Shown piece after piece: positions 1 through 45,607 of a DNA stretch of 45,607 bases (its first letter is position 1; each line of letters opens with the position of its first letter). The notes below the pieces were generated by a model. The model searched no databases and was not told the origin of the DNA. It worked only from the letters and a program-made list of their open reading frames with translations. Both the position numbers and the translations under genes were made by a program. Source of the stretch: Paeniroseomonas aquatica (GTDB lineage: Bacteria; Pseudomonadota; Alphaproteobacteria; Acetobacterales; Acetobacteraceae); contig NZ_JAUFPN010000194.1 in assembly GCF_030409335.1 (NCBI RefSeq), positions 45,488 to 91,094 of the forward strand. The letters run 5' to 3'.

Positions 1-434
1 GCGCCCGGGCCGAAGCCGACCCGGTTGCCGGCGACCAGCGCCGCGGCCAGCAGGCCGAGCCCGGCCGCCAGGGCGCGGCGGCGGGTGAAGGCCTCGGCGA
101 GCAGGACGGCGGCGCCGGCGGCGGTCGCCACCGGGATCAGCCCGACCACCAGCGCGGCGACCCCGGCCTCCATCCCGGCCGCCATGCCGGCATAGATCCC
201 GGCGTAATGCCCGCCCTGCAGCAGCAGCCCGACCATGGCCGCATGGCCAAGCGCCGCGCCGCGCGGCCAGGGCGCCCGGCGCAGCAGCGCCAGCCCGGCC
301 AGGATCGCCGCCGCCGCGGCGAAGCGGAGGCCGGTGACGGCGAAGGGAGGGCCATGCCGGATGGCGAGGGCGCCGAACAGGATCCCGCTGCTCCAGAGCG
401 GCACGAAGACGCCGCCGGCGAGCCACGGGGGCAT
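1..434 (-). CDS. EamA/DMT-family permease, 3' end beyond window
   Basis: Reading the minus strand from an ATG at 434 gives an open frame to the window edge (about 144 residues, C-terminal part missing). It starts MPPWLAGGVFVPLWSSGILF, followed by a GLRF motif and several hydrophobic helices. The W-S-S-G in helix 1 and the GLRF segment are typical of the first EamA repeat of drug/metabolite transporters of the inner membrane; the substrate cannot be read. The start lies 20 bp after the response regulator stop, so the two genes probably form an operon. No clear Shine-Dalgarno precedes the ATG, so a start slightly upstream or coupled translation is possible. Confidence 0.8.
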   Translation of the reverse strand, partial: MPPWLAGGVFVPLWSSGILFGALAIRHGPPFAVTGLRFAAAAAILAGLALLRRAPWPRGAALGHAAMVGLLLQGGHYAGIYAGMAAGMEAGVAALVVGLIPVATAAGAAVLLAEAFTRRRALAAGLGLLAAALVAGNRVGFGPG

Positions 435-454
435 CCGCAGCAGGGCGGGCCTGC

Positions 455-820
455 CTAGTCGGGGTCCCGGGCGGCGGCGTCGCGGATGGCATTGGCCAGC
501 GCGGCGGGGGCGAAGGGCTTCTCGAGGAAGCGCTCGTGGCGACGCAACGAATAATGCTCGGTCTCGGCGACCGTGCCGCTGATGAGGATGACGCCGATTT
601 CCGGGTGGCGGGCGCGGGCGACATCGGCCAGGTCGAAGCCGCTGAGGCCGTCGCCGAGGCTGATGTCGGTGACCAGCACGTCGGGCACCTGGCCGGCGCC
701 GAGCAGGATCAAAGCGTCCTCGGCGTTGGCCAGGCCGTTCACCTCGATGCCGGCCTCGCTCAGCGTATCGGACAAGGTCATGCGCAGCAGCGCATCGTCT
801 TCGATGAGCAGAACCTGCAT
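455..820 (-). CDS. Single-domain (CheY-like) response regulator
   Basis: The 121-residue protein is a lone receiver domain without output domain. It shows the acidic pocket Glu7-Asp8-Asp9, the likely phosphoacceptor Asp52 (VTDISLGDG), the switch Ser81 (LISGT) and the conserved Lys101 (EKPFAP). Such stand-alone receivers usually act by protein-protein contact or as phosphate relays from a histidine kinase; no kinase is visible nearby. A good Shine-Dalgarno (AGGGAGG) precedes the ATG at 820. The EamA permease gene follows closely on the same strand, so co-transcription is likely, though a functional link is only inferred. Confidence 0.9.
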   Translation of the reverse strand: MQVLLIEDDALLRMTLSDTLSEAGIEVNGLANAEDALILLGAGQVPDVLVTDISLGDGLSGFDLADVARARHPEIGVILISGTVAETEHYSLRRHERFLEKPFAPAALANAIRDAAARDPD

Positions 821-1063
821 CGCCGCCTCCCTGTCATGGCCCGTTGTGTCTCAGCGGTCCGCGTGGTCCACGAACCATGTTATGGCCTGCAAAGCGTGCA
901 GGGACCAGCCGTGGTGCCGCGGTGCAGACCCGACATGTGCGTGCAGGGCGGATCCGCAAACACATCCAGGGCGCATCCGCGCCGGCAATCCGGCGTTCGC
1001 AGGAGGGCGGAGGATCAGGGATGCCAGGCAGCCAGGGCGCGGTGGCCGCGTGACGCACTCGTG
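821..1063. other. Divergent intergenic region, no gene seen
   Basis: This 243-bp stretch separates the divergent response regulator and DUF6311 genes and should hold both promoters. I see a short near-palindrome (CGTGGTCCACG, around 867-877) but no convincing -35/-10 pair and no RNA gene. An ATG at 1021 has a good purine-rich leader but opens a frame that stops at 1053, so it is not the start of the downstream gene. Confidence 0.5.
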
Positions 1064-2728
1064 ATGGGTGGACGGGAGGGCCGCGGGGACTGGCCCGGCG
1101 GCGTGATGGCGGCCCTGCTCGGGGCCGCCCTGGTGGTGGGGGTCTTCGGCCTCGCCGCGCTGAACCCCTGGAACCAGGGCTGGCTGCTGGCCGGCCCGCT
1201 GGGGCCGGACCCGGTGCAGCTCTGGCTGGGCTGGAGCTACTTCCGCGCCTCGCCCTGGCTGCTGCCGCCCGGCGCCAACCCGGCCTACGGCATGGAACTG
1301 GGCACCGCGATCTACTTCGCCGATGCCATCCCCCTGCTGGCGCTGGCCTTCAAGGCGCTGCGCGGGGTGCTGGAGGTGCCGCAATACGTCGGCCCCTGGC
1401 TGCTGGCCTGCGGCCTGCTGCAGGGCTACCTGGGCTGGCGGCTGGTCGGGCTGGCGACGCGGGACCCGCTGGCCCGGGTCTGCGGCGCCGGCCTGCTGGT
1501 GCTGCAGCCGATGCTGGTCAACCGCATGGCGGGGCACACCCCGCTGGCCGGGCAATGGACCCTGCTGGCCGCCCTGCTGCTGGCCTGCACGCCGGTGGAG
1601 GCCCGGGAGAGGCCCTGGCGCCGCGGACTGCTCTGGGCGCTGCTGCTGGCCACGACCAGCCTGATCCACGCCTACCTGCTGGCCATGGCCGGGCCGCTCT
1701 GGGCCGCCGACCGGCTGCGCCGCGGCCGGCCCGGGCTGCTGCCCGAGGTCCTGGCGGTGCCGGGCGCGGTGGCCGCGGCGCTCTGGGCGGGCGGCTTCTT
1801 CCTGCTGCGCGGCGGGCATGACGGCGGGCCGGGCCATGACCTCGGCGGCTACGGCACCTGGAATTTCGACCTGCTGGCCTTCTTCGACGGCGGGCTGTGG
1901 TCGGGGCTGCTGCCGGACCTGCCGGATCCCGGCCATTGGGAGGCCGGCAGCAGCTACCTCGGCCTGGGCGGGCTGCTGCTGCTGGCGATCGGCCTCCTCG
2001 CCCTGGTGCAGCGGCCGCGGCCGATCCCGCGCCGCCTCTGGCCGCTGCTGGCGGCGCTGCTGGGGCTGCTCGCCTTCGCCATCACGCCGCGGGTGACCAT
2101 CGGCGGCGCCGGCGGCACCATCCTGGCTCTGCCGGACCGGGTGCTGGCCGTCGCCGGGGCGCTGCGCAACGCCGAGCGCATGGTCTGGCCGCTGGCCTAT
2201 GCGCTGCTGCTGGGGGCCATGGCGGCGATGGCGCACCGCTGGGGAGGGCGGCGGACCGGCTGGGTGCTGCTGGCTCTGCTGGCGGTGCAGGCGGTGGACC
2301 TGCGGCCCGGCCTCGCCCGGCGGCATGCGCTGGTGGCCGGGGCGCCGGCCGGGGTGCCGCCGCGGCTGTTCGATCCCTTCTGGGACGAGGCCGCCGGCCG
2401 CTATGCCCGGGTCCGCGCGGCGCCGGCCGGGAACATGGGCGAGGGCTGGGAATCCATCGCCCGCTTCGCCGCCAGCCACGGCATGCCGACCGACAGCATC
2501 TACATGGCGCGGGTCGATGCCGCCGCCGCCGCGGCGCTGCGGGACAAGGTGGCCGACATCCTGCGCAGCGGCCGCTACGAGCCGGGCACGCTCTATGTCC
2601 TGCGGGATGCCGAGAGCCTCGCCCTGGCCCGTGCCGCGGCCGACCCGCGGCGCGACCGCATCCTGCAGGCGGATGGCTACTGGGTGCTGGCCCCCGGCTG
2701 GCACGACCGGAGCCCGGCCGGCGGCTGA
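1064..2728 (+). CDS. DUF6311 family polytopic membrane protein
   Basis: About 554 residues. The N-terminal part has the DUF6311 signature: an FRASPWLLPPGANPAYGMEL segment, then a TAIYFADAIPLLALAFK segment, followed by roughly ten hydrophobic helices. The C-terminal soluble part (about residue 430 on) has FWDEAAGRYARVRAAP, an FAASHGMPTDSIYMARVD stretch and a final DGYWVLAPGW, also typical of the family. DUF6311 proteins resemble GT-C type membrane glycosyltransferases, so a role in lipid-linked or surface sugar transfer is plausible but inferred. The start at 1064 (or GTG 1061) is uncertain because no good ribosome-binding site is seen; ATG 1106 is another option. Confidence 0.8.
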   Translation: MGGREGRGDWPGGVMAALLGAALVVGVFGLAALNPWNQGWLLAGPLGPDPVQLWLGWSYFRASPWLLPPGANPAYGMELGTAIYFADAIPLLALAFKALRGVLEVPQYVGPWLLACGLLQGYLGWRLVGLATRDPLARVCGAGLLVLQPMLVNRMAGHTPLAGQWTLLAALLLACTPVEARERPWRRGLLWALLLATTSLIHAYLLAMAGPLWAADRLRRGRPGLLPEVLAVPGAVAAALWAGGFFLLRGGHDGGPGHDLGGYGTWNFDLLAFFDGGLWSGLLPDLPDPGHWEAGSSYLGLGGLLLLAIGLLALVQRPRPIPRRLWPLLAALLGLLAFAITPRVTIGGAGGTILALPDRVLAVAGALRNAERMVWPLAYALLLGAMAAMAHRWGGRRTGWVLLALLAVQAVDLRPGLARRHALVAGAPAGVPPRLFDPFWDEAAGRYARVRAAPAGNMGEGWESIARFAASHGMPTDSIYMARVDAAAAAALRDKVADILRSGRYEPGTLYVLRDAESLALARAAADPRRDRILQADGYWVLAPGWHDRSPAGG

Positions 2729-2797
2729 GCCGGCCGCCCGCTGCCCAGCCGCCCCGTCCCCCGCTACACTCCCGGCCCATCAAGGGGAGGCATGGCC

Positions 2798-3556
2798 ATG
2801 GACATCTCGGGCATCGCGGCACTGGTGACCGGCGGCGGCTCCGGCCTCGGCGCCGCCACGGCGGAGGCGCTGGCCGCGGCCGGCGCGCATGTGGTGGTGA
2901 TGGACCTGCGGCAGGAGGCGGCGGCGGCGGTCGCGGCGCGGATCGGCGGCGTCGCGGTGGCGGGCGACGTGGCCGAGGAGGGGGCGGTCGCGGCGGCGCT
3001 GGATGCGGCCGAGGCCCTGGGCCCGCTGCGGCTGGCGGTGAACTGCGCCGGCATCGCCCCGGCCGCGCGCGTCGCCGGCCGCCAGGGGCCGCATCCGCTC
3101 GGGCTGTTCGAGCAGGTGGTGCGGGTGAACCTGATCGGCACCTTCAACGTGCTGCGCCTGGCCTCGGCGCGGATGGCGGCGCTGGAGCCGCAGGCCAGCG
3201 GCGAGCGCGGGCTGGTGGTGAACACCGCCTCCATCGCCGCCTACGAGGGCCAGATCGGCCAGTGCGCCTATGCCGCCAGCAAGTCCGGCGTGGTCGGGCT
3301 GACGCTGCCGGCCGCCCGCGAGCTGGCACGCTTCGGCATCCGGGTGATGACCCTGGCGCCGGGGCTGATCGAGACGCCGATGCTGGCCGGGCTGGCGCCC
3401 GAGGCGCGGGAGGCGCTGGGCCGGCTGCCGCTGTTCCCGAACCGGCTGGGCCGGCCGGATGAATATGCCAGCATGGTGCTGGCCATCGCCGCCAATCCGC
3501 TGCTCAACGGCGAGACGATCCGCCTCGACGGCGCGCTGCGGCTGACGCCCGCCTGA
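2798..3556 (+). CDS. SDR oxidoreductase, 3-hydroxyacyl-CoA dehydrogenase type 2-like
   Basis: A classical short-chain dehydrogenase of about 252 residues: NAD(P)-binding TGGGSGLG at residues 11-18, NCAG at 82-85, and the catalytic Ser145, Tyr158 and Lys162 (YAASK). The C-terminal segment (PGLIETPMLAGL, LFPNRLGRPDEYASMV) matches the branch related to human HSD17B10 / 3-hydroxy-2-methylbutyryl-CoA dehydrogenase, so oxidation of short 3-hydroxyacyl-CoAs is the best guess. I prefer the ATG at 2798 because GGGGAGG (2784-2790) lies seven bases before it; ATG 2792 is too close. It ends 7 bp from a convergent small lipoprotein gene. Confidence 0.88.
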   Translation: MDISGIAALVTGGGSGLGAATAEALAAAGAHVVVMDLRQEAAAAVAARIGGVAVAGDVAEEGAVAAALDAAEALGPLRLAVNCAGIAPAARVAGRQGPHPLGLFEQVVRVNLIGTFNVLRLASARMAALEPQASGERGLVVNTASIAAYEGQIGQCAYAASKSGVVGLTLPAARELARFGIRVMTLAPGLIETPMLAGLAPEAREALGRLPLFPNRLGRPDEYASMVLAIAANPLLNGETIRLDGALRLTPA

Positions 3557-3563
3557 CCCGGCC

Positions 3564-3743
3564 TCAGGCCCGGGCGCTGTAGGCCGGGGCCGGCAGGCGT
3601 TGCAGCGGCGGCAGCGCCGCCGGTCCGGGACGGCGCCAGGCCGGCGCCTCCGCGTTGTCGTGCCACTGCGGCGCGCCGAAGCTGTTCGCGGCGCAGCCCG
3701 GCAGGGCGGTGGCCAGCAGCAGTGCCAGGATCCGGTATCGCAT
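3564..3743 (-). CDS. Small putative lipoprotein (59 aa)
   Basis: Begins MRYRILALLLATALPGCAAN, a short basic n-region, hydrophobic core and lipobox (ALPGC, Cys17), so export and lipid attachment at the membrane are likely. The mature part is about 43 residues, proline- and alanine-rich, with no domain I recognise. GGGGAA precedes the ATG at 3743. It is convergent with the SDR gene and divergent from a second tiny lipoprotein gene 206 bp away. Function unknown; a chance frame is possible, but a lipobox right after a well-placed start makes it likely real. Confidence 0.65.
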   Translation of the reverse strand: MRYRILALLLATALPGCAANSFGAPQWHDNAEAPAWRRPGPAALPPLQRLPAPAYSARA

Positions 3744-3867
3744 CCGCCCAATTCCCCGTTCGGCCGATCCGGCCAGCCTTGCATGCTCGGCGGCCGGTGT
3801 CCTCCTCGATTTGCGTGGCGCGGCGGCCGCCGGTCCCGGGATTCGCCGGGCCGATCGCGCGGCAGGC

Positions 3868-3894
3868 GGAACCAATGTCCAGGGGGAACGTATT
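3868..3894 (+). promoter_or_regulatory. EcfG-type (general stress sigma) promoter candidate
   Basis: GGAAC at 3868-3872, a 16-base spacer, then CGTATT at 3889-3894. The alphaproteobacterial EcfG consensus is GGAAC-N16/17-CGTT, so only one core -10 base differs. It points at the small lipoprotein gene starting at 3950; transcription would start near 3901 and give a leader of about 50 bases. Confidence 0.5.
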
Positions 3895-3902
3895 GCCGCC
3901 AT

Positions 3903-3926
3903 GGCGCCGCGCCACGAAGCGGCGCC
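3903..3926 (+). repeat. Hairpin in the leader of the small lipoprotein gene
   Basis: GGCGCCGC at 3903-3910 and GCGGCGCC at 3919-3926 pair perfectly over 8 bp with an 8-base loop. It would lie at the very 5' end of the transcript from the EcfG-like promoter, where a stable stem could protect the RNA or adjust translation. The role is inferred. Confidence 0.45.
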
Positions 3927-3949
3927 GCCCCCTGGATCGAGGACCCGCC

Positions 3950-4066
3950 ATGCGTCACGTCACCCTGCTGATCGCCGTCACCCTCGGGCTGGCGGGCTGC
4001 GTCAGCTTCAGCAGCAGCAACCCGAACCCACCGGCGCGCGACACCGTCGTGGTCCCCTCCCGCTAG
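3950..4066 (+). CDS. Very small lipoprotein (38 aa)
   Basis: Thirty-eight residues beginning MRHVTLLIAVTLGLAGCVSF: a classic lipoprotein signal with lipobox LAGC (Cys17), leaving a mature peptide of only 22 residues rich in Ser, Asn and Pro. GAGG sits about eight bases before the ATG. An EcfG-like promoter and a leader hairpin lie directly upstream, which resembles the known control of entericidin-type small lipoproteins by general stress sigma factors in alphaproteobacteria; this is not an entericidin by sequence. Its TAG stop shares a CTAG with the stop of the convergent DUF2459 gene. Confidence 0.7.
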   Translation: MRHVTLLIAVTLGLAGCVSFSSSNPNPPARDTVVVPSR

Positions 4067-4770
4067 GATCGCACCGGGGCCGGTGACGCCGGCACAGCGA
4101 CCCCGGCCTGCCGCTGCGCCGCGACCGCCCTGGCCCGCAGCATGACCTGGCGGGCCAGGACGACCCCCGGGACCCGCAGCGGCAGCCCGGCCATGGCCAG
4201 CGCCTCGGCGGTCCAGGTGTTGCAGGTATAGGTGGCGGCATAGGTCATGCCGGAGGCGAGGAACACGCTGCCGGGATAGGGGCCTTCCGCGAAGGGCCGC
4301 AGCCGGCCGCCGGCCTCCGTCCCGCCGCGGTCGAGGCTCCCGGCGACGAAGGCCTGCAGCCGGGCGAATTCGAGCGCCGACAGCGGCAGGGGCACGACGT
4401 CCTCCGGCCCGAAGGCGGCCTCGGGGGCGGTGGCCAGCGCGGTCAGCAGGATGGCGCCGCGCCCCGGCAGCAGCGCCCGCAGCATCGCAAGCGGCGTCTC
4501 CTCCCGCCCCAGCAGGAAGGCGCGGTCGCCGAAGCCGAAGACCAGGTGGCGGGCGCCGGGAAAGCCCTCGGCCAGGCCGGCCAGCGCGGGGTGCAGCCCG
4601 GCCGCCGGCAGCGCGATATCGGTGTGCCAGCCGCGCCCGACGACATGAACGAGGGTGGTGGGGCCGCCGGCCGCGGCGGGCGGCGGCGGCGGCCGGGTGG
4701 CACAGCCGGCGAGGGCCAGCGCCAGGCCCAGCAGCGCCTGGCGCCGGGAGGCGGCGCCGGGCGCGGTCAA
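4063..4770 (-). CDS. DUF2459 / TIGR02117 family lipoprotein
   Basis: About 235 residues. A Tat-like or Sec signal with lipobox LALAGC (Cys near 23) is followed by the DUF2459 signature: VVGRGWHTDIALP, LVFGFGDRAFL and YTCNTWTAEALAMAGLPL. The family is known from urease-neighbouring and other loci but has no established activity; the Cys/His/Asn-Trp pattern hints at a periplasmic hydrolase-like fold (inference). The start is a TTG at 4770 whose TTGA overlaps the crotonase stop, so it is probably translationally coupled to that gene. The stop TAG is shared on the opposite strand with the tiny lipoprotein gene through CTAG. Confidence 0.85.
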   Translation of the reverse strand: MTAPGAASRRQALLGLALALAGCATRPPPPPAAAGGPTTLVHVVGRGWHTDIALPAAGLHPALAGLAEGFPGARHLVFGFGDRAFLLGREETPLAMLRALLPGRGAILLTALATAPEAAFGPEDVVPLPLSALEFARLQAFVAGSLDRGGTEAGGRLRPFAEGPYPGSVFLASGMTYAATYTCNTWTAEALAMAGLPLRVPGVVLARQVMLRARAVAAQRQAGVAVPASPAPVRS

Positions 4771-5561
4771 TCGCCCAGTTGCGGCAGGTTGAAGCGGTCC
4801 GCCGGATCATCCCATCCCTTGAAGCGCGGAGGCCGCTTCTCGGCGAAGGCGGCGCGGGATTCCATCAGGTCGGACTTGGCGCCGTGGTCGTGCAGCTTCG
4901 CCGCCAGCGCCTCGAAGACCGGGGCCGGCTTCGGCCGCATCTGCCGCATGAGGTGGATGGTATTGACGCGGGAGGCCGGCGGCAGCGTCAGCAGATGCGC
5001 CGCCATCTCGAGCGCGGTCGGCAGCAGCGCCTCGGGCGCCACCAACCGGTTCAGGAAGCCGAGCTCGTAAAAACGCTCGGCGGTGAAGCGGTAGCCGAGC
5101 GCCATCTCCAGCGCGATGGCATAGGGCAGGTTGGCGATGGTGCCGTGGTTGTAGCCGCCGAGCAGCCAGCGCTTCGCCTCCGAGACCTCGAAGACCGCGC
5201 CCTGCACGGCGACGCGCAGGTCGGTGCGCTCCACCAGCATGAAGCCGCCGCCCATGGCGAAGCCGTTGATGGCGGCGATGACCGGCTTCTCCAGCGCGCC
5301 GGCCATGAAGGGGTCCTCGCCCGGCGGGCGGCGGCCGCCCGGGGCGCCGTCGGCAAGCGATTCCTTCATGTCCTCGCCGGCGCAGAAGCCGCGGCCGGTG
5401 CCGGTGAGGATGCCGACCTCCAGCCCGGGGTCGGTGCGGAAGCCGGTCCAGATCTCGGCCAGGGCGCAGCGCAGCTCGTGGTTCAGCGCATTCATCCGCT
5501 CCGGCCGGTTCAGCCGCACCACCAGCACCTGCCCGTGCCGTTCGGTCTCGACCACGCTCAT
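4767..5561 (-). CDS. Enoyl-CoA hydratase/isomerase (crotonase) family protein
   Basis: A 264-residue crotonase fold. The oxyanion-hole motifs are intact: GRGFCAGEDMKE (residues 56-67) and NGFAMGGGFML (99-109). By eye, the position of the first catalytic Glu of rat enoyl-CoA hydratase (Glu144) is Met108 here, while the second (Glu164) is kept as Glu128 (VSEAKRW). That argues against a standard hydratase and for an isomerase, hydrolase or other crotonase reaction on an acyl-CoA. The DUF2459 gene overlaps its stop by 4 bp. The ATG at 5561 starts MSVVETERHG, a normal N-terminus for the family. Confidence 0.85.
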   Translation of the reverse strand: MSVVETERHGQVLVVRLNRPERMNALNHELRCALAEIWTGFRTDPGLEVGILTGTGRGFCAGEDMKESLADGAPGGRRPPGEDPFMAGALEKPVIAAINGFAMGGGFMLVERTDLRVAVQGAVFEVSEAKRWLLGGYNHGTIANLPYAIALEMALGYRFTAERFYELGFLNRLVAPEALLPTALEMAAHLLTLPPASRVNTIHLMRQMRPKPAPVFEALAAKLHDHGAKSDLMESRAAFAEKRPPRFKGWDDPADRFNLPQLGD

Positions 5562-5583
5562 CGCCGCATCCCTCCGCCGCCTT

Positions 5584-5600
5584 CCGCCACTCTGTGGCGG
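5584..5600. repeat. 17-bp perfect inverted repeat between divergent genes
   Basis: CCGCCAC-TCT-GTGGCGG, a perfect 7-bp palindrome with a 3-base centre, lies 22 bp before the crotonase start and 90 bp before the RTX start. Its position suggests an operator or an RNA hairpin in the crotonase leader; neither can be decided from sequence. Confidence 0.45.
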
Positions 5601-5651
5601 GCGGCGGCGGGGTGCAACGGGGGGAGGTCCGGCCCCCCGCCCTAAACCAGG

Positions 5652-5681
5652 GCGACAATATTATATGCGATAGACTATACT
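5652..5681 (+). promoter_or_regulatory. Weak sigma70-like promoter candidate for the RTX gene
   Basis: An unusually AT-rich patch (5655-5680) precedes the RTX start. TATACT at 5676-5681 fits a -10 box, with GCGACA (5652-5657) 18 bases upstream as a poor -35. If used, the transcript would start only a few bases before the ATG at 5691. An alternative -10 is TATTAT at 5659-5664, but it has no -35. Confidence 0.3.
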
Positions 5682-5690
5682 GGCGGGATC

Positions 5691-7751
5691 ATGGCCCAAT
5701 TCGTCGTCGCTCCCGATCCGACCTTCCCGCAGGACATCCCGGGATTCATGCGCAGCGGGGACTTCGCCACCCTGCGGGTGGTGACGGCCACCGCCACCCA
5801 GTACGTGGCGACCATGCTGGTCGCCAACCCCTATGCCGCCACCGGCGGGCCGGCGCAGGTCGAGGTGTCGCTGCAGTTCAAGGGCGTCGGCATGGTGTTC
5901 GACGGCGCCGTGCCCATCGGCGGCACCATCACCGAGGTGCTGCGGCTGCAGACCGGGGCCGGCGAGCCCTTCCTGTTCCTCGACGGCATCGGCATCGCCG
6001 GCGCCACCCTCGGCGCCCTGATCCGGGCCCGGGACGAGGCCGGCATCGCCGCGCTCATCCTCTACGGCGACGACACCATCACCGGCTCGTTCAATTCCAT
6101 CGCCGTCCATCCGAGCGGCGACCTGCTGCAGGGCTATGCCGGGGACGATGCCATCTACGGCCGCGAGGGCCTCGACACCCTCCTCGGCGGCGAGGGCCAT
6201 GACCGGATCCTGGCCGGCACCGGCGACGACCTGGGCTTCGGCGAGGCCGGCGACGACACCCTGTTCGGGGAGGCCGGCCAGGACACGCTGGACGGTGCCG
6301 CGGGCGCCGATGCCATCGCCGGCGGCACCGGCCACGACAGCCTGCTCGGCGGCATCGGCAACGATGCCCTGGTCGGCGAGGCCGGCAACGATACCCTGCT
6401 CGGCGAGGCCGGCGACGACCGGCTGACGGGCGGCGTCGAGGACGACTGGCTGGATGGCGGCGAGGGCCAGGACACGCTGGTCGGCGATTCCGGCAACGAC
6501 ACCATGCTGGGCGGCGCCGGCGCCGATTCGCTCTTCGCCGATACCGGCGCCGACCGGCTCGACGGCGGCCCGGGCAACGACACCCTCGACGGCGGCAACG
6601 ACGCGGACCTGCTGGCCGATGCGGCCGGCGACAACGAGCTGCGCGGCGGCGAGGGGCTGGACACGCTGATCGGCGGCGCCGGCCAGGACACGCTGATGGG
6701 CGGCGGCAACCCGGATGTCATGGCGGGCGGGGCGGGCAGCGACGTCTACTACGCGGACGACGCCGCCGACGTGATCTACGAGAATCCCGGCGAGGGCATC
6801 GACGAGGTCCGCGCCTCCGCCAGCGTCTACCTCTATGCCGGCATCGAGAACCTCACCCTCATCGCCGCGACCGGCAACAGCTTCGGCGTCGGCAACGCGC
6901 TGGACAACGTCCTCACCGGCAACGAGGGCGAGAACCTGCTGATCGCCGGCGCCGGGGCCGACACCGCCTATGGCGGCCTGGGCAACGATGTCCTCTACGG
7001 CGAGGACGGCGCCGACCGGCTGTTCGGCGGCGGCGATACCGACTACCTCATCGGCGGCGGCGGCGCGGACAGCGCGGATGGCGGCTCCGGCAGCGATGCC
7101 CTCTACGGCGAGGCGGGGAACGACAGCCTGGTCGGCGGCGAGGGCTTCTTCACCGATATCCTCATCGCCGGCGAGGGCGCCGACACGCTGGACGGCGACA
7201 GCGGCCTGGCCGACTACGACCTGATGGACGGCGGGGCGGGGGACGACACCTATGTCGTCGACACCTCCGCCGACCTGACCTTCGAGGCGCCCGGCGGCGG
7301 CAGCGACCTCGTCCTCGCCGATATCCCGGGCGGCGGCTACTACCTCTATGCCAATACCGAGGCGCTGGTCCTGCTCGGCACCACTGCCTACGGCGTCGGC
7401 AACGAGCAGGCCAACCTGCTGGTCGGCAATGCCGGCGGCAACTACCTGCTGGGCGGCGCCGGCGACGACACCCTGGACGCCAAGGCCGGCGACGACGTGC
7501 TGTTCGGCGAGGCCGGCGCCGATGTCTTCGAATTCCAGCGGGGCAGCGGCGGGGATCTCATCGCCGACTTCTCCCGCGGCACCGACCGCATCCAGCTGGT
7601 CGACTTCGCGGCGGCGAGCTTCGCCGCGGTCCGCGCCGCCAGCTTCGACAATGGCGGGATCGCGGTGATCAACCTCGGCGACGGCGACTTCGTCATGCTG
7701 CGGGGGGTCGCCGCGGCCGAGCTGGCCGCGGCGGATTTCATCTTCGGCTGA
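5691..7751 (+). CDS. RTX-type calcium-binding repeat protein, likely type I secreted
   Basis: 686 residues, acidic and glycine-rich. Residues 1 to about 145 form a non-repeat N-terminal domain I do not recognise. From there to about 335 come dense nonapeptide repeats of the GGxGxDxLx type (for example GGEGHDRIL, GEAGNDTLL), which bind calcium in a beta-roll. Two inserts with the pattern VYLYAGIENLTLIAATGNS and GNxxDNxLxGN (about 350-415 and 510-580) are the common VCBS-like spacer of large RTX proteins. The C-terminus (VFEFQRG, LIADFSRGTDRIQL, DFIFG) is typical of uncleaved type I secretion signals. No ABC/MFP exporter genes are in the window. Function outside the cell is unknown. Confidence 0.88.
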   Translation: MAQFVVAPDPTFPQDIPGFMRSGDFATLRVVTATATQYVATMLVANPYAATGGPAQVEVSLQFKGVGMVFDGAVPIGGTITEVLRLQTGAGEPFLFLDGIGIAGATLGALIRARDEAGIAALILYGDDTITGSFNSIAVHPSGDLLQGYAGDDAIYGREGLDTLLGGEGHDRILAGTGDDLGFGEAGDDTLFGEAGQDTLDGAAGADAIAGGTGHDSLLGGIGNDALVGEAGNDTLLGEAGDDRLTGGVEDDWLDGGEGQDTLVGDSGNDTMLGGAGADSLFADTGADRLDGGPGNDTLDGGNDADLLADAAGDNELRGGEGLDTLIGGAGQDTLMGGGNPDVMAGGAGSDVYYADDAADVIYENPGEGIDEVRASASVYLYAGIENLTLIAATGNSFGVGNALDNVLTGNEGENLLIAGAGADTAYGGLGNDVLYGEDGADRLFGGGDTDYLIGGGGADSADGGSGSDALYGEAGNDSLVGGEGFFTDILIAGEGADTLDGDSGLADYDLMDGGAGDDTYVVDTSADLTFEAPGGGSDLVLADIPGGGYYLYANTEALVLLGTTAYGVGNEQANLLVGNAGGNYLLGGAGDDTLDAKAGDDVLFGEAGADVFEFQRGSGGDLIADFSRGTDRIQLVDFAAASFAAVRAASFDNGGIAVINLGDGDFVMLRGVAAAELAAADFIFG

Positions 7752-7788
7752 GGCGCCGGGCGGCCTGCGCGGCCGGCCGGTGGCGCCT
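7751..7788. terminator. Bidirectional terminator candidate between RTX and GST genes
   Basis: AGGCGCC (7751-7757) and GGCGCCT (7782-7788) pair perfectly, with an inner CGGCC/GGCCG stem. The structure fills the whole gap between two convergent genes and touches both stop codons. There is no U-tract, so termination is inferred from position. Confidence 0.4.
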
Positions 7789-8468
7789 CAGGCGACCTTC
7801 TTGCCGAGGTGCGGGAACATCGCCAGCCTTGCGGCCTCGTCCATGTCCGCCTTGAAGGCGTGCTTGTCCTTCAGCGCCAGGGCGCGGGCGGCGGCGGGGC
7901 GGGCGCTGACCAGGTCGAGGTGGCGCTTCACGTTCGGGTAGCCGGCCATGGCATCCGGCCCGAGCACGAAGGGCACCAGCCGCGACCAGCCCCAGAGCGC
8001 CATATCCACGATGGAATAGCTGCTGCCGGCCATGAACTCGTGGGTCGCCAGCCGCGCGTCGACGATGCCCCAGTGGCGTTGCGCCTCGAAGGTGTAGCGG
8101 TTCACCGCGTAGTCCTTCGGCTCCGGCGCGAAATTGCGGAAATGCACGGCCTGGCCGGAATAGGGGCCGATGCCGCTGGCGATGAACATCAGCCAGGACA
8201 GCATCTGGCCGCGGTCGGCGGCACCCGGCAGGAACTGGCCGGTCTTCTCCGCGAGGTAGAGCAGGATGGCGTTGCTGTCGAAGACCGTCTGGTCGCCGTC
8301 GACGATGGCCGGGACCTTGGCATTCGGGTTGATCGCCAGGAAGGCGGCGGCGTGCTGCTCGCCCTTGCGGGTGTCCACCGGCACCGGCTCGTAGGCCAGG
8401 CCCATTTCCTCGAGGCAGAGCGCGACCTTGGTCGGGTTCGGGGCGAGGTTATAATAGAATTTGAGCAT
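7788..8468 (-). CDS. Glutathione S-transferase (Ure2p/YfcG-like)
   Basis: 226 residues with an N-terminal thioredoxin fold: MLKFYYNLAPNPTKVALCLE, cis-Pro in AKVPAIVDGD, and the glutathione-contact pair in FDSNAILLYLAEKTG. The alpha-helical C-terminal domain has a YSIVDMALWGW segment matching the conserved GST N-capping box. The Asn-Pro-Thr-Lys active-site stretch resembles the Ure2p/YfcG subgroup, often disulfide-bond reductases. GGAGGA precedes the ATG at 8468, which is why I use this start and not one further upstream. Confidence 0.9.
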   Translation of the reverse strand: MLKFYYNLAPNPTKVALCLEEMGLAYEPVPVDTRKGEQHAAAFLAINPNAKVPAIVDGDQTVFDSNAILLYLAEKTGQFLPGAADRGQMLSWLMFIASGIGPYSGQAVHFRNFAPEPKDYAVNRYTFEAQRHWGIVDARLATHEFMAGSSYSIVDMALWGWSRLVPFVLGPDAMAGYPNVKRHLDLVSARPAAARALALKDKHAFKADMDEAARLAMFPHLGKKVA

Positions 8469-8562
8469 GCTGCGGTCCTCCCGGGTTGGGGACCGGATAA
8501 GGCAAGCCTTTGGCGGGGGACGCAAGGGCGAGCTGCGGGACGCCGCCCCGCAGCCCGGGCCC

Positions 8563-8874
8563 TCAGGCCTTGGCGGCCTTGCGCTTGGCCTTCTTCATGC
8601 CGGAGAGCGCCGCATCCTTCAGCGCCGGGCTGGCCTTGAAGCGGACGGTCGCGCCGGCCTTCACCGCCACCTTCTCGCCGGTGCGGGGGTTCAGCGCGCT
8701 GCGCTTGGCCGTCTCGCGCACGATGAAGGCGCCGAAGTCGGGGATGGTGAAGCGACCGGACTCCACGATCTCCGCCTTGATGGCGGTGATGATGTCGGTC
8801 GCGAGCGCATTGGCCGCGAGGGTCGGCATCTCGGTGGACTTGACGATGACGTCGGTCAGGAACTTCTTCGACAC
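8563..8874 (-). CDS. HU/IHF-family DNA-binding protein
   Basis: 103 residues. The central region GRFTIPDFGAFIVRETAKRS and the DNA-binding arm around ALNPRTGEKVAV, then VRFKASPALKDA, are diagnostic of the HU/IHF fold. A short Lys/Ala-rich tail (KKAKRKAAKA) follows and probably adds non-specific DNA affinity. The N-terminal helices diverge from E. coli HU. The start is GTG at 8874 with AAAGGAG eight bases before it. A well-spaced promoter, whose -10 box sits inside an inverted repeat, lies just upstream. Confidence 0.92.
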   Translation of the reverse strand: MSKKFLTDVIVKSTEMPTLAANALATDIITAIKAEIVESGRFTIPDFGAFIVRETAKRSALNPRTGEKVAVKAGATVRFKASPALKDAALSGMKKAKRKAAKA

Positions 8875-8892
8875 GCACTAAACTCCTTTGGA

Positions 8893-8928
8893 TTCGCGCG
8901 GCATAGCGCGAACCGCGGGATTTGTCAG
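8893..8928 (-). promoter_or_regulatory. Promoter of the HU gene with inverted repeat around the -10 box
   Basis: On the minus strand CTGACA (8923-8928) is followed by exactly 17 bases and TATGCC (8900-8905). The -10 box is flanked by a perfect 7-bp inverted repeat, TTCGCGC and GCGCGAA (8893-8899 and 8906-8912). Transcription would begin about 19 bases before the GTG. A repressor bound to the repeat would cover the -10, so autoregulation or another repressor is plausible. Confidence 0.5.
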
Positions 8929-8952
8929 GAGCAACATCGCCGCCATGGCGGA

Positions 8953-9936
8953 TCACTCCACCGTGGCACCCGAAAGCCGCACCAATTCCGCCACCCGCGG
9001 CAGCTCCGCCGCGAAGAAGGCGGCGAATTCCGCAGGCGTGCTGCCCACCGGCTGGTAGCCGAGCTGCTCCAGCCGCTCCCGTATCGCCGGCTGCCGCAGG
9101 CCGGACGCCACCTCCTGCGACAGCCGGGCGACCGCCGCCGGCGGAGTCCCGGCCGCGGCAAAGAGGCCGAGCCAGCTGTTGAAGCTGTAGCCCGGCACCG
9201 CTTCCGCCACCGCCGGGATATCGGGCAGCTGCGCGGATCTCGACTCCCGGGTGATGCCGAGCGCCCGGACCTGGCCGGCGCGGACCTGCTGCAGGGCCTC
9301 GACCACCGGGGCGAACATCAGGTCCAGCCGGCCGGAGACGAGGTCGGTCATGGCCGGGGCGCCGCCGCGGTAGGAGACCTGGGTGAATTTCACCCCGGCC
9401 AGGTGCTCGAACTGCGCCATGGCGAAGTGCTGGGTGCTGCCGGCGCCGGCGGTGCCGCAGTTGAGGCTGCCCGGCCTGGCCCGGGCGCGCGCCACCAGCG
9501 CCGCGACATCCGGCACCGCCAGGCCGGGGTGGACCACCAGCAGCGCGGCGCTCAGCGCCACCAGCGACACCGGGGCGAAATCCTTCACCGGGTCGAAGGG
9601 CAGGTTGCGATACAGCGCCGCATTGGTCGCGTGCGACCCCATCGAGGCCACCACCAGCGTATGCCCGTCGGGCGCGCTGCGGGCGACGTATTCGGTGCCG
9701 ACGTTGCCGGCGGCGCCGGTGCGGTTCTCGACCAGCACCGGCTGGCCCAGCCCGGCGGTGATGGCCTGGGCCACCACCCGGGCGGTGGTATCGGTGCTGC
9801 CGCCGGGGGCGAAGCCGACGACGAGGCGCACCGGGCGGTCGGGGCTCCAGACGGGTTGGGCCAGGCTCGGCTGGGCCAGGGCCGGGCGGCAGAACGGCAG
9901 GCCGGCGAGCACCGGCAGCAGGCGGCGGCGGTTCAT
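8953..9936 (-). CDS. Bug-family (TctC) tripartite tricarboxylate transporter receptor
   Basis: 327 residues with a Sec signal (MNRRRLLPVLAGL to ALAQP). The mature part carries hallmarks of Bug receptors: RPVRLVVGFAPGGSTD, VENRTGAAGNVGTEYVARSAPDGHTL, PGSLNCGTAGAGSTQHF and YRGGAPAMTDLVSGRLDLMF. These periplasmic proteins bind small carboxylic acids, usually feeding a TctAB permease or signalling; no TctAB genes are in the window, which is common for this expanded family. AGGAGGATC precedes the ATG at 9936. It lies 64 bp after the reductase gene on the same strand, probably co-transcribed. Confidence 0.93.
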   Translation of the reverse strand: MNRRRLLPVLAGLPFCRPALAQPSLAQPVWSPDRPVRLVVGFAPGGSTDTTARVVAQAITAGLGQPVLVENRTGAAGNVGTEYVARSAPDGHTLVVASMGSHATNAALYRNLPFDPVKDFAPVSLVALSAALLVVHPGLAVPDVAALVARARARPGSLNCGTAGAGSTQHFAMAQFEHLAGVKFTQVSYRGGAPAMTDLVSGRLDLMFAPVVEALQQVRAGQVRALGITRESRSAQLPDIPAVAEAVPGYSFNSWLGLFAAAGTPPAAVARLSQEVASGLRQPAIRERLEQLGYQPVGSTPAEFAAFFAAELPRVAELVRLSGATVE

Positions 9937-10000
9937 GGGCGGATCCTCCTTCGGCGGGGCGTTGGCCGCCCTCGCGCTTTGCATCGGTCCCGGGGCGGCC

Positions 10001-10924
10001 TCAGGCCGGCGTGCCGTCCACGTAGGGCTTCAGCGCGGCATAGATCAGGGCATGGGTCGGGGTCGGGACGCCGGCCTCCCGGCCCATCGCCACCACCTTG
10101 CCCGAGAGCCAGGGCAGTTCGATCCGGTTGCCGCGGATCAGGTCGATCGCCATGGAGGCCATCATGCTCGGCGGGGAGTTCCGATTGAAGCCGGCCATCT
10201 TCTGTTCCACGTCGGGCGGCAGCGGCACGCCGCGGGCGCGGGCCACCTCGATCACCTCCCGGTAGGCCGCGGTGAAATAGGGCGCGATGTCCGGGTCGTC
10301 CCGCAGCCGGCCGATCGGCTGGCGGGTCAGGGCCGTCAGCCCCGCGTTGCTGGCCAGCATGATGAATTTCATCCACAGCTCGGTCACGATGGCGGGGCTG
10401 AGCGTGGCATCGAAGCCGGCCTTCTCGCAGAGCGCGAGGAAGGCCTCGGCGCGCGGGCTGCGGGTCCCGTCCAGCTCGCCGAAGATCATCCGCATGAAGG
10501 TGCCGGTCTGGCGGATGACGCCGGGCTCGGCGATGGTGGCGCTGATCTGGGCGACGCCGCCCATCACCGCGCGGGGGCCGAGGATCGGCAGCAGCCGCTC
10601 GCTCGCGTCGATACCGTTCTGCAGCGGCAGCACCGCGGTCTCCGGCCCGACCATGGGCCTGATCCGTTCCCCCGCGGTCTCGACATCCCAGAGCTTCACG
10701 CAGAACAGCACCAGGTCCACCACGCCGATGGCGGCGGGGTCGTCGGTCGCCTGGGTGGGCAGCAGGTGGCTCTCGCCGCGGCCGCCCTCGACGCGCAGCC
10801 CCTTCTCCCGCATGGCCGCGAGATGCGCCCCCCGCGCGAGGAAGGTCACATCCGCCCCGGCCCTGGCCAGGGCCACGCCGAAGCCACCGCCGACGCCGCC
10901 GGCCCCGATCACCGCGATCCGCAT
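10001..10924 (-). CDS. 2-dehydropantoate 2-reductase (ketopantoate reductase) family
   Basis: 307 residues. The N-terminal Rossmann domain has MRIAVIGAGGVGGGFGVAL, binding NADPH, then FCVKLWDVE and LPLQNGIDA. The C-terminal helical domain has ELWMKFIMLASNAGLTALTR (Lys of the active site) and the PPSMMASMAIDLIRGNRIEL stretch that corresponds to the PSM...D...R.EI signature. In E. coli PanE the reaction gives pantoate for CoA. Pairing with a Bug receptor suggests a catabolic 2-keto-acid reductase is also possible, so I withhold the symbol. AGGAG precedes the ATG at 10924. Confidence 0.88.
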   Translation of the reverse strand: MRIAVIGAGGVGGGFGVALARAGADVTFLARGAHLAAMREKGLRVEGGRGESHLLPTQATDDPAAIGVVDLVLFCVKLWDVETAGERIRPMVGPETAVLPLQNGIDASERLLPILGPRAVMGGVAQISATIAEPGVIRQTGTFMRMIFGELDGTRSPRAEAFLALCEKAGFDATLSPAIVTELWMKFIMLASNAGLTALTRQPIGRLRDDPDIAPYFTAAYREVIEVARARGVPLPPDVEQKMAGFNRNSPPSMMASMAIDLIRGNRIELPWLSGKVVAMGREAGVPTPTHALIYAALKPYVDGTPA

Positions 10925-11050
10925 GCCCGTCTCCTGATCCTTCGGGCGATCATCGGGGGTTTCGCGGCGGCCGTCCAACTTCCCCCTGGCCGCCTTGCGG
11001 CGCCCGGCGGGCTGACCCATGGTTCCCGCCGCAATCCGGAGGGACCGCCC

Positions 11051-11644
11051 ATGAAGATCGCCTTTTCGCCAGCCAGCCCCTATGTCCGCAAATGCACCGC
11101 CAGCGCCATCGCCCGCGGCGTGCCGCTGGAGCGCTGGACCGTCGGCACCACCGACCCGGCGCTACTGCCGGTCAACCCGCTGGCCAAGGTGCCCTCGCTG
11201 GTCACCGACGACGGCGTCTCGCTCTACGACAGCCCGGTGATCTGCGAATACCTCGACAGCATCGGTGATGCGCCGAAGCTGTTTCCGCCCGCCGGCCCGG
11301 CCCGCTGGAAGGCGCTGCAGCAGCAGGCCCTGGCCGACGGCATCCTGGATGCCAGCCAGCCGCGCCGGCGCGAGGTGGCGCTGCCGCAGGACCAGGGCCG
11401 CATCGACTACATCGTCATGCAGCAGGGCAAGGTCGCCCGCGCGCTCGACGTGCTGGAGGCCGAGGCCGATAGGCTTGGGATGCTCACCACCATCGGCGAG
11501 ATCACCATCGGCTGCGCCCTCGGCTATCTCGACTTCCGCTTCCCGCACGAGCCCTGGCGCCCCGGCCACCCGAAGCTCGAGGCCTGGTACGCCAAGGTGG
11601 TGGCGCTGCCGCCGCTGGCCGAGACGATGCCGCCCGCCGGCTGA
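11051..11644 (+). CDS. Glutathione S-transferase family protein
   Basis: 197 residues. The thioredoxin-like half begins MKIAFSPASPYVRKC, has cis-Pro in LAKVPSLVTDDG and the YDSPVICEYLD glutathione-contact motif; the second half is helical (ITIGCALGYLDFRFP, PKLEAWYAKVVALP). It resembles the small YibF/GstA-like bacterial class of unknown substrate. GGAGGG precedes the ATG. It is divergent from the reductase gene with a 126-bp shared upstream region, and the ABC substrate-binding gene follows 62 bp later on the same strand. Confidence 0.88.
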   Translation: MKIAFSPASPYVRKCTASAIARGVPLERWTVGTTDPALLPVNPLAKVPSLVTDDGVSLYDSPVICEYLDSIGDAPKLFPPAGPARWKALQQQALADGILDASQPRRREVALPQDQGRIDYIVMQQGKVARALDVLEAEADRLGMLTTIGEITIGCALGYLDFRFPHEPWRPGHPKLEAWYAKVVALPPLAETMPPAG

Positions 11645-11706
11645 GCACCGCCGGGCTTGGCGTGGTGGCGGCGACCTGGGATAGTTTCGCCCAAGGGAGA
11701 ACCACC

Positions 11707-12924
11707 ATGTCCAAGATCGAACGACGGGCCCTGCTGGCCGGGCTGACGGCGGCGCCATTCGCCGCGCCGGGAATCCTGCGGGCCCAGGCCGCGCGGCCGG
11801 TGCAGATCGGCCTGCTCAGCGACATGAGCGGGCCGTTCAAGGATGTCGGCGGCCCCGGCAACCGGGTGGCGGCGGAGCTCGCGGTGCAGGATTTCGGCGG
11901 CAGCCTGCTCGGCCGCCCCATCACCCTGCGCCAGGCCGATGGCCAGAACCGCGCCGATGTCTCCGCCGGCCTCGCCCGGGAATGGATCGACAACCTCGGC
12001 GTCGACGTGCTGGTGGATGGCGCCGCCAGCTCCTCGGGCCTCGCCATCCAGGAGGTCTGCCGCGAGAAGAAGCGGATCTACCTCATCACCGGGCCGGCGA
12101 CCTCGGACATGACCGGGGCGAAGTGCTCCCCCTACGGCATGCACTTCGGCTTCGACACCTATGCCCTGGCGCATGGCACCGGCACCGCCCTGACCAAGTC
12201 GGGCGGCGACAGCTGGTACTTCATCACCTCCGACTACGCCTTCGGCCATGCGCTGGAACGCGACACCATGGCCGCGGTCCGCGCCAACGGCGGCAAGGTC
12301 CTGGGCGCGGTGCGGGCGCCGCTGAACAACGCGGATTTCTCCGCCTTCCTGATCCAGGCCCGGGCCTCCGGCGCCAAGGTCATCGGCATGGCGCTGGCCG
12401 GCGTCGATCTGCAGAACTGCATCAAGCAGGCGGCGGAATTCGGCATCACCCGCGGCGGCACCAAGCTGGCGACGCTGCTGGTGCAGGTGACCGACGTGGT
12501 CGCGCTGGGCCAGCGCACCTGCGAGGGCATGGTCTATACCGACAGCTTCTATTGGGACATGACGGAGGCGACGCGCGCCTGGTCCCGCCGCTACATCGCC
12601 CGCATGAACAGCCCGCCCGGGCTGCAGCATGCCGCGGTCTATACCGGCGTGACGCATTGGCTGAAGGCGGCGAAGGAGGTCGGCGGCCTGGACGCGGATG
12701 CGGTCGCGGCGAGGATGAAGGCGACGCCGGTCAACGACTTCTACAACGACAACGTCCGCATCCGGGAGGATGGCCGGACCCTGCACGTGATGTACCTCTG
12801 GCAGGTCAAGCCGGCCGCCGAAGCCCGCCATCCCTTCGACTTCAACAAGCCGCTCGCGACCATCGCGCCGGAGGATGCCTGGCGGCCGCTGAGCGAGGGC
12901 GGCTGCCCGCTGGTTCGCGCCTGA
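11707..12924 (+). CDS. ABC transporter substrate-binding protein, branched-chain amino acid/amide type
   Basis: 405 residues. The N-terminus MSKIERRALLAGLTAAPFA with following LRAQAA is a Tat-like signal (Arg-Arg). The mature part begins VQIGLLSDMSGPFKDVGGPG, the Peripla_BP_6 opening, followed by a typical DRADVSAG-like segment and FITSDYAFGHALERD. The family delivers leucine-type amino acids, urea, amides or aromatic acids to ABC importers; no permease or ATPase genes adjoin, so this is an orphan receptor. GGGAGA precedes the ATG at 11707. A strong hairpin follows 12 bp after the stop. Confidence 0.9.
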   Translation: MSKIERRALLAGLTAAPFAAPGILRAQAARPVQIGLLSDMSGPFKDVGGPGNRVAAELAVQDFGGSLLGRPITLRQADGQNRADVSAGLAREWIDNLGVDVLVDGAASSSGLAIQEVCREKKRIYLITGPATSDMTGAKCSPYGMHFGFDTYALAHGTGTALTKSGGDSWYFITSDYAFGHALERDTMAAVRANGGKVLGAVRAPLNNADFSAFLIQARASGAKVIGMALAGVDLQNCIKQAAEFGITRGGTKLATLLVQVTDVVALGQRTCEGMVYTDSFYWDMTEATRAWSRRYIARMNSPPGLQHAAVYTGVTHWLKAAKEVGGLDADAVAARMKATPVNDFYNDNVRIREDGRTLHVMYLWQVKPAAEARHPFDFNKPLATIAPEDAWRPLSEGGCPLVRA

Positions 12925-12936
12925 GGGGCTGGGGTA

Positions 12937-12963
12937 GGATCATCCCCGCAACGGGGATGATCC
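12937..12963 (+). promoter_or_regulatory. 12-bp perfect hairpin ending one base before the EVE start codon
   Basis: GGATCATCCCCG (12937-12948), loop CAA, CGGGGATGATCC (12952-12963). The stem is perfect and ends one base before the ATG at 12965, so the only purine-rich ribosome-binding candidate (CGGGGAT) is buried in its 3' arm. It may end transcription of the upstream gene (no U-run) or block EVE translation until opened by a ribosome, ligand, protein or heat. Confidence 0.6.
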
Positions 12964-12964
12964 G

Positions 12965-13393
12965 ATGGGCCATTGGCTGGTGAAGAGCGAGCCGGACGCG
13001 TTTTCCTGGGACCAGCAGGTCGAGGCCAAGGTCGAGCCCTGGACCGGCGTGCGCAACGCGCTGGCCGCTATCAACCTGCGGGCCATGCGGCAGGGCGACC
13101 TGGCCTTCTTCTACCACTCCAACATCGGCAAGGAGATCGTCGGCGTGGTCGAGGTGGTGCGCGAGGCCTACCCGGACCCGAGCGACGAGACCGGCCGCTG
13201 GGTCTGCGTGGACATGCAGGCGCTCTCCCCCGTGCCGCGGCCGGTGACCCTGGCGGCCATCAAGGCGACCCCCGAATTGGCCGATCTGGCCCTGGTGCGC
13301 CAGTCGCGCCTTTCCGTGATGCCCATCGGCGCGGAACACTGGGCCATGCTGTGCCGGATGGGCGGCTGGAAGCCCCCGAGGAAGCGGAGGTGA
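12965..13393 (+). CDS. EVE domain-containing protein
   Basis: 142 residues, almost the whole length an EVE domain: the N-terminal MGHWLVKSEPDAFSW is the family's best mark, then WTGVRNALAAINLRAMRQGD, FFYHSN and IVGVVEVV. EVE is a PUA-like fold related to YTH; members such as human THYN1 bind modified bases in DNA or RNA. Here it stands alone, not fused to a nuclease. It opens a tight operon with the GFA and Rieske genes (2-bp gap, then a 4-bp overlap). Its ribosome-binding site appears sealed in a hairpin. Confidence 0.92.
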   Translation: MGHWLVKSEPDAFSWDQQVEAKVEPWTGVRNALAAINLRAMRQGDLAFFYHSNIGKEIVGVVEVVREAYPDPSDETGRWVCVDMQALSPVPRPVTLAAIKATPELADLALVRQSRLSVMPIGAEHWAMLCRMGGWKPPRKRR

Positions 13394-13395
13394 GC

Positions 13396-13890
13396 ATGCG
13401 GCTCGAAGGGTCCTGCCAGTGCGGCGCGGTGAAATTCCGGGTGGAAAGCCCGCATCCCTATCCCTACCAGCGTTGCTATTGCTCCATCTGCCGGAAGACC
13501 CAGGGCGGCGGGGGCTATGCCATCAACCTCGGGGCGGACAACGCCAGCCTGAAGGTGACGGGGCGGCAGAACATCACCATCCACCATGCCAAGGTGAAGA
13601 ACCCGGAGGACGCGCGGGCGCATCGCAGCAGCGGGGAGCGGCATTTCTGCAGCCAATGCGGCAGCGCCCTGTGGCTGTATGACCCGACCTGGCCGGAGCT
13701 GGTGCATCCCTTCGCCTCGGCCATCGATACGCCCTTGCCGGCGCCGCCGGAGACGACCCACATCATGCTGGAGTTCAAGCCGGACTGGGTGGCGGTGGAG
13801 GCCGGGCCCAAGGACCGCCAGCACCAGCGCTACCCCGAGGAAAGCATCGCCGGCTGGCACGAGCGGCTCGGCCTGACGAAGGACGCATGA
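13396..13890 (+). CDS. GFA family (CENP-V/GFA domain) zinc protein
   Basis: 164 residues. Zinc ligands are visible as Cys7-x-Cys9 (GSCQCGAVKF), Cys27, Cys29 and Cys32 (RCYCSICRK), and Cys85 and Cys88 (HFCSQCGSALW). That is the pattern of the CENP-V/GFA fold. Glutathione-dependent formaldehyde activation was proposed for the founder, but most members are uncharacterised. The start at 13396 has GGAGG directly upstream, overlapping the end of the EVE gene, and the stop overlaps the Rieske gene (ATGA), so the three are co-translated in order. Confidence 0.9.
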   Translation: MRLEGSCQCGAVKFRVESPHPYPYQRCYCSICRKTQGGGGYAINLGADNASLKVTGRQNITIHHAKVKNPEDARAHRSSGERHFCSQCGSALWLYDPTWPELVHPFASAIDTPLPAPPETTHIMLEFKPDWVAVEAGPKDRQHQRYPEESIAGWHERLGLTKDA

Positions 13891-14255
13891 TGGTGGACGC
13901 GGCGGTCGGCGCGGATGAACGGGTCCTGTGCCGGGAGGACGAGATCGCCGAGGGTGCGGCGCGCGGCTTCCCGGCCGCGCCCGGCGGCTTCACCGGCCTC
14001 TTCGCGGTGCGGAAGGCCGGGCAGGTGATGGTCTACGTCAATTCCTGCCCGCACATCGGCCTGCCGCTGGAGCCCCTGCCGCACCGCTTCCTCGATACCC
14101 GCAAGACCCACATCATCTGCTCGGTCCATGGCGCGCGGTTCCGGATCGAGGACGGGGTCTGCATCACCGGCCCCTGCGTCGGCCAGGAGCTGGAGGCGGT
14201 TCCCTCGCGCGTGGTGGACGGGCTGCTGGTGGTGCCGGCGGACGCCGGGGTATGA
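13887..14255 (+). CDS. Rieske [2Fe-2S] domain protein
   Basis: 122 residues, a single soluble Rieske domain. The cluster ligands are Cys54 and His56 (NSCPHIGLPL) and Cys78 and His81 (IICSVHGARF), with the 22-residue inter-box spacing expected. It is most like ferredoxins of ring-hydroxylating dioxygenase systems or stand-alone nitrite-reductase-small-subunit-like proteins, acting as an electron carrier; no oxygenase partner is in the window. The start ATG overlaps the GFA stop by 4 bp. A terminator-like hairpin follows after 32 bp. Confidence 0.9.
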   Translation: MMVDAAVGADERVLCREDEIAEGAARGFPAAPGGFTGLFAVRKAGQVMVYVNSCPHIGLPLEPLPHRFLDTRKTHIICSVHGARFRIEDGVCITGPCVGQELEAVPSRVVDGLLVVPADAGV

Positions 14256-14287
14256 CCCCCTGCCCCGGCCGCCCGGGTGAACCGGAC

Positions 14288-14330
14288 GCCTGACGCGGCC
14301 CGCCCGCGGGTCAGGCTTCACGGCCTTTTC
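14288..14330 (+). terminator. Rho-independent terminator candidate after the Rieske gene
   Basis: GCCTGAC (14288-14294) pairs with GTCAGGC (14310-14316), and an inner GCGG/CCGC extends the stem with a small bulge. A short T-run (CCTTTTC, 14324-14330) follows a few bases later. Placed 32 bp after the last gene of the EVE operon and 88 bp before acs. Confidence 0.5.
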
Positions 14331-14417
14331 GCGCCGCCTCCGCCGCCCCGATTGACGCCGCGCAAGGCGGCATGGACAAACTCCCCCTACAAAGCGTGAC
14401 GCCAGGGGAGGCCCAGA

Positions 14418-16352
<1,935 letters not shown>

Positions 16353-16360
16353 CCGGAACA

Positions 16361-16380
16361 GGGCGTGAATCGCCACGCCC
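16361..16380 (+). terminator. Terminator-like hairpin after acs
   Basis: GGGCGTG (16361-16367), loop AATCGC, CACGCCC (16374-16380), 8 bp after the acs stop. The downstream stretch is A-rich rather than T-rich, so it fits termination from the opposite strand better, or simple 3'-end protection. Confidence 0.4.
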
Positions 16381-16420
16381 ATCGGCCAAAAATTGGTTCC
16401 ACCGAATCAATATGATGGCG

Positions 16421-16455
16421 CGAGTCGCAGGAACGAATCGCTGACCTGCGACTCG
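16421..16455. repeat. Inverted repeat of the CGAGTCGCAG motif
   Basis: CGAGTCGCAGG (16421-16431) and CCTGCGACTCG (16445-16455) form a perfect 11-bp stem with a 13-base loop that contains one more GANTC site. The same 10-base core recurs twice at 16547 and 16564 and once, inverted, at 32661. Confidence 0.65.
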
Positions 16456-16546
16456 GGCGGGCGGAAAAGGCTTCGGCCACAAGGGCTTGTGGGTCCCGGA
16501 TCCCGCGCTCCACAAGGCCGTTCACCATCCGGTCCCCTGCCCGGCC

Positions 16547-16580
16547 CGAGTCGCAGCCCGGCCCGAGTCGCAGCCCGGCC
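16547..16580. repeat. Perfect 17-bp tandem repeat, two copies
   Basis: The unit CGAGTCGCAGCCCGGCC occurs at 16547-16563 and again at 16564-16580 without change; partial copies (CCGGCC) flank both ends. Each unit begins with the CGAGTCGCAG core and contains a GANTC site. Confidence 0.7.
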
Positions 16581-16638
16581 CGGCCGCCACCCGTTCCGGT
16601 GCCGGCACCACGTCCCGCAGGCAGGGCGGGGCTTGGTG

Positions 16639-16654
16639 TGTCCCGCGCGGGACA
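16639..16654. promoter_or_regulatory. 16-bp perfect palindrome, operator candidate
   Basis: TGTCCCGCGCGGGACA reads the same on both strands. Length and symmetry fit the site of a dimeric regulator. It lies about 280 bp before the first gene of the glycan island. No regulator gene is adjacent. Confidence 0.45.
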
Positions 16655-16688
16655 GGGCACCGCGGATCGTGCGCATCGCCCCGGTGTC

Positions 16689-16759
16689 GTTGCGAGTTCG
16701 GGCGTCGCCGCCCTTGACGCCCGCCATCTCGCAACTGCAAATGGGTGCGACTTCGGTCG
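16689..16759. other. Nested hairpin plus UUCG tetraloop hairpin: structured RNA candidate
   Basis: Outer stem GTTGCGAG (16689-16696) with CTCGCAAC (16728-16735); inner stem GGGCGTC (16700-16706) with GACGCCC (16716-16722); both perfect. Twelve bases later CGAC-TTCG-GTCG (16748-16759) forms a stem capped by the very stable UUCG tetraloop. Three stems in 71 bases of non-coding DNA suggest an RNA element or leader; it matches no riboswitch class I know. The tetraloop reads as UUCG on the plus strand, favouring plus-strand transcription. Confidence 0.4.
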
Positions 16760-16933
16760 AACACCACATTAACGCATGAGCGACGCGGCAGGACGCGACC
16801 GGCCATCCGGCGAGGCTTGCGCGGCGAATTACGGTCTCGGGGGCATCATGGTCGCATATCATTACGGCTGCTGCGGCCGGGCTGCCGGATCGACCCGACC
16901 GCCGCACCCCGCCGCCTGAGCGGTCCATCCGTC

Positions 16934-18550
16934 ATGGAGCCCAGCCGCCCCGCCGCCGACCTCGATCTCCGCAGCGTCCTGGAAGCGCATGCGCAGGCCG
17001 CGGCCGAGCTGCTCGCCCAGCCGCTGCGCCCGGTGTCCGATCACCTGGCGGGCTACGTCGAGACCATCTGGGCCGAACGGCCCGGCGCGGTATGGCTCAC
17101 CGGCTGGGTCAGGCGCGACGCCGGGCAGGAATTCCCGGTGGTGCTCGCGGATCGGCGCAAATACGCCGGCGCCATGGCGCTGGCCTGCTACGAACGCGCC
17201 GACCTGCCGCCCGATGCGCATGCCTTCGTCGGCCTGCTGCAGACCGATTGGCAGCCCGGCGCGGAGACCACCGACGTCTTCGTCTTCCTCGGCCCGGAGC
17301 TGCGGCAATTCATCCGCAGCGTCAGCCCGCTGCGGCTGCAGGACGGCCCCGGCTTCGCGGCGGAGTTCGGCCGGGTCCAGGCGCTGTGCCATGCCGGGCG
17401 CGTCAATGCCCTGCGCGGCGCCATGCTGAGCGGCCGGAGCTGGCTGCCCGACACCGCGGCGGTCTCGGGCGCCACGGTCGAGGCCGCGGTCGATGAGATC
17501 CTGGCGCTGCCCGGCTTCGGCTGCTTCGTGCATGGCTGGCTGCTCAGCCCGACGAAGCGCCTGGTCAGGCTCTCGGTGAAGCTGGCCGACCGGGTGCTGC
17601 ACAGCCTCCCCGGCAGCCTCTATTTCCTGCCGCGGCCGGATCTCGGCGCCGCCGCCCCGAAGCTGCCCGGCCTGCTCGATCGGGCCGGCTTCGTCGCCGC
17701 CATGACCGGCATGCTGCAGCCCGAGGATCTGGTCTCGCCGGTCCTCAAGGCCTGGTTCTCGGACGGGACCTCGGTGAATTTCGCCCTCGAGCCGCAGGTG
17801 GTGCGCCGGCTCGGCCATGCGGTGCCCTATGAGGCGGCGCTGCGCTTCTACCCCGCCCTGGCGAACGAGACCTTCTTCGCGGATTTCGCCGGCGCCGTGC
17901 GCGACGAGATGGCGGGCCGGCTGGCGGCGTCGCAGATGCTGGGCACGGCGCCGCAGGCCGAACGCTACGTCATCGCCATCCTGCCTCCGCATCCCTCCGA
18001 TGCCCGGCTGATGGTCGACCAGCTGGCGCTGCGGCTGCGGGGCCGCGACCCGCTTCCGGCCGTCGCCCTGGTGGCGGAACAGGGCATGGCGCGGGCGCAG
18101 CTGCCGCTGATGGCCGACTGGGTGCGGACGGCCACCGGCGCGCCCTGCGCCCTCTTCACCATGGACGATACCAGCAAGCCCTTCCTGGCGCTGCCGGCCA
18201 TCCTCGACAGCCTGGGCGCCCGGCGCTTCATGGTCGTGGGCGCCGGCGCCTTCCCGGATGCCGCGGCCTGGTCCGGCAGCCTCGACAGGCTGATGGGGGA
18301 GGAGGAAGCGCTGTCCGTGCTGACCGCCACCAATGGCGCGGCCCTGGCCGGCATGGTCTGGACCGCCGCCAACTTCCGCGCCCACCTGGCCACCGCCAGC
18401 CCGGCGGTCGGCGCGACCCATGGCCAGGCCTTCCTCGGCCCGGCGGCACGGGTGGCCGGCCGGGCCCGCATGACCGCACTGGGCGGCCGGCCCGACCGGA
18501 TGCTCGAATCCGTCGATGCGGCGGCCCCGGCGCAGGGCGGCAGCCGATGA
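16934..18550 (+). CDS. Unknown glycan-island protein with GW-type beta modules
   Basis: 538 residues; I know no named family for it. Residues about 40-110 (AVWLTGWVRRDAGQEFPVVL, then an RADLPPDAHAFVGLL segment) and about 190-255 (GCFVHGWLLSPTKRLVRL, then LPRPDL) look like two copies of a small beta-sandwich module with a G-W followed by an (R/P)-x-D-L turn. The same module seems to open the protein at 19929. The C-terminal third (about 345-505: ILPPHPSDARLMVDQLALRL, FMVVGAGAFPDAAAWSGSL) has a nucleotide-fold look and could be a degenerate GT2-like domain. I chose ATG 16934 because the upstream frame has no protein-like composition. The next gene overlaps by 4 bp. Confidence 0.8.
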   Translation: MEPSRPAADLDLRSVLEAHAQAAAELLAQPLRPVSDHLAGYVETIWAERPGAVWLTGWVRRDAGQEFPVVLADRRKYAGAMALACYERADLPPDAHAFVGLLQTDWQPGAETTDVFVFLGPELRQFIRSVSPLRLQDGPGFAAEFGRVQALCHAGRVNALRGAMLSGRSWLPDTAAVSGATVEAAVDEILALPGFGCFVHGWLLSPTKRLVRLSVKLADRVLHSLPGSLYFLPRPDLGAAAPKLPGLLDRAGFVAAMTGMLQPEDLVSPVLKAWFSDGTSVNFALEPQVVRRLGHAVPYEAALRFYPALANETFFADFAGAVRDEMAGRLAASQMLGTAPQAERYVIAILPPHPSDARLMVDQLALRLRGRDPLPAVALVAEQGMARAQLPLMADWVRTATGAPCALFTMDDTSKPFLALPAILDSLGARRFMVVGAGAFPDAAAWSGSLDRLMGEEEALSVLTATNGAALAGMVWTAANFRAHLATASPAVGATHGQAFLGPAARVAGRARMTALGGRPDRMLESVDAAAPAQGGSR

Positions 18551-19902
18551 GCATCGAGCTGGATCCCGGGCTGCAGGCGCTGCTGCCGGTCGCCATCATC
18601 TCCCATGCCCATCCCTCGATCTCCAAGGGCGGGGCGGAGATCGCGGCCCATACGCTGTTCCAGGGCCTGCGGGCGCTCGGCATCCCCGCCGTCTTCATCG
18701 CCGCCGTGCCCCTGCCGCTGCGGGACCAGCTGGATCTCGGGGCCGATGAATACGCGGTCTTCCACGACCCCGCGGCCTACGACCACCTCTATCAGCTGGG
18801 CGACGCCGCCACGCTGCAGCAGCTCCGCGGCATCCTCCGCGAGACCGGCGCGCGGCTGCTGAACTTCCACCACTTCATGAGCTTCGGCATCAACGCCCTG
18901 CGCGACCTGGCACTGACGCCCGACCTGCGCACGGTGGTGACGCTGCACGAGTTCCTGGCCATCTGCCACCACCACGGGCAGATGGTGACCCGGCCGCATC
19001 GCAGCCTGTGCTCGATGGCGACCGAGAGCGCCTGCGGCGCCTGCTTCCCCGAGCTGGGCTGGCGCCGCATGGGCCTGCGGGCCGAGCTGTTCCGCGACAG
19101 CTTCGCGGCGGTGGACCACTTCATCGCGCCGAGCCAGTTCCTGATCGACCGCTTCGTGCAGTGGGGCGTCCCCGCCGCGCGGATGGGGATGATCGAGAAT
19201 GGCCTGGCGCGCTTCATCCCGGAGCAGGATGAGGGGCCGGCCGCGGGGCAGAAATCCACCTGGGTCTTCGGCTACTTCGGCCAGGTCACCCCCTTCAAGG
19301 GCGTCGATGTCCTGCTGACCGCGGCGGAGCGCCTGGCCGGCATGCCCGGCATGGCCGAGCGGATCGAGATCCGCATCCACGGCAACCTGATGGGCGTCCC
19401 GGACGACTTCCGCGCCCGGCTGCAGGAGCTGACGGCAAGCCTGCCCTTCCTGCGCTTCACCGGACCCTACGAGAACGGCGCCGTCTTCGATCTCATGCGC
19501 GAATGCGACTATGTCCTGACGCCGAGCGTCTGGTGGGAGAATTCGCCGGTCGTCATCCAGGAAGCCTATGCCGCCGGCCGGCCGGTGATCTGCACCGGCA
19601 TCGGCGGCATGGCCGAGAAGGTCAGGAACGGCGTCACCGGGCTGCACTTCCGCCGCGGCGACGGCAACGACCTCGCCCGGATCATCGCGACGGCGACCGA
19701 TCCCGCGACCCACGCGGCGCTGCTGGCCCATATCCCGCAGCCCTTCGGCCCGGTCGAGATGGCGCGGCGCTACCTGCAGGCCTTCGCCGCCGCGGCCCGG
19801 CCGGGCTCGGCCGATGACGGGCCGACGACCACGGCCAGCCCCTCCTCCCCGATGCTCGACGTGGCTCTCCTGCGGGGACAACGAAAGAAGCGCGGCACCT
19901 GA
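18547..19902 (+). CDS. GT4-family glycosyltransferase
   Basis: 451 residues, GT-B fold. SKGGAEIAAHTL (from residue 27) is the N-terminal acceptor-side loop; FGYFGQVTPFKGVDVLL (about 239-255) opens the nucleotide-sugar domain; the E-x7-E motif lies in WWENSPVVIQEAYAAGRPV (about 329-347), followed by GIGGMAE. Such retaining enzymes add sugars from UDP-, GDP- or other donors to lipid-linked glycans at the inner membrane face. A Cys-rich insert (CSMATESACGACF) around residue 160 may bind metal. ATGA overlap with the preceding gene shows coupling. The C-terminal 30 residues are low-complexity. Confidence 0.92.
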   Translation: MSIELDPGLQALLPVAIISHAHPSISKGGAEIAAHTLFQGLRALGIPAVFIAAVPLPLRDQLDLGADEYAVFHDPAAYDHLYQLGDAATLQQLRGILRETGARLLNFHHFMSFGINALRDLALTPDLRTVVTLHEFLAICHHHGQMVTRPHRSLCSMATESACGACFPELGWRRMGLRAELFRDSFAAVDHFIAPSQFLIDRFVQWGVPAARMGMIENGLARFIPEQDEGPAAGQKSTWVFGYFGQVTPFKGVDVLLTAAERLAGMPGMAERIEIRIHGNLMGVPDDFRARLQELTASLPFLRFTGPYENGAVFDLMRECDYVLTPSVWWENSPVVIQEAYAAGRPVICTGIGGMAEKVRNGVTGLHFRRGDGNDLARIIATATDPATHAALLAHIPQPFGPVEMARRYLQAFAAAARPGSADDGPTTTASPSSPMLDVALLRGQRKKRGT

Positions 19903-19928
19903 CCTGACTCAACCGGTGGAGCACAGAT

Positions 19929-20840
19929 GTGATCAAGGGTGCGATCGAGGAAGTTTCCGCGCAGCTGGTGTCCGGCTGGATCTATTCGCGGACCGCGCCG
20001 CTGCGTGACGCCCTGATCCTGGCCTTCTCCGACGGAGTCTGCATCGGCACCGGCCGGGTGGACCGGTTCCGGCAGGACCTGGCGGATGCCGGCCTGGACG
20101 ACGGCTACCTCGGCTTCAGCTTCCCCATCAGCCTGCCCGAGCATGCGGAGCTGGCCTCCGTCGTCGTGCGCCTGGCGGATGCGGAGGCCCTGCTGCTCCA
20201 GCGCGGCAGCCGGGTCGGCGGGGCCGGGACCCCCGGCCGGGCCGGCGAGCTGAAGGCCGACGACATGCTGCGGCGCATCCGCTGGCTGCGGCGGCGGAAC
20301 ATCATCGCCGGCGCCGAATACGACATCCTGCGCGGCCTGGCCCGGTTCGGCGTCCATGAGGTGCCGCTCGACATGGATCCCACGGTGCCGCAGTCGCCCG
20401 AGGAGGCCGCCGCCACCCTGGGCAGGAAGCTGCTCGAGCTGACGGTGCTGAACGAGGTCACCCTGAGGACCGAGCGGGTGACCGACGTCGACAGCATGCT
20501 GCGGGCCATCCGCGATGGCGGCGATCCGGCCAGCGGGGCGAGCCACGTCATCCTCTGGAGCCCGGTGCCGACGCGGGTCGGCGTCGTCGAGGGCGGCCAT
20601 CTCGGCGGCCCGGGCGCCGACAGCGCCGGCGCCGTCGACTACCACGTCGATGCCTCGAACCTCCTCGTGCTGCACGCCGGCTGCTTGGTGGTGCCGAGGC
20701 CGGGCGCCGATTACCGCTCCCTCCTGGTGATGAGCGGGACGGCGGGCACCGATCCCGCCGACTGCGTGCCGGCGCGGCCGGAGCCGGTCCGCTCCAGCGA
20801 GGGGCCGCGTCCGCTGCAGGCATCGGTCACCCGCCTCTGA
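19929..20840 (+). CDS. Unknown glycan-island protein with N-terminal GW-type module
   Basis: 303 residues starting at GTG 19929 (GGTGGAG upstream; the overlapping ATG at 19927 meets an immediate stop). Residues 1-75 (IEEVSAQLVSGWIYSRTAPL, RVDRFRQDL, LGFSFPISL) form a compact beta domain of the type often seen next to or fused with bacterial glycosyltransferases: G-W, then R-x-D-x-x-R-x-D-L, then G-F. The remainder has a helical stretch (residues about 110-160) and a beta-rich end without motifs. I see no catalytic signature. It sits 26 bp after the GT4 gene, so probably the third gene of one operon. Function unknown. Confidence 0.78.
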   Translation: MIKGAIEEVSAQLVSGWIYSRTAPLRDALILAFSDGVCIGTGRVDRFRQDLADAGLDDGYLGFSFPISLPEHAELASVVVRLADAEALLLQRGSRVGGAGTPGRAGELKADDMLRRIRWLRRRNIIAGAEYDILRGLARFGVHEVPLDMDPTVPQSPEEAAATLGRKLLELTVLNEVTLRTERVTDVDSMLRAIRDGGDPASGASHVILWSPVPTRVGVVEGGHLGGPGADSAGAVDYHVDASNLLVLHAGCLVVPRPGADYRSLLVMSGTAGTDPADCVPARPEPVRSSEGPRPLQASVTRL

Positions 20841-20848
20841 CCTGTCCT

Positions 20849-20874
20849 GCCGGCGCCCGGGAGCCGGCGCCGGC
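20849..20874 (+). terminator. GC-rich hairpin after the third glycan gene
   Basis: GCCGGCGCC (20849-20857) and GGCGCCGGC (20866-20874) pair perfectly with an 8-base loop, 8 bp after the stop at 20840. No U-run follows. It likely marks the end of the first glycan operon; the 219 bp from there to the HAD gene show no gene and no clear promoter. Confidence 0.45.
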
Positions 20875-21093
20875 CCCGCCCCCATCAATCATGGCGGGAT
20901 CATCGATTGCCGCACCACCCGTCCTTGGCTATTCTGCCGGTGCAGCAAACGCAACCCGCATGTCACGTCGCAAGGCCCTGCCGATGCACCCGGACGCTGC
21001 CCGAGGCTTTCCCGAGACAGGCTCCGCAGGACCCGCGCCGACGGCGGCCCCCGGGCGGGCGCCCTGCCGCGGCGGAACCGGCAGGGCGGCGGC

Positions 21094-21768
21094 ATGACGC
21101 GCAAGCCGCGGGCCGTCGTCTTCGACTGTGACGGCGTGCTCCTCGCCTCCAACCGGCTGAAGACGGCCATCTTCGAACAGGTGCTGCAGGGCGCCGGCTT
21201 CGCGGCGGCCGATGTCGCCCGCTTCCGGGTCTTCCAGCGGGCGAATTTCGGCATGTCGCGCTATCGCCTCTTCGATGCGCTGCTGGGCTGGCAGGACCTG
21301 TCCCCCTACCCCGCGACCTCGCGCGACGCCCTGTGCGCCGCCTATGGCAGCGCGCTCTATGCCCGCTACGTCCGCTGCCCCGCGACGCCCGGCATGGTCG
21401 GCGTGCTGCGCCAGCTGCAGGACGCGGGCGTCCCGCTCTTCGTCGTCTCGGGCTCCGACGGCGCCGAGCTGGCGGCGGTCTTCGCCGAGCGCGGCCTGGC
21501 ACGGTGGTTCGCGGCCATTCACGGCTCGCCCGCGACCAAGGTCGACAACCTCGCCCTGGTGGCGGCGCAGCTCGGCATCCGCGCGCCGATGCCGGAGGTG
21601 GTCTTCGTCGGCGATGCCGAGGCCGACTGGAAGGCCGCGGCGGCGACGGGCTGCCGCTTCATCTACGCCGACCATTTCTCCACCGCCAAGCGTCGGATGC
21701 GGGCCCTGGCAGCGGAGACCGGCTTCCCGACGATCCGCGATCTCCGTGGGCTTGTCCCCCTGTTGTGA
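21094..21768 (+). CDS. HAD-superfamily phosphatase
   Basis: 224 residues with all HAD motifs: nucleophile Asp11 and Asp13 (VVFDCDGVLL), Ser119 in VVSGSDG, Lys149 (SPATK) and acidic GDAEAD (173-178). An alpha-helical C1 cap lies between motifs I and II, as in phosphoglycolate phosphatase/beta-phosphoglucomutase types. It should remove phosphate from a small metabolite. Being 13 bp before the cytidylyltransferase, it may do what KdsC or the Neu/KDN 9-phosphatases do: free a keto-acid sugar phosphate before CMP activation (inference). The ribosome-binding site is weak. Confidence 0.88.
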   Translation: MTRKPRAVVFDCDGVLLASNRLKTAIFEQVLQGAGFAAADVARFRVFQRANFGMSRYRLFDALLGWQDLSPYPATSRDALCAAYGSALYARYVRCPATPGMVGVLRQLQDAGVPLFVVSGSDGAELAAVFAERGLARWFAAIHGSPATKVDNLALVAAQLGIRAPMPEVVFVGDAEADWKAAAATGCRFIYADHFSTAKRRMRALAAETGFPTIRDLRGLVPLL

Positions 21769-21781
21769 GGTGAGTGTACCG

Positions 21782-22489
21782 ATGCCCGTCATTGCCTTCC
21801 TGCCGTGCCGCGCCGGCAGCCAGCGGGTCCCGCACAAGAATACCCGCCCCTTCGCCGACCGGCCGGACGGGCTGCTGGGCATCAAGCTGGAGCAGCTCCT
21901 CGGCTGTGCCGCGATCGACCAGGTCGTCCTGTCGACCAACGACGCGGCGGTCATCGAGATCGCGCAGCCCTGGCTCAGCGCCCATGGCGGGCGCCTGAGG
22001 CTCGACCGGCGCCCGGACCACCTCTGCGCCTCATCGACGCGGACCGACGATGTCATCACCTACGTGCCCGGCATCCTGCCGGAGGGCGACGTGCTCTGGA
22101 CCCATGTGACCTCGCCGTTCTTCGGGGCGGCGGAGTACGGCCTGGCCATCGCGGCCTACCGGCAGGCGCTGGCCGCCGGCACGCACGACAGCCTGCTGGG
22201 CGTGACCGAGCTGAAGACCTTCATCTGGAGCGGCGAGGGCAGGCCGGTCAACTACGACCGGGCGCAGGAGAAATGGCCGCGGACCCAGACCCTGGCGCCG
22301 CTGTACGAGGTCAACAGCGCCATCTTCATCGCCGCCGTCGAGGTCTACAGGGCCTGCAGCGACCGGGTCGGCCGCCGCCCGCTGCTGCACTGCATTCCCA
22401 AGGACAAGACCGTCGACGTCGACTGGGAGGAGGATTTCGCGATCGCGGCCGAGCTGTGGCGGCTGCGGCAGGGCAGCGGGCACCGCTAG
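21782..22489 (+). CDS. CMP-acylneuraminate synthetase-like cytidylyltransferase
   Basis: 235 residues. PCRAGSQRVPHKNTRPF (8-24) is the CTP-binding signature of the NeuA family (usual form ARGGSKGIPRKN), followed by VVLSTND and an HVTSPFF-type loop corresponding to the usual QPTSPL. Near the end, DKTVDVDWEEDFAIAAEL matches the family's IDxDxxxDF metal/sugar motif. NeuA-type enzymes join CMP to sialic, legionaminic, pseudaminic or related keto-acids. No sialate-type synthase is nearby, so the substrate may be unusual. GAGGTGAG lies before the ATG. The TAG stop is embedded in the first of two hairpins. Confidence 0.88.
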   Translation: MPVIAFLPCRAGSQRVPHKNTRPFADRPDGLLGIKLEQLLGCAAIDQVVLSTNDAAVIEIAQPWLSAHGGRLRLDRRPDHLCASSTRTDDVITYVPGILPEGDVLWTHVTSPFFGAAEYGLAIAAYRQALAAGTHDSLLGVTELKTFIWSGEGRPVNYDRAQEKWPRTQTLAPLYEVNSAIFIAAVEVYRACSDRVGRRPLLHCIPKDKTVDVDWEEDFAIAAELWRLRQGSGHR

Positions 22490-22530
22490 AGCGGTTTCCG
22501 TTCGCACTGGCTCACCGAGCCCGCTCTAGC
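22485..22530. repeat. REP-like inverted repeat covering the cytidylyltransferase stop
   Basis: GCTAGAGCGG (22485-22494) and CCGCTCTAGC (22521-22530) pair perfectly over 10 bp around a 26-base loop; the stop codon TAG lies in the left arm. A T-rich stretch (TGTTGTTGT) follows, so it could end plus-strand transcription. CTAGAGC-flanked palindromes recur between genes in many alphaproteobacteria, so this may be a dispersed repeat. Confidence 0.6.
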
Positions 22531-22543
22531 CTGTTGTTGTGGC

Positions 22544-22590
22544 GAGCAAATACCTCCGGCCTGATGAGTCCATCAGATCGGAGTTTGCTC
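22544..22590. repeat. Long imperfect palindrome between convergent genes
   Basis: A 47-bp inverted repeat: GAGCAAA (22544-22550) with TTTGCTC (22584-22590), and CTCCGGCCTGATG with CATCAGATCGGAG, about 20 paired bases with a 3-base bulge, two mismatches and a 4-base loop. Lying between convergent stops, it can serve as a bidirectional terminator or be a REP-type element. Confidence 0.6.
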
Positions 22591-22617
22591 CAGCGCAGCC
22601 CCCGGCGCCGGGCCGCG

Positions 22618-23781
22618 TCAGCCGCCGATCCCGGGACCGAGCGGGCGGCCGGCGATGTCCTGGACCGCGGCCAGGAGCCGTGGCGACCGGCCGGCCCGGA
22701 GGATGGCCTGGAGCGGCGACTGGATCTGCCCGAGGTCGATGGAATCGGTCGCCTTCATCTGCGGCTCCGACTTCGGCTGCAGCAGGCCGAGCCGCCCCAG
22801 GGCCAGGAAGCAGCTGCGGGACGCCTTGCAGACGTTCAGCAGGTCGCCCAGCACCCAGACGTTGCGCATGACATTCTGCGCGCCGGCACAGATCGGGAAG
22901 GCCCTGACGCCGCGCTCGAGCGAGTCCCGGGCCTGCTCCAGCCCCCCCTCCGCCGCCAGCAGCAGGCCATGGATGAAGCAGGCATTCACCAGGTTGAGGG
23001 CGCTGACCGGCGAGATGGTGACGCGCTCCGTCTGCGACGCGGCGACGCCGAAGAACCGGGTCGCGTGGTCCAGCCGGTCCTGGCAGATCGAGAGCAGGCC
23101 GCAGACCGTGGCCAGGGACACGGTCCAGCGCACCAGCGTCCATTTGGGGCTGGCCGTCCGCGCCAGCAGCCCGGCGCCCTCATCGACCAGATCCAGCCCC
23201 TGGTCGCAGATCCAGCGCATCAGCTCGAGGTCATGCGCGTCGAAGCGGCGGAAGTCGCGCTCCAGCAGGCGATGCGCGGGAATGGTCAGGGCGGCCGCCC
23301 GCACCTCGAAATCCGCGAAGCGCCCGTAGGCCGAGATCGCCCCGAGCATCAGCAGCCTGGGGTCCTTGTAGCGGCGGTGGTGCAGCTGGATCCTGTCGAA
23401 GAACGCCTCAGGGCTCGGCAGGGTCAGCGCTTCCAGCAGCTCGCCGGACAGGCGGGTGACGGCACAGCGCAGAGGCGGCGCGTCGCCCTCGCTCGAGACG
23501 ACGACGTCGAATGCCCGCTGGCGCCGGAGCTTCCACAGCGGCAGCCGCGTCGGGCCGAAGCGCAGCGGGGCATCCCGGGACTCCGGCGGCAGGCTGATCG
23601 CCATCACCGTCGTCGGGCCGAGACGCAGCCGGAGCCTGGCCCCCGCGAGCGCGGCGGGCAGCCTCGACAGCGTCACCAGGAATTCGGCGGCGTCGTCGTC
23701 CGGCAACAGCCTCGACGACAGGGTGAAAGCATCGGCCAGGGTCGCGTCCGCCGCCGGATCCGCCGTGATGCCTGGATACAT
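22618..23781 (-). CDS. Unknown 387-aa protein in the glycan island
   Basis: No family recognised. The N-terminal 115 residues are beta-rich (ARLRLRLGPTTVMAISLPPE, FDVVVSSEGDAPPLRCAV); the rest is mainly helical. Two helix pairs (LRWTVS-type around 205-235 and ALNLVNACFIHGLLLAAEGG at about 255-275) look like degenerate TPR or alpha-solenoid repeats. There is no signal peptide or membrane span, so it is probably cytosolic. It is transcribed against the surrounding glycan genes and divergently from the aldolase gene across a 396-bp gap. The frame is long, starts cleanly at ATG 23781 and has protein-like composition, so it is likely real. Confidence 0.72.
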   Translation of the reverse strand: MYPGITADPAADATLADAFTLSSRLLPDDDAAEFLVTLSRLPAALAGARLRLRLGPTTVMAISLPPESRDAPLRFGPTRLPLWKLRRQRAFDVVVSSEGDAPPLRCAVTRLSGELLEALTLPSPEAFFDRIQLHHRRYKDPRLLMLGAISAYGRFADFEVRAAALTIPAHRLLERDFRRFDAHDLELMRWICDQGLDLVDEGAGLLARTASPKWTLVRWTVSLATVCGLLSICQDRLDHATRFFGVAASQTERVTISPVSALNLVNACFIHGLLLAAEGGLEQARDSLERGVRAFPICAGAQNVMRNVWVLGDLLNVCKASRSCFLALGRLGLLQPKSEPQMKATDSIDLGQIQSPLQAILRAGRSPRLLAAVQDIAGRPLGPGIGG

Positions 23782-24177
23782 CGGTCAGCTCCTCGTCCTT
23801 GTCTGCGGCCGCCGGGCGCCCGGGCCTTGTATGGTCGGGCCAGGACCGGCGCAACCATCCGGCCCGCCGTCGCCGGGGGCCGCGCATCGCCCCCGGCTGG
23901 CCGCGGCGGTGCCCGGCCGGGGCGCGACAATCTTCCGGCAAGACATGCGGCGCATGCTCGCGGAAATCCCCGATCCGGCGCCTGCCAGAAAGCCGTGCAG
24001 GCCGCGGCGGCTGGCAGCGCCGGCCGGCGACGCCCGGCCCGAAGGCCCTGACACCCCGGTCCCGACCGTAGGCCCCATGCCTTGTCTATGGTTGGATATT
24101 GCCCGGACAAAGCGCGTCATGGTAGATATTTCGCATAGTGCGTTCACCACCTTTCAGATCGCCCGCAGGAGATCCCC
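23782..24177. other. 396-bp divergent intergenic region, no gene seen
   Basis: It should carry promoters for the unknown minus-strand gene and the aldolase gene. The last 110 bp are much richer in A+T than the surroundings. A weak pair TTGCCC (24099-24104) and TAGATA (24123-24128), 18 bp apart, could serve the aldolase gene. Two related motifs occur in the same orientation: GCCTTGTATGGTCGG (23824-23838) and GCCTTGTCTATGGTTGG (24079-24095), which differ by a 2-base indel and one substitution. Confidence 0.5.
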
Positions 24178-25743
24178 ATGGTCCAGGTGCTCGATTGCAC
24201 GTTGCGTGACGGCGGGTATTACACGAACTGGGACTTCGAGCCGGAAACGGTCCGGACCTATCTCAGCAGCATCGCCCGCCTGCCGATCACCTACATCGAG
24301 ATCGGCTACGTGAACGATCCCGCCGAGGGCTATTTCGGCGAATACTATTTCCTGACGCCGGAGATGCTGACATCGGTGCGCGCCGTCCTGCGGCCCGACC
24401 AGAAGCTCGTCGTCATGATCGACGGCAAGAATTACCAGCCGGAGCGGCTCGCCACCCTGTTCGGCCCGATCGCCCATCTGGTGGACCTGGTGCGGATCAC
24501 CGTGGCGCCGAATGCGCTCGGGCATGGCGTGGGCCTGGCCCGGGCGCTGAAGGACATCGGCCTCAAGGTCGGCTTCAACGTCATGTACCTCTCGACCTTC
24601 CAGAACGACCTTTCGCAGATCCGCACCGCCTTCGACGAGTCGGACAGCTACGTAAGCCTGGCCCTGGTCGACAGCTACGGCGGCTGCCTGCCCTCCAGCG
24701 TGTCGGCGCTGTTCCGCGAGCTGCGGGAAGCGCTGCCCAACAAGATCATCGGCTTCCACGGGCACGACAACATGTGCCTGGCCTTCGCCAATACCCTCGC
24801 CGCCATCGAGGGCGGCGCCGACGTGGTGGACGGCACCTTCACCGGCATGGGCCGCGGCGCCGGCAACCTGCGGACCGAGACCGCCCTCATCCACCTCGCC
24901 GGCCAGGGCGGCAACGAGCCGCTCGACTACCAGGCGCTGAGCAGCGCCGTGGCGCCCTTCGAGGCGCTGCGCCGGGTCCACGAATGGGGCACCAACCTGC
25001 CCTACATGCTGTCCGGCGCGAACAACCTGCCGCAGAAGGACGTCATGGATTGGATCTCGAAGAACCGCTACTCGGTTCACTCGATCATCCAGGCGCTGCA
25101 GCGGCAGAGCGGCGGCGACGTCGACCTGCAGCCCTACCCGGAACTGCGGCCCAACAGCTTCGCCGCGCCCTGCGTGCTGCTGATCGGCGGCGGCCCCTCG
25201 GTCACCCGGCACCTGGAGGCCATCAGCCGCTTCGTCGCCAGGACCCGGCCGCTGGTCGTCTTCTCCAGCACGCGCCACCTCGCCCATGCCCGCCGGATCG
25301 GCGGCACCCAGCTGCTGTGCCTGCCGGGGCACGACGCCTTCCGCGCCGGCACGCACGACCATCTCGGCGGCATCGCCGCCGTCGTCGTGCCGACGCCGCC
25401 GCGCGTCCCGGGCTGCCTGCCCGGCGACGTCGACCTCTCGGTCTTCCAGGCCCCGGCGCTGCGCATGGACCAGCCGGGGAAGATCGGCCCGGTGTCGGAT
25501 ACCGGCCCGCTCGGCCTGGCCCTCGGCGCGACCCAGGCGCTCGGCACCCAGACCTGCTACCTCGCCGGCTTCGACGGCTACGAGATGGCGAGCATCGCCG
25601 AGCAGGAGCTCTCGCGCGAGGTGGAGCTGGCCCTCAGCCTGTTCCGCGGCGCGAACCCCGGCGTGACCCTGCGCAGCCTGACGCCGACCCGCTACAGGCT
25701 CGACCCGATGTCGGTCTACAGCCTGGTCGCGGCGGTGGACTGA
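24178..25743 (+). CDS. HMGL-type aldolase fused to a DUF115-like domain
   Basis: 521 residues in two parts. Residues 1 to about 275 are a DRE-TIM metallolyase barrel: CTLRDGGYY (Arg10, Asp11), metal-site His194-x-His196 (GFHGHDN), and a DGTFTGMGRGAGN loop (218-230) as in 4-hydroxy-2-oxovalerate aldolase. Such enzymes make or break C-C bonds next to a 2-keto acid. Residues about 330-520 start VLLIGGGPSVTRHLE, similar to the G-G-G-P-S motif of DUF115/MptE-like domains known from flagellin-glycosylation (Maf) proteins. The fusion, next to a CMP-transferase and a HAD phosphatase, suggests synthesis of an unusual keto-sugar acid. AGGAG precedes the ATG. Confidence 0.85.
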   Translation: MVQVLDCTLRDGGYYTNWDFEPETVRTYLSSIARLPITYIEIGYVNDPAEGYFGEYYFLTPEMLTSVRAVLRPDQKLVVMIDGKNYQPERLATLFGPIAHLVDLVRITVAPNALGHGVGLARALKDIGLKVGFNVMYLSTFQNDLSQIRTAFDESDSYVSLALVDSYGGCLPSSVSALFRELREALPNKIIGFHGHDNMCLAFANTLAAIEGGADVVDGTFTGMGRGAGNLRTETALIHLAGQGGNEPLDYQALSSAVAPFEALRRVHEWGTNLPYMLSGANNLPQKDVMDWISKNRYSVHSIIQALQRQSGGDVDLQPYPELRPNSFAAPCVLLIGGGPSVTRHLEAISRFVARTRPLVVFSSTRHLAHARRIGGTQLLCLPGHDAFRAGTHDHLGGIAAVVVPTPPRVPGCLPGDVDLSVFQAPALRMDQPGKIGPVSDTGPLGLALGATQALGTQTCYLAGFDGYEMASIAEQELSREVELALSLFRGANPGVTLRSLTPTRYRLDPMSVYSLVAAVD

Positions 25744-25756
25744 GCCCACCGCCCGA

Positions 25757-25778
25757 CGGCGGCCTGCCCCTGCCGCCG
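25757..25778. terminator. Bidirectional terminator candidate
   Basis: CGGCGGC (25757-25763) and GCCGCCG (25772-25778) form a perfect 7-bp stem with an 8-base loop in the 36-bp gap between the convergent aldolase and SDR stops. No U-run. Confidence 0.45.
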
Positions 25779-25779
25779 G

Positions 25780-26571
25780 CTAATCCAGGCTGCCGGCCGA
25801 GATGCCGACCGGGGCCGCCGTCCGCCCGCCGTCGATCGCGTATTGCGCGCCGGTGATGTTGCCGGCGAGGTCGGAGCAGAGGAACAGCACGAGGTTCGCC
25901 ACCTCCTCCGCGGTGCCGTAGCGGCGCAGCGGGATCGAGCCGGCGTAGCGGGCCTCGAGCCCCTCCGGGTTGTTCGGCGACACCTGCCGGGCGATGTCCT
26001 GCACCATGCGCGTGGCGATCGGTCCGGGGCAGATGGCATTGACCCGGACGCCGAGCGGCCCGACCTCGCCGGCGGCGACCTTCGTGAGGCCCATCACCGC
26101 ATGCTTGGAGGCGACATAGGCCGGCATGCCCGCGGTGCCGATCATCCCGGCGATGGAGGCGGTGTTCACCACCGCGCCGCCGCGCTGGCGGATCATCACC
26201 GGCAGCACGTGGCGCAGGCCGAGGAAGACGCCCTTGACGTTGACGCCCATGACCGCGTCGAAGACCGCTTCGTCGTACTCCGCGGTCGGCGCGACCTTGC
26301 CCTCGATGCCGGCGTTGTTGTGGAAGCAGTCGATCCGGCCGAAGCTGTCGAGCGCCGCCTGCACATAGGCCTGCACATCGGCCGAGCGGGTCACGTCGGC
26401 GGCGCGGAAGATCGCCGCCCGGCCGATCTCGGCGGCGACCGCCGCGCCGGCCTCGGCATCGCGATCCACCACCACCACCTTCGCGCCCTGCCGGGCGAAG
26501 CCCAGCGAGACGGCGCGGCCGATGCCATTCGCGCCGCCCGTCACCACGGCGACCTTTCCGCTGAAGTCCAT
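25780..26571 (-). CDS. SDR-family oxidoreductase
   Basis: 263 residues, classical short-chain dehydrogenase: TGGANGIG at 11-18, HNNAG in the fourth strand, NTAS with catalytic Ser, YVASK with Tyr and Lys, and PGPIATRM after strand six. The C-terminal LRRYGTAEEVANLVLFLCSD and DGG are typical of FabG-like and glucose/alcohol dehydrogenases; an Asp after strand two (VVVDRD) predicts NAD(H). Substrate unknown. GGAGGAA precedes the ATG at 26571. It lies 109 bp downstream of the glycosyltransferase gene on the same strand. Confidence 0.9.
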   Translation of the reverse strand: MDFSGKVAVVTGGANGIGRAVSLGFARQGAKVVVVDRDAEAGAAVAAEIGRAAIFRAADVTRSADVQAYVQAALDSFGRIDCFHNNAGIEGKVAPTAEYDEAVFDAVMGVNVKGVFLGLRHVLPVMIRQRGGAVVNTASIAGMIGTAGMPAYVASKHAVMGLTKVAAGEVGPLGVRVNAICPGPIATRMVQDIARQVSPNNPEGLEARYAGSIPLRRYGTAEEVANLVLFLCSDLAGNITGAQYAIDGGRTAAPVGISAGSLD

Positions 26572-26656
26572 CCTGGCGTTCCTCCGTTGCGAACCCGTCT
26601 TGCGCGGGTCCCGCATGCTGGCCCCTCCACCCCGGGGATTCAACACGGGGGCGGCA

Positions 26657-26684
26657 GCCGGGGGCGCTAGGCCGGGGGCGCTAG
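26657..26684. repeat. Perfect 14-bp tandem duplication at a stop codon
   Basis: GCCGGGGGCGCTAG occurs at 26657-26670 and 26671-26684. The second copy contains the stop codon (CTA, 26681-26683, read on the minus strand) of the upstream glycosyltransferase; the first lies just beyond it. It looks like a slippage duplication. Confidence 0.75.
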
Positions 26685-27841
26685 GGCAGGACGCGCACCC
26701 GGTCCGGGCCATCCAGGGCATAGGAGACGTGCCGCCAGGACAGCCGCCGGCACGGCACCGCCTGCAGCAGGAGCACCAGCGTCACCAGGGTGCCGACCGG
26801 CGGGGTGAGCGCGACCAGCAGCTGGCGGAGCCGCTCGCGGCGCGGCTCCGGGGCGCCGATCAGCCGGCCCAGCCGGTCCTGCAGCCCCCAGCGCAGCAGC
26901 CGCAGCGCCAGCAGGCCGAGGACGAGCCCCTGCGCCAGGCCCGACCCGGCCGCCAGGCCCAGCAGCGCCACCCAGCCGGCCAGGTCCAGGCCGAAGACCA
27001 GCAGCGAGGCGTGGAACAGCAGCGGGCGATAGAGGTGCACGATCCGCATCTGCCGCCGCATGAAGGAGGCGACCCCGCCCTCGGGCGGAGTCGGCAGCAG
27101 CAGGATCCGGCGCGTCAGCACCCGCAGCCCCGCCCGGCGGGCCGCGGTCCCGATCGCCAGGTCGTCCGAGAGCACGCGGTCGAGGACCGCCGGCACGTCC
27201 AGCACCGCCAGCGCCCGGCGGGAGAAGGCGAGCGAGCCGCCCCAGGCGAAGGCGGAGGCCTGGAATTTCGGCAGCACGGCGAAGCCGCGGTCGAGCCAGG
27301 CGAGGTACTGCGCCAGGACGCCCGCCCCCGCGGTCAGGGGCCAGCGGTAGCCGGTGACCAGGTCCCAGCTGCCCTCCAGCGCCGGGCTCGCCAGCGTCGA
27401 CAGCCACCACCGCTGCGGCAGGATGTCGGCATCGAGCATCACCGCGGCGGCGTCCTCCTCGTCCAGCTGCCGGAAGCCGGCGATCAGGTTGCTGCACTTG
27501 TGGCTGCGGGTCCTCGTATGCGCGGCGAAGGCCAGCTGCAGCGGGAAGGGCAGCAGGGCGGCCAGGGACAGGGCCTGGGCGGCGGCCGGATCGGCCGGGC
27601 CCTCGACCGCCACGATGAGCCGCCGTGGCCGCAGGGTCTGCGCCGCCAGCGCCCGGAACAGCGCCGCGAGCGCCGGCGTCGGGCCGGCCAGCGGCAGGAT
27701 CAGCGTGACCCCGCCCTCGCAGCGGCGGGAGGCAGGCCGGACCCGGGCCGCATGCACCACCGCCGCGACCGCCGCGGTCAGCGACAGGGCGCAGCAGATC
27801 GTGGCGAGCAGCCAGGGCAGTGATGCCAAAGGTACCGTCAA
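26681..27841 (-). CDS. Ceramide glucosyltransferase/HpnI-like GT2 glycosyltransferase
   Basis: 386 residues. A membrane anchor (about 8-32) is followed by a GT-A domain: THKCSNLIAGFRQL-like NTP-sugar loop (SHKCSNL), MLDADILP (D-x-D, about 134-140), a D-D-L at LSDDLAIG and R-R-Q-M-R-I, corresponding to the (Q/R)xxRW acceptor motif. Three C-terminal hydrophobic stretches follow. This layout matches GT21 ceramide glucosyltransferases and hopanoid HpnI, so it probably glycosylates a membrane lipid. The start is a TTG at 27841 with GTGAGGG before it; no in-frame ATG lies near. Not in a hopanoid (hpn) cluster, so HpnI identity is not claimed. Confidence 0.82.
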   Translation of the reverse strand: MTVPLASLPWLLATICCALSLTAAVAAVVHAARVRPASRRCEGGVTLILPLAGPTPALAALFRALAAQTLRPRRLIVAVEGPADPAAAQALSLAALLPFPLQLAFAAHTRTRSHKCSNLIAGFRQLDEEDAAAVMLDADILPQRWWLSTLASPALEGSWDLVTGYRWPLTAGAGVLAQYLAWLDRGFAVLPKFQASAFAWGGSLAFSRRALAVLDVPAVLDRVLSDDLAIGTAARRAGLRVLTRRILLLPTPPEGGVASFMRRQMRIVHLYRPLLFHASLLVFGLDLAGWVALLGLAAGSGLAQGLVLGLLALRLLRWGLQDRLGRLIGAPEPRRERLRQLLVALTPPVGTLVTLVLLLQAVPCRRLSWRHVSYALDGPDRVRVLP

Positions 27842-27890
27842 ACCCTCACCCGCCGGAACGCGCCGCGATCGGTACGATCCTGGACGAGTT

Positions 27891-27924
27891 CATGGAAACC
27901 GGGGCAGGCTACCCGGTTTCCATG
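27891..27924. repeat. 34-bp palindrome with perfect 13-bp arms
   Basis: CATGGAAACCGGG (27891-27903), loop GCAGGCTA, CCCGGTTTCCATG (27912-27924). It lies between the hydrolase stop (28020) and the glycosyltransferase start (27841), both on the minus strand. No U-run follows on either strand, so an operator or anti-repressor site 50 bp before the glycosyltransferase is as likely as a terminator. Confidence 0.65.
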
Positions 27925-28019
27925 CCGAGGCATCAGGAGTTAGTGGCGCGGCGGGCCGCCTGACCGCACCGCGTCGTTGCCGGCGCGGTCTTGGCCCGCC
28001 GGTCCGGCCGGGGTCGGCG

Positions 28020-29096
28020 CTAGAAGGCGCCCCTGGCGATCCAGGCCGCGCCCTCCTGCTCCGCCCCCGAAGGCAGGGCCGCCTGCGGCGCGCGGGTGAA
28101 GGCCAGGATGTCCTCCGCCACCACCGCCCGCTGCTGGTCGCGCAGCAGGATGTGCCATCCCTGCCGGTACAGCCCCACCCGGCCGCCGCCGCCGGCCGGC
28201 AGGCGGCGCAGGGTGGCGACCGTCGGCGCCTGCTCGGTGACGTTGTCCTTCGCCCCGTACAGGAACAGCGTCGGCGCCGCGCAGCACCGCGCCACCGCGG
28301 CCTTGGAGATCCCGTTCATCTCCAGCAGCCCGGCCACGACATCCACCCGGGTGTCCTTCACGGTGAGGGGGTCCTCGGCGAAGCGGTCCAGCGCGGCCTG
28401 GTTGTCGGTGGCGATCATGGCGGGCGAGGCCGAGGACACGCCGAGGCTGGGGAATTGCAGCAGGGCCAGGCGGAAGGACGCCGCCGTCACCGCATTCATC
28501 TCCTCGAGCCGCCACAGCCCCGGCGCGAGCAGGATCCAGCCGTCGACCAGCGACGCCTCCCCCGCCGCCTGCAGCCGCTCCGCCGCCAGCAGGGCGACAT
28601 TCGCCCCCATGCTCTCGCCGAGCACGAAGAGCGGGACATCGGGCCGCTGCGCGCGGATCAGCCGGATGGCCGCCACCGCGTCGCTCGCCAGGGCCTCGGG
28701 GCCGGCCCAGATCCCCCGGTGCGGATTGCCCGCATGGCCGCGCTGGTCGTAGGCGAGGAGGCGCAGCCCGCCCGCGCGCAGCGGCGGGGCGCTTTCGGCG
28801 ATGAAATTGGCGGCGTGGTCGTTCAGCCCGTGCAGCGCCAGCAGCTGCGCCCGGGGCGGGCCGTCCGGCTGCCATTCGTGCAGCGCCAGGCGAAGGCCGT
28901 CGGCCGTGCGGAGATGCCCCGCCCCGATCGCCGGCGTGGTGACCGGCGCACCGAGCCCCACGACCCGCGGGCTGCAGCCCGCCAGCAGCGCCATGCCGAG
29001 CAGCAGGCAGGCCAGGGGGGAGGCCAGGGGGGCGGCCATGGCGGTCCGCCGCCGCGCCACGATCAGCTTCGGAGTCCAGGGCGGTCCCAGGCGCAT
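28020..29096 (-). CDS. Lipoprotein alpha/beta hydrolase (lysophospholipase/monoacylglycerol lipase-like)
   Basis: 358 residues. A long Arg-rich n-region leads to a hydrophobic core and lipobox LLAGC (Cys about 41), so the enzyme is probably lipid-anchored outside the cytoplasmic membrane. The hydrolase domain shows LLALHGLNDHAANF (oxyanion loop), YDQRGHAGNPHRG, nucleophile elbow GESMG (Ser about 161), an Asp in LYGAKDNVT and a His in QGWHILLRD. This resembles the serine-aminopeptidase-S33/PldB lysophospholipase family. GGGAAG precedes ATG 29096; GTG 29102 is an alternative. Downstream gene: the glycosyltransferase after the 34-bp palindrome. Confidence 0.87.
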   Translation of the reverse strand: MRLGPPWTPKLIVARRRTAMAAPLASPLACLLLGMALLAGCSPRVVGLGAPVTTPAIGAGHLRTADGLRLALHEWQPDGPPRAQLLALHGLNDHAANFIAESAPPLRAGGLRLLAYDQRGHAGNPHRGIWAGPEALASDAVAAIRLIRAQRPDVPLFVLGESMGANVALLAAERLQAAGEASLVDGWILLAPGLWRLEEMNAVTAASFRLALLQFPSLGVSSASPAMIATDNQAALDRFAEDPLTVKDTRVDVVAGLLEMNGISKAAVARCCAAPTLFLYGAKDNVTEQAPTVATLRRLPAGGGGRVGLYRQGWHILLRDQQRAVVAEDILAFTRAPQAALPSGAEQEGAAWIARGAF

Positions 29097-29173
29097 CGAC
29101 ACATCTTCCCTTCGGCGAGGCCGGCCCGCCCGGCGCGGCGGCCAAGGCCCGATCCCGGACTGCGCCGATTCCC

Positions 29174-29848
29174 TTACCGGTTCGCTGCCAGCAGGGACCC
29201 GAGCACGTCGGTCACGCCGCTCAGGGTGATCTGGGTGCCGACGCAGAGCATGAGGAAGGCGGCCAGCCGGGTGACGACGCGGGCGCGCGCCTCCCCCAGC
29301 AGCCCCGTCAGCCGGTCCGCCGAGGCATAGGCCAGCCAGACCGCCGCCGCCACGAGGATGGCGGCGGCCGAGATGCCGGCGAAGAAGGGCAGGATCGCCG
29401 TGATTCCCCCCGCAGGCCGGTTGGCCCCGAGGGCGATCGCCACCGATATGGTCCCGGGCCCGGTGGTGAAGGGCATGGTGAGCGGGAAGAAGGCGACATC
29501 CTCCTCGCCCTCGGCCCCCTCGGCCTGCTCCTGCTTGCGCGCCTCGATATGCTCCGGCGCCGAGAGCAGGCTCCAGGCCCGGGTCGCCACGACCAGCCCG
29601 CCGGCGATGCGGAGCGCCGCCAGGCTGACGCCGAAGAACTCAAGCAGGTAGGCGCCGAACCACAGCGAGCCCAGCATCACCAGCGCCGCGTAGCAGCCGA
29701 TGCGGCGGGCCAGCGCCACCCGCGCCGCATGCGTCCGCTCCGCCGTCACCTGGCTGAAGATGAGCGAGGCGCCGATCGGGTTGACGATGGAGAAGAGCGC
29801 GGAGAAGGCCAGCACGAAGCTCTGCAGCGCCACCCCGGACCCGATCAT
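29174..29848 (-). CDS. MarC-family integral membrane protein
   Basis: 224 residues with six predicted hydrophobic segments. The MarC signatures are clear: SIVNPIGASLIFSQVT near the start and FFPLTMPFTTGPGTISVAIA in the middle (about 120-138). An acidic loop (KQEQAEGAEGEEDVAF) joins helices 3 and 4. MarC proteins lie in the inner membrane; the once-proposed multidrug resistance role was not upheld in E. coli, and the function is unknown. The gene lies 22 bp after the aminopeptidase on the same strand, likely co-transcribed. Confidence 0.92.
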   Translation of the reverse strand: MIGSGVALQSFVLAFSALFSIVNPIGASLIFSQVTAERTHAARVALARRIGCYAALVMLGSLWFGAYLLEFFGVSLAALRIAGGLVVATRAWSLLSAPEHIEARKQEQAEGAEGEEDVAFFPLTMPFTTGPGTISVAIALGANRPAGGITAILPFFAGISAAAILVAAAVWLAYASADRLTGLLGEARARVVTRLAAFLMLCVGTQITLSGVTDVLGSLLAANR

Positions 29849-29870
29849 CCGCGCGGCCCCGGGCGCGCCG

Positions 29871-31163
29871 CTACCGCACCCACTCGCCCCGGCGCATCAG
29901 CGGCTCGGCCTGGCCCGCCGCGTCCAGCCCGTCGACCTCGGTCTCGCCCGAGCCGATCATCCAGTCCACGTGGATCAGGCTGCGATTGGCGCCGCGTTCG
30001 GCCAGCTGGGCCGCCTCCAGCCCGGGATCGACGAAGCATTTCGAATAGGCCTGGCCGAGCGCGATGTGGCTGGCGGCATTCTCGTCGAACAGCGTGTTGT
30101 AGAACAGCAGCCCGCTCTGCGAGATCGGGTTGGAATGCGGCACCAGCGCCACCTCGCCCAGGCGGCGGGCGCCGTCGTCGGTGCCGATCATCCGCTCCAG
30201 CACCGGCTGGCCGGCGCTGGCCGCGGCCTCGGTGATCCGCCCCGCCTCGAACCGCACCCGGATGTCGCGGATCAGCGTGCCCTGGTAGGCCAGCGGCTTG
30301 CTGGCCGCGACCACGCCCTCGACCCGCAGGCAGTGGGGCGTGGTGAAGACCTCCTCGGTCGGGATGTTCGGGTTGCCGGTGATGCCGTTCTTCGCGGTCG
30401 AGAGCCCGCCCATCCAGGCATGGCCATCGGCCAGGCCGACCCGCAGGTCGGTGCCCGGGCCACGGAAGTGCAGCGCGGCGTAGCGCCGCTCGTTCAGCAT
30501 CCGCCGCTTGGCCATCAGCCGGGCATTGTGCTGCGCCCAGGCCTCCACCGGGTCCGGTTCGTCGACCCGGGAGGCGGCGAAGATGGCGTCCCACAAGCGG
30601 GCCACCGCCGCCGCCTCGTCGAGGTCGGGGAACATGCAGCGGGCCCAGGCCGGCGTCGCATGGGCGACCAGGGTCCAGTTGATGGCGGTGGCGGTGATCA
30701 GCTCCAGCGCCGGCCGATAGGCCAGCGACCGCGCCCGGTTGGCCCGCGCCACCTTCGCCGGGTCCTGCCCGGCCAGCAGCGTGGGATCGTCGCCGACGAT
30801 GGCCAGCCGGGCCGCGCCGTCGCGGAAGGCCTGCGCCATGCCGTCGTACAGCCAGGCGGGGGCGGCATCGAAGCTGGCCTCCGGGGCATGGCGGAAGCGC
30901 GCCAGCGTCGACTGGTCGTCGCCCAGGATGGTGGTGACCAGGCTGGCGCCGGCCCGGTAGGCCTGCTCGGTGATCAGCCGCGCCAGCGGCAGCGCCTCCA
31001 CCGGTGCGGTCATCACCAGCTCCTGCCCCGGGGTCAGGCCGAGGCCCACGCGCACCGCCAGCTCGGCCAGCCGCCCGAGCCGCGCCGCATGCCGCAGCGA
31101 GGCGTCCGGGCCGGCGCCGTCATGCCCTGCAGTCGTCGCCACCACTTTCTCCCTGGATGCCAT
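29871..31163 (-). CDS. M29-family metallo-aminopeptidase
   Basis: About 430 residues from ATG 31163; however, AGGGAG at 31149-31154 sits just before two in-frame GTGs (31145, 31142), so the true start may be there. The C-terminal half carries the M29 metal-binding pattern: NIPTEEVFTTPH, SGLLFYNTLFDENAASHIAL and HVDWMIGSGETEVDG. The N-terminal half has QAYRAGASLVTTILGDD, also typical of thermophilic aminopeptidase T-type enzymes. They release N-terminal residues from peptides in the cytosol. The gene is divergent from a flavin monooxygenase gene and followed closely by marC. Confidence 0.92.
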   Translation of the reverse strand: MASREKVVATTAGHDGAGPDASLRHAARLGRLAELAVRVGLGLTPGQELVMTAPVEALPLARLITEQAYRAGASLVTTILGDDQSTLARFRHAPEASFDAAPAWLYDGMAQAFRDGAARLAIVGDDPTLLAGQDPAKVARANRARSLAYRPALELITATAINWTLVAHATPAWARCMFPDLDEAAAVARLWDAIFAASRVDEPDPVEAWAQHNARLMAKRRMLNERRYAALHFRGPGTDLRVGLADGHAWMGGLSTAKNGITGNPNIPTEEVFTTPHCLRVEGVVAASKPLAYQGTLIRDIRVRFEAGRITEAAASAGQPVLERMIGTDDGARRLGEVALVPHSNPISQSGLLFYNTLFDENAASHIALGQAYSKCFVDPGLEAAQLAERGANRSLIHVDWMIGSGETEVDGLDAAGQAEPLMRRGEWVR

Positions 31164-31322
31164 CAAAGTCGAAGATGGCGGCTCGCCCGGGCGGGAGCAA
31201 GCCGGGCCCGGCGGCCCGGCCCTCGACGGCCGGCGGCGCCCCGCCCACACTCCGGCCGCAGGACGCCGATCCGGGACGACGCCATCCGCCCGGGCAGGCA
31301 CAGGGCCCGAAGGAGTAGTGCC

Positions 31323-32621
31323 ATGCCCCGCCGGATGAACCTGGTCGCCTACCTGAAGACCGGCCCCACCGCCAACCATGCCGGCGGCTGGCGCCATCCC
31401 GGCGCCGACCTGCAGAACATCCTCGACCCCGCCCGCTACGAGCACATCGCCCGGGTGCTGGAAGCCGCCCGCTTCGACGGCTGCTTCTACGCCGACGCCT
31501 TCGGCATCGCGGACATCCACCGCGGCAGCTTCCGCCCCTATGTCGAGCTGGGCGGGCAGATCAGCTACCTCGACCCGATGCTGGTGCTGCCGCTGATGGC
31601 CCGCGTCACCCGCCACCTCGGCCTCGGCGCCACGCTCTCGACCACCTTCCACCCGCCCTACCTGCTGGCGCGGATGCTCTCGACGCTCGACCACCTCAGC
31701 GGCGGCCGCGCCTGCTGGAACGTCGTCACCTCCGCCACCGAATTCGAGGCGCGCAACTTCGGCATGACCCTGCCGCCCAAGGACCAGCGCTACGATCAGG
31801 CGGATGAGATGCTGGAGGCCTGCTGCGCCCTCTGGGAGGGATGGGAGCCCGATGCGCTGGTGCTGGATGCCGCGGCAGGCCGCTTCGCCGATCCCGACCG
31901 CATCCGCTACGCCGACTACGCCGGGCAATACGTCACCACCCGCGGCCCGCTGGCGATGCCGCGCAGCCCGCAGACCCGGCCGGTCTTCCTCCAGGCCGGC
32001 GCCTCCCCGCGCGGCCGCGCCTTCGCCGCGCGCTGGGCGGAGGCGGTCTTCTGCGCCTCGCACGGCCGGGCGGAGACACTGGCCTTCTATGCCGACATGA
32101 AGGCCCGCGTCGCCGCCGCCGGCCGCGCACCGGAGGAGTGCGCCATCCTGCCCGCGCTCTCGGTGGTGCTGGGCGAGACCGCGTCCATCGCCCGGGAGAA
32201 GGCCGCCCACCTGCAGTCCCTGATCAACCCGGAGCTGACGCTGGCCACCAATTCCACCATGCTCGGCGCCGACCTCAGCCAGCACCGCACGCCGGAGGCG
32301 CTCTCCGCCGCCCAGGGCCACCAGGGAATCCAGGGGACCGAGGACCGCGTGCTCCAGCTCATGAAGGCCGAGGGCATCAGCTTCGCCGAGGCCGCCAGCC
32401 GGCCGCGCGGCCTGGTCGTCGGCACCGCCGCCATGGTCGCCGATCATATGGAGGACCTGTTCCGCGCCGGCGGCTGCGACGGCTTCGTGCTCTCGCCGAC
32501 CGTCTCGCCGCTGATGTTCGAGGAATTCGGCCGCCTGGTCGTGCCCGAGCTGCAACGCCGCGGCCTGTTCCGCCGCGAATACGCCGGCCGCACCCTGCGG
32601 GAGAACCTGCGGGCGCCCTGA
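31323..32621 (+). CDS. NtaA/DmoA-family FMN-dependent monooxygenase
   Basis: 432 residues, bacterial luciferase-like TIM barrel. Family marks are MNLVAYLKTGPTANHAGGWR, RYEHIARVLEAARFDGCFYA, LGLGATLSTTFHPPYLLARM, LDHLSGGRACWNVVTS and PVFLQAGASPRGRAFAARWA. The family uses FMNH2 from a separate reductase to oxidise substrates such as nitrilotriacetate, dimethyl sulfide, dibenzothiophene or alkanesulfonates; the substrate here is not evident and no flavin reductase is adjacent. AAGGAG lies eight bases before the ATG at 31323, which fixes the start. Confidence 0.93.
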   Translation: MPRRMNLVAYLKTGPTANHAGGWRHPGADLQNILDPARYEHIARVLEAARFDGCFYADAFGIADIHRGSFRPYVELGGQISYLDPMLVLPLMARVTRHLGLGATLSTTFHPPYLLARMLSTLDHLSGGRACWNVVTSATEFEARNFGMTLPPKDQRYDQADEMLEACCALWEGWEPDALVLDAAAGRFADPDRIRYADYAGQYVTTRGPLAMPRSPQTRPVFLQAGASPRGRAFAARWAEAVFCASHGRAETLAFYADMKARVAAAGRAPEECAILPALSVVLGETASIAREKAAHLQSLINPELTLATNSTMLGADLSQHRTPEALSAAQGHQGIQGTEDRVLQLMKAEGISFAEAASRPRGLVVGTAAMVADHMEDLFRAGGCDGFVLSPTVSPLMFEEFGRLVVPELQRRGLFRREYAGRTLRENLRAP

Positions 32622-32681
32622 GGCTCGCGGCCGGAGGCCCGGACATGCAAGGCTGCCCGCCTGCGACTCGGGGGATGCGGC

Positions 32682-33692
32682 GTGCCGGAGTGGATCTTGC
32701 CGGTTCTGGTGCCGGTGGCGGCCGCGCTGGCCGGCATGCTGGTGGTGCTGGCCTTCCGGCCTCGCGGCAACGACGGCGTGGCGCTGCTGGCCGACCGGAT
32801 GGACGCGCTCTCCCAGCGGCTCGACGGCGCCGTGGCGGCGCAGAACGAGCGCCTCGCCCGGAGTCTCGCCGAGAGCGCCGACCGCACCCAGGACAGCGCC
32901 CGCCGCATCCATGAACGCCTGGCCGTCATCGATGCCGCCCGCGCGAATATCGAGGCGCTGGGCACCCAGGTGACGACGCTCTCGGGCATTCTCGGCAACA
33001 AGCAGTCGCGCGGCGCCTTCGGCGAGGTGCAACTGCGGGACATGCTGGCGGACCGGCTGCCGGCGGATGGCTGGGCCTGGCAGTACACCCTCGCCAGCGG
33101 GGTCCGCTGCGACGCGCTGATCCGCCTGCCCTTCCCGCCCGGGCCGATCGCCATCGACAGCAAATTCCCGCTCGAGGCCTGGCAGGCGCTGCGCGCCGCG
33201 CCGGACGACGCCGCCCGCGCCCTGGCCCAGCGCCGGCTGGCGACCGACATCCGCCGGCATGTCGACGACGTCGCGACAAAATACATCCGCCCCGGCGAGA
33301 CCGCCGAGGGGGCGCTGATCTTCCTCCCCTCCGAAGCGCTGCACGCCGACCTGCATGCGGTGCATGGCGGGCTGGTGCAGGAGGCCGCGCGCCGCGGTGT
33401 CTACCTCGTCTCGCCCGGCACGCTCTGGGCGGTGCTGGGGGCGATGCGCGCCTTGATGCGCGACGTCCGGCTGCGGGCCGAGGCGCAGCACCTCCGCCTC
33501 GAGGTCTCGAGGCTGGCGGAGGAGACCGGCCGGCTGGACCGCCGCGTCGCCAACCTCAAGCGCCACTTCGCCGAGATGCAGCAGGACGTGCAGCAGATCG
33601 AGATCACCGCGCAGAAGATCACCGCCGCCGGGGCGCGGATCGAGGCGGTGGAGATGGACCCGCCCTCCCCGATGAAGGCCGCCGCCCAGTGA
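32682..33692 (+). CDS. rmuC: DNA recombination protein RmuC
   Basis: 336 residues from GTG 32682. One N-terminal membrane span (3-26), then a helical, probably coiled-coil region to about residue 100, and the RmuC core: GNKQSRGAFGEVQLRDML, then IAIDSKFPLEAW, YIRPGETAEGALIFLPSEAL and LVSPGTLWAVLGAMRAL. A second helical stretch ends the protein. RmuC limits inversions between short inverted repeats and has a nuclease-like core; the mechanism is not fully known. A copy of the CTGCGACTCG motif lies 12 bp before the start. The nucleoside transporter gene follows after 10 bp. Confidence 0.93.
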   Translation: MPEWILPVLVPVAAALAGMLVVLAFRPRGNDGVALLADRMDALSQRLDGAVAAQNERLARSLAESADRTQDSARRIHERLAVIDAARANIEALGTQVTTLSGILGNKQSRGAFGEVQLRDMLADRLPADGWAWQYTLASGVRCDALIRLPFPPGPIAIDSKFPLEAWQALRAAPDDAARALAQRRLATDIRRHVDDVATKYIRPGETAEGALIFLPSEALHADLHAVHGGLVQEAARRGVYLVSPGTLWAVLGAMRALMRDVRLRAEAQHLRLEVSRLAEETGRLDRRVANLKRHFAEMQQDVQQIEITAQKITAAGARIEAVEMDPPSPMKAAAQ

Positions 33693-33702
33693 CCGCCACG
33701 CC

Positions 33703-34947
33703 ATGAGCCTGCTGCAACTCCAGGCCCTGGCCGGGCTGCCGCTGCTGTGTTTGCTGGCCTGGGCCTGCGGCGGCTTCCGCCGGGGCGTCCGTGCCCGGGT
33801 GGTGGTCGCCGGTCTCGGCGGGCAGCTGCTGATCGCCGCGGCGCTGCTGCATGTCCCGCCGCTGCGGGCCGGCTTCGCCCTGGTGGGGAATGCGGTCAAT
33901 GCCCTGGCCACCGCCACCCGCGCCGGCACCACCCTGGTCTTCGGCTACCTCGGCGGCGGCCCGCTGCCCTATGCCGAGCTCACCCCGGGCGGCAGCTTCA
34001 TCCTGTTCTTCCAGGCGCTGCCGCTGGTGCTGCTGGTCGGGGCGCTCTCGGCCGTGCTGTACCACTGGCGGGTGATGCCGCTGGTGGTGGATGTGCTGGC
34101 CCGTGGCCTGCGCCGGCTGTTCGGCCTTTCCGGCGCCTGCAACCTCTCGGTCGCCGCCAATGTCTTCGTCGGCATGGTGGAGGCGCCGCTGCTGATCCGC
34201 CCCTGGCTGGCGACGCTGACCCGGGCCGAGCTGTTCGTCGCGATGGTGGCCGGGCTGGCGACCATCAGCGGCAACATGCTGGTGGTCTATGCCACGATGA
34301 TCGCCCCGGTGGTCCCCGATGCCGCCGGCCAATTGCTCACCGCCAGCCTGGTCTCGGCCCCCGGTGCCATCCTCGCCGCCCTGCTGATGCGGCCCGAGCG
34401 GGAGACGCCGCAGGACACGCCGGCGGTCGAAGCCCCACGCATCTACGACAGCACCATGGACGCCATCGTCCGCGGCACCGCCGACGGGCTGCAGCTGCTG
34501 TTCGGCATCATGGCGGCGCTGGTGGTCTTCGTCGCGCTGGTGGCGCTGCTGAACGGCATGCTGGAGCCGCTGGGCGGCCTGACCCTGCAGCAGGTGGTCG
34601 GCTGGGTCTTCTGGCCGCTGGCCTTCGCCATGGGCGTCCCCGTCGAGGACTGCGCGACGGTCGCCCGGAGCCTCGGCGTGAAGGTCGTGGTGAACGAGTT
34701 CGTCAGCTACCTGCAGCTGGCGGCCAGCGGCGGCGCCGGGCTGGCGGAGCGGTCCCGCATCATCCTCACCTATGCGCTCTGCGGCTTCACCAATTTCGCC
34801 TCGGTCGGGATCATGGTGACCGGCATGGCGGCGATGTGCCCGGAGCGCCGGGCCGAGATCATCCGCCTCGGCCTGCCGAGCCTGGTCGCCGCCAGCATCG
34901 CCTGCTGCATGGCCGGCGCCACGGTCGGGGTGCTGACCGTGCCATGA
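33703..34947 (+). CDS. Concentrative nucleoside transporter (NupC/CNT family)
   Basis: 414 residues with about ten hydrophobic segments. The CNT signatures are visible: RAGTTLVFGYLGGGPLPYAE, NVFVGMVEAPLLIRPWLATL with the E-A-P substrate motif, TRAELFVAMVAGLATISGNM, and VNEFVSYLQLAA with the conserved N-E-F near the end, then FTNFASVGIM. These inner-membrane proteins import nucleosides with H+ or Na+. The stop overlaps the racemase-family gene by 4 bp (ATGA), so the uptake protein and that enzyme are made together. Confidence 0.93.
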   Translation: MSLLQLQALAGLPLLCLLAWACGGFRRGVRARVVVAGLGGQLLIAAALLHVPPLRAGFALVGNAVNALATATRAGTTLVFGYLGGGPLPYAELTPGGSFILFFQALPLVLLVGALSAVLYHWRVMPLVVDVLARGLRRLFGLSGACNLSVAANVFVGMVEAPLLIRPWLATLTRAELFVAMVAGLATISGNMLVVYATMIAPVVPDAAGQLLTASLVSAPGAILAALLMRPERETPQDTPAVEAPRIYDSTMDAIVRGTADGLQLLFGIMAALVVFVALVALLNGMLEPLGGLTLQQVVGWVFWPLAFAMGVPVEDCATVARSLGVKVVVNEFVSYLQLAASGGAGLAERSRIILTYALCGFTNFASVGIMVTGMAAMCPERRAEIIRLGLPSLVAASIACCMAGATVGVLTVP

Positions 34948-35669
34948 CAGCGCCATCGAAGCCCCGCCGCGTCATCGGCACCATCCTGCCCTCCTCGAAC
35001 CGCACCGTGGAGCGTGCCCTGGCGGCGATCATGCCGGCCTTCCCGCAGGTCGATTCCTGCGTCGCCCGCATCCCCTACTGGGGCCAGGGCCTCGGCCAGC
35101 CGGCCGACGGCTACGACCTGCCGAGCTACCGCGAGGCGGCGCGGCTGCTCGGCCATGCCGGCGCCGAGGTGGTCTGCTGGAACGGCTCGAAGGGCGCCGC
35201 GCTCGGGCTGGCGACCGACAGGGCCCTCGCCGCGGTCATGGCGGAAGCCGCGGGTTGCCCCGCCACGACGACGGCGCTGGCAACCGCGACCCTGCTGGCC
35301 CGCCTCGGCATCCGCCGCATCGGCATCCTGGCCCAGGGCAGCGCCGCGGATGCGGCGGCGCATGGCCGCGGCTTCGCGGTGGAGACGATCGCGACCCGCG
35401 GGCTCGGCATCGGCGACAACCGCGCGGCCGGCGCGGTGCCGCCCGGGCGGCTCGCAGCGCTGGTCCGGATCCTCGCGCCCGGCGCCGAGGCCGTGCTGAT
35501 CTGGAGCACCAACCTGCCGGGCTGGCTTGCCGTGCCGGCGATGGAAGCCGAGCTGGGCATCCCCGTGCTCGATTCCGCCTCGGTCGGCGTCTGGGCCTGC
35601 CTGGCGGGGCTGGGCCTGGACCCTGGCCCGGCCGCCGCCTGCGGCCGCATCTTCACCGTGGCGGGCTAG
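34944..35669 (+). CDS. Asp/Glu racemase superfamily protein, maleate isomerase-like
   Basis: 241 residues. N-terminal IGTILPSSNRTVE has the Ser-Asn pair of maleate isomerase and arylmalonate decarboxylase relatives. The first catalytic Cys is present as Cys78 (VVCWNGSKGAALG). At the usual second Cys (pattern S-C-T-N-L) the sequence reads IWSTNLPG, with Ser188, so a two-cysteine racemase/isomerase mechanism looks altered. The closing segment ELGIPVLDSASVGVWACLA is normal for the group. Coupled by ATGA to the nucleoside transporter. Its TAG stop shares CTAG with the convergent glf stop. The substrate is unknown. Confidence 0.82.
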   Translation: MTAPSKPRRVIGTILPSSNRTVERALAAIMPAFPQVDSCVARIPYWGQGLGQPADGYDLPSYREAARLLGHAGAEVVCWNGSKGAALGLATDRALAAVMAEAAGCPATTTALATATLLARLGIRRIGILAQGSAADAAAHGRGFAVETIATRGLGIGDNRAAGAVPPGRLAALVRILAPGAEAVLIWSTNLPGWLAVPAMEAELGIPVLDSASVGVWACLAGLGLDPGPAAACGRIFTVAG

Positions 35670-36838
35670 TCCCCCGCGGCGGCGCGGCGCAGCGCCTCGG
35701 CGTCGTCGTTCGCCGCTTCCGGCGGTAGGCTGGCGTCGATCTTCGTGAAGGTCGCCAGCGCCTGCCCGACGATCTGGTCCATGTTGTAGTAGCGGTAGGT
35801 CGCCAGCCGGCCGACGAACCAGACATCCTGCGCCGCATCGGCCAGGGCCTCGTAGCGCTTGTACAGCGCCTGGTTCTCCGGCCGGGGGATCGGGTAGTAG
35901 GGATCGCCCTCGGCGCTCGGGAATTCCGCGGTGATGCTGGTCTTCGGATGGACCTGCCCGGTCAGGTGCTTGTACTCGCTGATGCGGGTATAGGGCACCT
36001 CCTCGGCGGGGTAGTTCACCGTCCCGACCGGCTGGTACTCGGCCTGGTCCAGTATGCTGTGCTCGAAGCGGAGCGAGCGGTAGGGCAGCTTGCCGTAGCG
36101 GAAGCCGAAATACTCGTCGACCGGCCCGGTCCAAATCACCCGCTTGTGCGGGATGCTGTCGCGCACCTCGGCATAGTCCACGCCGGTGCGGATGGTGATG
36201 TTCGGATGCGACAGCATCTTCTCGAACATCTTGGTATAGCCATCGGCCGGCATTGCCTGGAAGGTATCGGTGAAGTAGCGGTCGTCGGTATTCGTCCGGG
36301 TCGGCACCCGCGCCGTCACCGACTTGTCCAGCTCGGACGGGTCGAGCGCCCATTGCTTGCGGGTATAGCCGCGGAAGAACTTCTCGTAGAGCTCGCGCCC
36401 GACCTTGGAGACGACGACATCCTCCGAGGTCCGGATCGTCGGCACCTGCTCCGCCCGCGCGGCCAGCCAGCCCTCGACCTCGTCCTGGTCCAGCGACAGG
36501 TCATACAGCCGGTTGATGGTGTCGAGGTTGATCGGCATCGGCACCCGCACCGTCTCATCGGTGCCGGGCTTGGTGACCTCGGCGAGCACGCGGTGCTCGT
36601 AGGGCCGCCAGCCGGTGAAGCGCGAGAGGTGGTCGAAGACCTGCTTCGAATTGGTGTGGAAGATGTGCGGGCCGTAGCGGTGGATCAGCAGCCCGGCCTC
36701 GTCCAGGTGATCATAGGCATTGCCGCCGATATGCGGCCGCCGGTCGATGACCAGCACCTTCTCGCCCCGCACGCTCGCCAGCCGTTCGGCCAGTACGCTG
36801 CCGGCGAAGCCGGCGCCAACGATAAGCCAGTCAAACAT
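35666..36838 (-). CDS. glf: UDP-galactopyranose mutase
   Basis: 390 residues. FAD-binding N-terminus MFDWLIVGAGFAGSVLAERL with IDRRPHIGGNAYD; then IHRYGPHIFHTN, PMPINLDTIN, YTRKQWALDPSEL and, near the end, RLATYRYYNMDQIVGQAL. These are diagnostic of bacterial UGM, including the active-site His in the RYGPHIFHT loop and the arginines that bind the UDP-sugar phosphates. It turns UDP-galactopyranose into UDP-galactofuranose in the cytosol for Galf-containing surface glycans. The start overlaps the end of the upstream glycosyltransferase gene by 8 bp, so both are one operon, likely driven by the EcfG-type promoter at 38188-38213. Confidence 0.97.
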   Translation of the reverse strand: MFDWLIVGAGFAGSVLAERLASVRGEKVLVIDRRPHIGGNAYDHLDEAGLLIHRYGPHIFHTNSKQVFDHLSRFTGWRPYEHRVLAEVTKPGTDETVRVPMPINLDTINRLYDLSLDQDEVEGWLAARAEQVPTIRTSEDVVVSKVGRELYEKFFRGYTRKQWALDPSELDKSVTARVPTRTNTDDRYFTDTFQAMPADGYTKMFEKMLSHPNITIRTGVDYAEVRDSIPHKRVIWTGPVDEYFGFRYGKLPYRSLRFEHSILDQAEYQPVGTVNYPAEEVPYTRISEYKHLTGQVHPKTSITAEFPSAEGDPYYPIPRPENQALYKRYEALADAAQDVWFVGRLATYRYYNMDQIVGQALATFTKIDASLPPEAANDDAEALRRAAAGD

Positions 36839-38069
36839 GGCCCGCCCTCCGCATCGTGGTGGTATCCGCGCCGGATTTCTGGCGCGTCGCGGCCCGCAGC
36901 GCGGCCTCGATCTGGCCGTCCATCTCGGCCCAGGTCTGGTCCCAGGAGATCTGCGCCAGCCGGCGATCGACCTGCTTCAGCCAGGGCGCGCCGGCCTGCT
37001 CCAGCACCCGCTGCAGGGCGGCGGCGAAGGCCACCGGCTCGGCCGCGATCTCGACCAGCCCAGGTCCGCCGTCGGCCTTCGGCCCCCAGTCGCGCACCAC
37101 GTCGGTGATCGCCGTGGAAACCACCGGCAGGCCGGCCGCCAGGAATTCAGGCGTCTTGGTCGGGCTGATGAACTTGGTGCTCTCGTTCAGCGCGAAGGGC
37201 ATGAAGCCGGCGTTCCAGCCCGCGAGGTAGCGCGGCAGCTCCGGGTAGCTGCGCCCGCCCAGCCAGTGGACGTTCGGCAGCCGCGGCAGGTCCGCGGGAT
37301 CGATCTTCACCACCGGGCCGATCATCACGAAGGACCAGTCCGGCCGGGCGGCGGCCAGGGCGCCGACCAGCCCGGCATCCATCCGCTCGTCGATCACCCC
37401 GAAGAAGCCGATGCGCGGATGCGGGATGCCCGCCTGGTCCGCCGGGTCGTCGGCGCCCTGGCGGGCGGCGGCGAAATGCGAGGTATCGATCGAGGAGGGG
37501 AAGCAGGACACCCGCGGATGGCGGTTCCGCTTGGCCTCGTACAGGCTGCGGCCGCCGGTGAAGACCAGGTCGGCGCGGGAGATCAGCTCCTGCTCCAGGG
37601 TCAGCATCCGCGGCGGCGCGCCGCGGAAGGCCGAGAGCTCGTCCATGCAGTCGTAGACGGTCACCGCCGGCGCCAGGTGCCCGGCGAATTCCAGCGCCAT
37701 CGGCGTATAGAACCAGGCGATCAGCGAGGCCGCGGCCGACTCGGCCAGCAACTCGTCCAGCAGCTGCCGCTGCGCCGCGACCGCCGCCCCGGCGGGCATG
37801 CCCTCGGGCAGCAGGGGCACGGCGACCGTCACCCCTTCCGGCGTCTGCCGCCGGTCCAGCCGCGGGGCGATGCCGGGATGGAAGATCGGCTCCTCGAAGA
37901 AGACCACGGCATAGGTTCGCGCCGCCCGCGTCAGCAGGTGCTGCGGCCGCTGGAAGACGAAGTCCCAGCGCAGGTGGGACAGGCAGAGCAGCATCGACGG
38001 GAGCGGGCGCGCGACTGCCTGGCCTGGGACCAAGCTGGCAGCGGCGGTGCCCGGGAGGGCATCGGACAT
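36831..38069 (-). CDS. Glycosyltransferase, GT-B, partner of glf
   Basis: 412 residues. The N-terminal LLCLSHLRWDFVFQRPQHLL is the mark of a GT1/GT4-like group commonly found beside glf. Further on, YDCMDELSAF, RADLVFTGGRSLYEAK, IGFFGVIDERMD (start of the donor domain, about residue 225) and MPFALNESTKFISPTKTPEFLAAGLPVV with the C-terminal E-x-L-A-x-G-x-P-V donor loop. With UDP-galactopyranose mutase next door, galactofuranosyl transfer is a reasonable guess (inference). I use ATG 38069 because AAGGGA lies before it; TTG 38084 is also open. Confidence 0.9.
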   Translation of the reverse strand: MSDALPGTAAASLVPGQAVARPLPSMLLCLSHLRWDFVFQRPQHLLTRAARTYAVVFFEEPIFHPGIAPRLDRRQTPEGVTVAVPLLPEGMPAGAAVAAQRQLLDELLAESAAASLIAWFYTPMALEFAGHLAPAVTVYDCMDELSAFRGAPPRMLTLEQELISRADLVFTGGRSLYEAKRNRHPRVSCFPSSIDTSHFAAARQGADDPADQAGIPHPRIGFFGVIDERMDAGLVGALAAARPDWSFVMIGPVVKIDPADLPRLPNVHWLGGRSYPELPRYLAGWNAGFMPFALNESTKFISPTKTPEFLAAGLPVVSTAITDVVRDWGPKADGGPGLVEIAAEPVAFAAALQRVLEQAGAPWLKQVDRRLAQISWDQTWAEMDGQIEAALRAATRQKSGADTTTMRRAGHV

Positions 38070-38187
38070 ACGGGGTCCCTTCAACTGCGGTCGCCGTGGA
38101 GCCGCCTGCGAGGATCGCCGGCGGACGAGCCGGGCGGGGGACCGCCGGAACGGCGGGCCGGTGCCTTCGGATCGATTGCGCCAGGAT

Positions 38188-38213
38188 AACGCGGCCCTGC
38201 CTCCGGCAGTTCC
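38188..38213 (-). promoter_or_regulatory. EcfG-type promoter for the glycosyltransferase-glf operon
   Basis: On the minus strand GGAAC (38209-38213) is followed by 17 bases and CGTT (38188-38191), a complete match to the alphaproteobacterial EcfG consensus GGAAC-N16/17-CGTT. It lies about 120 bp before the ATG at 38069 and inside the only gap between that gene and nth. It predicts induction by general stress. Confidence 0.6.
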
Positions 38214-38240
38214 CGGAGCCGGGTCGGGAACCGAATGATG

Positions 38241-38954
38241 TCAGCCCGGGGCCGGGACCTTATCGCCGTAGTTGCAGTGGCTTGCCGCCGGGCAGCGCCA
38301 GCATTCCGGCTGGCGCGCCTTGCAGACGTAGCGCCCGTGCAGGATCAGCCAGTGGTGCGCGTCCCGCAGCAGCTCCGGCGGGCAGCGCTTCACCAGCCCG
38401 TCCTCCACCTCCCGCGGGGTCTTGCCGGGTGCGAGGCCGGTGCGGTTGCCGAGCCGGAATATGTGCGTGTCCACCGCCATGGTGTTCTCGCCGAAGGCCA
38501 CGTTCAGCACGACATTGGCGGTCTTGCGGCCGACGCCCGGCAGTGCCTCGAGCGCCGCCCGGTCGGACGGCACCACCCCGCCATGCTGCTCGACCAGGAT
38601 CCGCGACAGCGCCGCGACATTCTTCGCCTTGCCCTGCCAGAGCCCGATCCGGCGGATGTAGGGGGCGATGCCCTCCGGCCCCAGCGCCGCCATCTCGGCC
38701 GGGCCGGGCGCCGCGGCGAAGAGGGCGGGGGTGCATTTGTTCACCGCCGCATCGGTGGTCTGGGCCGAGAGCACCACCGCGACCAGCAGGGTGAAGGGGG
38801 TGCCGTAGAGCAGCTCCGTCTCCGGCGTCGGGTTGTGCATGGCCAGCGCCCGCAGGAATTCGCCGGCCTGGGCAGCCGACATCCGCCGCGCCCGGCGGGA
38901 GGCCAGGGCGCTGCCGTGCAGGGGGGGCTTCGGTCTGGCGGGGGGGCGGGGCAT
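38241..38954 (-). CDS. nth: Endonuclease III
   Basis: 237 residues from ATG 38954 (AGGTGA upstream); the E. coli-like start would be ATG 38882, giving 213 residues, and the extra 24 residues are basic and proline-rich. The helix-hairpin-helix LPGVGRKTANVVLN holds the catalytic Lys, MAVDTHIFRLGNRTG the catalytic Asp, and Cys-x6-Cys-x2-Cys-x5-Cys (from CKARQPECWRC) binds a [4Fe-4S] cluster. It removes oxidised pyrimidines and nicks abasic sites. It is divergent from the DUF2244 gene with only about 50 bp between them. Confidence 0.95.
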   Translation of the reverse strand: MPRPPARPKPPLHGSALASRRARRMSAAQAGEFLRALAMHNPTPETELLYGTPFTLLVAVVLSAQTTDAAVNKCTPALFAAAPGPAEMAALGPEGIAPYIRRIGLWQGKAKNVAALSRILVEQHGGVVPSDRAALEALPGVGRKTANVVLNVAFGENTMAVDTHIFRLGNRTGLAPGKTPREVEDGLVKRCPPELLRDAHHWLILHGRYVCKARQPECWRCPAASHCNYGDKVPAPG

Positions 38955-39002
38955 CGGCGGCGATTCACCTGGGGGCGGCTGGACGGATGGCAGCGCCATC
39001 CC

Positions 39003-39548
39003 ATGTCCTGCTGCAGCATGCCAGCCCAGCCCGACCCTGTCCTGTTCGAAGCCATCTGCACCCCGCCGCGCAGCCTCGATGCGCGCGGCATGCGCCTGGT
39101 CGCCGGCTTCGTGCTGGTCGCCTCGGCGGCGATCGGGCTGCTGTTCCTGGCGCTCGGCGCCTGGCCGGTGCTCGGCTTCACCGGGCTGGAAGCGGCGCTG
39201 GTGCTGGGCCTGCTGACGCTGCACCGGCGCTGGAGCCTGCGCTCGGTCGAGGTCCTGGTGCTCACCGAGGAGCGCCTGACCATCCGCCGCACCGACTTCC
39301 AGGGCCGCCGGGAGGAGCTGCGGATCGACCCCTACTGGGCGCAGCTGCGGCTGGAGGAACGCCCGGGCCGCGTCGCCCTGCTGGTGCTGCGCCAGCGCGG
39401 CCGGGCGGTCGAGATCGGCAAGCTGCTGGGCGACGAGCAGAAGCGCGACCTGGCCGGCGCCCTGGGCGAGGCGCTGCGGCGCTGGCGCGACCCGGTCTTT
39501 GACAACCCGCAGCTGCGGGGCGAAGGCGCGGCCCGGCACTTCCCCTAG
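39003..39548 (+). CDS. DUF2244 membrane protein
   Basis: 181 residues (ATG 39018 is an alternative, giving 176). Two adjacent hydrophobic helices (about 32-75: LVAGFVLVASAAIGLLFLAL, then LGFTGLEAALVLGLLTL) are followed by a soluble domain with LRIDPYWAQLRLEERPGRVA, RGRAVEIGKLLGDEQKRDLA and LGEALRRW. This is the typical DUF2244 layout, common in alphaproteobacteria and often near nth, as here. Function unknown; the soluble domain resembles PH-like folds only in size. No strong ribosome-binding site. Confidence 0.85.
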   Translation: MSCCSMPAQPDPVLFEAICTPPRSLDARGMRLVAGFVLVASAAIGLLFLALGAWPVLGFTGLEAALVLGLLTLHRRWSLRSVEVLVLTEERLTIRRTDFQGRREELRIDPYWAQLRLEERPGRVALLVLRQRGRAVEIGKLLGDEQKRDLAGALGEALRRWRDPVFDNPQLRGEGAARHFP

Positions 39549-39571
39549 CGCCGCGTGGCGGTGCCGGGGCC

Positions 39572-42500
39572 CTACTGGTCGAAGCGGTAGCGGGCGAAGA
39601 ACAGCCCGCGCGCCTCGTTCCAATTCGCCGTCCGCTCGTAGCGCAGCAGGCCGCCGATGCGCAGGTTCGGCGTGACCGAATACTCGAGATCGCCGCGGAT
39701 GCCGCCGGTGAGGCCGGTCTCCGACCGCGCCGGCTGGCTCGACCGGCCGGTCGGGTCGCCGCCGAGCGAGGCCTCGAGCTGCCCCTGCGCGGCGGGGTCG
39801 TGCGGGAAGTAGCGGGCGGCATCCTCGCGGTAGCTCTGGTAGCCGATGGTCCCGCCGAGCCGGTAGGAGAGGTTGCCGCTGCGGCCGCGCCAGTCGACCG
39901 GCAGGTTGAGCGCGACGTAGCTCCGCGGGCTGAAATAGCCGCCGTTGCCGAAGGTGAAGAGCCGCTGGTTGTTGTCGTAGCTGAGGTAGACGAGGTCGAG
40001 CCCGGCCTGCAGCTCGTCCTCCGGCTCCCGCCAGAAGGCATAGGTGAGGCCGGCGCCGGCCTCGATGCGGCTGTTGCGGGCGGTGTTCTCGCCGCTGAAG
40101 CCGTAGTAGCCGCCGCCGGCGTAGAGCCCCACCGGCCCGGCCGCGTATTCCAGCTGCGCCCGGCCACCGGTGCGGACCACGCCGCCCCAGCTGCGGCCCG
40201 ACAGCGAATCCCGCTGGCCGGACCAGGAGAGCAGGCTGTCGGTCACCGCCCGCTGCTCGCCGGTCAGCCGCAGCCGCAGGGTACCGGAGAGCGCCGGCGT
40301 CAGCTCGATGCCGCCGAGCACATGCTGCTGGCGGAAGCCGACCGGGGTGGTGCCGACATCGGCGGCGAAGCCGCCGCGGGCATAGCCGAGGCCGAGGCCG
40401 ACGCCGCTCGCCTCGGTCTGCCGCGGCGCCAGCCGCTCCCGGGTGGCGGCGGAGATGCCGGTCGTGCCCGCCGGCACCGCCAGGGCATTGCTGCCGAAGC
40501 TGCGCAGGCTCTCGGCCGTGGTGCCCTCCAGCTTGCCGCTCGAGAGGCTGACCGGCGTCACCGTCGCGGTGAAGCGCCCGCCGAGGCGGCCGGCCCCGAC
40601 CGAGGCCTCCATCGGCGCCGAATATTCCTCCAGCCGGTCGAGGCCGGCGGTGCCGGTCCGGGTGCGGAAGCCCATGCCGCCCTGCAGCCGGGCCGTCGTC
40701 TCCTCCCGCACCGCCGCCAGTTCGCGCTGGATCTCGGCAGCGAGCGGATCGCTGCCCTGGGCGATCGGCCCGGCGGCGGCGGGCCCGGCCGTCCGGCGGA
40801 ACGGGTTGGCCTCGACCGGGCCGGCCAGCCTCCCGGCGGCGGCCAGCCCGGCGCCCGGCTGCGCCCGGCGCGGCTGCGCCGCCGCCGCCTCCAGCGCCCG
40901 CAGCGCCCGGGCGCTGTTGCCCGAGGCCCGGGCCAGCCGGGCCTCCAGCAGCGCCACCCGCGGCTCGTGCGGATGCAGCGCCCGGGCCTCCACCAGCAGC
41001 GCCTCCGCCCGCTGCCAGTCGCGGCCGGCGATCGCCGCATCCACCGCGGCGACGCGGGCATCCAGGCTGCGCGGGTCGGCCTGCAGCACGCCTTCCGCCA
41101 CCAGCGCGGCCTGCCGCGGCTGGCTGGCGCCCTGGTACAGCCGGGCCAGGGCCAGGTTGGCGCTCGGGTCCGCCGGGTCCCGCGCCAGCACCGGGGCCAG
41201 CGCGTCATAGGCGGCGGCCTGGTCGCCCTGCTCGTTCAGCCGGTCCGCGACCCGCACCGCGAGGCCGGACTGCAGCGCCACCGACTGCCGCCGCTCTTCG
41301 CCGGTCAGGTTGGGCAGGCCCTCCACCGAGCGGGCGAGCTGGACGGCCTCCGGCTCCGCCCCCGCGGCCAGCAGCGCCCCGGCGAGGCCGAGCCTGGCGG
41401 CCGGGGCCGCGCGGGGATTGGCCGCCATGGCGGTCCGCCCCGCCTCGGCGGCGCCCGCGGGGTCGTTCAGCTGGCCCAGCGCGCGCACCGCGAGCTGGCC
41501 GCCGGCCCCGCTCGGGTCGGACCGCCCGGCGATGCCGAACAGCGCCACCCGGGCCTCGGCCCGCCGGCCGCGGCGCCACAGGCCCATGGCCTGCTGCACC
41601 TCGGCCGCCACCCTGGTCCGGGCCAGCAGCCGGTTCATGTCGGCGTTGCGCAGCCGCACCGGGATGCGCTCCAGCAGCACGGCGGCCTCCTCCGGCCGGC
41701 TGTCCTCCTCCGCGAAGAGGGCGGCGGCGTGGAGCTGGTCCGGGCTGCCCGCGCCCGGGCCAGGCCCTTCCAGCGTCGCCCGGACTTCCGCGCCGCGGCC
41801 CTGGCGGGCCAGCAGCCGGGCGAGGTCGAGCCGGATCCAGGGGCTGGAAGGGTCGAGCTGCTGCGCCTGCCGCAGCAGGGCGATGGCGGCCGCCGGATCG
41901 GCGGCCCGCTGCGCCTCGCCGCGGACGGCGCTGGCCCGGCCGGCGCCGGCATCGCCGCCGGCCAGGGCGCTGCCGGCCTGGCGCTGCAGCGCCTCCGCCT
42001 CGGCGAAGCGGCCCTGCTGCTGCAGCACCTCGTACAGGCCGCTGGCCGCCGCGCCGAGGTTCGGCCGCCGGGCCAGCGCGGCGCGGTAGCGCGCCTCCGC
42101 CCCGGCCAAGTCGCCCCGCCGCAGCGCGAGGTCGCCGAGCAGCGCTTCGGCATCCGCCCGGTCGCCGCCCTCGCGGCTGGCGGCGCGGCGCAGGCGGGGC
42201 TCCGCCGCCTCCAGGTTGCCGGCCTGCAGCTGGCTCCGCGCCGCCGCGACCTCCGCCGCATAGGCGGCGCCATCCAGCGCCCGCTGCCATTGGCCGCGCC
42301 GGTCCGGCGCCAGCCGGATCGCGCGCTCGAGCAGGGTCCGCGCCTCGCCGAAGCGGCCCTCGCGCAGCCGCACCAGGCCGAGCCCGCCCGTCGCATCCGC
42401 GTCCTCCGGGTTGCGGCCGACCGCGGTCTCGAATTCCCGCTGCGCCTCGCGCAGCCGCCCGGCGTTCAGCTGCTCGAAGCCCCGGATGCGGGACAGGCCG

Positions 42501-43360
42501 CCCTCGTCGGGCGCCCCGGCGGGCGGGTTCTGCGCCTCGGCCAGCTTCGCCGCGACCTGCTGGTCGTTCGGGAAGCGCTGCAGGAAGGCCTGCAGCTCCG
42601 GCTCCAGGGCGCGGTTCGGCCCCTGCCAGAGCAGCGCCTGCCGCCAGGCGGCGGCGGCCGCGGCGGCCACCTCGGGGTTGGCGGCGAGCTGGCGCAGCCG
42701 GCCGATGCCCTCGCCGCGGGTGGCGTCCCGGTAGGTCAGCACCTGGGCATGGGCGAGCTGCAGCCGGGTATCGGCCGGGGCGCGCTGGCTCAGCCGGGCG
42801 AGGCCGTCGCGCCCCTCCGCATAGCCCTGCTCGGTGCCGGCCAGGGTGGCGTAGTATTCCTGCGCATAGGCATCGGGGGGCGCGGCGCCGCGGAACAGCT
42901 CCCGGTAGCGCTGCGCCGCCTCGGCCGCGCGGCCGGCCTGGCCGAGCCGGCGGGCCTCGGCCAGCGCGCCCTGGTCCACCGTCGCGGCGCGCACGGTGAT
43001 GTCGGTCTCGCTCAGCCGCGGGTCGCCCGGCGCCACCTGCCGCAGGCGGGCGAGGTAGCCCTCCGCCGCCGGCCGGTTGCCGAGCTGCGCCTGCGACTGC
43101 GCCGCCCCCGCCAGCGCGTCGACGTTGCGGGGATCGACGGCCAGCACCCGCTCCAGCGTCCGCAGCGCCAGCTCCGGCCGGTTCTGCAGGCGCCAGTAAT
43201 TGGCCTGGTCGATCAGGGTGGCGACCGCCGCCTCCTGGCCGCTGGCCGGAGGGGGCGGGGCCGGCTGGGCCTGCCCGGCCGGCGGCAGGGCGGCCCCGAG
43301 GGCCGCCCCCATGGCCGCGCGCCCCAGCGCGGCGGCGATCAGGCGTGCGCGGCGTGCCAT
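39572..43360 (-). CDS. bcsC: Cellulose synthase operon protein C
   Basis: 1262 residues from ATG 43360 (GTG 43363 is also possible). A signal peptide (to about residue 32) is followed by LIDQANYWRLQNRPELALRT, the usual opening of BcsC, and a periplasmic superhelix of some 18 TPR repeats to about residue 870. From about 920 the BCSC_C outer-membrane beta-barrel runs to the end, with alternating Tyr/Gly-rich strands (VGLYAGGGYYGFSGENT, YFSPRSYVALNLPVDWRG). BcsC guides the cellulose chain through periplasm and outer membrane. Its start codon overlaps the bcsB stop (TGATG), so the pair is coupled. It converges on the DUF2244 gene, 23 bp away. Confidence 0.96.
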   Translation of the reverse strand: MARRARLIAAALGRAAMGAALGAALPPAGQAQPAPPPPASGQEAAVATLIDQANYWRLQNRPELALRTLERVLAVDPRNVDALAGAAQSQAQLGNRPAAEGYLARLRQVAPGDPRLSETDITVRAATVDQGALAEARRLGQAGRAAEAAQRYRELFRGAAPPDAYAQEYYATLAGTEQGYAEGRDGLARLSQRAPADTRLQLAHAQVLTYRDATRGEGIGRLRQLAANPEVAAAAAAAWRQALLWQGPNRALEPELQAFLQRFPNDQQVAAKLAEAQNPPAGAPDEGGLSRIRGFEQLNAGRLREAQREFETAVGRNPEDADATGGLGLVRLREGRFGEARTLLERAIRLAPDRRGQWQRALDGAAYAAEVAAARSQLQAGNLEAAEPRLRRAASREGGDRADAEALLGDLALRRGDLAGAEARYRAALARRPNLGAAASGLYEVLQQQGRFAEAEALQRQAGSALAGGDAGAGRASAVRGEAQRAADPAAAIALLRQAQQLDPSSPWIRLDLARLLARQGRGAEVRATLEGPGPGAGSPDQLHAAALFAEEDSRPEEAAVLLERIPVRLRNADMNRLLARTRVAAEVQQAMGLWRRGRRAEARVALFGIAGRSDPSGAGGQLAVRALGQLNDPAGAAEAGRTAMAANPRAAPAARLGLAGALLAAGAEPEAVQLARSVEGLPNLTGEERRQSVALQSGLAVRVADRLNEQGDQAAAYDALAPVLARDPADPSANLALARLYQGASQPRQAALVAEGVLQADPRSLDARVAAVDAAIAGRDWQRAEALLVEARALHPHEPRVALLEARLARASGNSARALRALEAAAAQPRRAQPGAGLAAAGRLAGPVEANPFRRTAGPAAAGPIAQGSDPLAAEIQRELAAVREETTARLQGGMGFRTRTGTAGLDRLEEYSAPMEASVGAGRLGGRFTATVTPVSLSSGKLEGTTAESLRSFGSNALAVPAGTTGISAATRERLAPRQTEASGVGLGLGYARGGFAADVGTTPVGFRQQHVLGGIELTPALSGTLRLRLTGEQRAVTDSLLSWSGQRDSLSGRSWGGVVRTGGRAQLEYAAGPVGLYAGGGYYGFSGENTARNSRIEAGAGLTYAFWREPEDELQAGLDLVYLSYDNNQRLFTFGNGGYFSPRSYVALNLPVDWRGRSGNLSYRLGGTIGYQSYREDAARYFPHDPAAQGQLEASLGGDPTGRSSQPARSETGLTGGIRGDLEYSVTPNLRIGGLLRYERTANWNEARGLFFARYRFDQ

Positions 43361-45607
43361 CACTGGGTCCTCACCCGCAGGCGTTGCACGGCCCGCCGTC
43401 GCAGCGTCCAGTACAGCGGCGCGGCCAGGAGGATGACGGCCAGGGCCAGGGTCCCGAGCAGCGCCGCCGGGCTGGAGGACAGGTAGAGCTGCGGCCAGAG
43501 CCAGGGCGGCAGGCTGCCGGTCGTGTAGCTGTCGCCGAGGGTGAAGGCCTGGATCCGGCCGCCGCTCAGCAGCGCGAGGTCGCCCTGGATGCGCGGCTGC
43601 TGCTCGGCGTCGCCCAGCGCCTGCACCATCTCCTCGAGCCCGGCCGGGGTGGCGCCGGTCAGCACCAGCACCGACCGGCCGGCGCGCAGCGGCGATTCGA
43701 AGCCGAAGATCGCCCCCAGGCCCTCCCCCGGCGCGGCCAGCTGGGCGGAGGCGCGCTCGGCCTCGCCGCTGCGGCCGCGGCGGTCAAACAGCTGGCGGAA
43801 CCGGCCGAGCGCGTCCGGCAGCGCCACGCTGAGCCGGTTGCCCTCGAGCTGCAGCGGCGCGTTCTGCAGCAGCTGCGGCAGGGCCGGGTTGCGGCCCAGC
43901 GCGCCGATGACGATCAGCTCCTTCTCCGCCGCCTGTTGCAGCCCCTGCGGCCGGATCACCTGCAGCCCGGTCGCGGGATAGCCGACCAGCGCCGACATCC
44001 GGCCGACTAGACCGAGGAAGGCCGACAATTCGCCGGCGCTCGGCCGGTCCGGCAGCACCGCCGCGGTGGTCGAGAGGTCGGCCAGCCGGGTGAAGGGGAA
44101 GCCCGAGCCGGCGAAATGGGCCAGGTTCGGCAGGGTGGCGAAGCGATGCGCCGAGGACAGGTCGATGGTGCTGTCGGGGTCGATGCTGGCGCGGATGTCG
44201 CCCGGCACCGCGGCGCATTCGCCGCGCGACAGCGGCCGCATGTCGAAGCGCAGCTGCAGCTCGTTCTGGCCGAAGACGATCCAGGGCGGGATGCCGGCAC
44301 GGCCCTCCGACCGGTCGGCGCCGCCGAAGAGGCGGCCGGCCAGCGACAGCGGCCAGGCCGGATCCGCCCGCCGCAGCGGGAAGCTGCGGAGGTAGAGGTC
44401 GTTGACCGTGGCGTCGAGGCGCGAGACCGCGACGTCGGCGATCGGCCCCGGCGGCGCGCGGAACCGGATCTCCGCCTCCAGCGGCCGGTTGCGCCAGGTG
44501 AGGAGGTCCGGCGCGGTGCGGAAGGGGACGGAGATCGGCCCGGGCGCATAGCCGTAGACCTGCAGCTCGGAGGGATCGACCAGCTCGCCCAGCTTCACCG
44601 GCCGGTCGCTGCGGATCCAGCGCGGCGCGTCGTAGGGCTGCCGGGCCGGCACGTCCGGCGGCTGCACCAGGGCGATCTCGCCGGCCAGCGCCTCCCGCCC
44701 CACCGCCACGGCGGTGGCGGCGGCGACGGCCTCCGCCCCGGTGCGGCCGCCGAGCACCAGCAGCAGGCCGGAGGGGTCGCCGGGGTTGGGCAGCAGGGCG
44801 ACGGTCGGGCCCTCGAAGCGCGGCAGGCTCAGCCCGGGGATGCCGTCCGGGCCGATGGCGACGACGACGGCATGGCCGCGCGGCGGCGGCGCGGCCGAGA
44901 CCGGGAAGCTCGCCCCGCGGTAGTCCGCCTGCACCGCGAACCAGGAGGCGGCGATGGCCGCCGCCCGCAGCGCGTCGTTGCCGGCGGCCTCCGGCAGCAC
45001 GACCGGCAGGGTCAGCGGGTCGCGCAGCAGGCGCGGGTCGAAGAAGGGCTCCGGCAGCCGCGCCAGGTCGCGGGCCAGCGGCAGCTTCTCCAGCACCAGG
45101 CTCAGCGTCGAGGTATCCGAGATCACCGACCAGAGCAGGCCCGAGAGCGGGTCGTTGCACTCCACCGCGTAGCGGCCGGAGAAGCGGAAGTTCATCCGGT
45201 TGTTGTCGGCGAAGAAGACCGGGTTCACCGGGAATTCCAGCGGCCCGAAGGCGGGCCGGTTCCGCTCCGGCTGGATGGCGCCGACGAACTGCTCGTTCAG
45301 CGTGACCGCGATCTGGCTCAGCTCGGGGATCAGCGCCGGCGAGGTCGCCCCCTGCAGCACCAGCCGCGCCTCGGTCACCACCTCGTCGCCGCGCACGCCG
45401 AAGAGCACGCCCTGCAGGTCCGAGACGCCGCGCAGCTGCATCGGCGCGCGCAGCCCGAGCTGGCGCAGGCTGTAGGACACCCGCCGGGTGCCGGCGGCCG
45501 GGTCGGATCCGGCCGGGGCGGCGATGCCCGGCATGACCTGCGGTGCCGCGGCGGGCGCCACCGCCGGCACCGGCGCGGGCAGGCCCCGCTGCGCCGCCGC
45601 CGGGCTC
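43360..45607 (-). CDS. bcsB: Cellulose synthase regulatory subunit BcsB, 5' end beyond window
   Basis: About 749 codons are visible; the frame stays open at the edge, so the signal peptide and start are missing. The visible N-terminus is a Pro/Ala-rich linker, then SYSLRQLGLRAPMQLRGVSD, the start of the first carbohydrate-binding domain, with NEQFVGAIQPER and FRFSGRYAVECNDPLSG. A second domain pair runs through FGQNELQLRFDMRP. It ends with one membrane helix (LGTLALAVILLAAPLYWTLR) and a basic tail, the anchor that contacts BcsA. BcsB leads nascent cellulose across the periplasm. bcsA presumably lies just outside the window. Confidence 0.95.
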   Translation of the reverse strand, partial: SPAAAQRGLPAPVPAVAPAAAPQVMPGIAAPAGSDPAAGTRRVSYSLRQLGLRAPMQLRGVSDLQGVLFGVRGDEVVTEARLVLQGATSPALIPELSQIAVTLNEQFVGAIQPERNRPAFGPLEFPVNPVFFADNNRMNFRFSGRYAVECNDPLSGLLWSVISDTSTLSLVLEKLPLARDLARLPEPFFDPRLLRDPLTLPVVLPEAAGNDALRAAAIAASWFAVQADYRGASFPVSAAPPPRGHAVVVAIGPDGIPGLSLPRFEGPTVALLPNPGDPSGLLLVLGGRTGAEAVAAATAVAVGREALAGEIALVQPPDVPARQPYDAPRWIRSDRPVKLGELVDPSELQVYGYAPGPISVPFRTAPDLLTWRNRPLEAEIRFRAPPGPIADVAVSRLDATVNDLYLRSFPLRRADPAWPLSLAGRLFGGADRSEGRAGIPPWIVFGQNELQLRFDMRPLSRGECAAVPGDIRASIDPDSTIDLSSAHRFATLPNLAHFAGSGFPFTRLADLSTTAAVLPDRPSAGELSAFLGLVGRMSALVGYPATGLQVIRPQGLQQAAEKELIVIGALGRNPALPQLLQNAPLQLEGNRLSVALPDALGRFRQLFDRRGRSGEAERASAQLAAPGEGLGAIFGFESPLRAGRSVLVLTGATPAGLEEMVQALGDAEQQPRIQGDLALLSGGRIQAFTLGDSYTTGSLPPWLWPQLYLSSSPAALLGTLALAVILLAAPLYWTLRRRAVQRLRVRTQ

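Follow-up and report, generated by a model that had tools for sequence, protein, structure and literature searches.

To our knowledge, PEP-dependent synthases catalyse the first step in all characterised bacterial pathways to Kdo and to CMP-activated sugars resembling sialic acid, and NeuB or KdsA is the target when genomes are screened for these sugars. The Kdo (KdsA-KdsC-KdsB) and NeuB-type pathways have in common with the gene cassette described here a scheme of condensation, phosphatase and CMP transfer, as well as a cytidylyltransferase superfamily, with KdsB-like members in some of our loci. They differ from it in the first step, since the cassette has no PF00793 or PF03102 synthase and carries a metal-type HMGL aldolase in its place.

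The cassette lies in the window, the whole stretch of 45,607 nucleotides from Paeniroseomonas aquatica that was analysed, where the relevant features are:
18547..19902, + strand, GT4 glycosyltransferase of the same glycan island (profile search)
21094..21768, + strand, HAD-superfamily hydrolase of 224 aa, predicted ulosonate-phosphate phosphatase (PF00702/PF13419)
21782..22489, + strand, NeuA/PseF-like cytidylyltransferase of 235 aa, predicted CMP-ulosonate synthetase (PF02348, weak PseF match)
22618..23781, − strand, gene without a family match, between cytidylyltransferase and aldolase
24178..25107, + strand, HMGL-type (DRE-TIM) aldolase domain, residues 1-310 (PF00682, 3dxi match)
25162..25743, + strand, DUF115/MptE-like C-terminal domain, residues 329-521 (PF01973 matches of relatives, predicted fold)

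The last two are halves of one 521-aa fusion protein (24178-25743, + strand). The original prediction named a HAD phosphatase, a cytidylyltransferase 13 bp downstream, an aldolase-DUF115 fusion and a GT4 enzyme, and profile searches or a fold match bore these out, the DUF115-like part only through the Pfam matches of relatives and a weak fold match; the cytidylyltransferase runs from an ATG at 21782 to a stop codon ending at 22489, 13 bp beyond the HAD stop. One point needs correcting: the divergent gene at 22618-23781 sets the aldolase apart from the HAD and cytidylyltransferase genes. The product of this gene matched no Pfam or NCBIfam family in profile searches, tblastn located homologues at two further fusion loci, L013 and, twice over, L005, and the gene is outside the conserved cassette.

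The aldolase domain exceeds the PF00682 cut-off (85.3 bits against 29; best stretch, residues 122-256) and has the metal-site Asp and HxH motif, as expected of a DRE-TIM metallolyase of the HMGL-like group. Its nearest folds are 3dxi and then the DmpG-type pyruvate aldolases. Residues 2-310 match 3dxi with an E-value of 1.6e-82, 42% identity over the domain and a TMt of 0.94. This structure is of BVU_2661, a putative aldolase of Bacteroides vulgatus, and comprises the N-terminal domain alone; the name BVU_2661 returned no match in a full-text literature search, whose reach leaves out most subscription papers. The DmpG-type 4-hydroxy-2-oxovalerate aldolases (TIGR03217) share with the fusion the fold, the DRE-motif Arg and Asp and the HxH His pair, residues with known roles in those enzymes, and R10, D11, H194 and H196 are kept in 38/38 fused rows. 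However, the fusion differs in its glycan context, its C-terminal domain and its TIGR03217 score, which at 79.5 bits stays below the cut-off of 286. In addition, the catalytic His of the DmpG type, seen at the equivalent position in chains 4jn6 and 4lrs, is replaced by Tyr14 in all 38 fusions, and thus DmpG chemistry cannot simply be transferred.

For the C-terminal domain, the window's own 193 aa gave no Pfam match even at an E-value threshold of 1, but 14 of the 24 aligned C-termini matched PF01973 (MptE-like, which we take to be the former DUF115) at this threshold, with a best E of 2.6e-5. The predicted fold resembles HPPK of M. jannaschii, 8sd5 (Foldseek; prob 0.99, TMq 0.55, weak E of 0.014). 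DUF115/MptE-like proteins, which presumably include the Maf flagellin glycosyltransferases, appear similar in fold and, weakly, by the Pfam matches of relatives, whereas the window's domain is fused to an aldolase. A GT42/CST-I sialyltransferase was also considered for this domain and rejected, as none was found in the best 50 of 1530 Foldseek matches, nor by sequence, where the single match was unrelated.

The HAD protein scores 62.9 bits with PF00702 (cut-off 26.4). The cytidylyltransferase belongs to the CTP_transf_3 superfamily, scoring 31 bits with PF02348 (cut-off 22.6; query without the first Met), and P8, R10, G12, S13, R15, K19, D212 and D214 are invariant across 19 aligned rows. Its nearest NCBIfam model is PseF, TIGR03584, but its 56.6 bits fall short of that model's cut-off (205.7), and it is not a PseF orthologue by that test. 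Some CTP_transf_3 proteins are not ulosonate enzymes, which counts against reading the cassette as an aldolase pathway.

In our judgement, at slightly better than an even chance, the three genes would form a dedicated short pathway to a CMP-3-deoxy-2-ulosonic acid for a surface glycan, in which a pyruvate aldolase replaces the PEP-dependent synthase. The chemistry at every stage, the identity of the acceptor and the part played by the C-terminal domain are all inferred, as follows. The HMGL-type domain would bind a divalent metal and pyruvate and form the enolate, which would be added to an aldose phosphate supplied by central metabolism. The resulting 3-deoxy-2-ulosonate phosphate would be of the kind that NeuB or KdsA makes from PEP. 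The HAD enzyme would then strip the phosphate and the cytidylyltransferase would make the CMP-sugar, with CMP transfer pulling the reversible aldol reaction forward. The DUF115/MptE-like domain may bind the CMP-sugar or a nucleotide, perhaps as a transferase, a role for which the Maf flagellin glycosyltransferases offer a precedent.

We sought the cassette in other genomes, gathering loci by pattern and profile searches built on the fusion. The set of 38 fused loci comprises the window, L003-L028, L066-L074, L077 and L035, and includes several close relatives from the Roseomonas group; the Acetobacteraceae-type L042-L047 seem mostly to duplicate genomes already represented among L003-L012 and were not recounted. 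Plasmid records with matches numbered 234, and H1, H4, H6 and H8 were examined. A cytidylyltransferase was found within 5 kb of the fusion gene in 37/38 loci and a HAD gene in 32/38, counts for which the queries were drawn partly from the same loci. By comparison, none of the six aldolases taken as unfused had either gene within 5 kb, although for two of these the sequence around the gene is short (3.5 kb in L076, 4.6 kb in L078) and one is doubtful, the 599-aa frame of L076 perhaps being a divergent fusion. In many relatives the cassette genes are directly adjacent on the same strand, with 4-bp overlaps between neighbouring reading frames in L016, L018 and L026, and the cassette spans two phyla, Proteobacteria and Bacteroidota. 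The HAD gene is missing within 5 kb from L019, L021, L022, L023, L024 and L027 (which ends at a contig end), and the HAD match of L072 is split into two pieces. The closest relative, L003 (85%), has the fusion without an adjoining cytidylyltransferase; its genome (G001) has one PF02348 match, KdsB-like in score, and no match to the window-type enzyme was found in G704, a 75% complete assembly taken as L003's genome. Clustering found no family beyond the fusion, the HAD protein and the cytidylyltransferase in more than 11 of 27 fusion loci, as would be expected if the acceptor were a common metabolite.

These genes could be chance neighbours in exchangeable glycan islands, with the aldolase making an unrelated decoration. 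The fusion is indeed rare and patchy, occurring in 7/299 genomes of the window's family and with 3 matches, whatever their type, in 385 genomes sampled from its class, and the wider surroundings differ between loci. Yet the cytidylyltransferase occurs in 6/299 family genomes, all six among those seven (hypergeometric p of about 7e-12, uncorrected for kinship). Together with adjacency across two phyla and the interchange of activating enzymes described below, this makes chance association very improbable.

Two ulosonate-type subfamilies occupy the cytidylyltransferase slot, PseF-like in some loci and KdsB-like in others, an alternative partner that the original prediction did not foresee. Mapped on the aldolase tree, either partner label requires 7 changes, of which starred branches force 5 or more; each label was set against every other row, those with no partner or both included. 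In Bacteroidota, three starred groups mix the two partner types (L017/L020, L015/L016/L018 and L021/L022). The KdsB-like partners raise the question of whether the cassette offers another way of making ordinary Kdo or an already described nonulosonate, the enzyme being new and the product not. All four that were tested pass NF009905, the curated cut-off for the CMP-Kdo-synthetase subfamily. Among the seven genomes with KdsB-like cassettes (G014, G015, G016, G019, G022, G024 and G025), G019 and G024 have no second match of KdsB-like score, and the single PF00793 match of G019, a MAG, has a score (129 bits) resembling that of an aromatic-pathway synthase and not that of KdsA. On the other hand, the remaining 5/7 do have such a second match, which points to a household CMP-Kdo synthetase beside the cassette gene, and the window-type cytidylyltransferase is distant from the characterised families compared. 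We regard such a route to a known product as unlikely.

The aldolase pathway would also be undercut by a PEP-dependent synthase serving the cassette. The predicted lack of NeuB and KdsA homologues in the window was borne out, the genome's NeuB and DAHP_synth_1 matches being on other contigs. In this genome (G000) the only PF00793 match, KdsA-like, lies on contig C251 beside a KdsB-like match, and the window's cytidylyltransferase is the only other PF02348 match; a NeuB (PF03102) or KdsA-type (PF00793) synthase serving it was not found. The NeuB of G000 is frame-broken, which was unforeseen, and suggests that this lineage may formerly have had a NeuB pathway. NeuB is absent from 12/12 proteobacterial relatives examined, so that the proposed search for the fusion, HAD protein and this NeuA subgroup co-occurring without a NeuB partner came out favourably in Proteobacteria. 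In Bacteroidota, also unexpectedly, 11/14 fusion genomes carry NeuB elsewhere, with 12/14 strong NeuB matches within about 6 kb of a non-cassette cytidylyltransferase. PF00793 matches occur in 25/26 genomes with the fusion, and to judge by the scores most of these have a KdsA-like match among them. A synthase may act from elsewhere in the genome, above all in the NeuB-bearing Bacteroidota.

A second type of aldolase, likewise unanticipated, appears in some loci. In L015, L066, L069 and L071 the fusion is immediately followed by an HpcH/HpaI aldolase, which could be the real pyruvate aldolase there. Moreover, three clusters (L088-L090) combine HpcH, cytidylyltransferase and HAD genes, with no fusion in 11 kb each, suggesting a parallel route. 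The cassette might thus serve CMP-ulosonate synthesis while the HMGL domain carries out another step, such as making or modifying the aldehyde or a side group of the 2-oxo acid type; the ulosonic acid skeleton would then be supplied by HpcH/HpaI, or by KdsA or NeuB encoded elsewhere. We consider this improbable, since an HpcH match is missing from the 5-kb surroundings of 34/38 fusions, the proteobacterial relatives lack NeuB, and the minimal three-gene version contains no candidate for C-C bond formation other than the fusion.

A phosphonate reading was considered too, as cytidylyltransferases also take part in making CMP-phosphonates and phosphonate pathways include HMGL enzymes. Of 36 genomes searched for PEP_mutase (PF13714), 33 had a match and 19 one over the cut-off, but none above the cut-off was within about 10 kb of a cassette; a single sub-cut-off match lies about 8 kb away in G013. 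Distances were compared by eye, and the G002 cassette, on a 3.3-kb contig, was not placed. Phosphonate synthesis was thus rejected as a general explanation.

Our combined findings leave the replacement of the PEP step by an aldolase strengthened but unproven: the cassette recurs in two phyla beside CMP-ulosonate-type cytidylyltransferases with no NeuB partner in Proteobacteria, but Tyr14 in place of the DmpG-type His, the closest relative's lack of a cytidylyltransferase beside the fusion, NeuB in Bacteroidota, the broken NeuB of G000 and the HpcH/HpaI enzymes of four loci speak against it. More broadly, HMGL-DUF115 and HpcH/HpaI aldolases, from unrelated families, might each replace PEP-dependent synthases in CMP-sugar cassettes and define a PEP-independent class with undescribed products, a tentative view to which we give somewhat less than an even chance. 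Neither the aldolase-DUF115 fusion nor an aldolase-cytidylyltransferase cassette was among the matches listed by a full-text literature search that most subscription papers fall outside. As judged from sequence, the cassette suggests an unrecognised way to sialic-acid-like sugars without the usual synthase, one that screens would have missed because they look for NeuB or KdsA. If true, a role would be found for the structural-genomics orphan 3dxi, and undescribed acidic sugars could be added to bacterial surfaces.

Gene and family scans bore out the original prediction that a HAD hydrolase, a cytidylyltransferase, an HMGL-type aldolase fused to a DUF115/MptE-like C-terminal domain and a GT4 glycosyltransferase lie together in the window, which is the end of contig C106 in a 6.5 Mb genome (G000, 98.65% complete):

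18547-19902, GT4 glycosyltransferase
21094-21768, + strand, HAD hydrolase
21782-22489, + strand, cytidylyltransferase
22618-23781, - strand, divergent gene without a Pfam or NCBIfam match, between the cytidylyltransferase and the fusion
24178-25743, + strand, aldolase fusion, 521 aa

Homologues of the divergent gene's protein occur in fusion loci L005 and L013, and homologues of another window protein without a Pfam or NCBIfam match (19929-20840) in fusion loci L003 and L005. The window also carries an AMP-binding, acetyl-CoA-synthetase-like enzyme (14418-16352) and, on the minus strand, a glycosyltransferase weakly similar to HpnI (26681-27841).

Residues 2-310 of the fusion match 3dxi, the N-terminal domain of the putative aldolase BVU_2661 of Bacteroides vulgatus, over nearly its full length (E 1.6e-82). 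Foldseek paired the aldolase domain with the same structure (TMt 0.94, 42% identity; mean pLDDT of the AlphaFold model, 88.3), and DmpG-type 4-hydroxy-2-oxovalerate aldolases were the next matches in both sequence and fold. Arg10, Asp11, His194 and His196, identical in all 38 fused sequences compared, fall on the DRE and HxH motifs when aligned to DmpG-type enzymes; in DmpG these residues bind metal and enolate. The DmpG-type His is replaced by Tyr14 in 38 of 38 fused sequences, so the acid/base step must differ from that of DmpG; in six other relatives, outside the fused set, this position varies (Leu, His or Tyr).

For the C-terminal part of the window protein (residues 329-521) a Pfam search gave no match; 14 of 24 homologous C-termini matched MptE-like PF01973 at E up to 1, the best at 2.6e-5. 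Modelled alone (pLDDT 85.8), this domain retrieved SteA (9hmz, 9hmy) and Methanocaldococcus jannaschii HPPK (8sd5; probability 0.99, TMq 0.55) in Foldseek, every E-value being above 0.001. Maf flagellin glycosyltransferases are related to DUF115. One Maf is reported to accept both Neu5Ac and Kdo (PMC11339370).

A homologue search aligned 26 fusions across most or all of the window protein, hosted by Roseomonas-type Alphaproteobacteria, Sphingomonadaceae, one Burkholderiales MAG and Bacteroidota. Among 395 genomes sampled from the phylum of a Pedobacter (G015) there were ten full-length fusions in nine genomes, plus two weak matches; nine of these copies, in eight genomes, were additions to our set. 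In a sample of 385 genomes of the window's class there were three matches: the window's own, a fusion carried by G079 and, in G032, an aldolase that is not fused. A Leisingera plasmid record annotates, consecutively, an ‘aldolase catalytic domain-containing protein’, a ‘3-deoxy-manno-octulosonate cytidylyltransferase’ and a ‘HAD family hydrolase’.

In a single uniform scan of 5 kb around the fusion at 38 loci, a cytidylyltransferase was found at 37, a HAD gene at 32 and both at 31. Within that distance the cytidylyltransferase was not found at L003, the window's closest relative, and HAD was not seen at L019, L021, L022, L023, L024 and L027. Neither gene lay within 5 kb of six aldolases taken as unfused (L036, L037, L038, L075, L076 and L078), of which two are on short stretches and one, L076, is possibly a divergent fusion. 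L003 keeps HAD and aldolase (9009-11566); both the cytidylyltransferase and the window's divergent intervening gene are absent there. An extended SDR (NAD-dependent epimerase-type) gene recurs in or beside Bacteroidota cassettes (L016, L026, L069, L070 and L071) and may act on the acceptor sugar; SDR matches, some weak, fell within 5 kb of the fusion at 11 of 38 loci, with a family scan at L069 only.

We also sampled 299 genomes of the window's family (Acetobacteraceae/Roseomonadaceae, judged by relatives). The fusion (E <= 1e-60) was present in seven, and the window-type cytidylyltransferase (E <= 1e-30) in six of 299, apparently the same draw, all six being among the seven. The seventh, G704 (75% complete), is taken to be the genome of L003, given identical match values. 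The hypergeometric probability of this co-occurrence is ~7e-12, a figure that ignores kinship, the seven genomes representing three genera.

The activating enzyme itself is of two kinds. The window's cytidylyltransferase resembles PseF weakly (56.6 bits against a cut-off of 205.7), and a KdsB-like enzyme occupies the slot at L016, L017, L018, L021, L024, L026, L070, L073, L077 and L035; all four tested (L016, L021, L024 and L026) exceeded the NF009905 cut-off of 255 bits. L027 has both types, L006 an extra KdsB-like gene on the opposite strand, and L069 a divergent cytidylyltransferase (PF02348, 42.5 against a cut-off of 22.6). On the 32-row aldolase tree each label required 7 changes, at least five of these forced by starred branches, in counts that take in rows with neither or both types. 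The KdsB label was unclustered (7 changes versus a shuffled mean of 7.2), and three starred Bacteroidota groups were mixed (L017/L020, L015/L016/L018 and L021/L022). KdsB and PseF both make CMP-ulosonates, and their repeated swapping would be puzzling if the aldolase and HAD did not provide an ulosonic acid.

Standard CMP-ulosonate pathways use PEP-dependent synthases, NeuB (PF03102) or KdsA-type (PF00793). NeuB matches were absent from all 12 proteobacterial fusion genomes (G001-G012) and present in 11 of 14 from Bacteroidota (G013-G026), where 12 of 14 strong matches lay within about 6 kb of a non-cassette cytidylyltransferase by coordinates read by hand (exceptions, G026 C10 and G014). Five of seven genomes with a KdsB-like cassette gene had a second KdsB-scoring match; G019 and G024 had none. 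In G000, the one PF00793 match (C251:379-1134) adjoins a KdsB-scoring PF02348 match (C251:1194-1826), and the window gene is the only other PF02348 match. Two short NeuB matches in different frames at C107:115259-115596 (L001, L032) continue, by eye, into a sulfotransferase-like frame. Judged from its sequence, this stretch looks like a NeuB broken by frame changes, a decayed nonulosonate synthase; as assembled it is no intact partner for the cassette, and an assembly error may be involved. Away from the fusion cassette in G012, at C54:31367-33987, a weak cytidylyltransferase match (31.3 bits) and a PEP_mutase match (135 bits) stand about 2 kb apart, possibly a CMP-phosphonate cluster.

Along with Tyr14, a second aldolase in some cassettes speaks against the simple reading: at L015, L066, L069 and L071 an HpcH/HpaI-family aldolase directly follows the fusion, whose conserved residues are retained; either aldolase may build the ulosonic acid where the two co-occur. 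Searching 395 genomes of the phylum of G015 for this type of HpcH gave eight places in seven genomes: fusion loci L066, L069 and L071, four more that we compared, and one in G1094 outside the comparison. At L088 (G841 C7), L089 (G781 C1) and L090 (G720 C18), cytidylyltransferase and HAD queries matched near HpcH, and the fusion was not found in these stretches. At L089, the one of these with a family scan of its genes, the row reads HpcH, CTP_transf_3, GAPDH, HAD, 2-hydroxyacid dehydrogenase (D-2-hydroxyacid type) and MptE-like, and L088 and L090 resemble it by eye. The fourth, L087, had no match to either query and looks catabolic by eye. These HpcH clusters support pyruvate-aldol chemistry in such cassettes, and those without the HMGL fusion are possibly a separate aldolase-based CMP-sugar pathway.

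No description of the cassette was found among the literature matches listed, which cover the literature in part. Our combined findings suggest that the cassette quite probably makes a CMP-activated ulosonic acid; we lean slightly towards the full reading, in which the HMGL domain would be the condensing enzyme of that synthesis.
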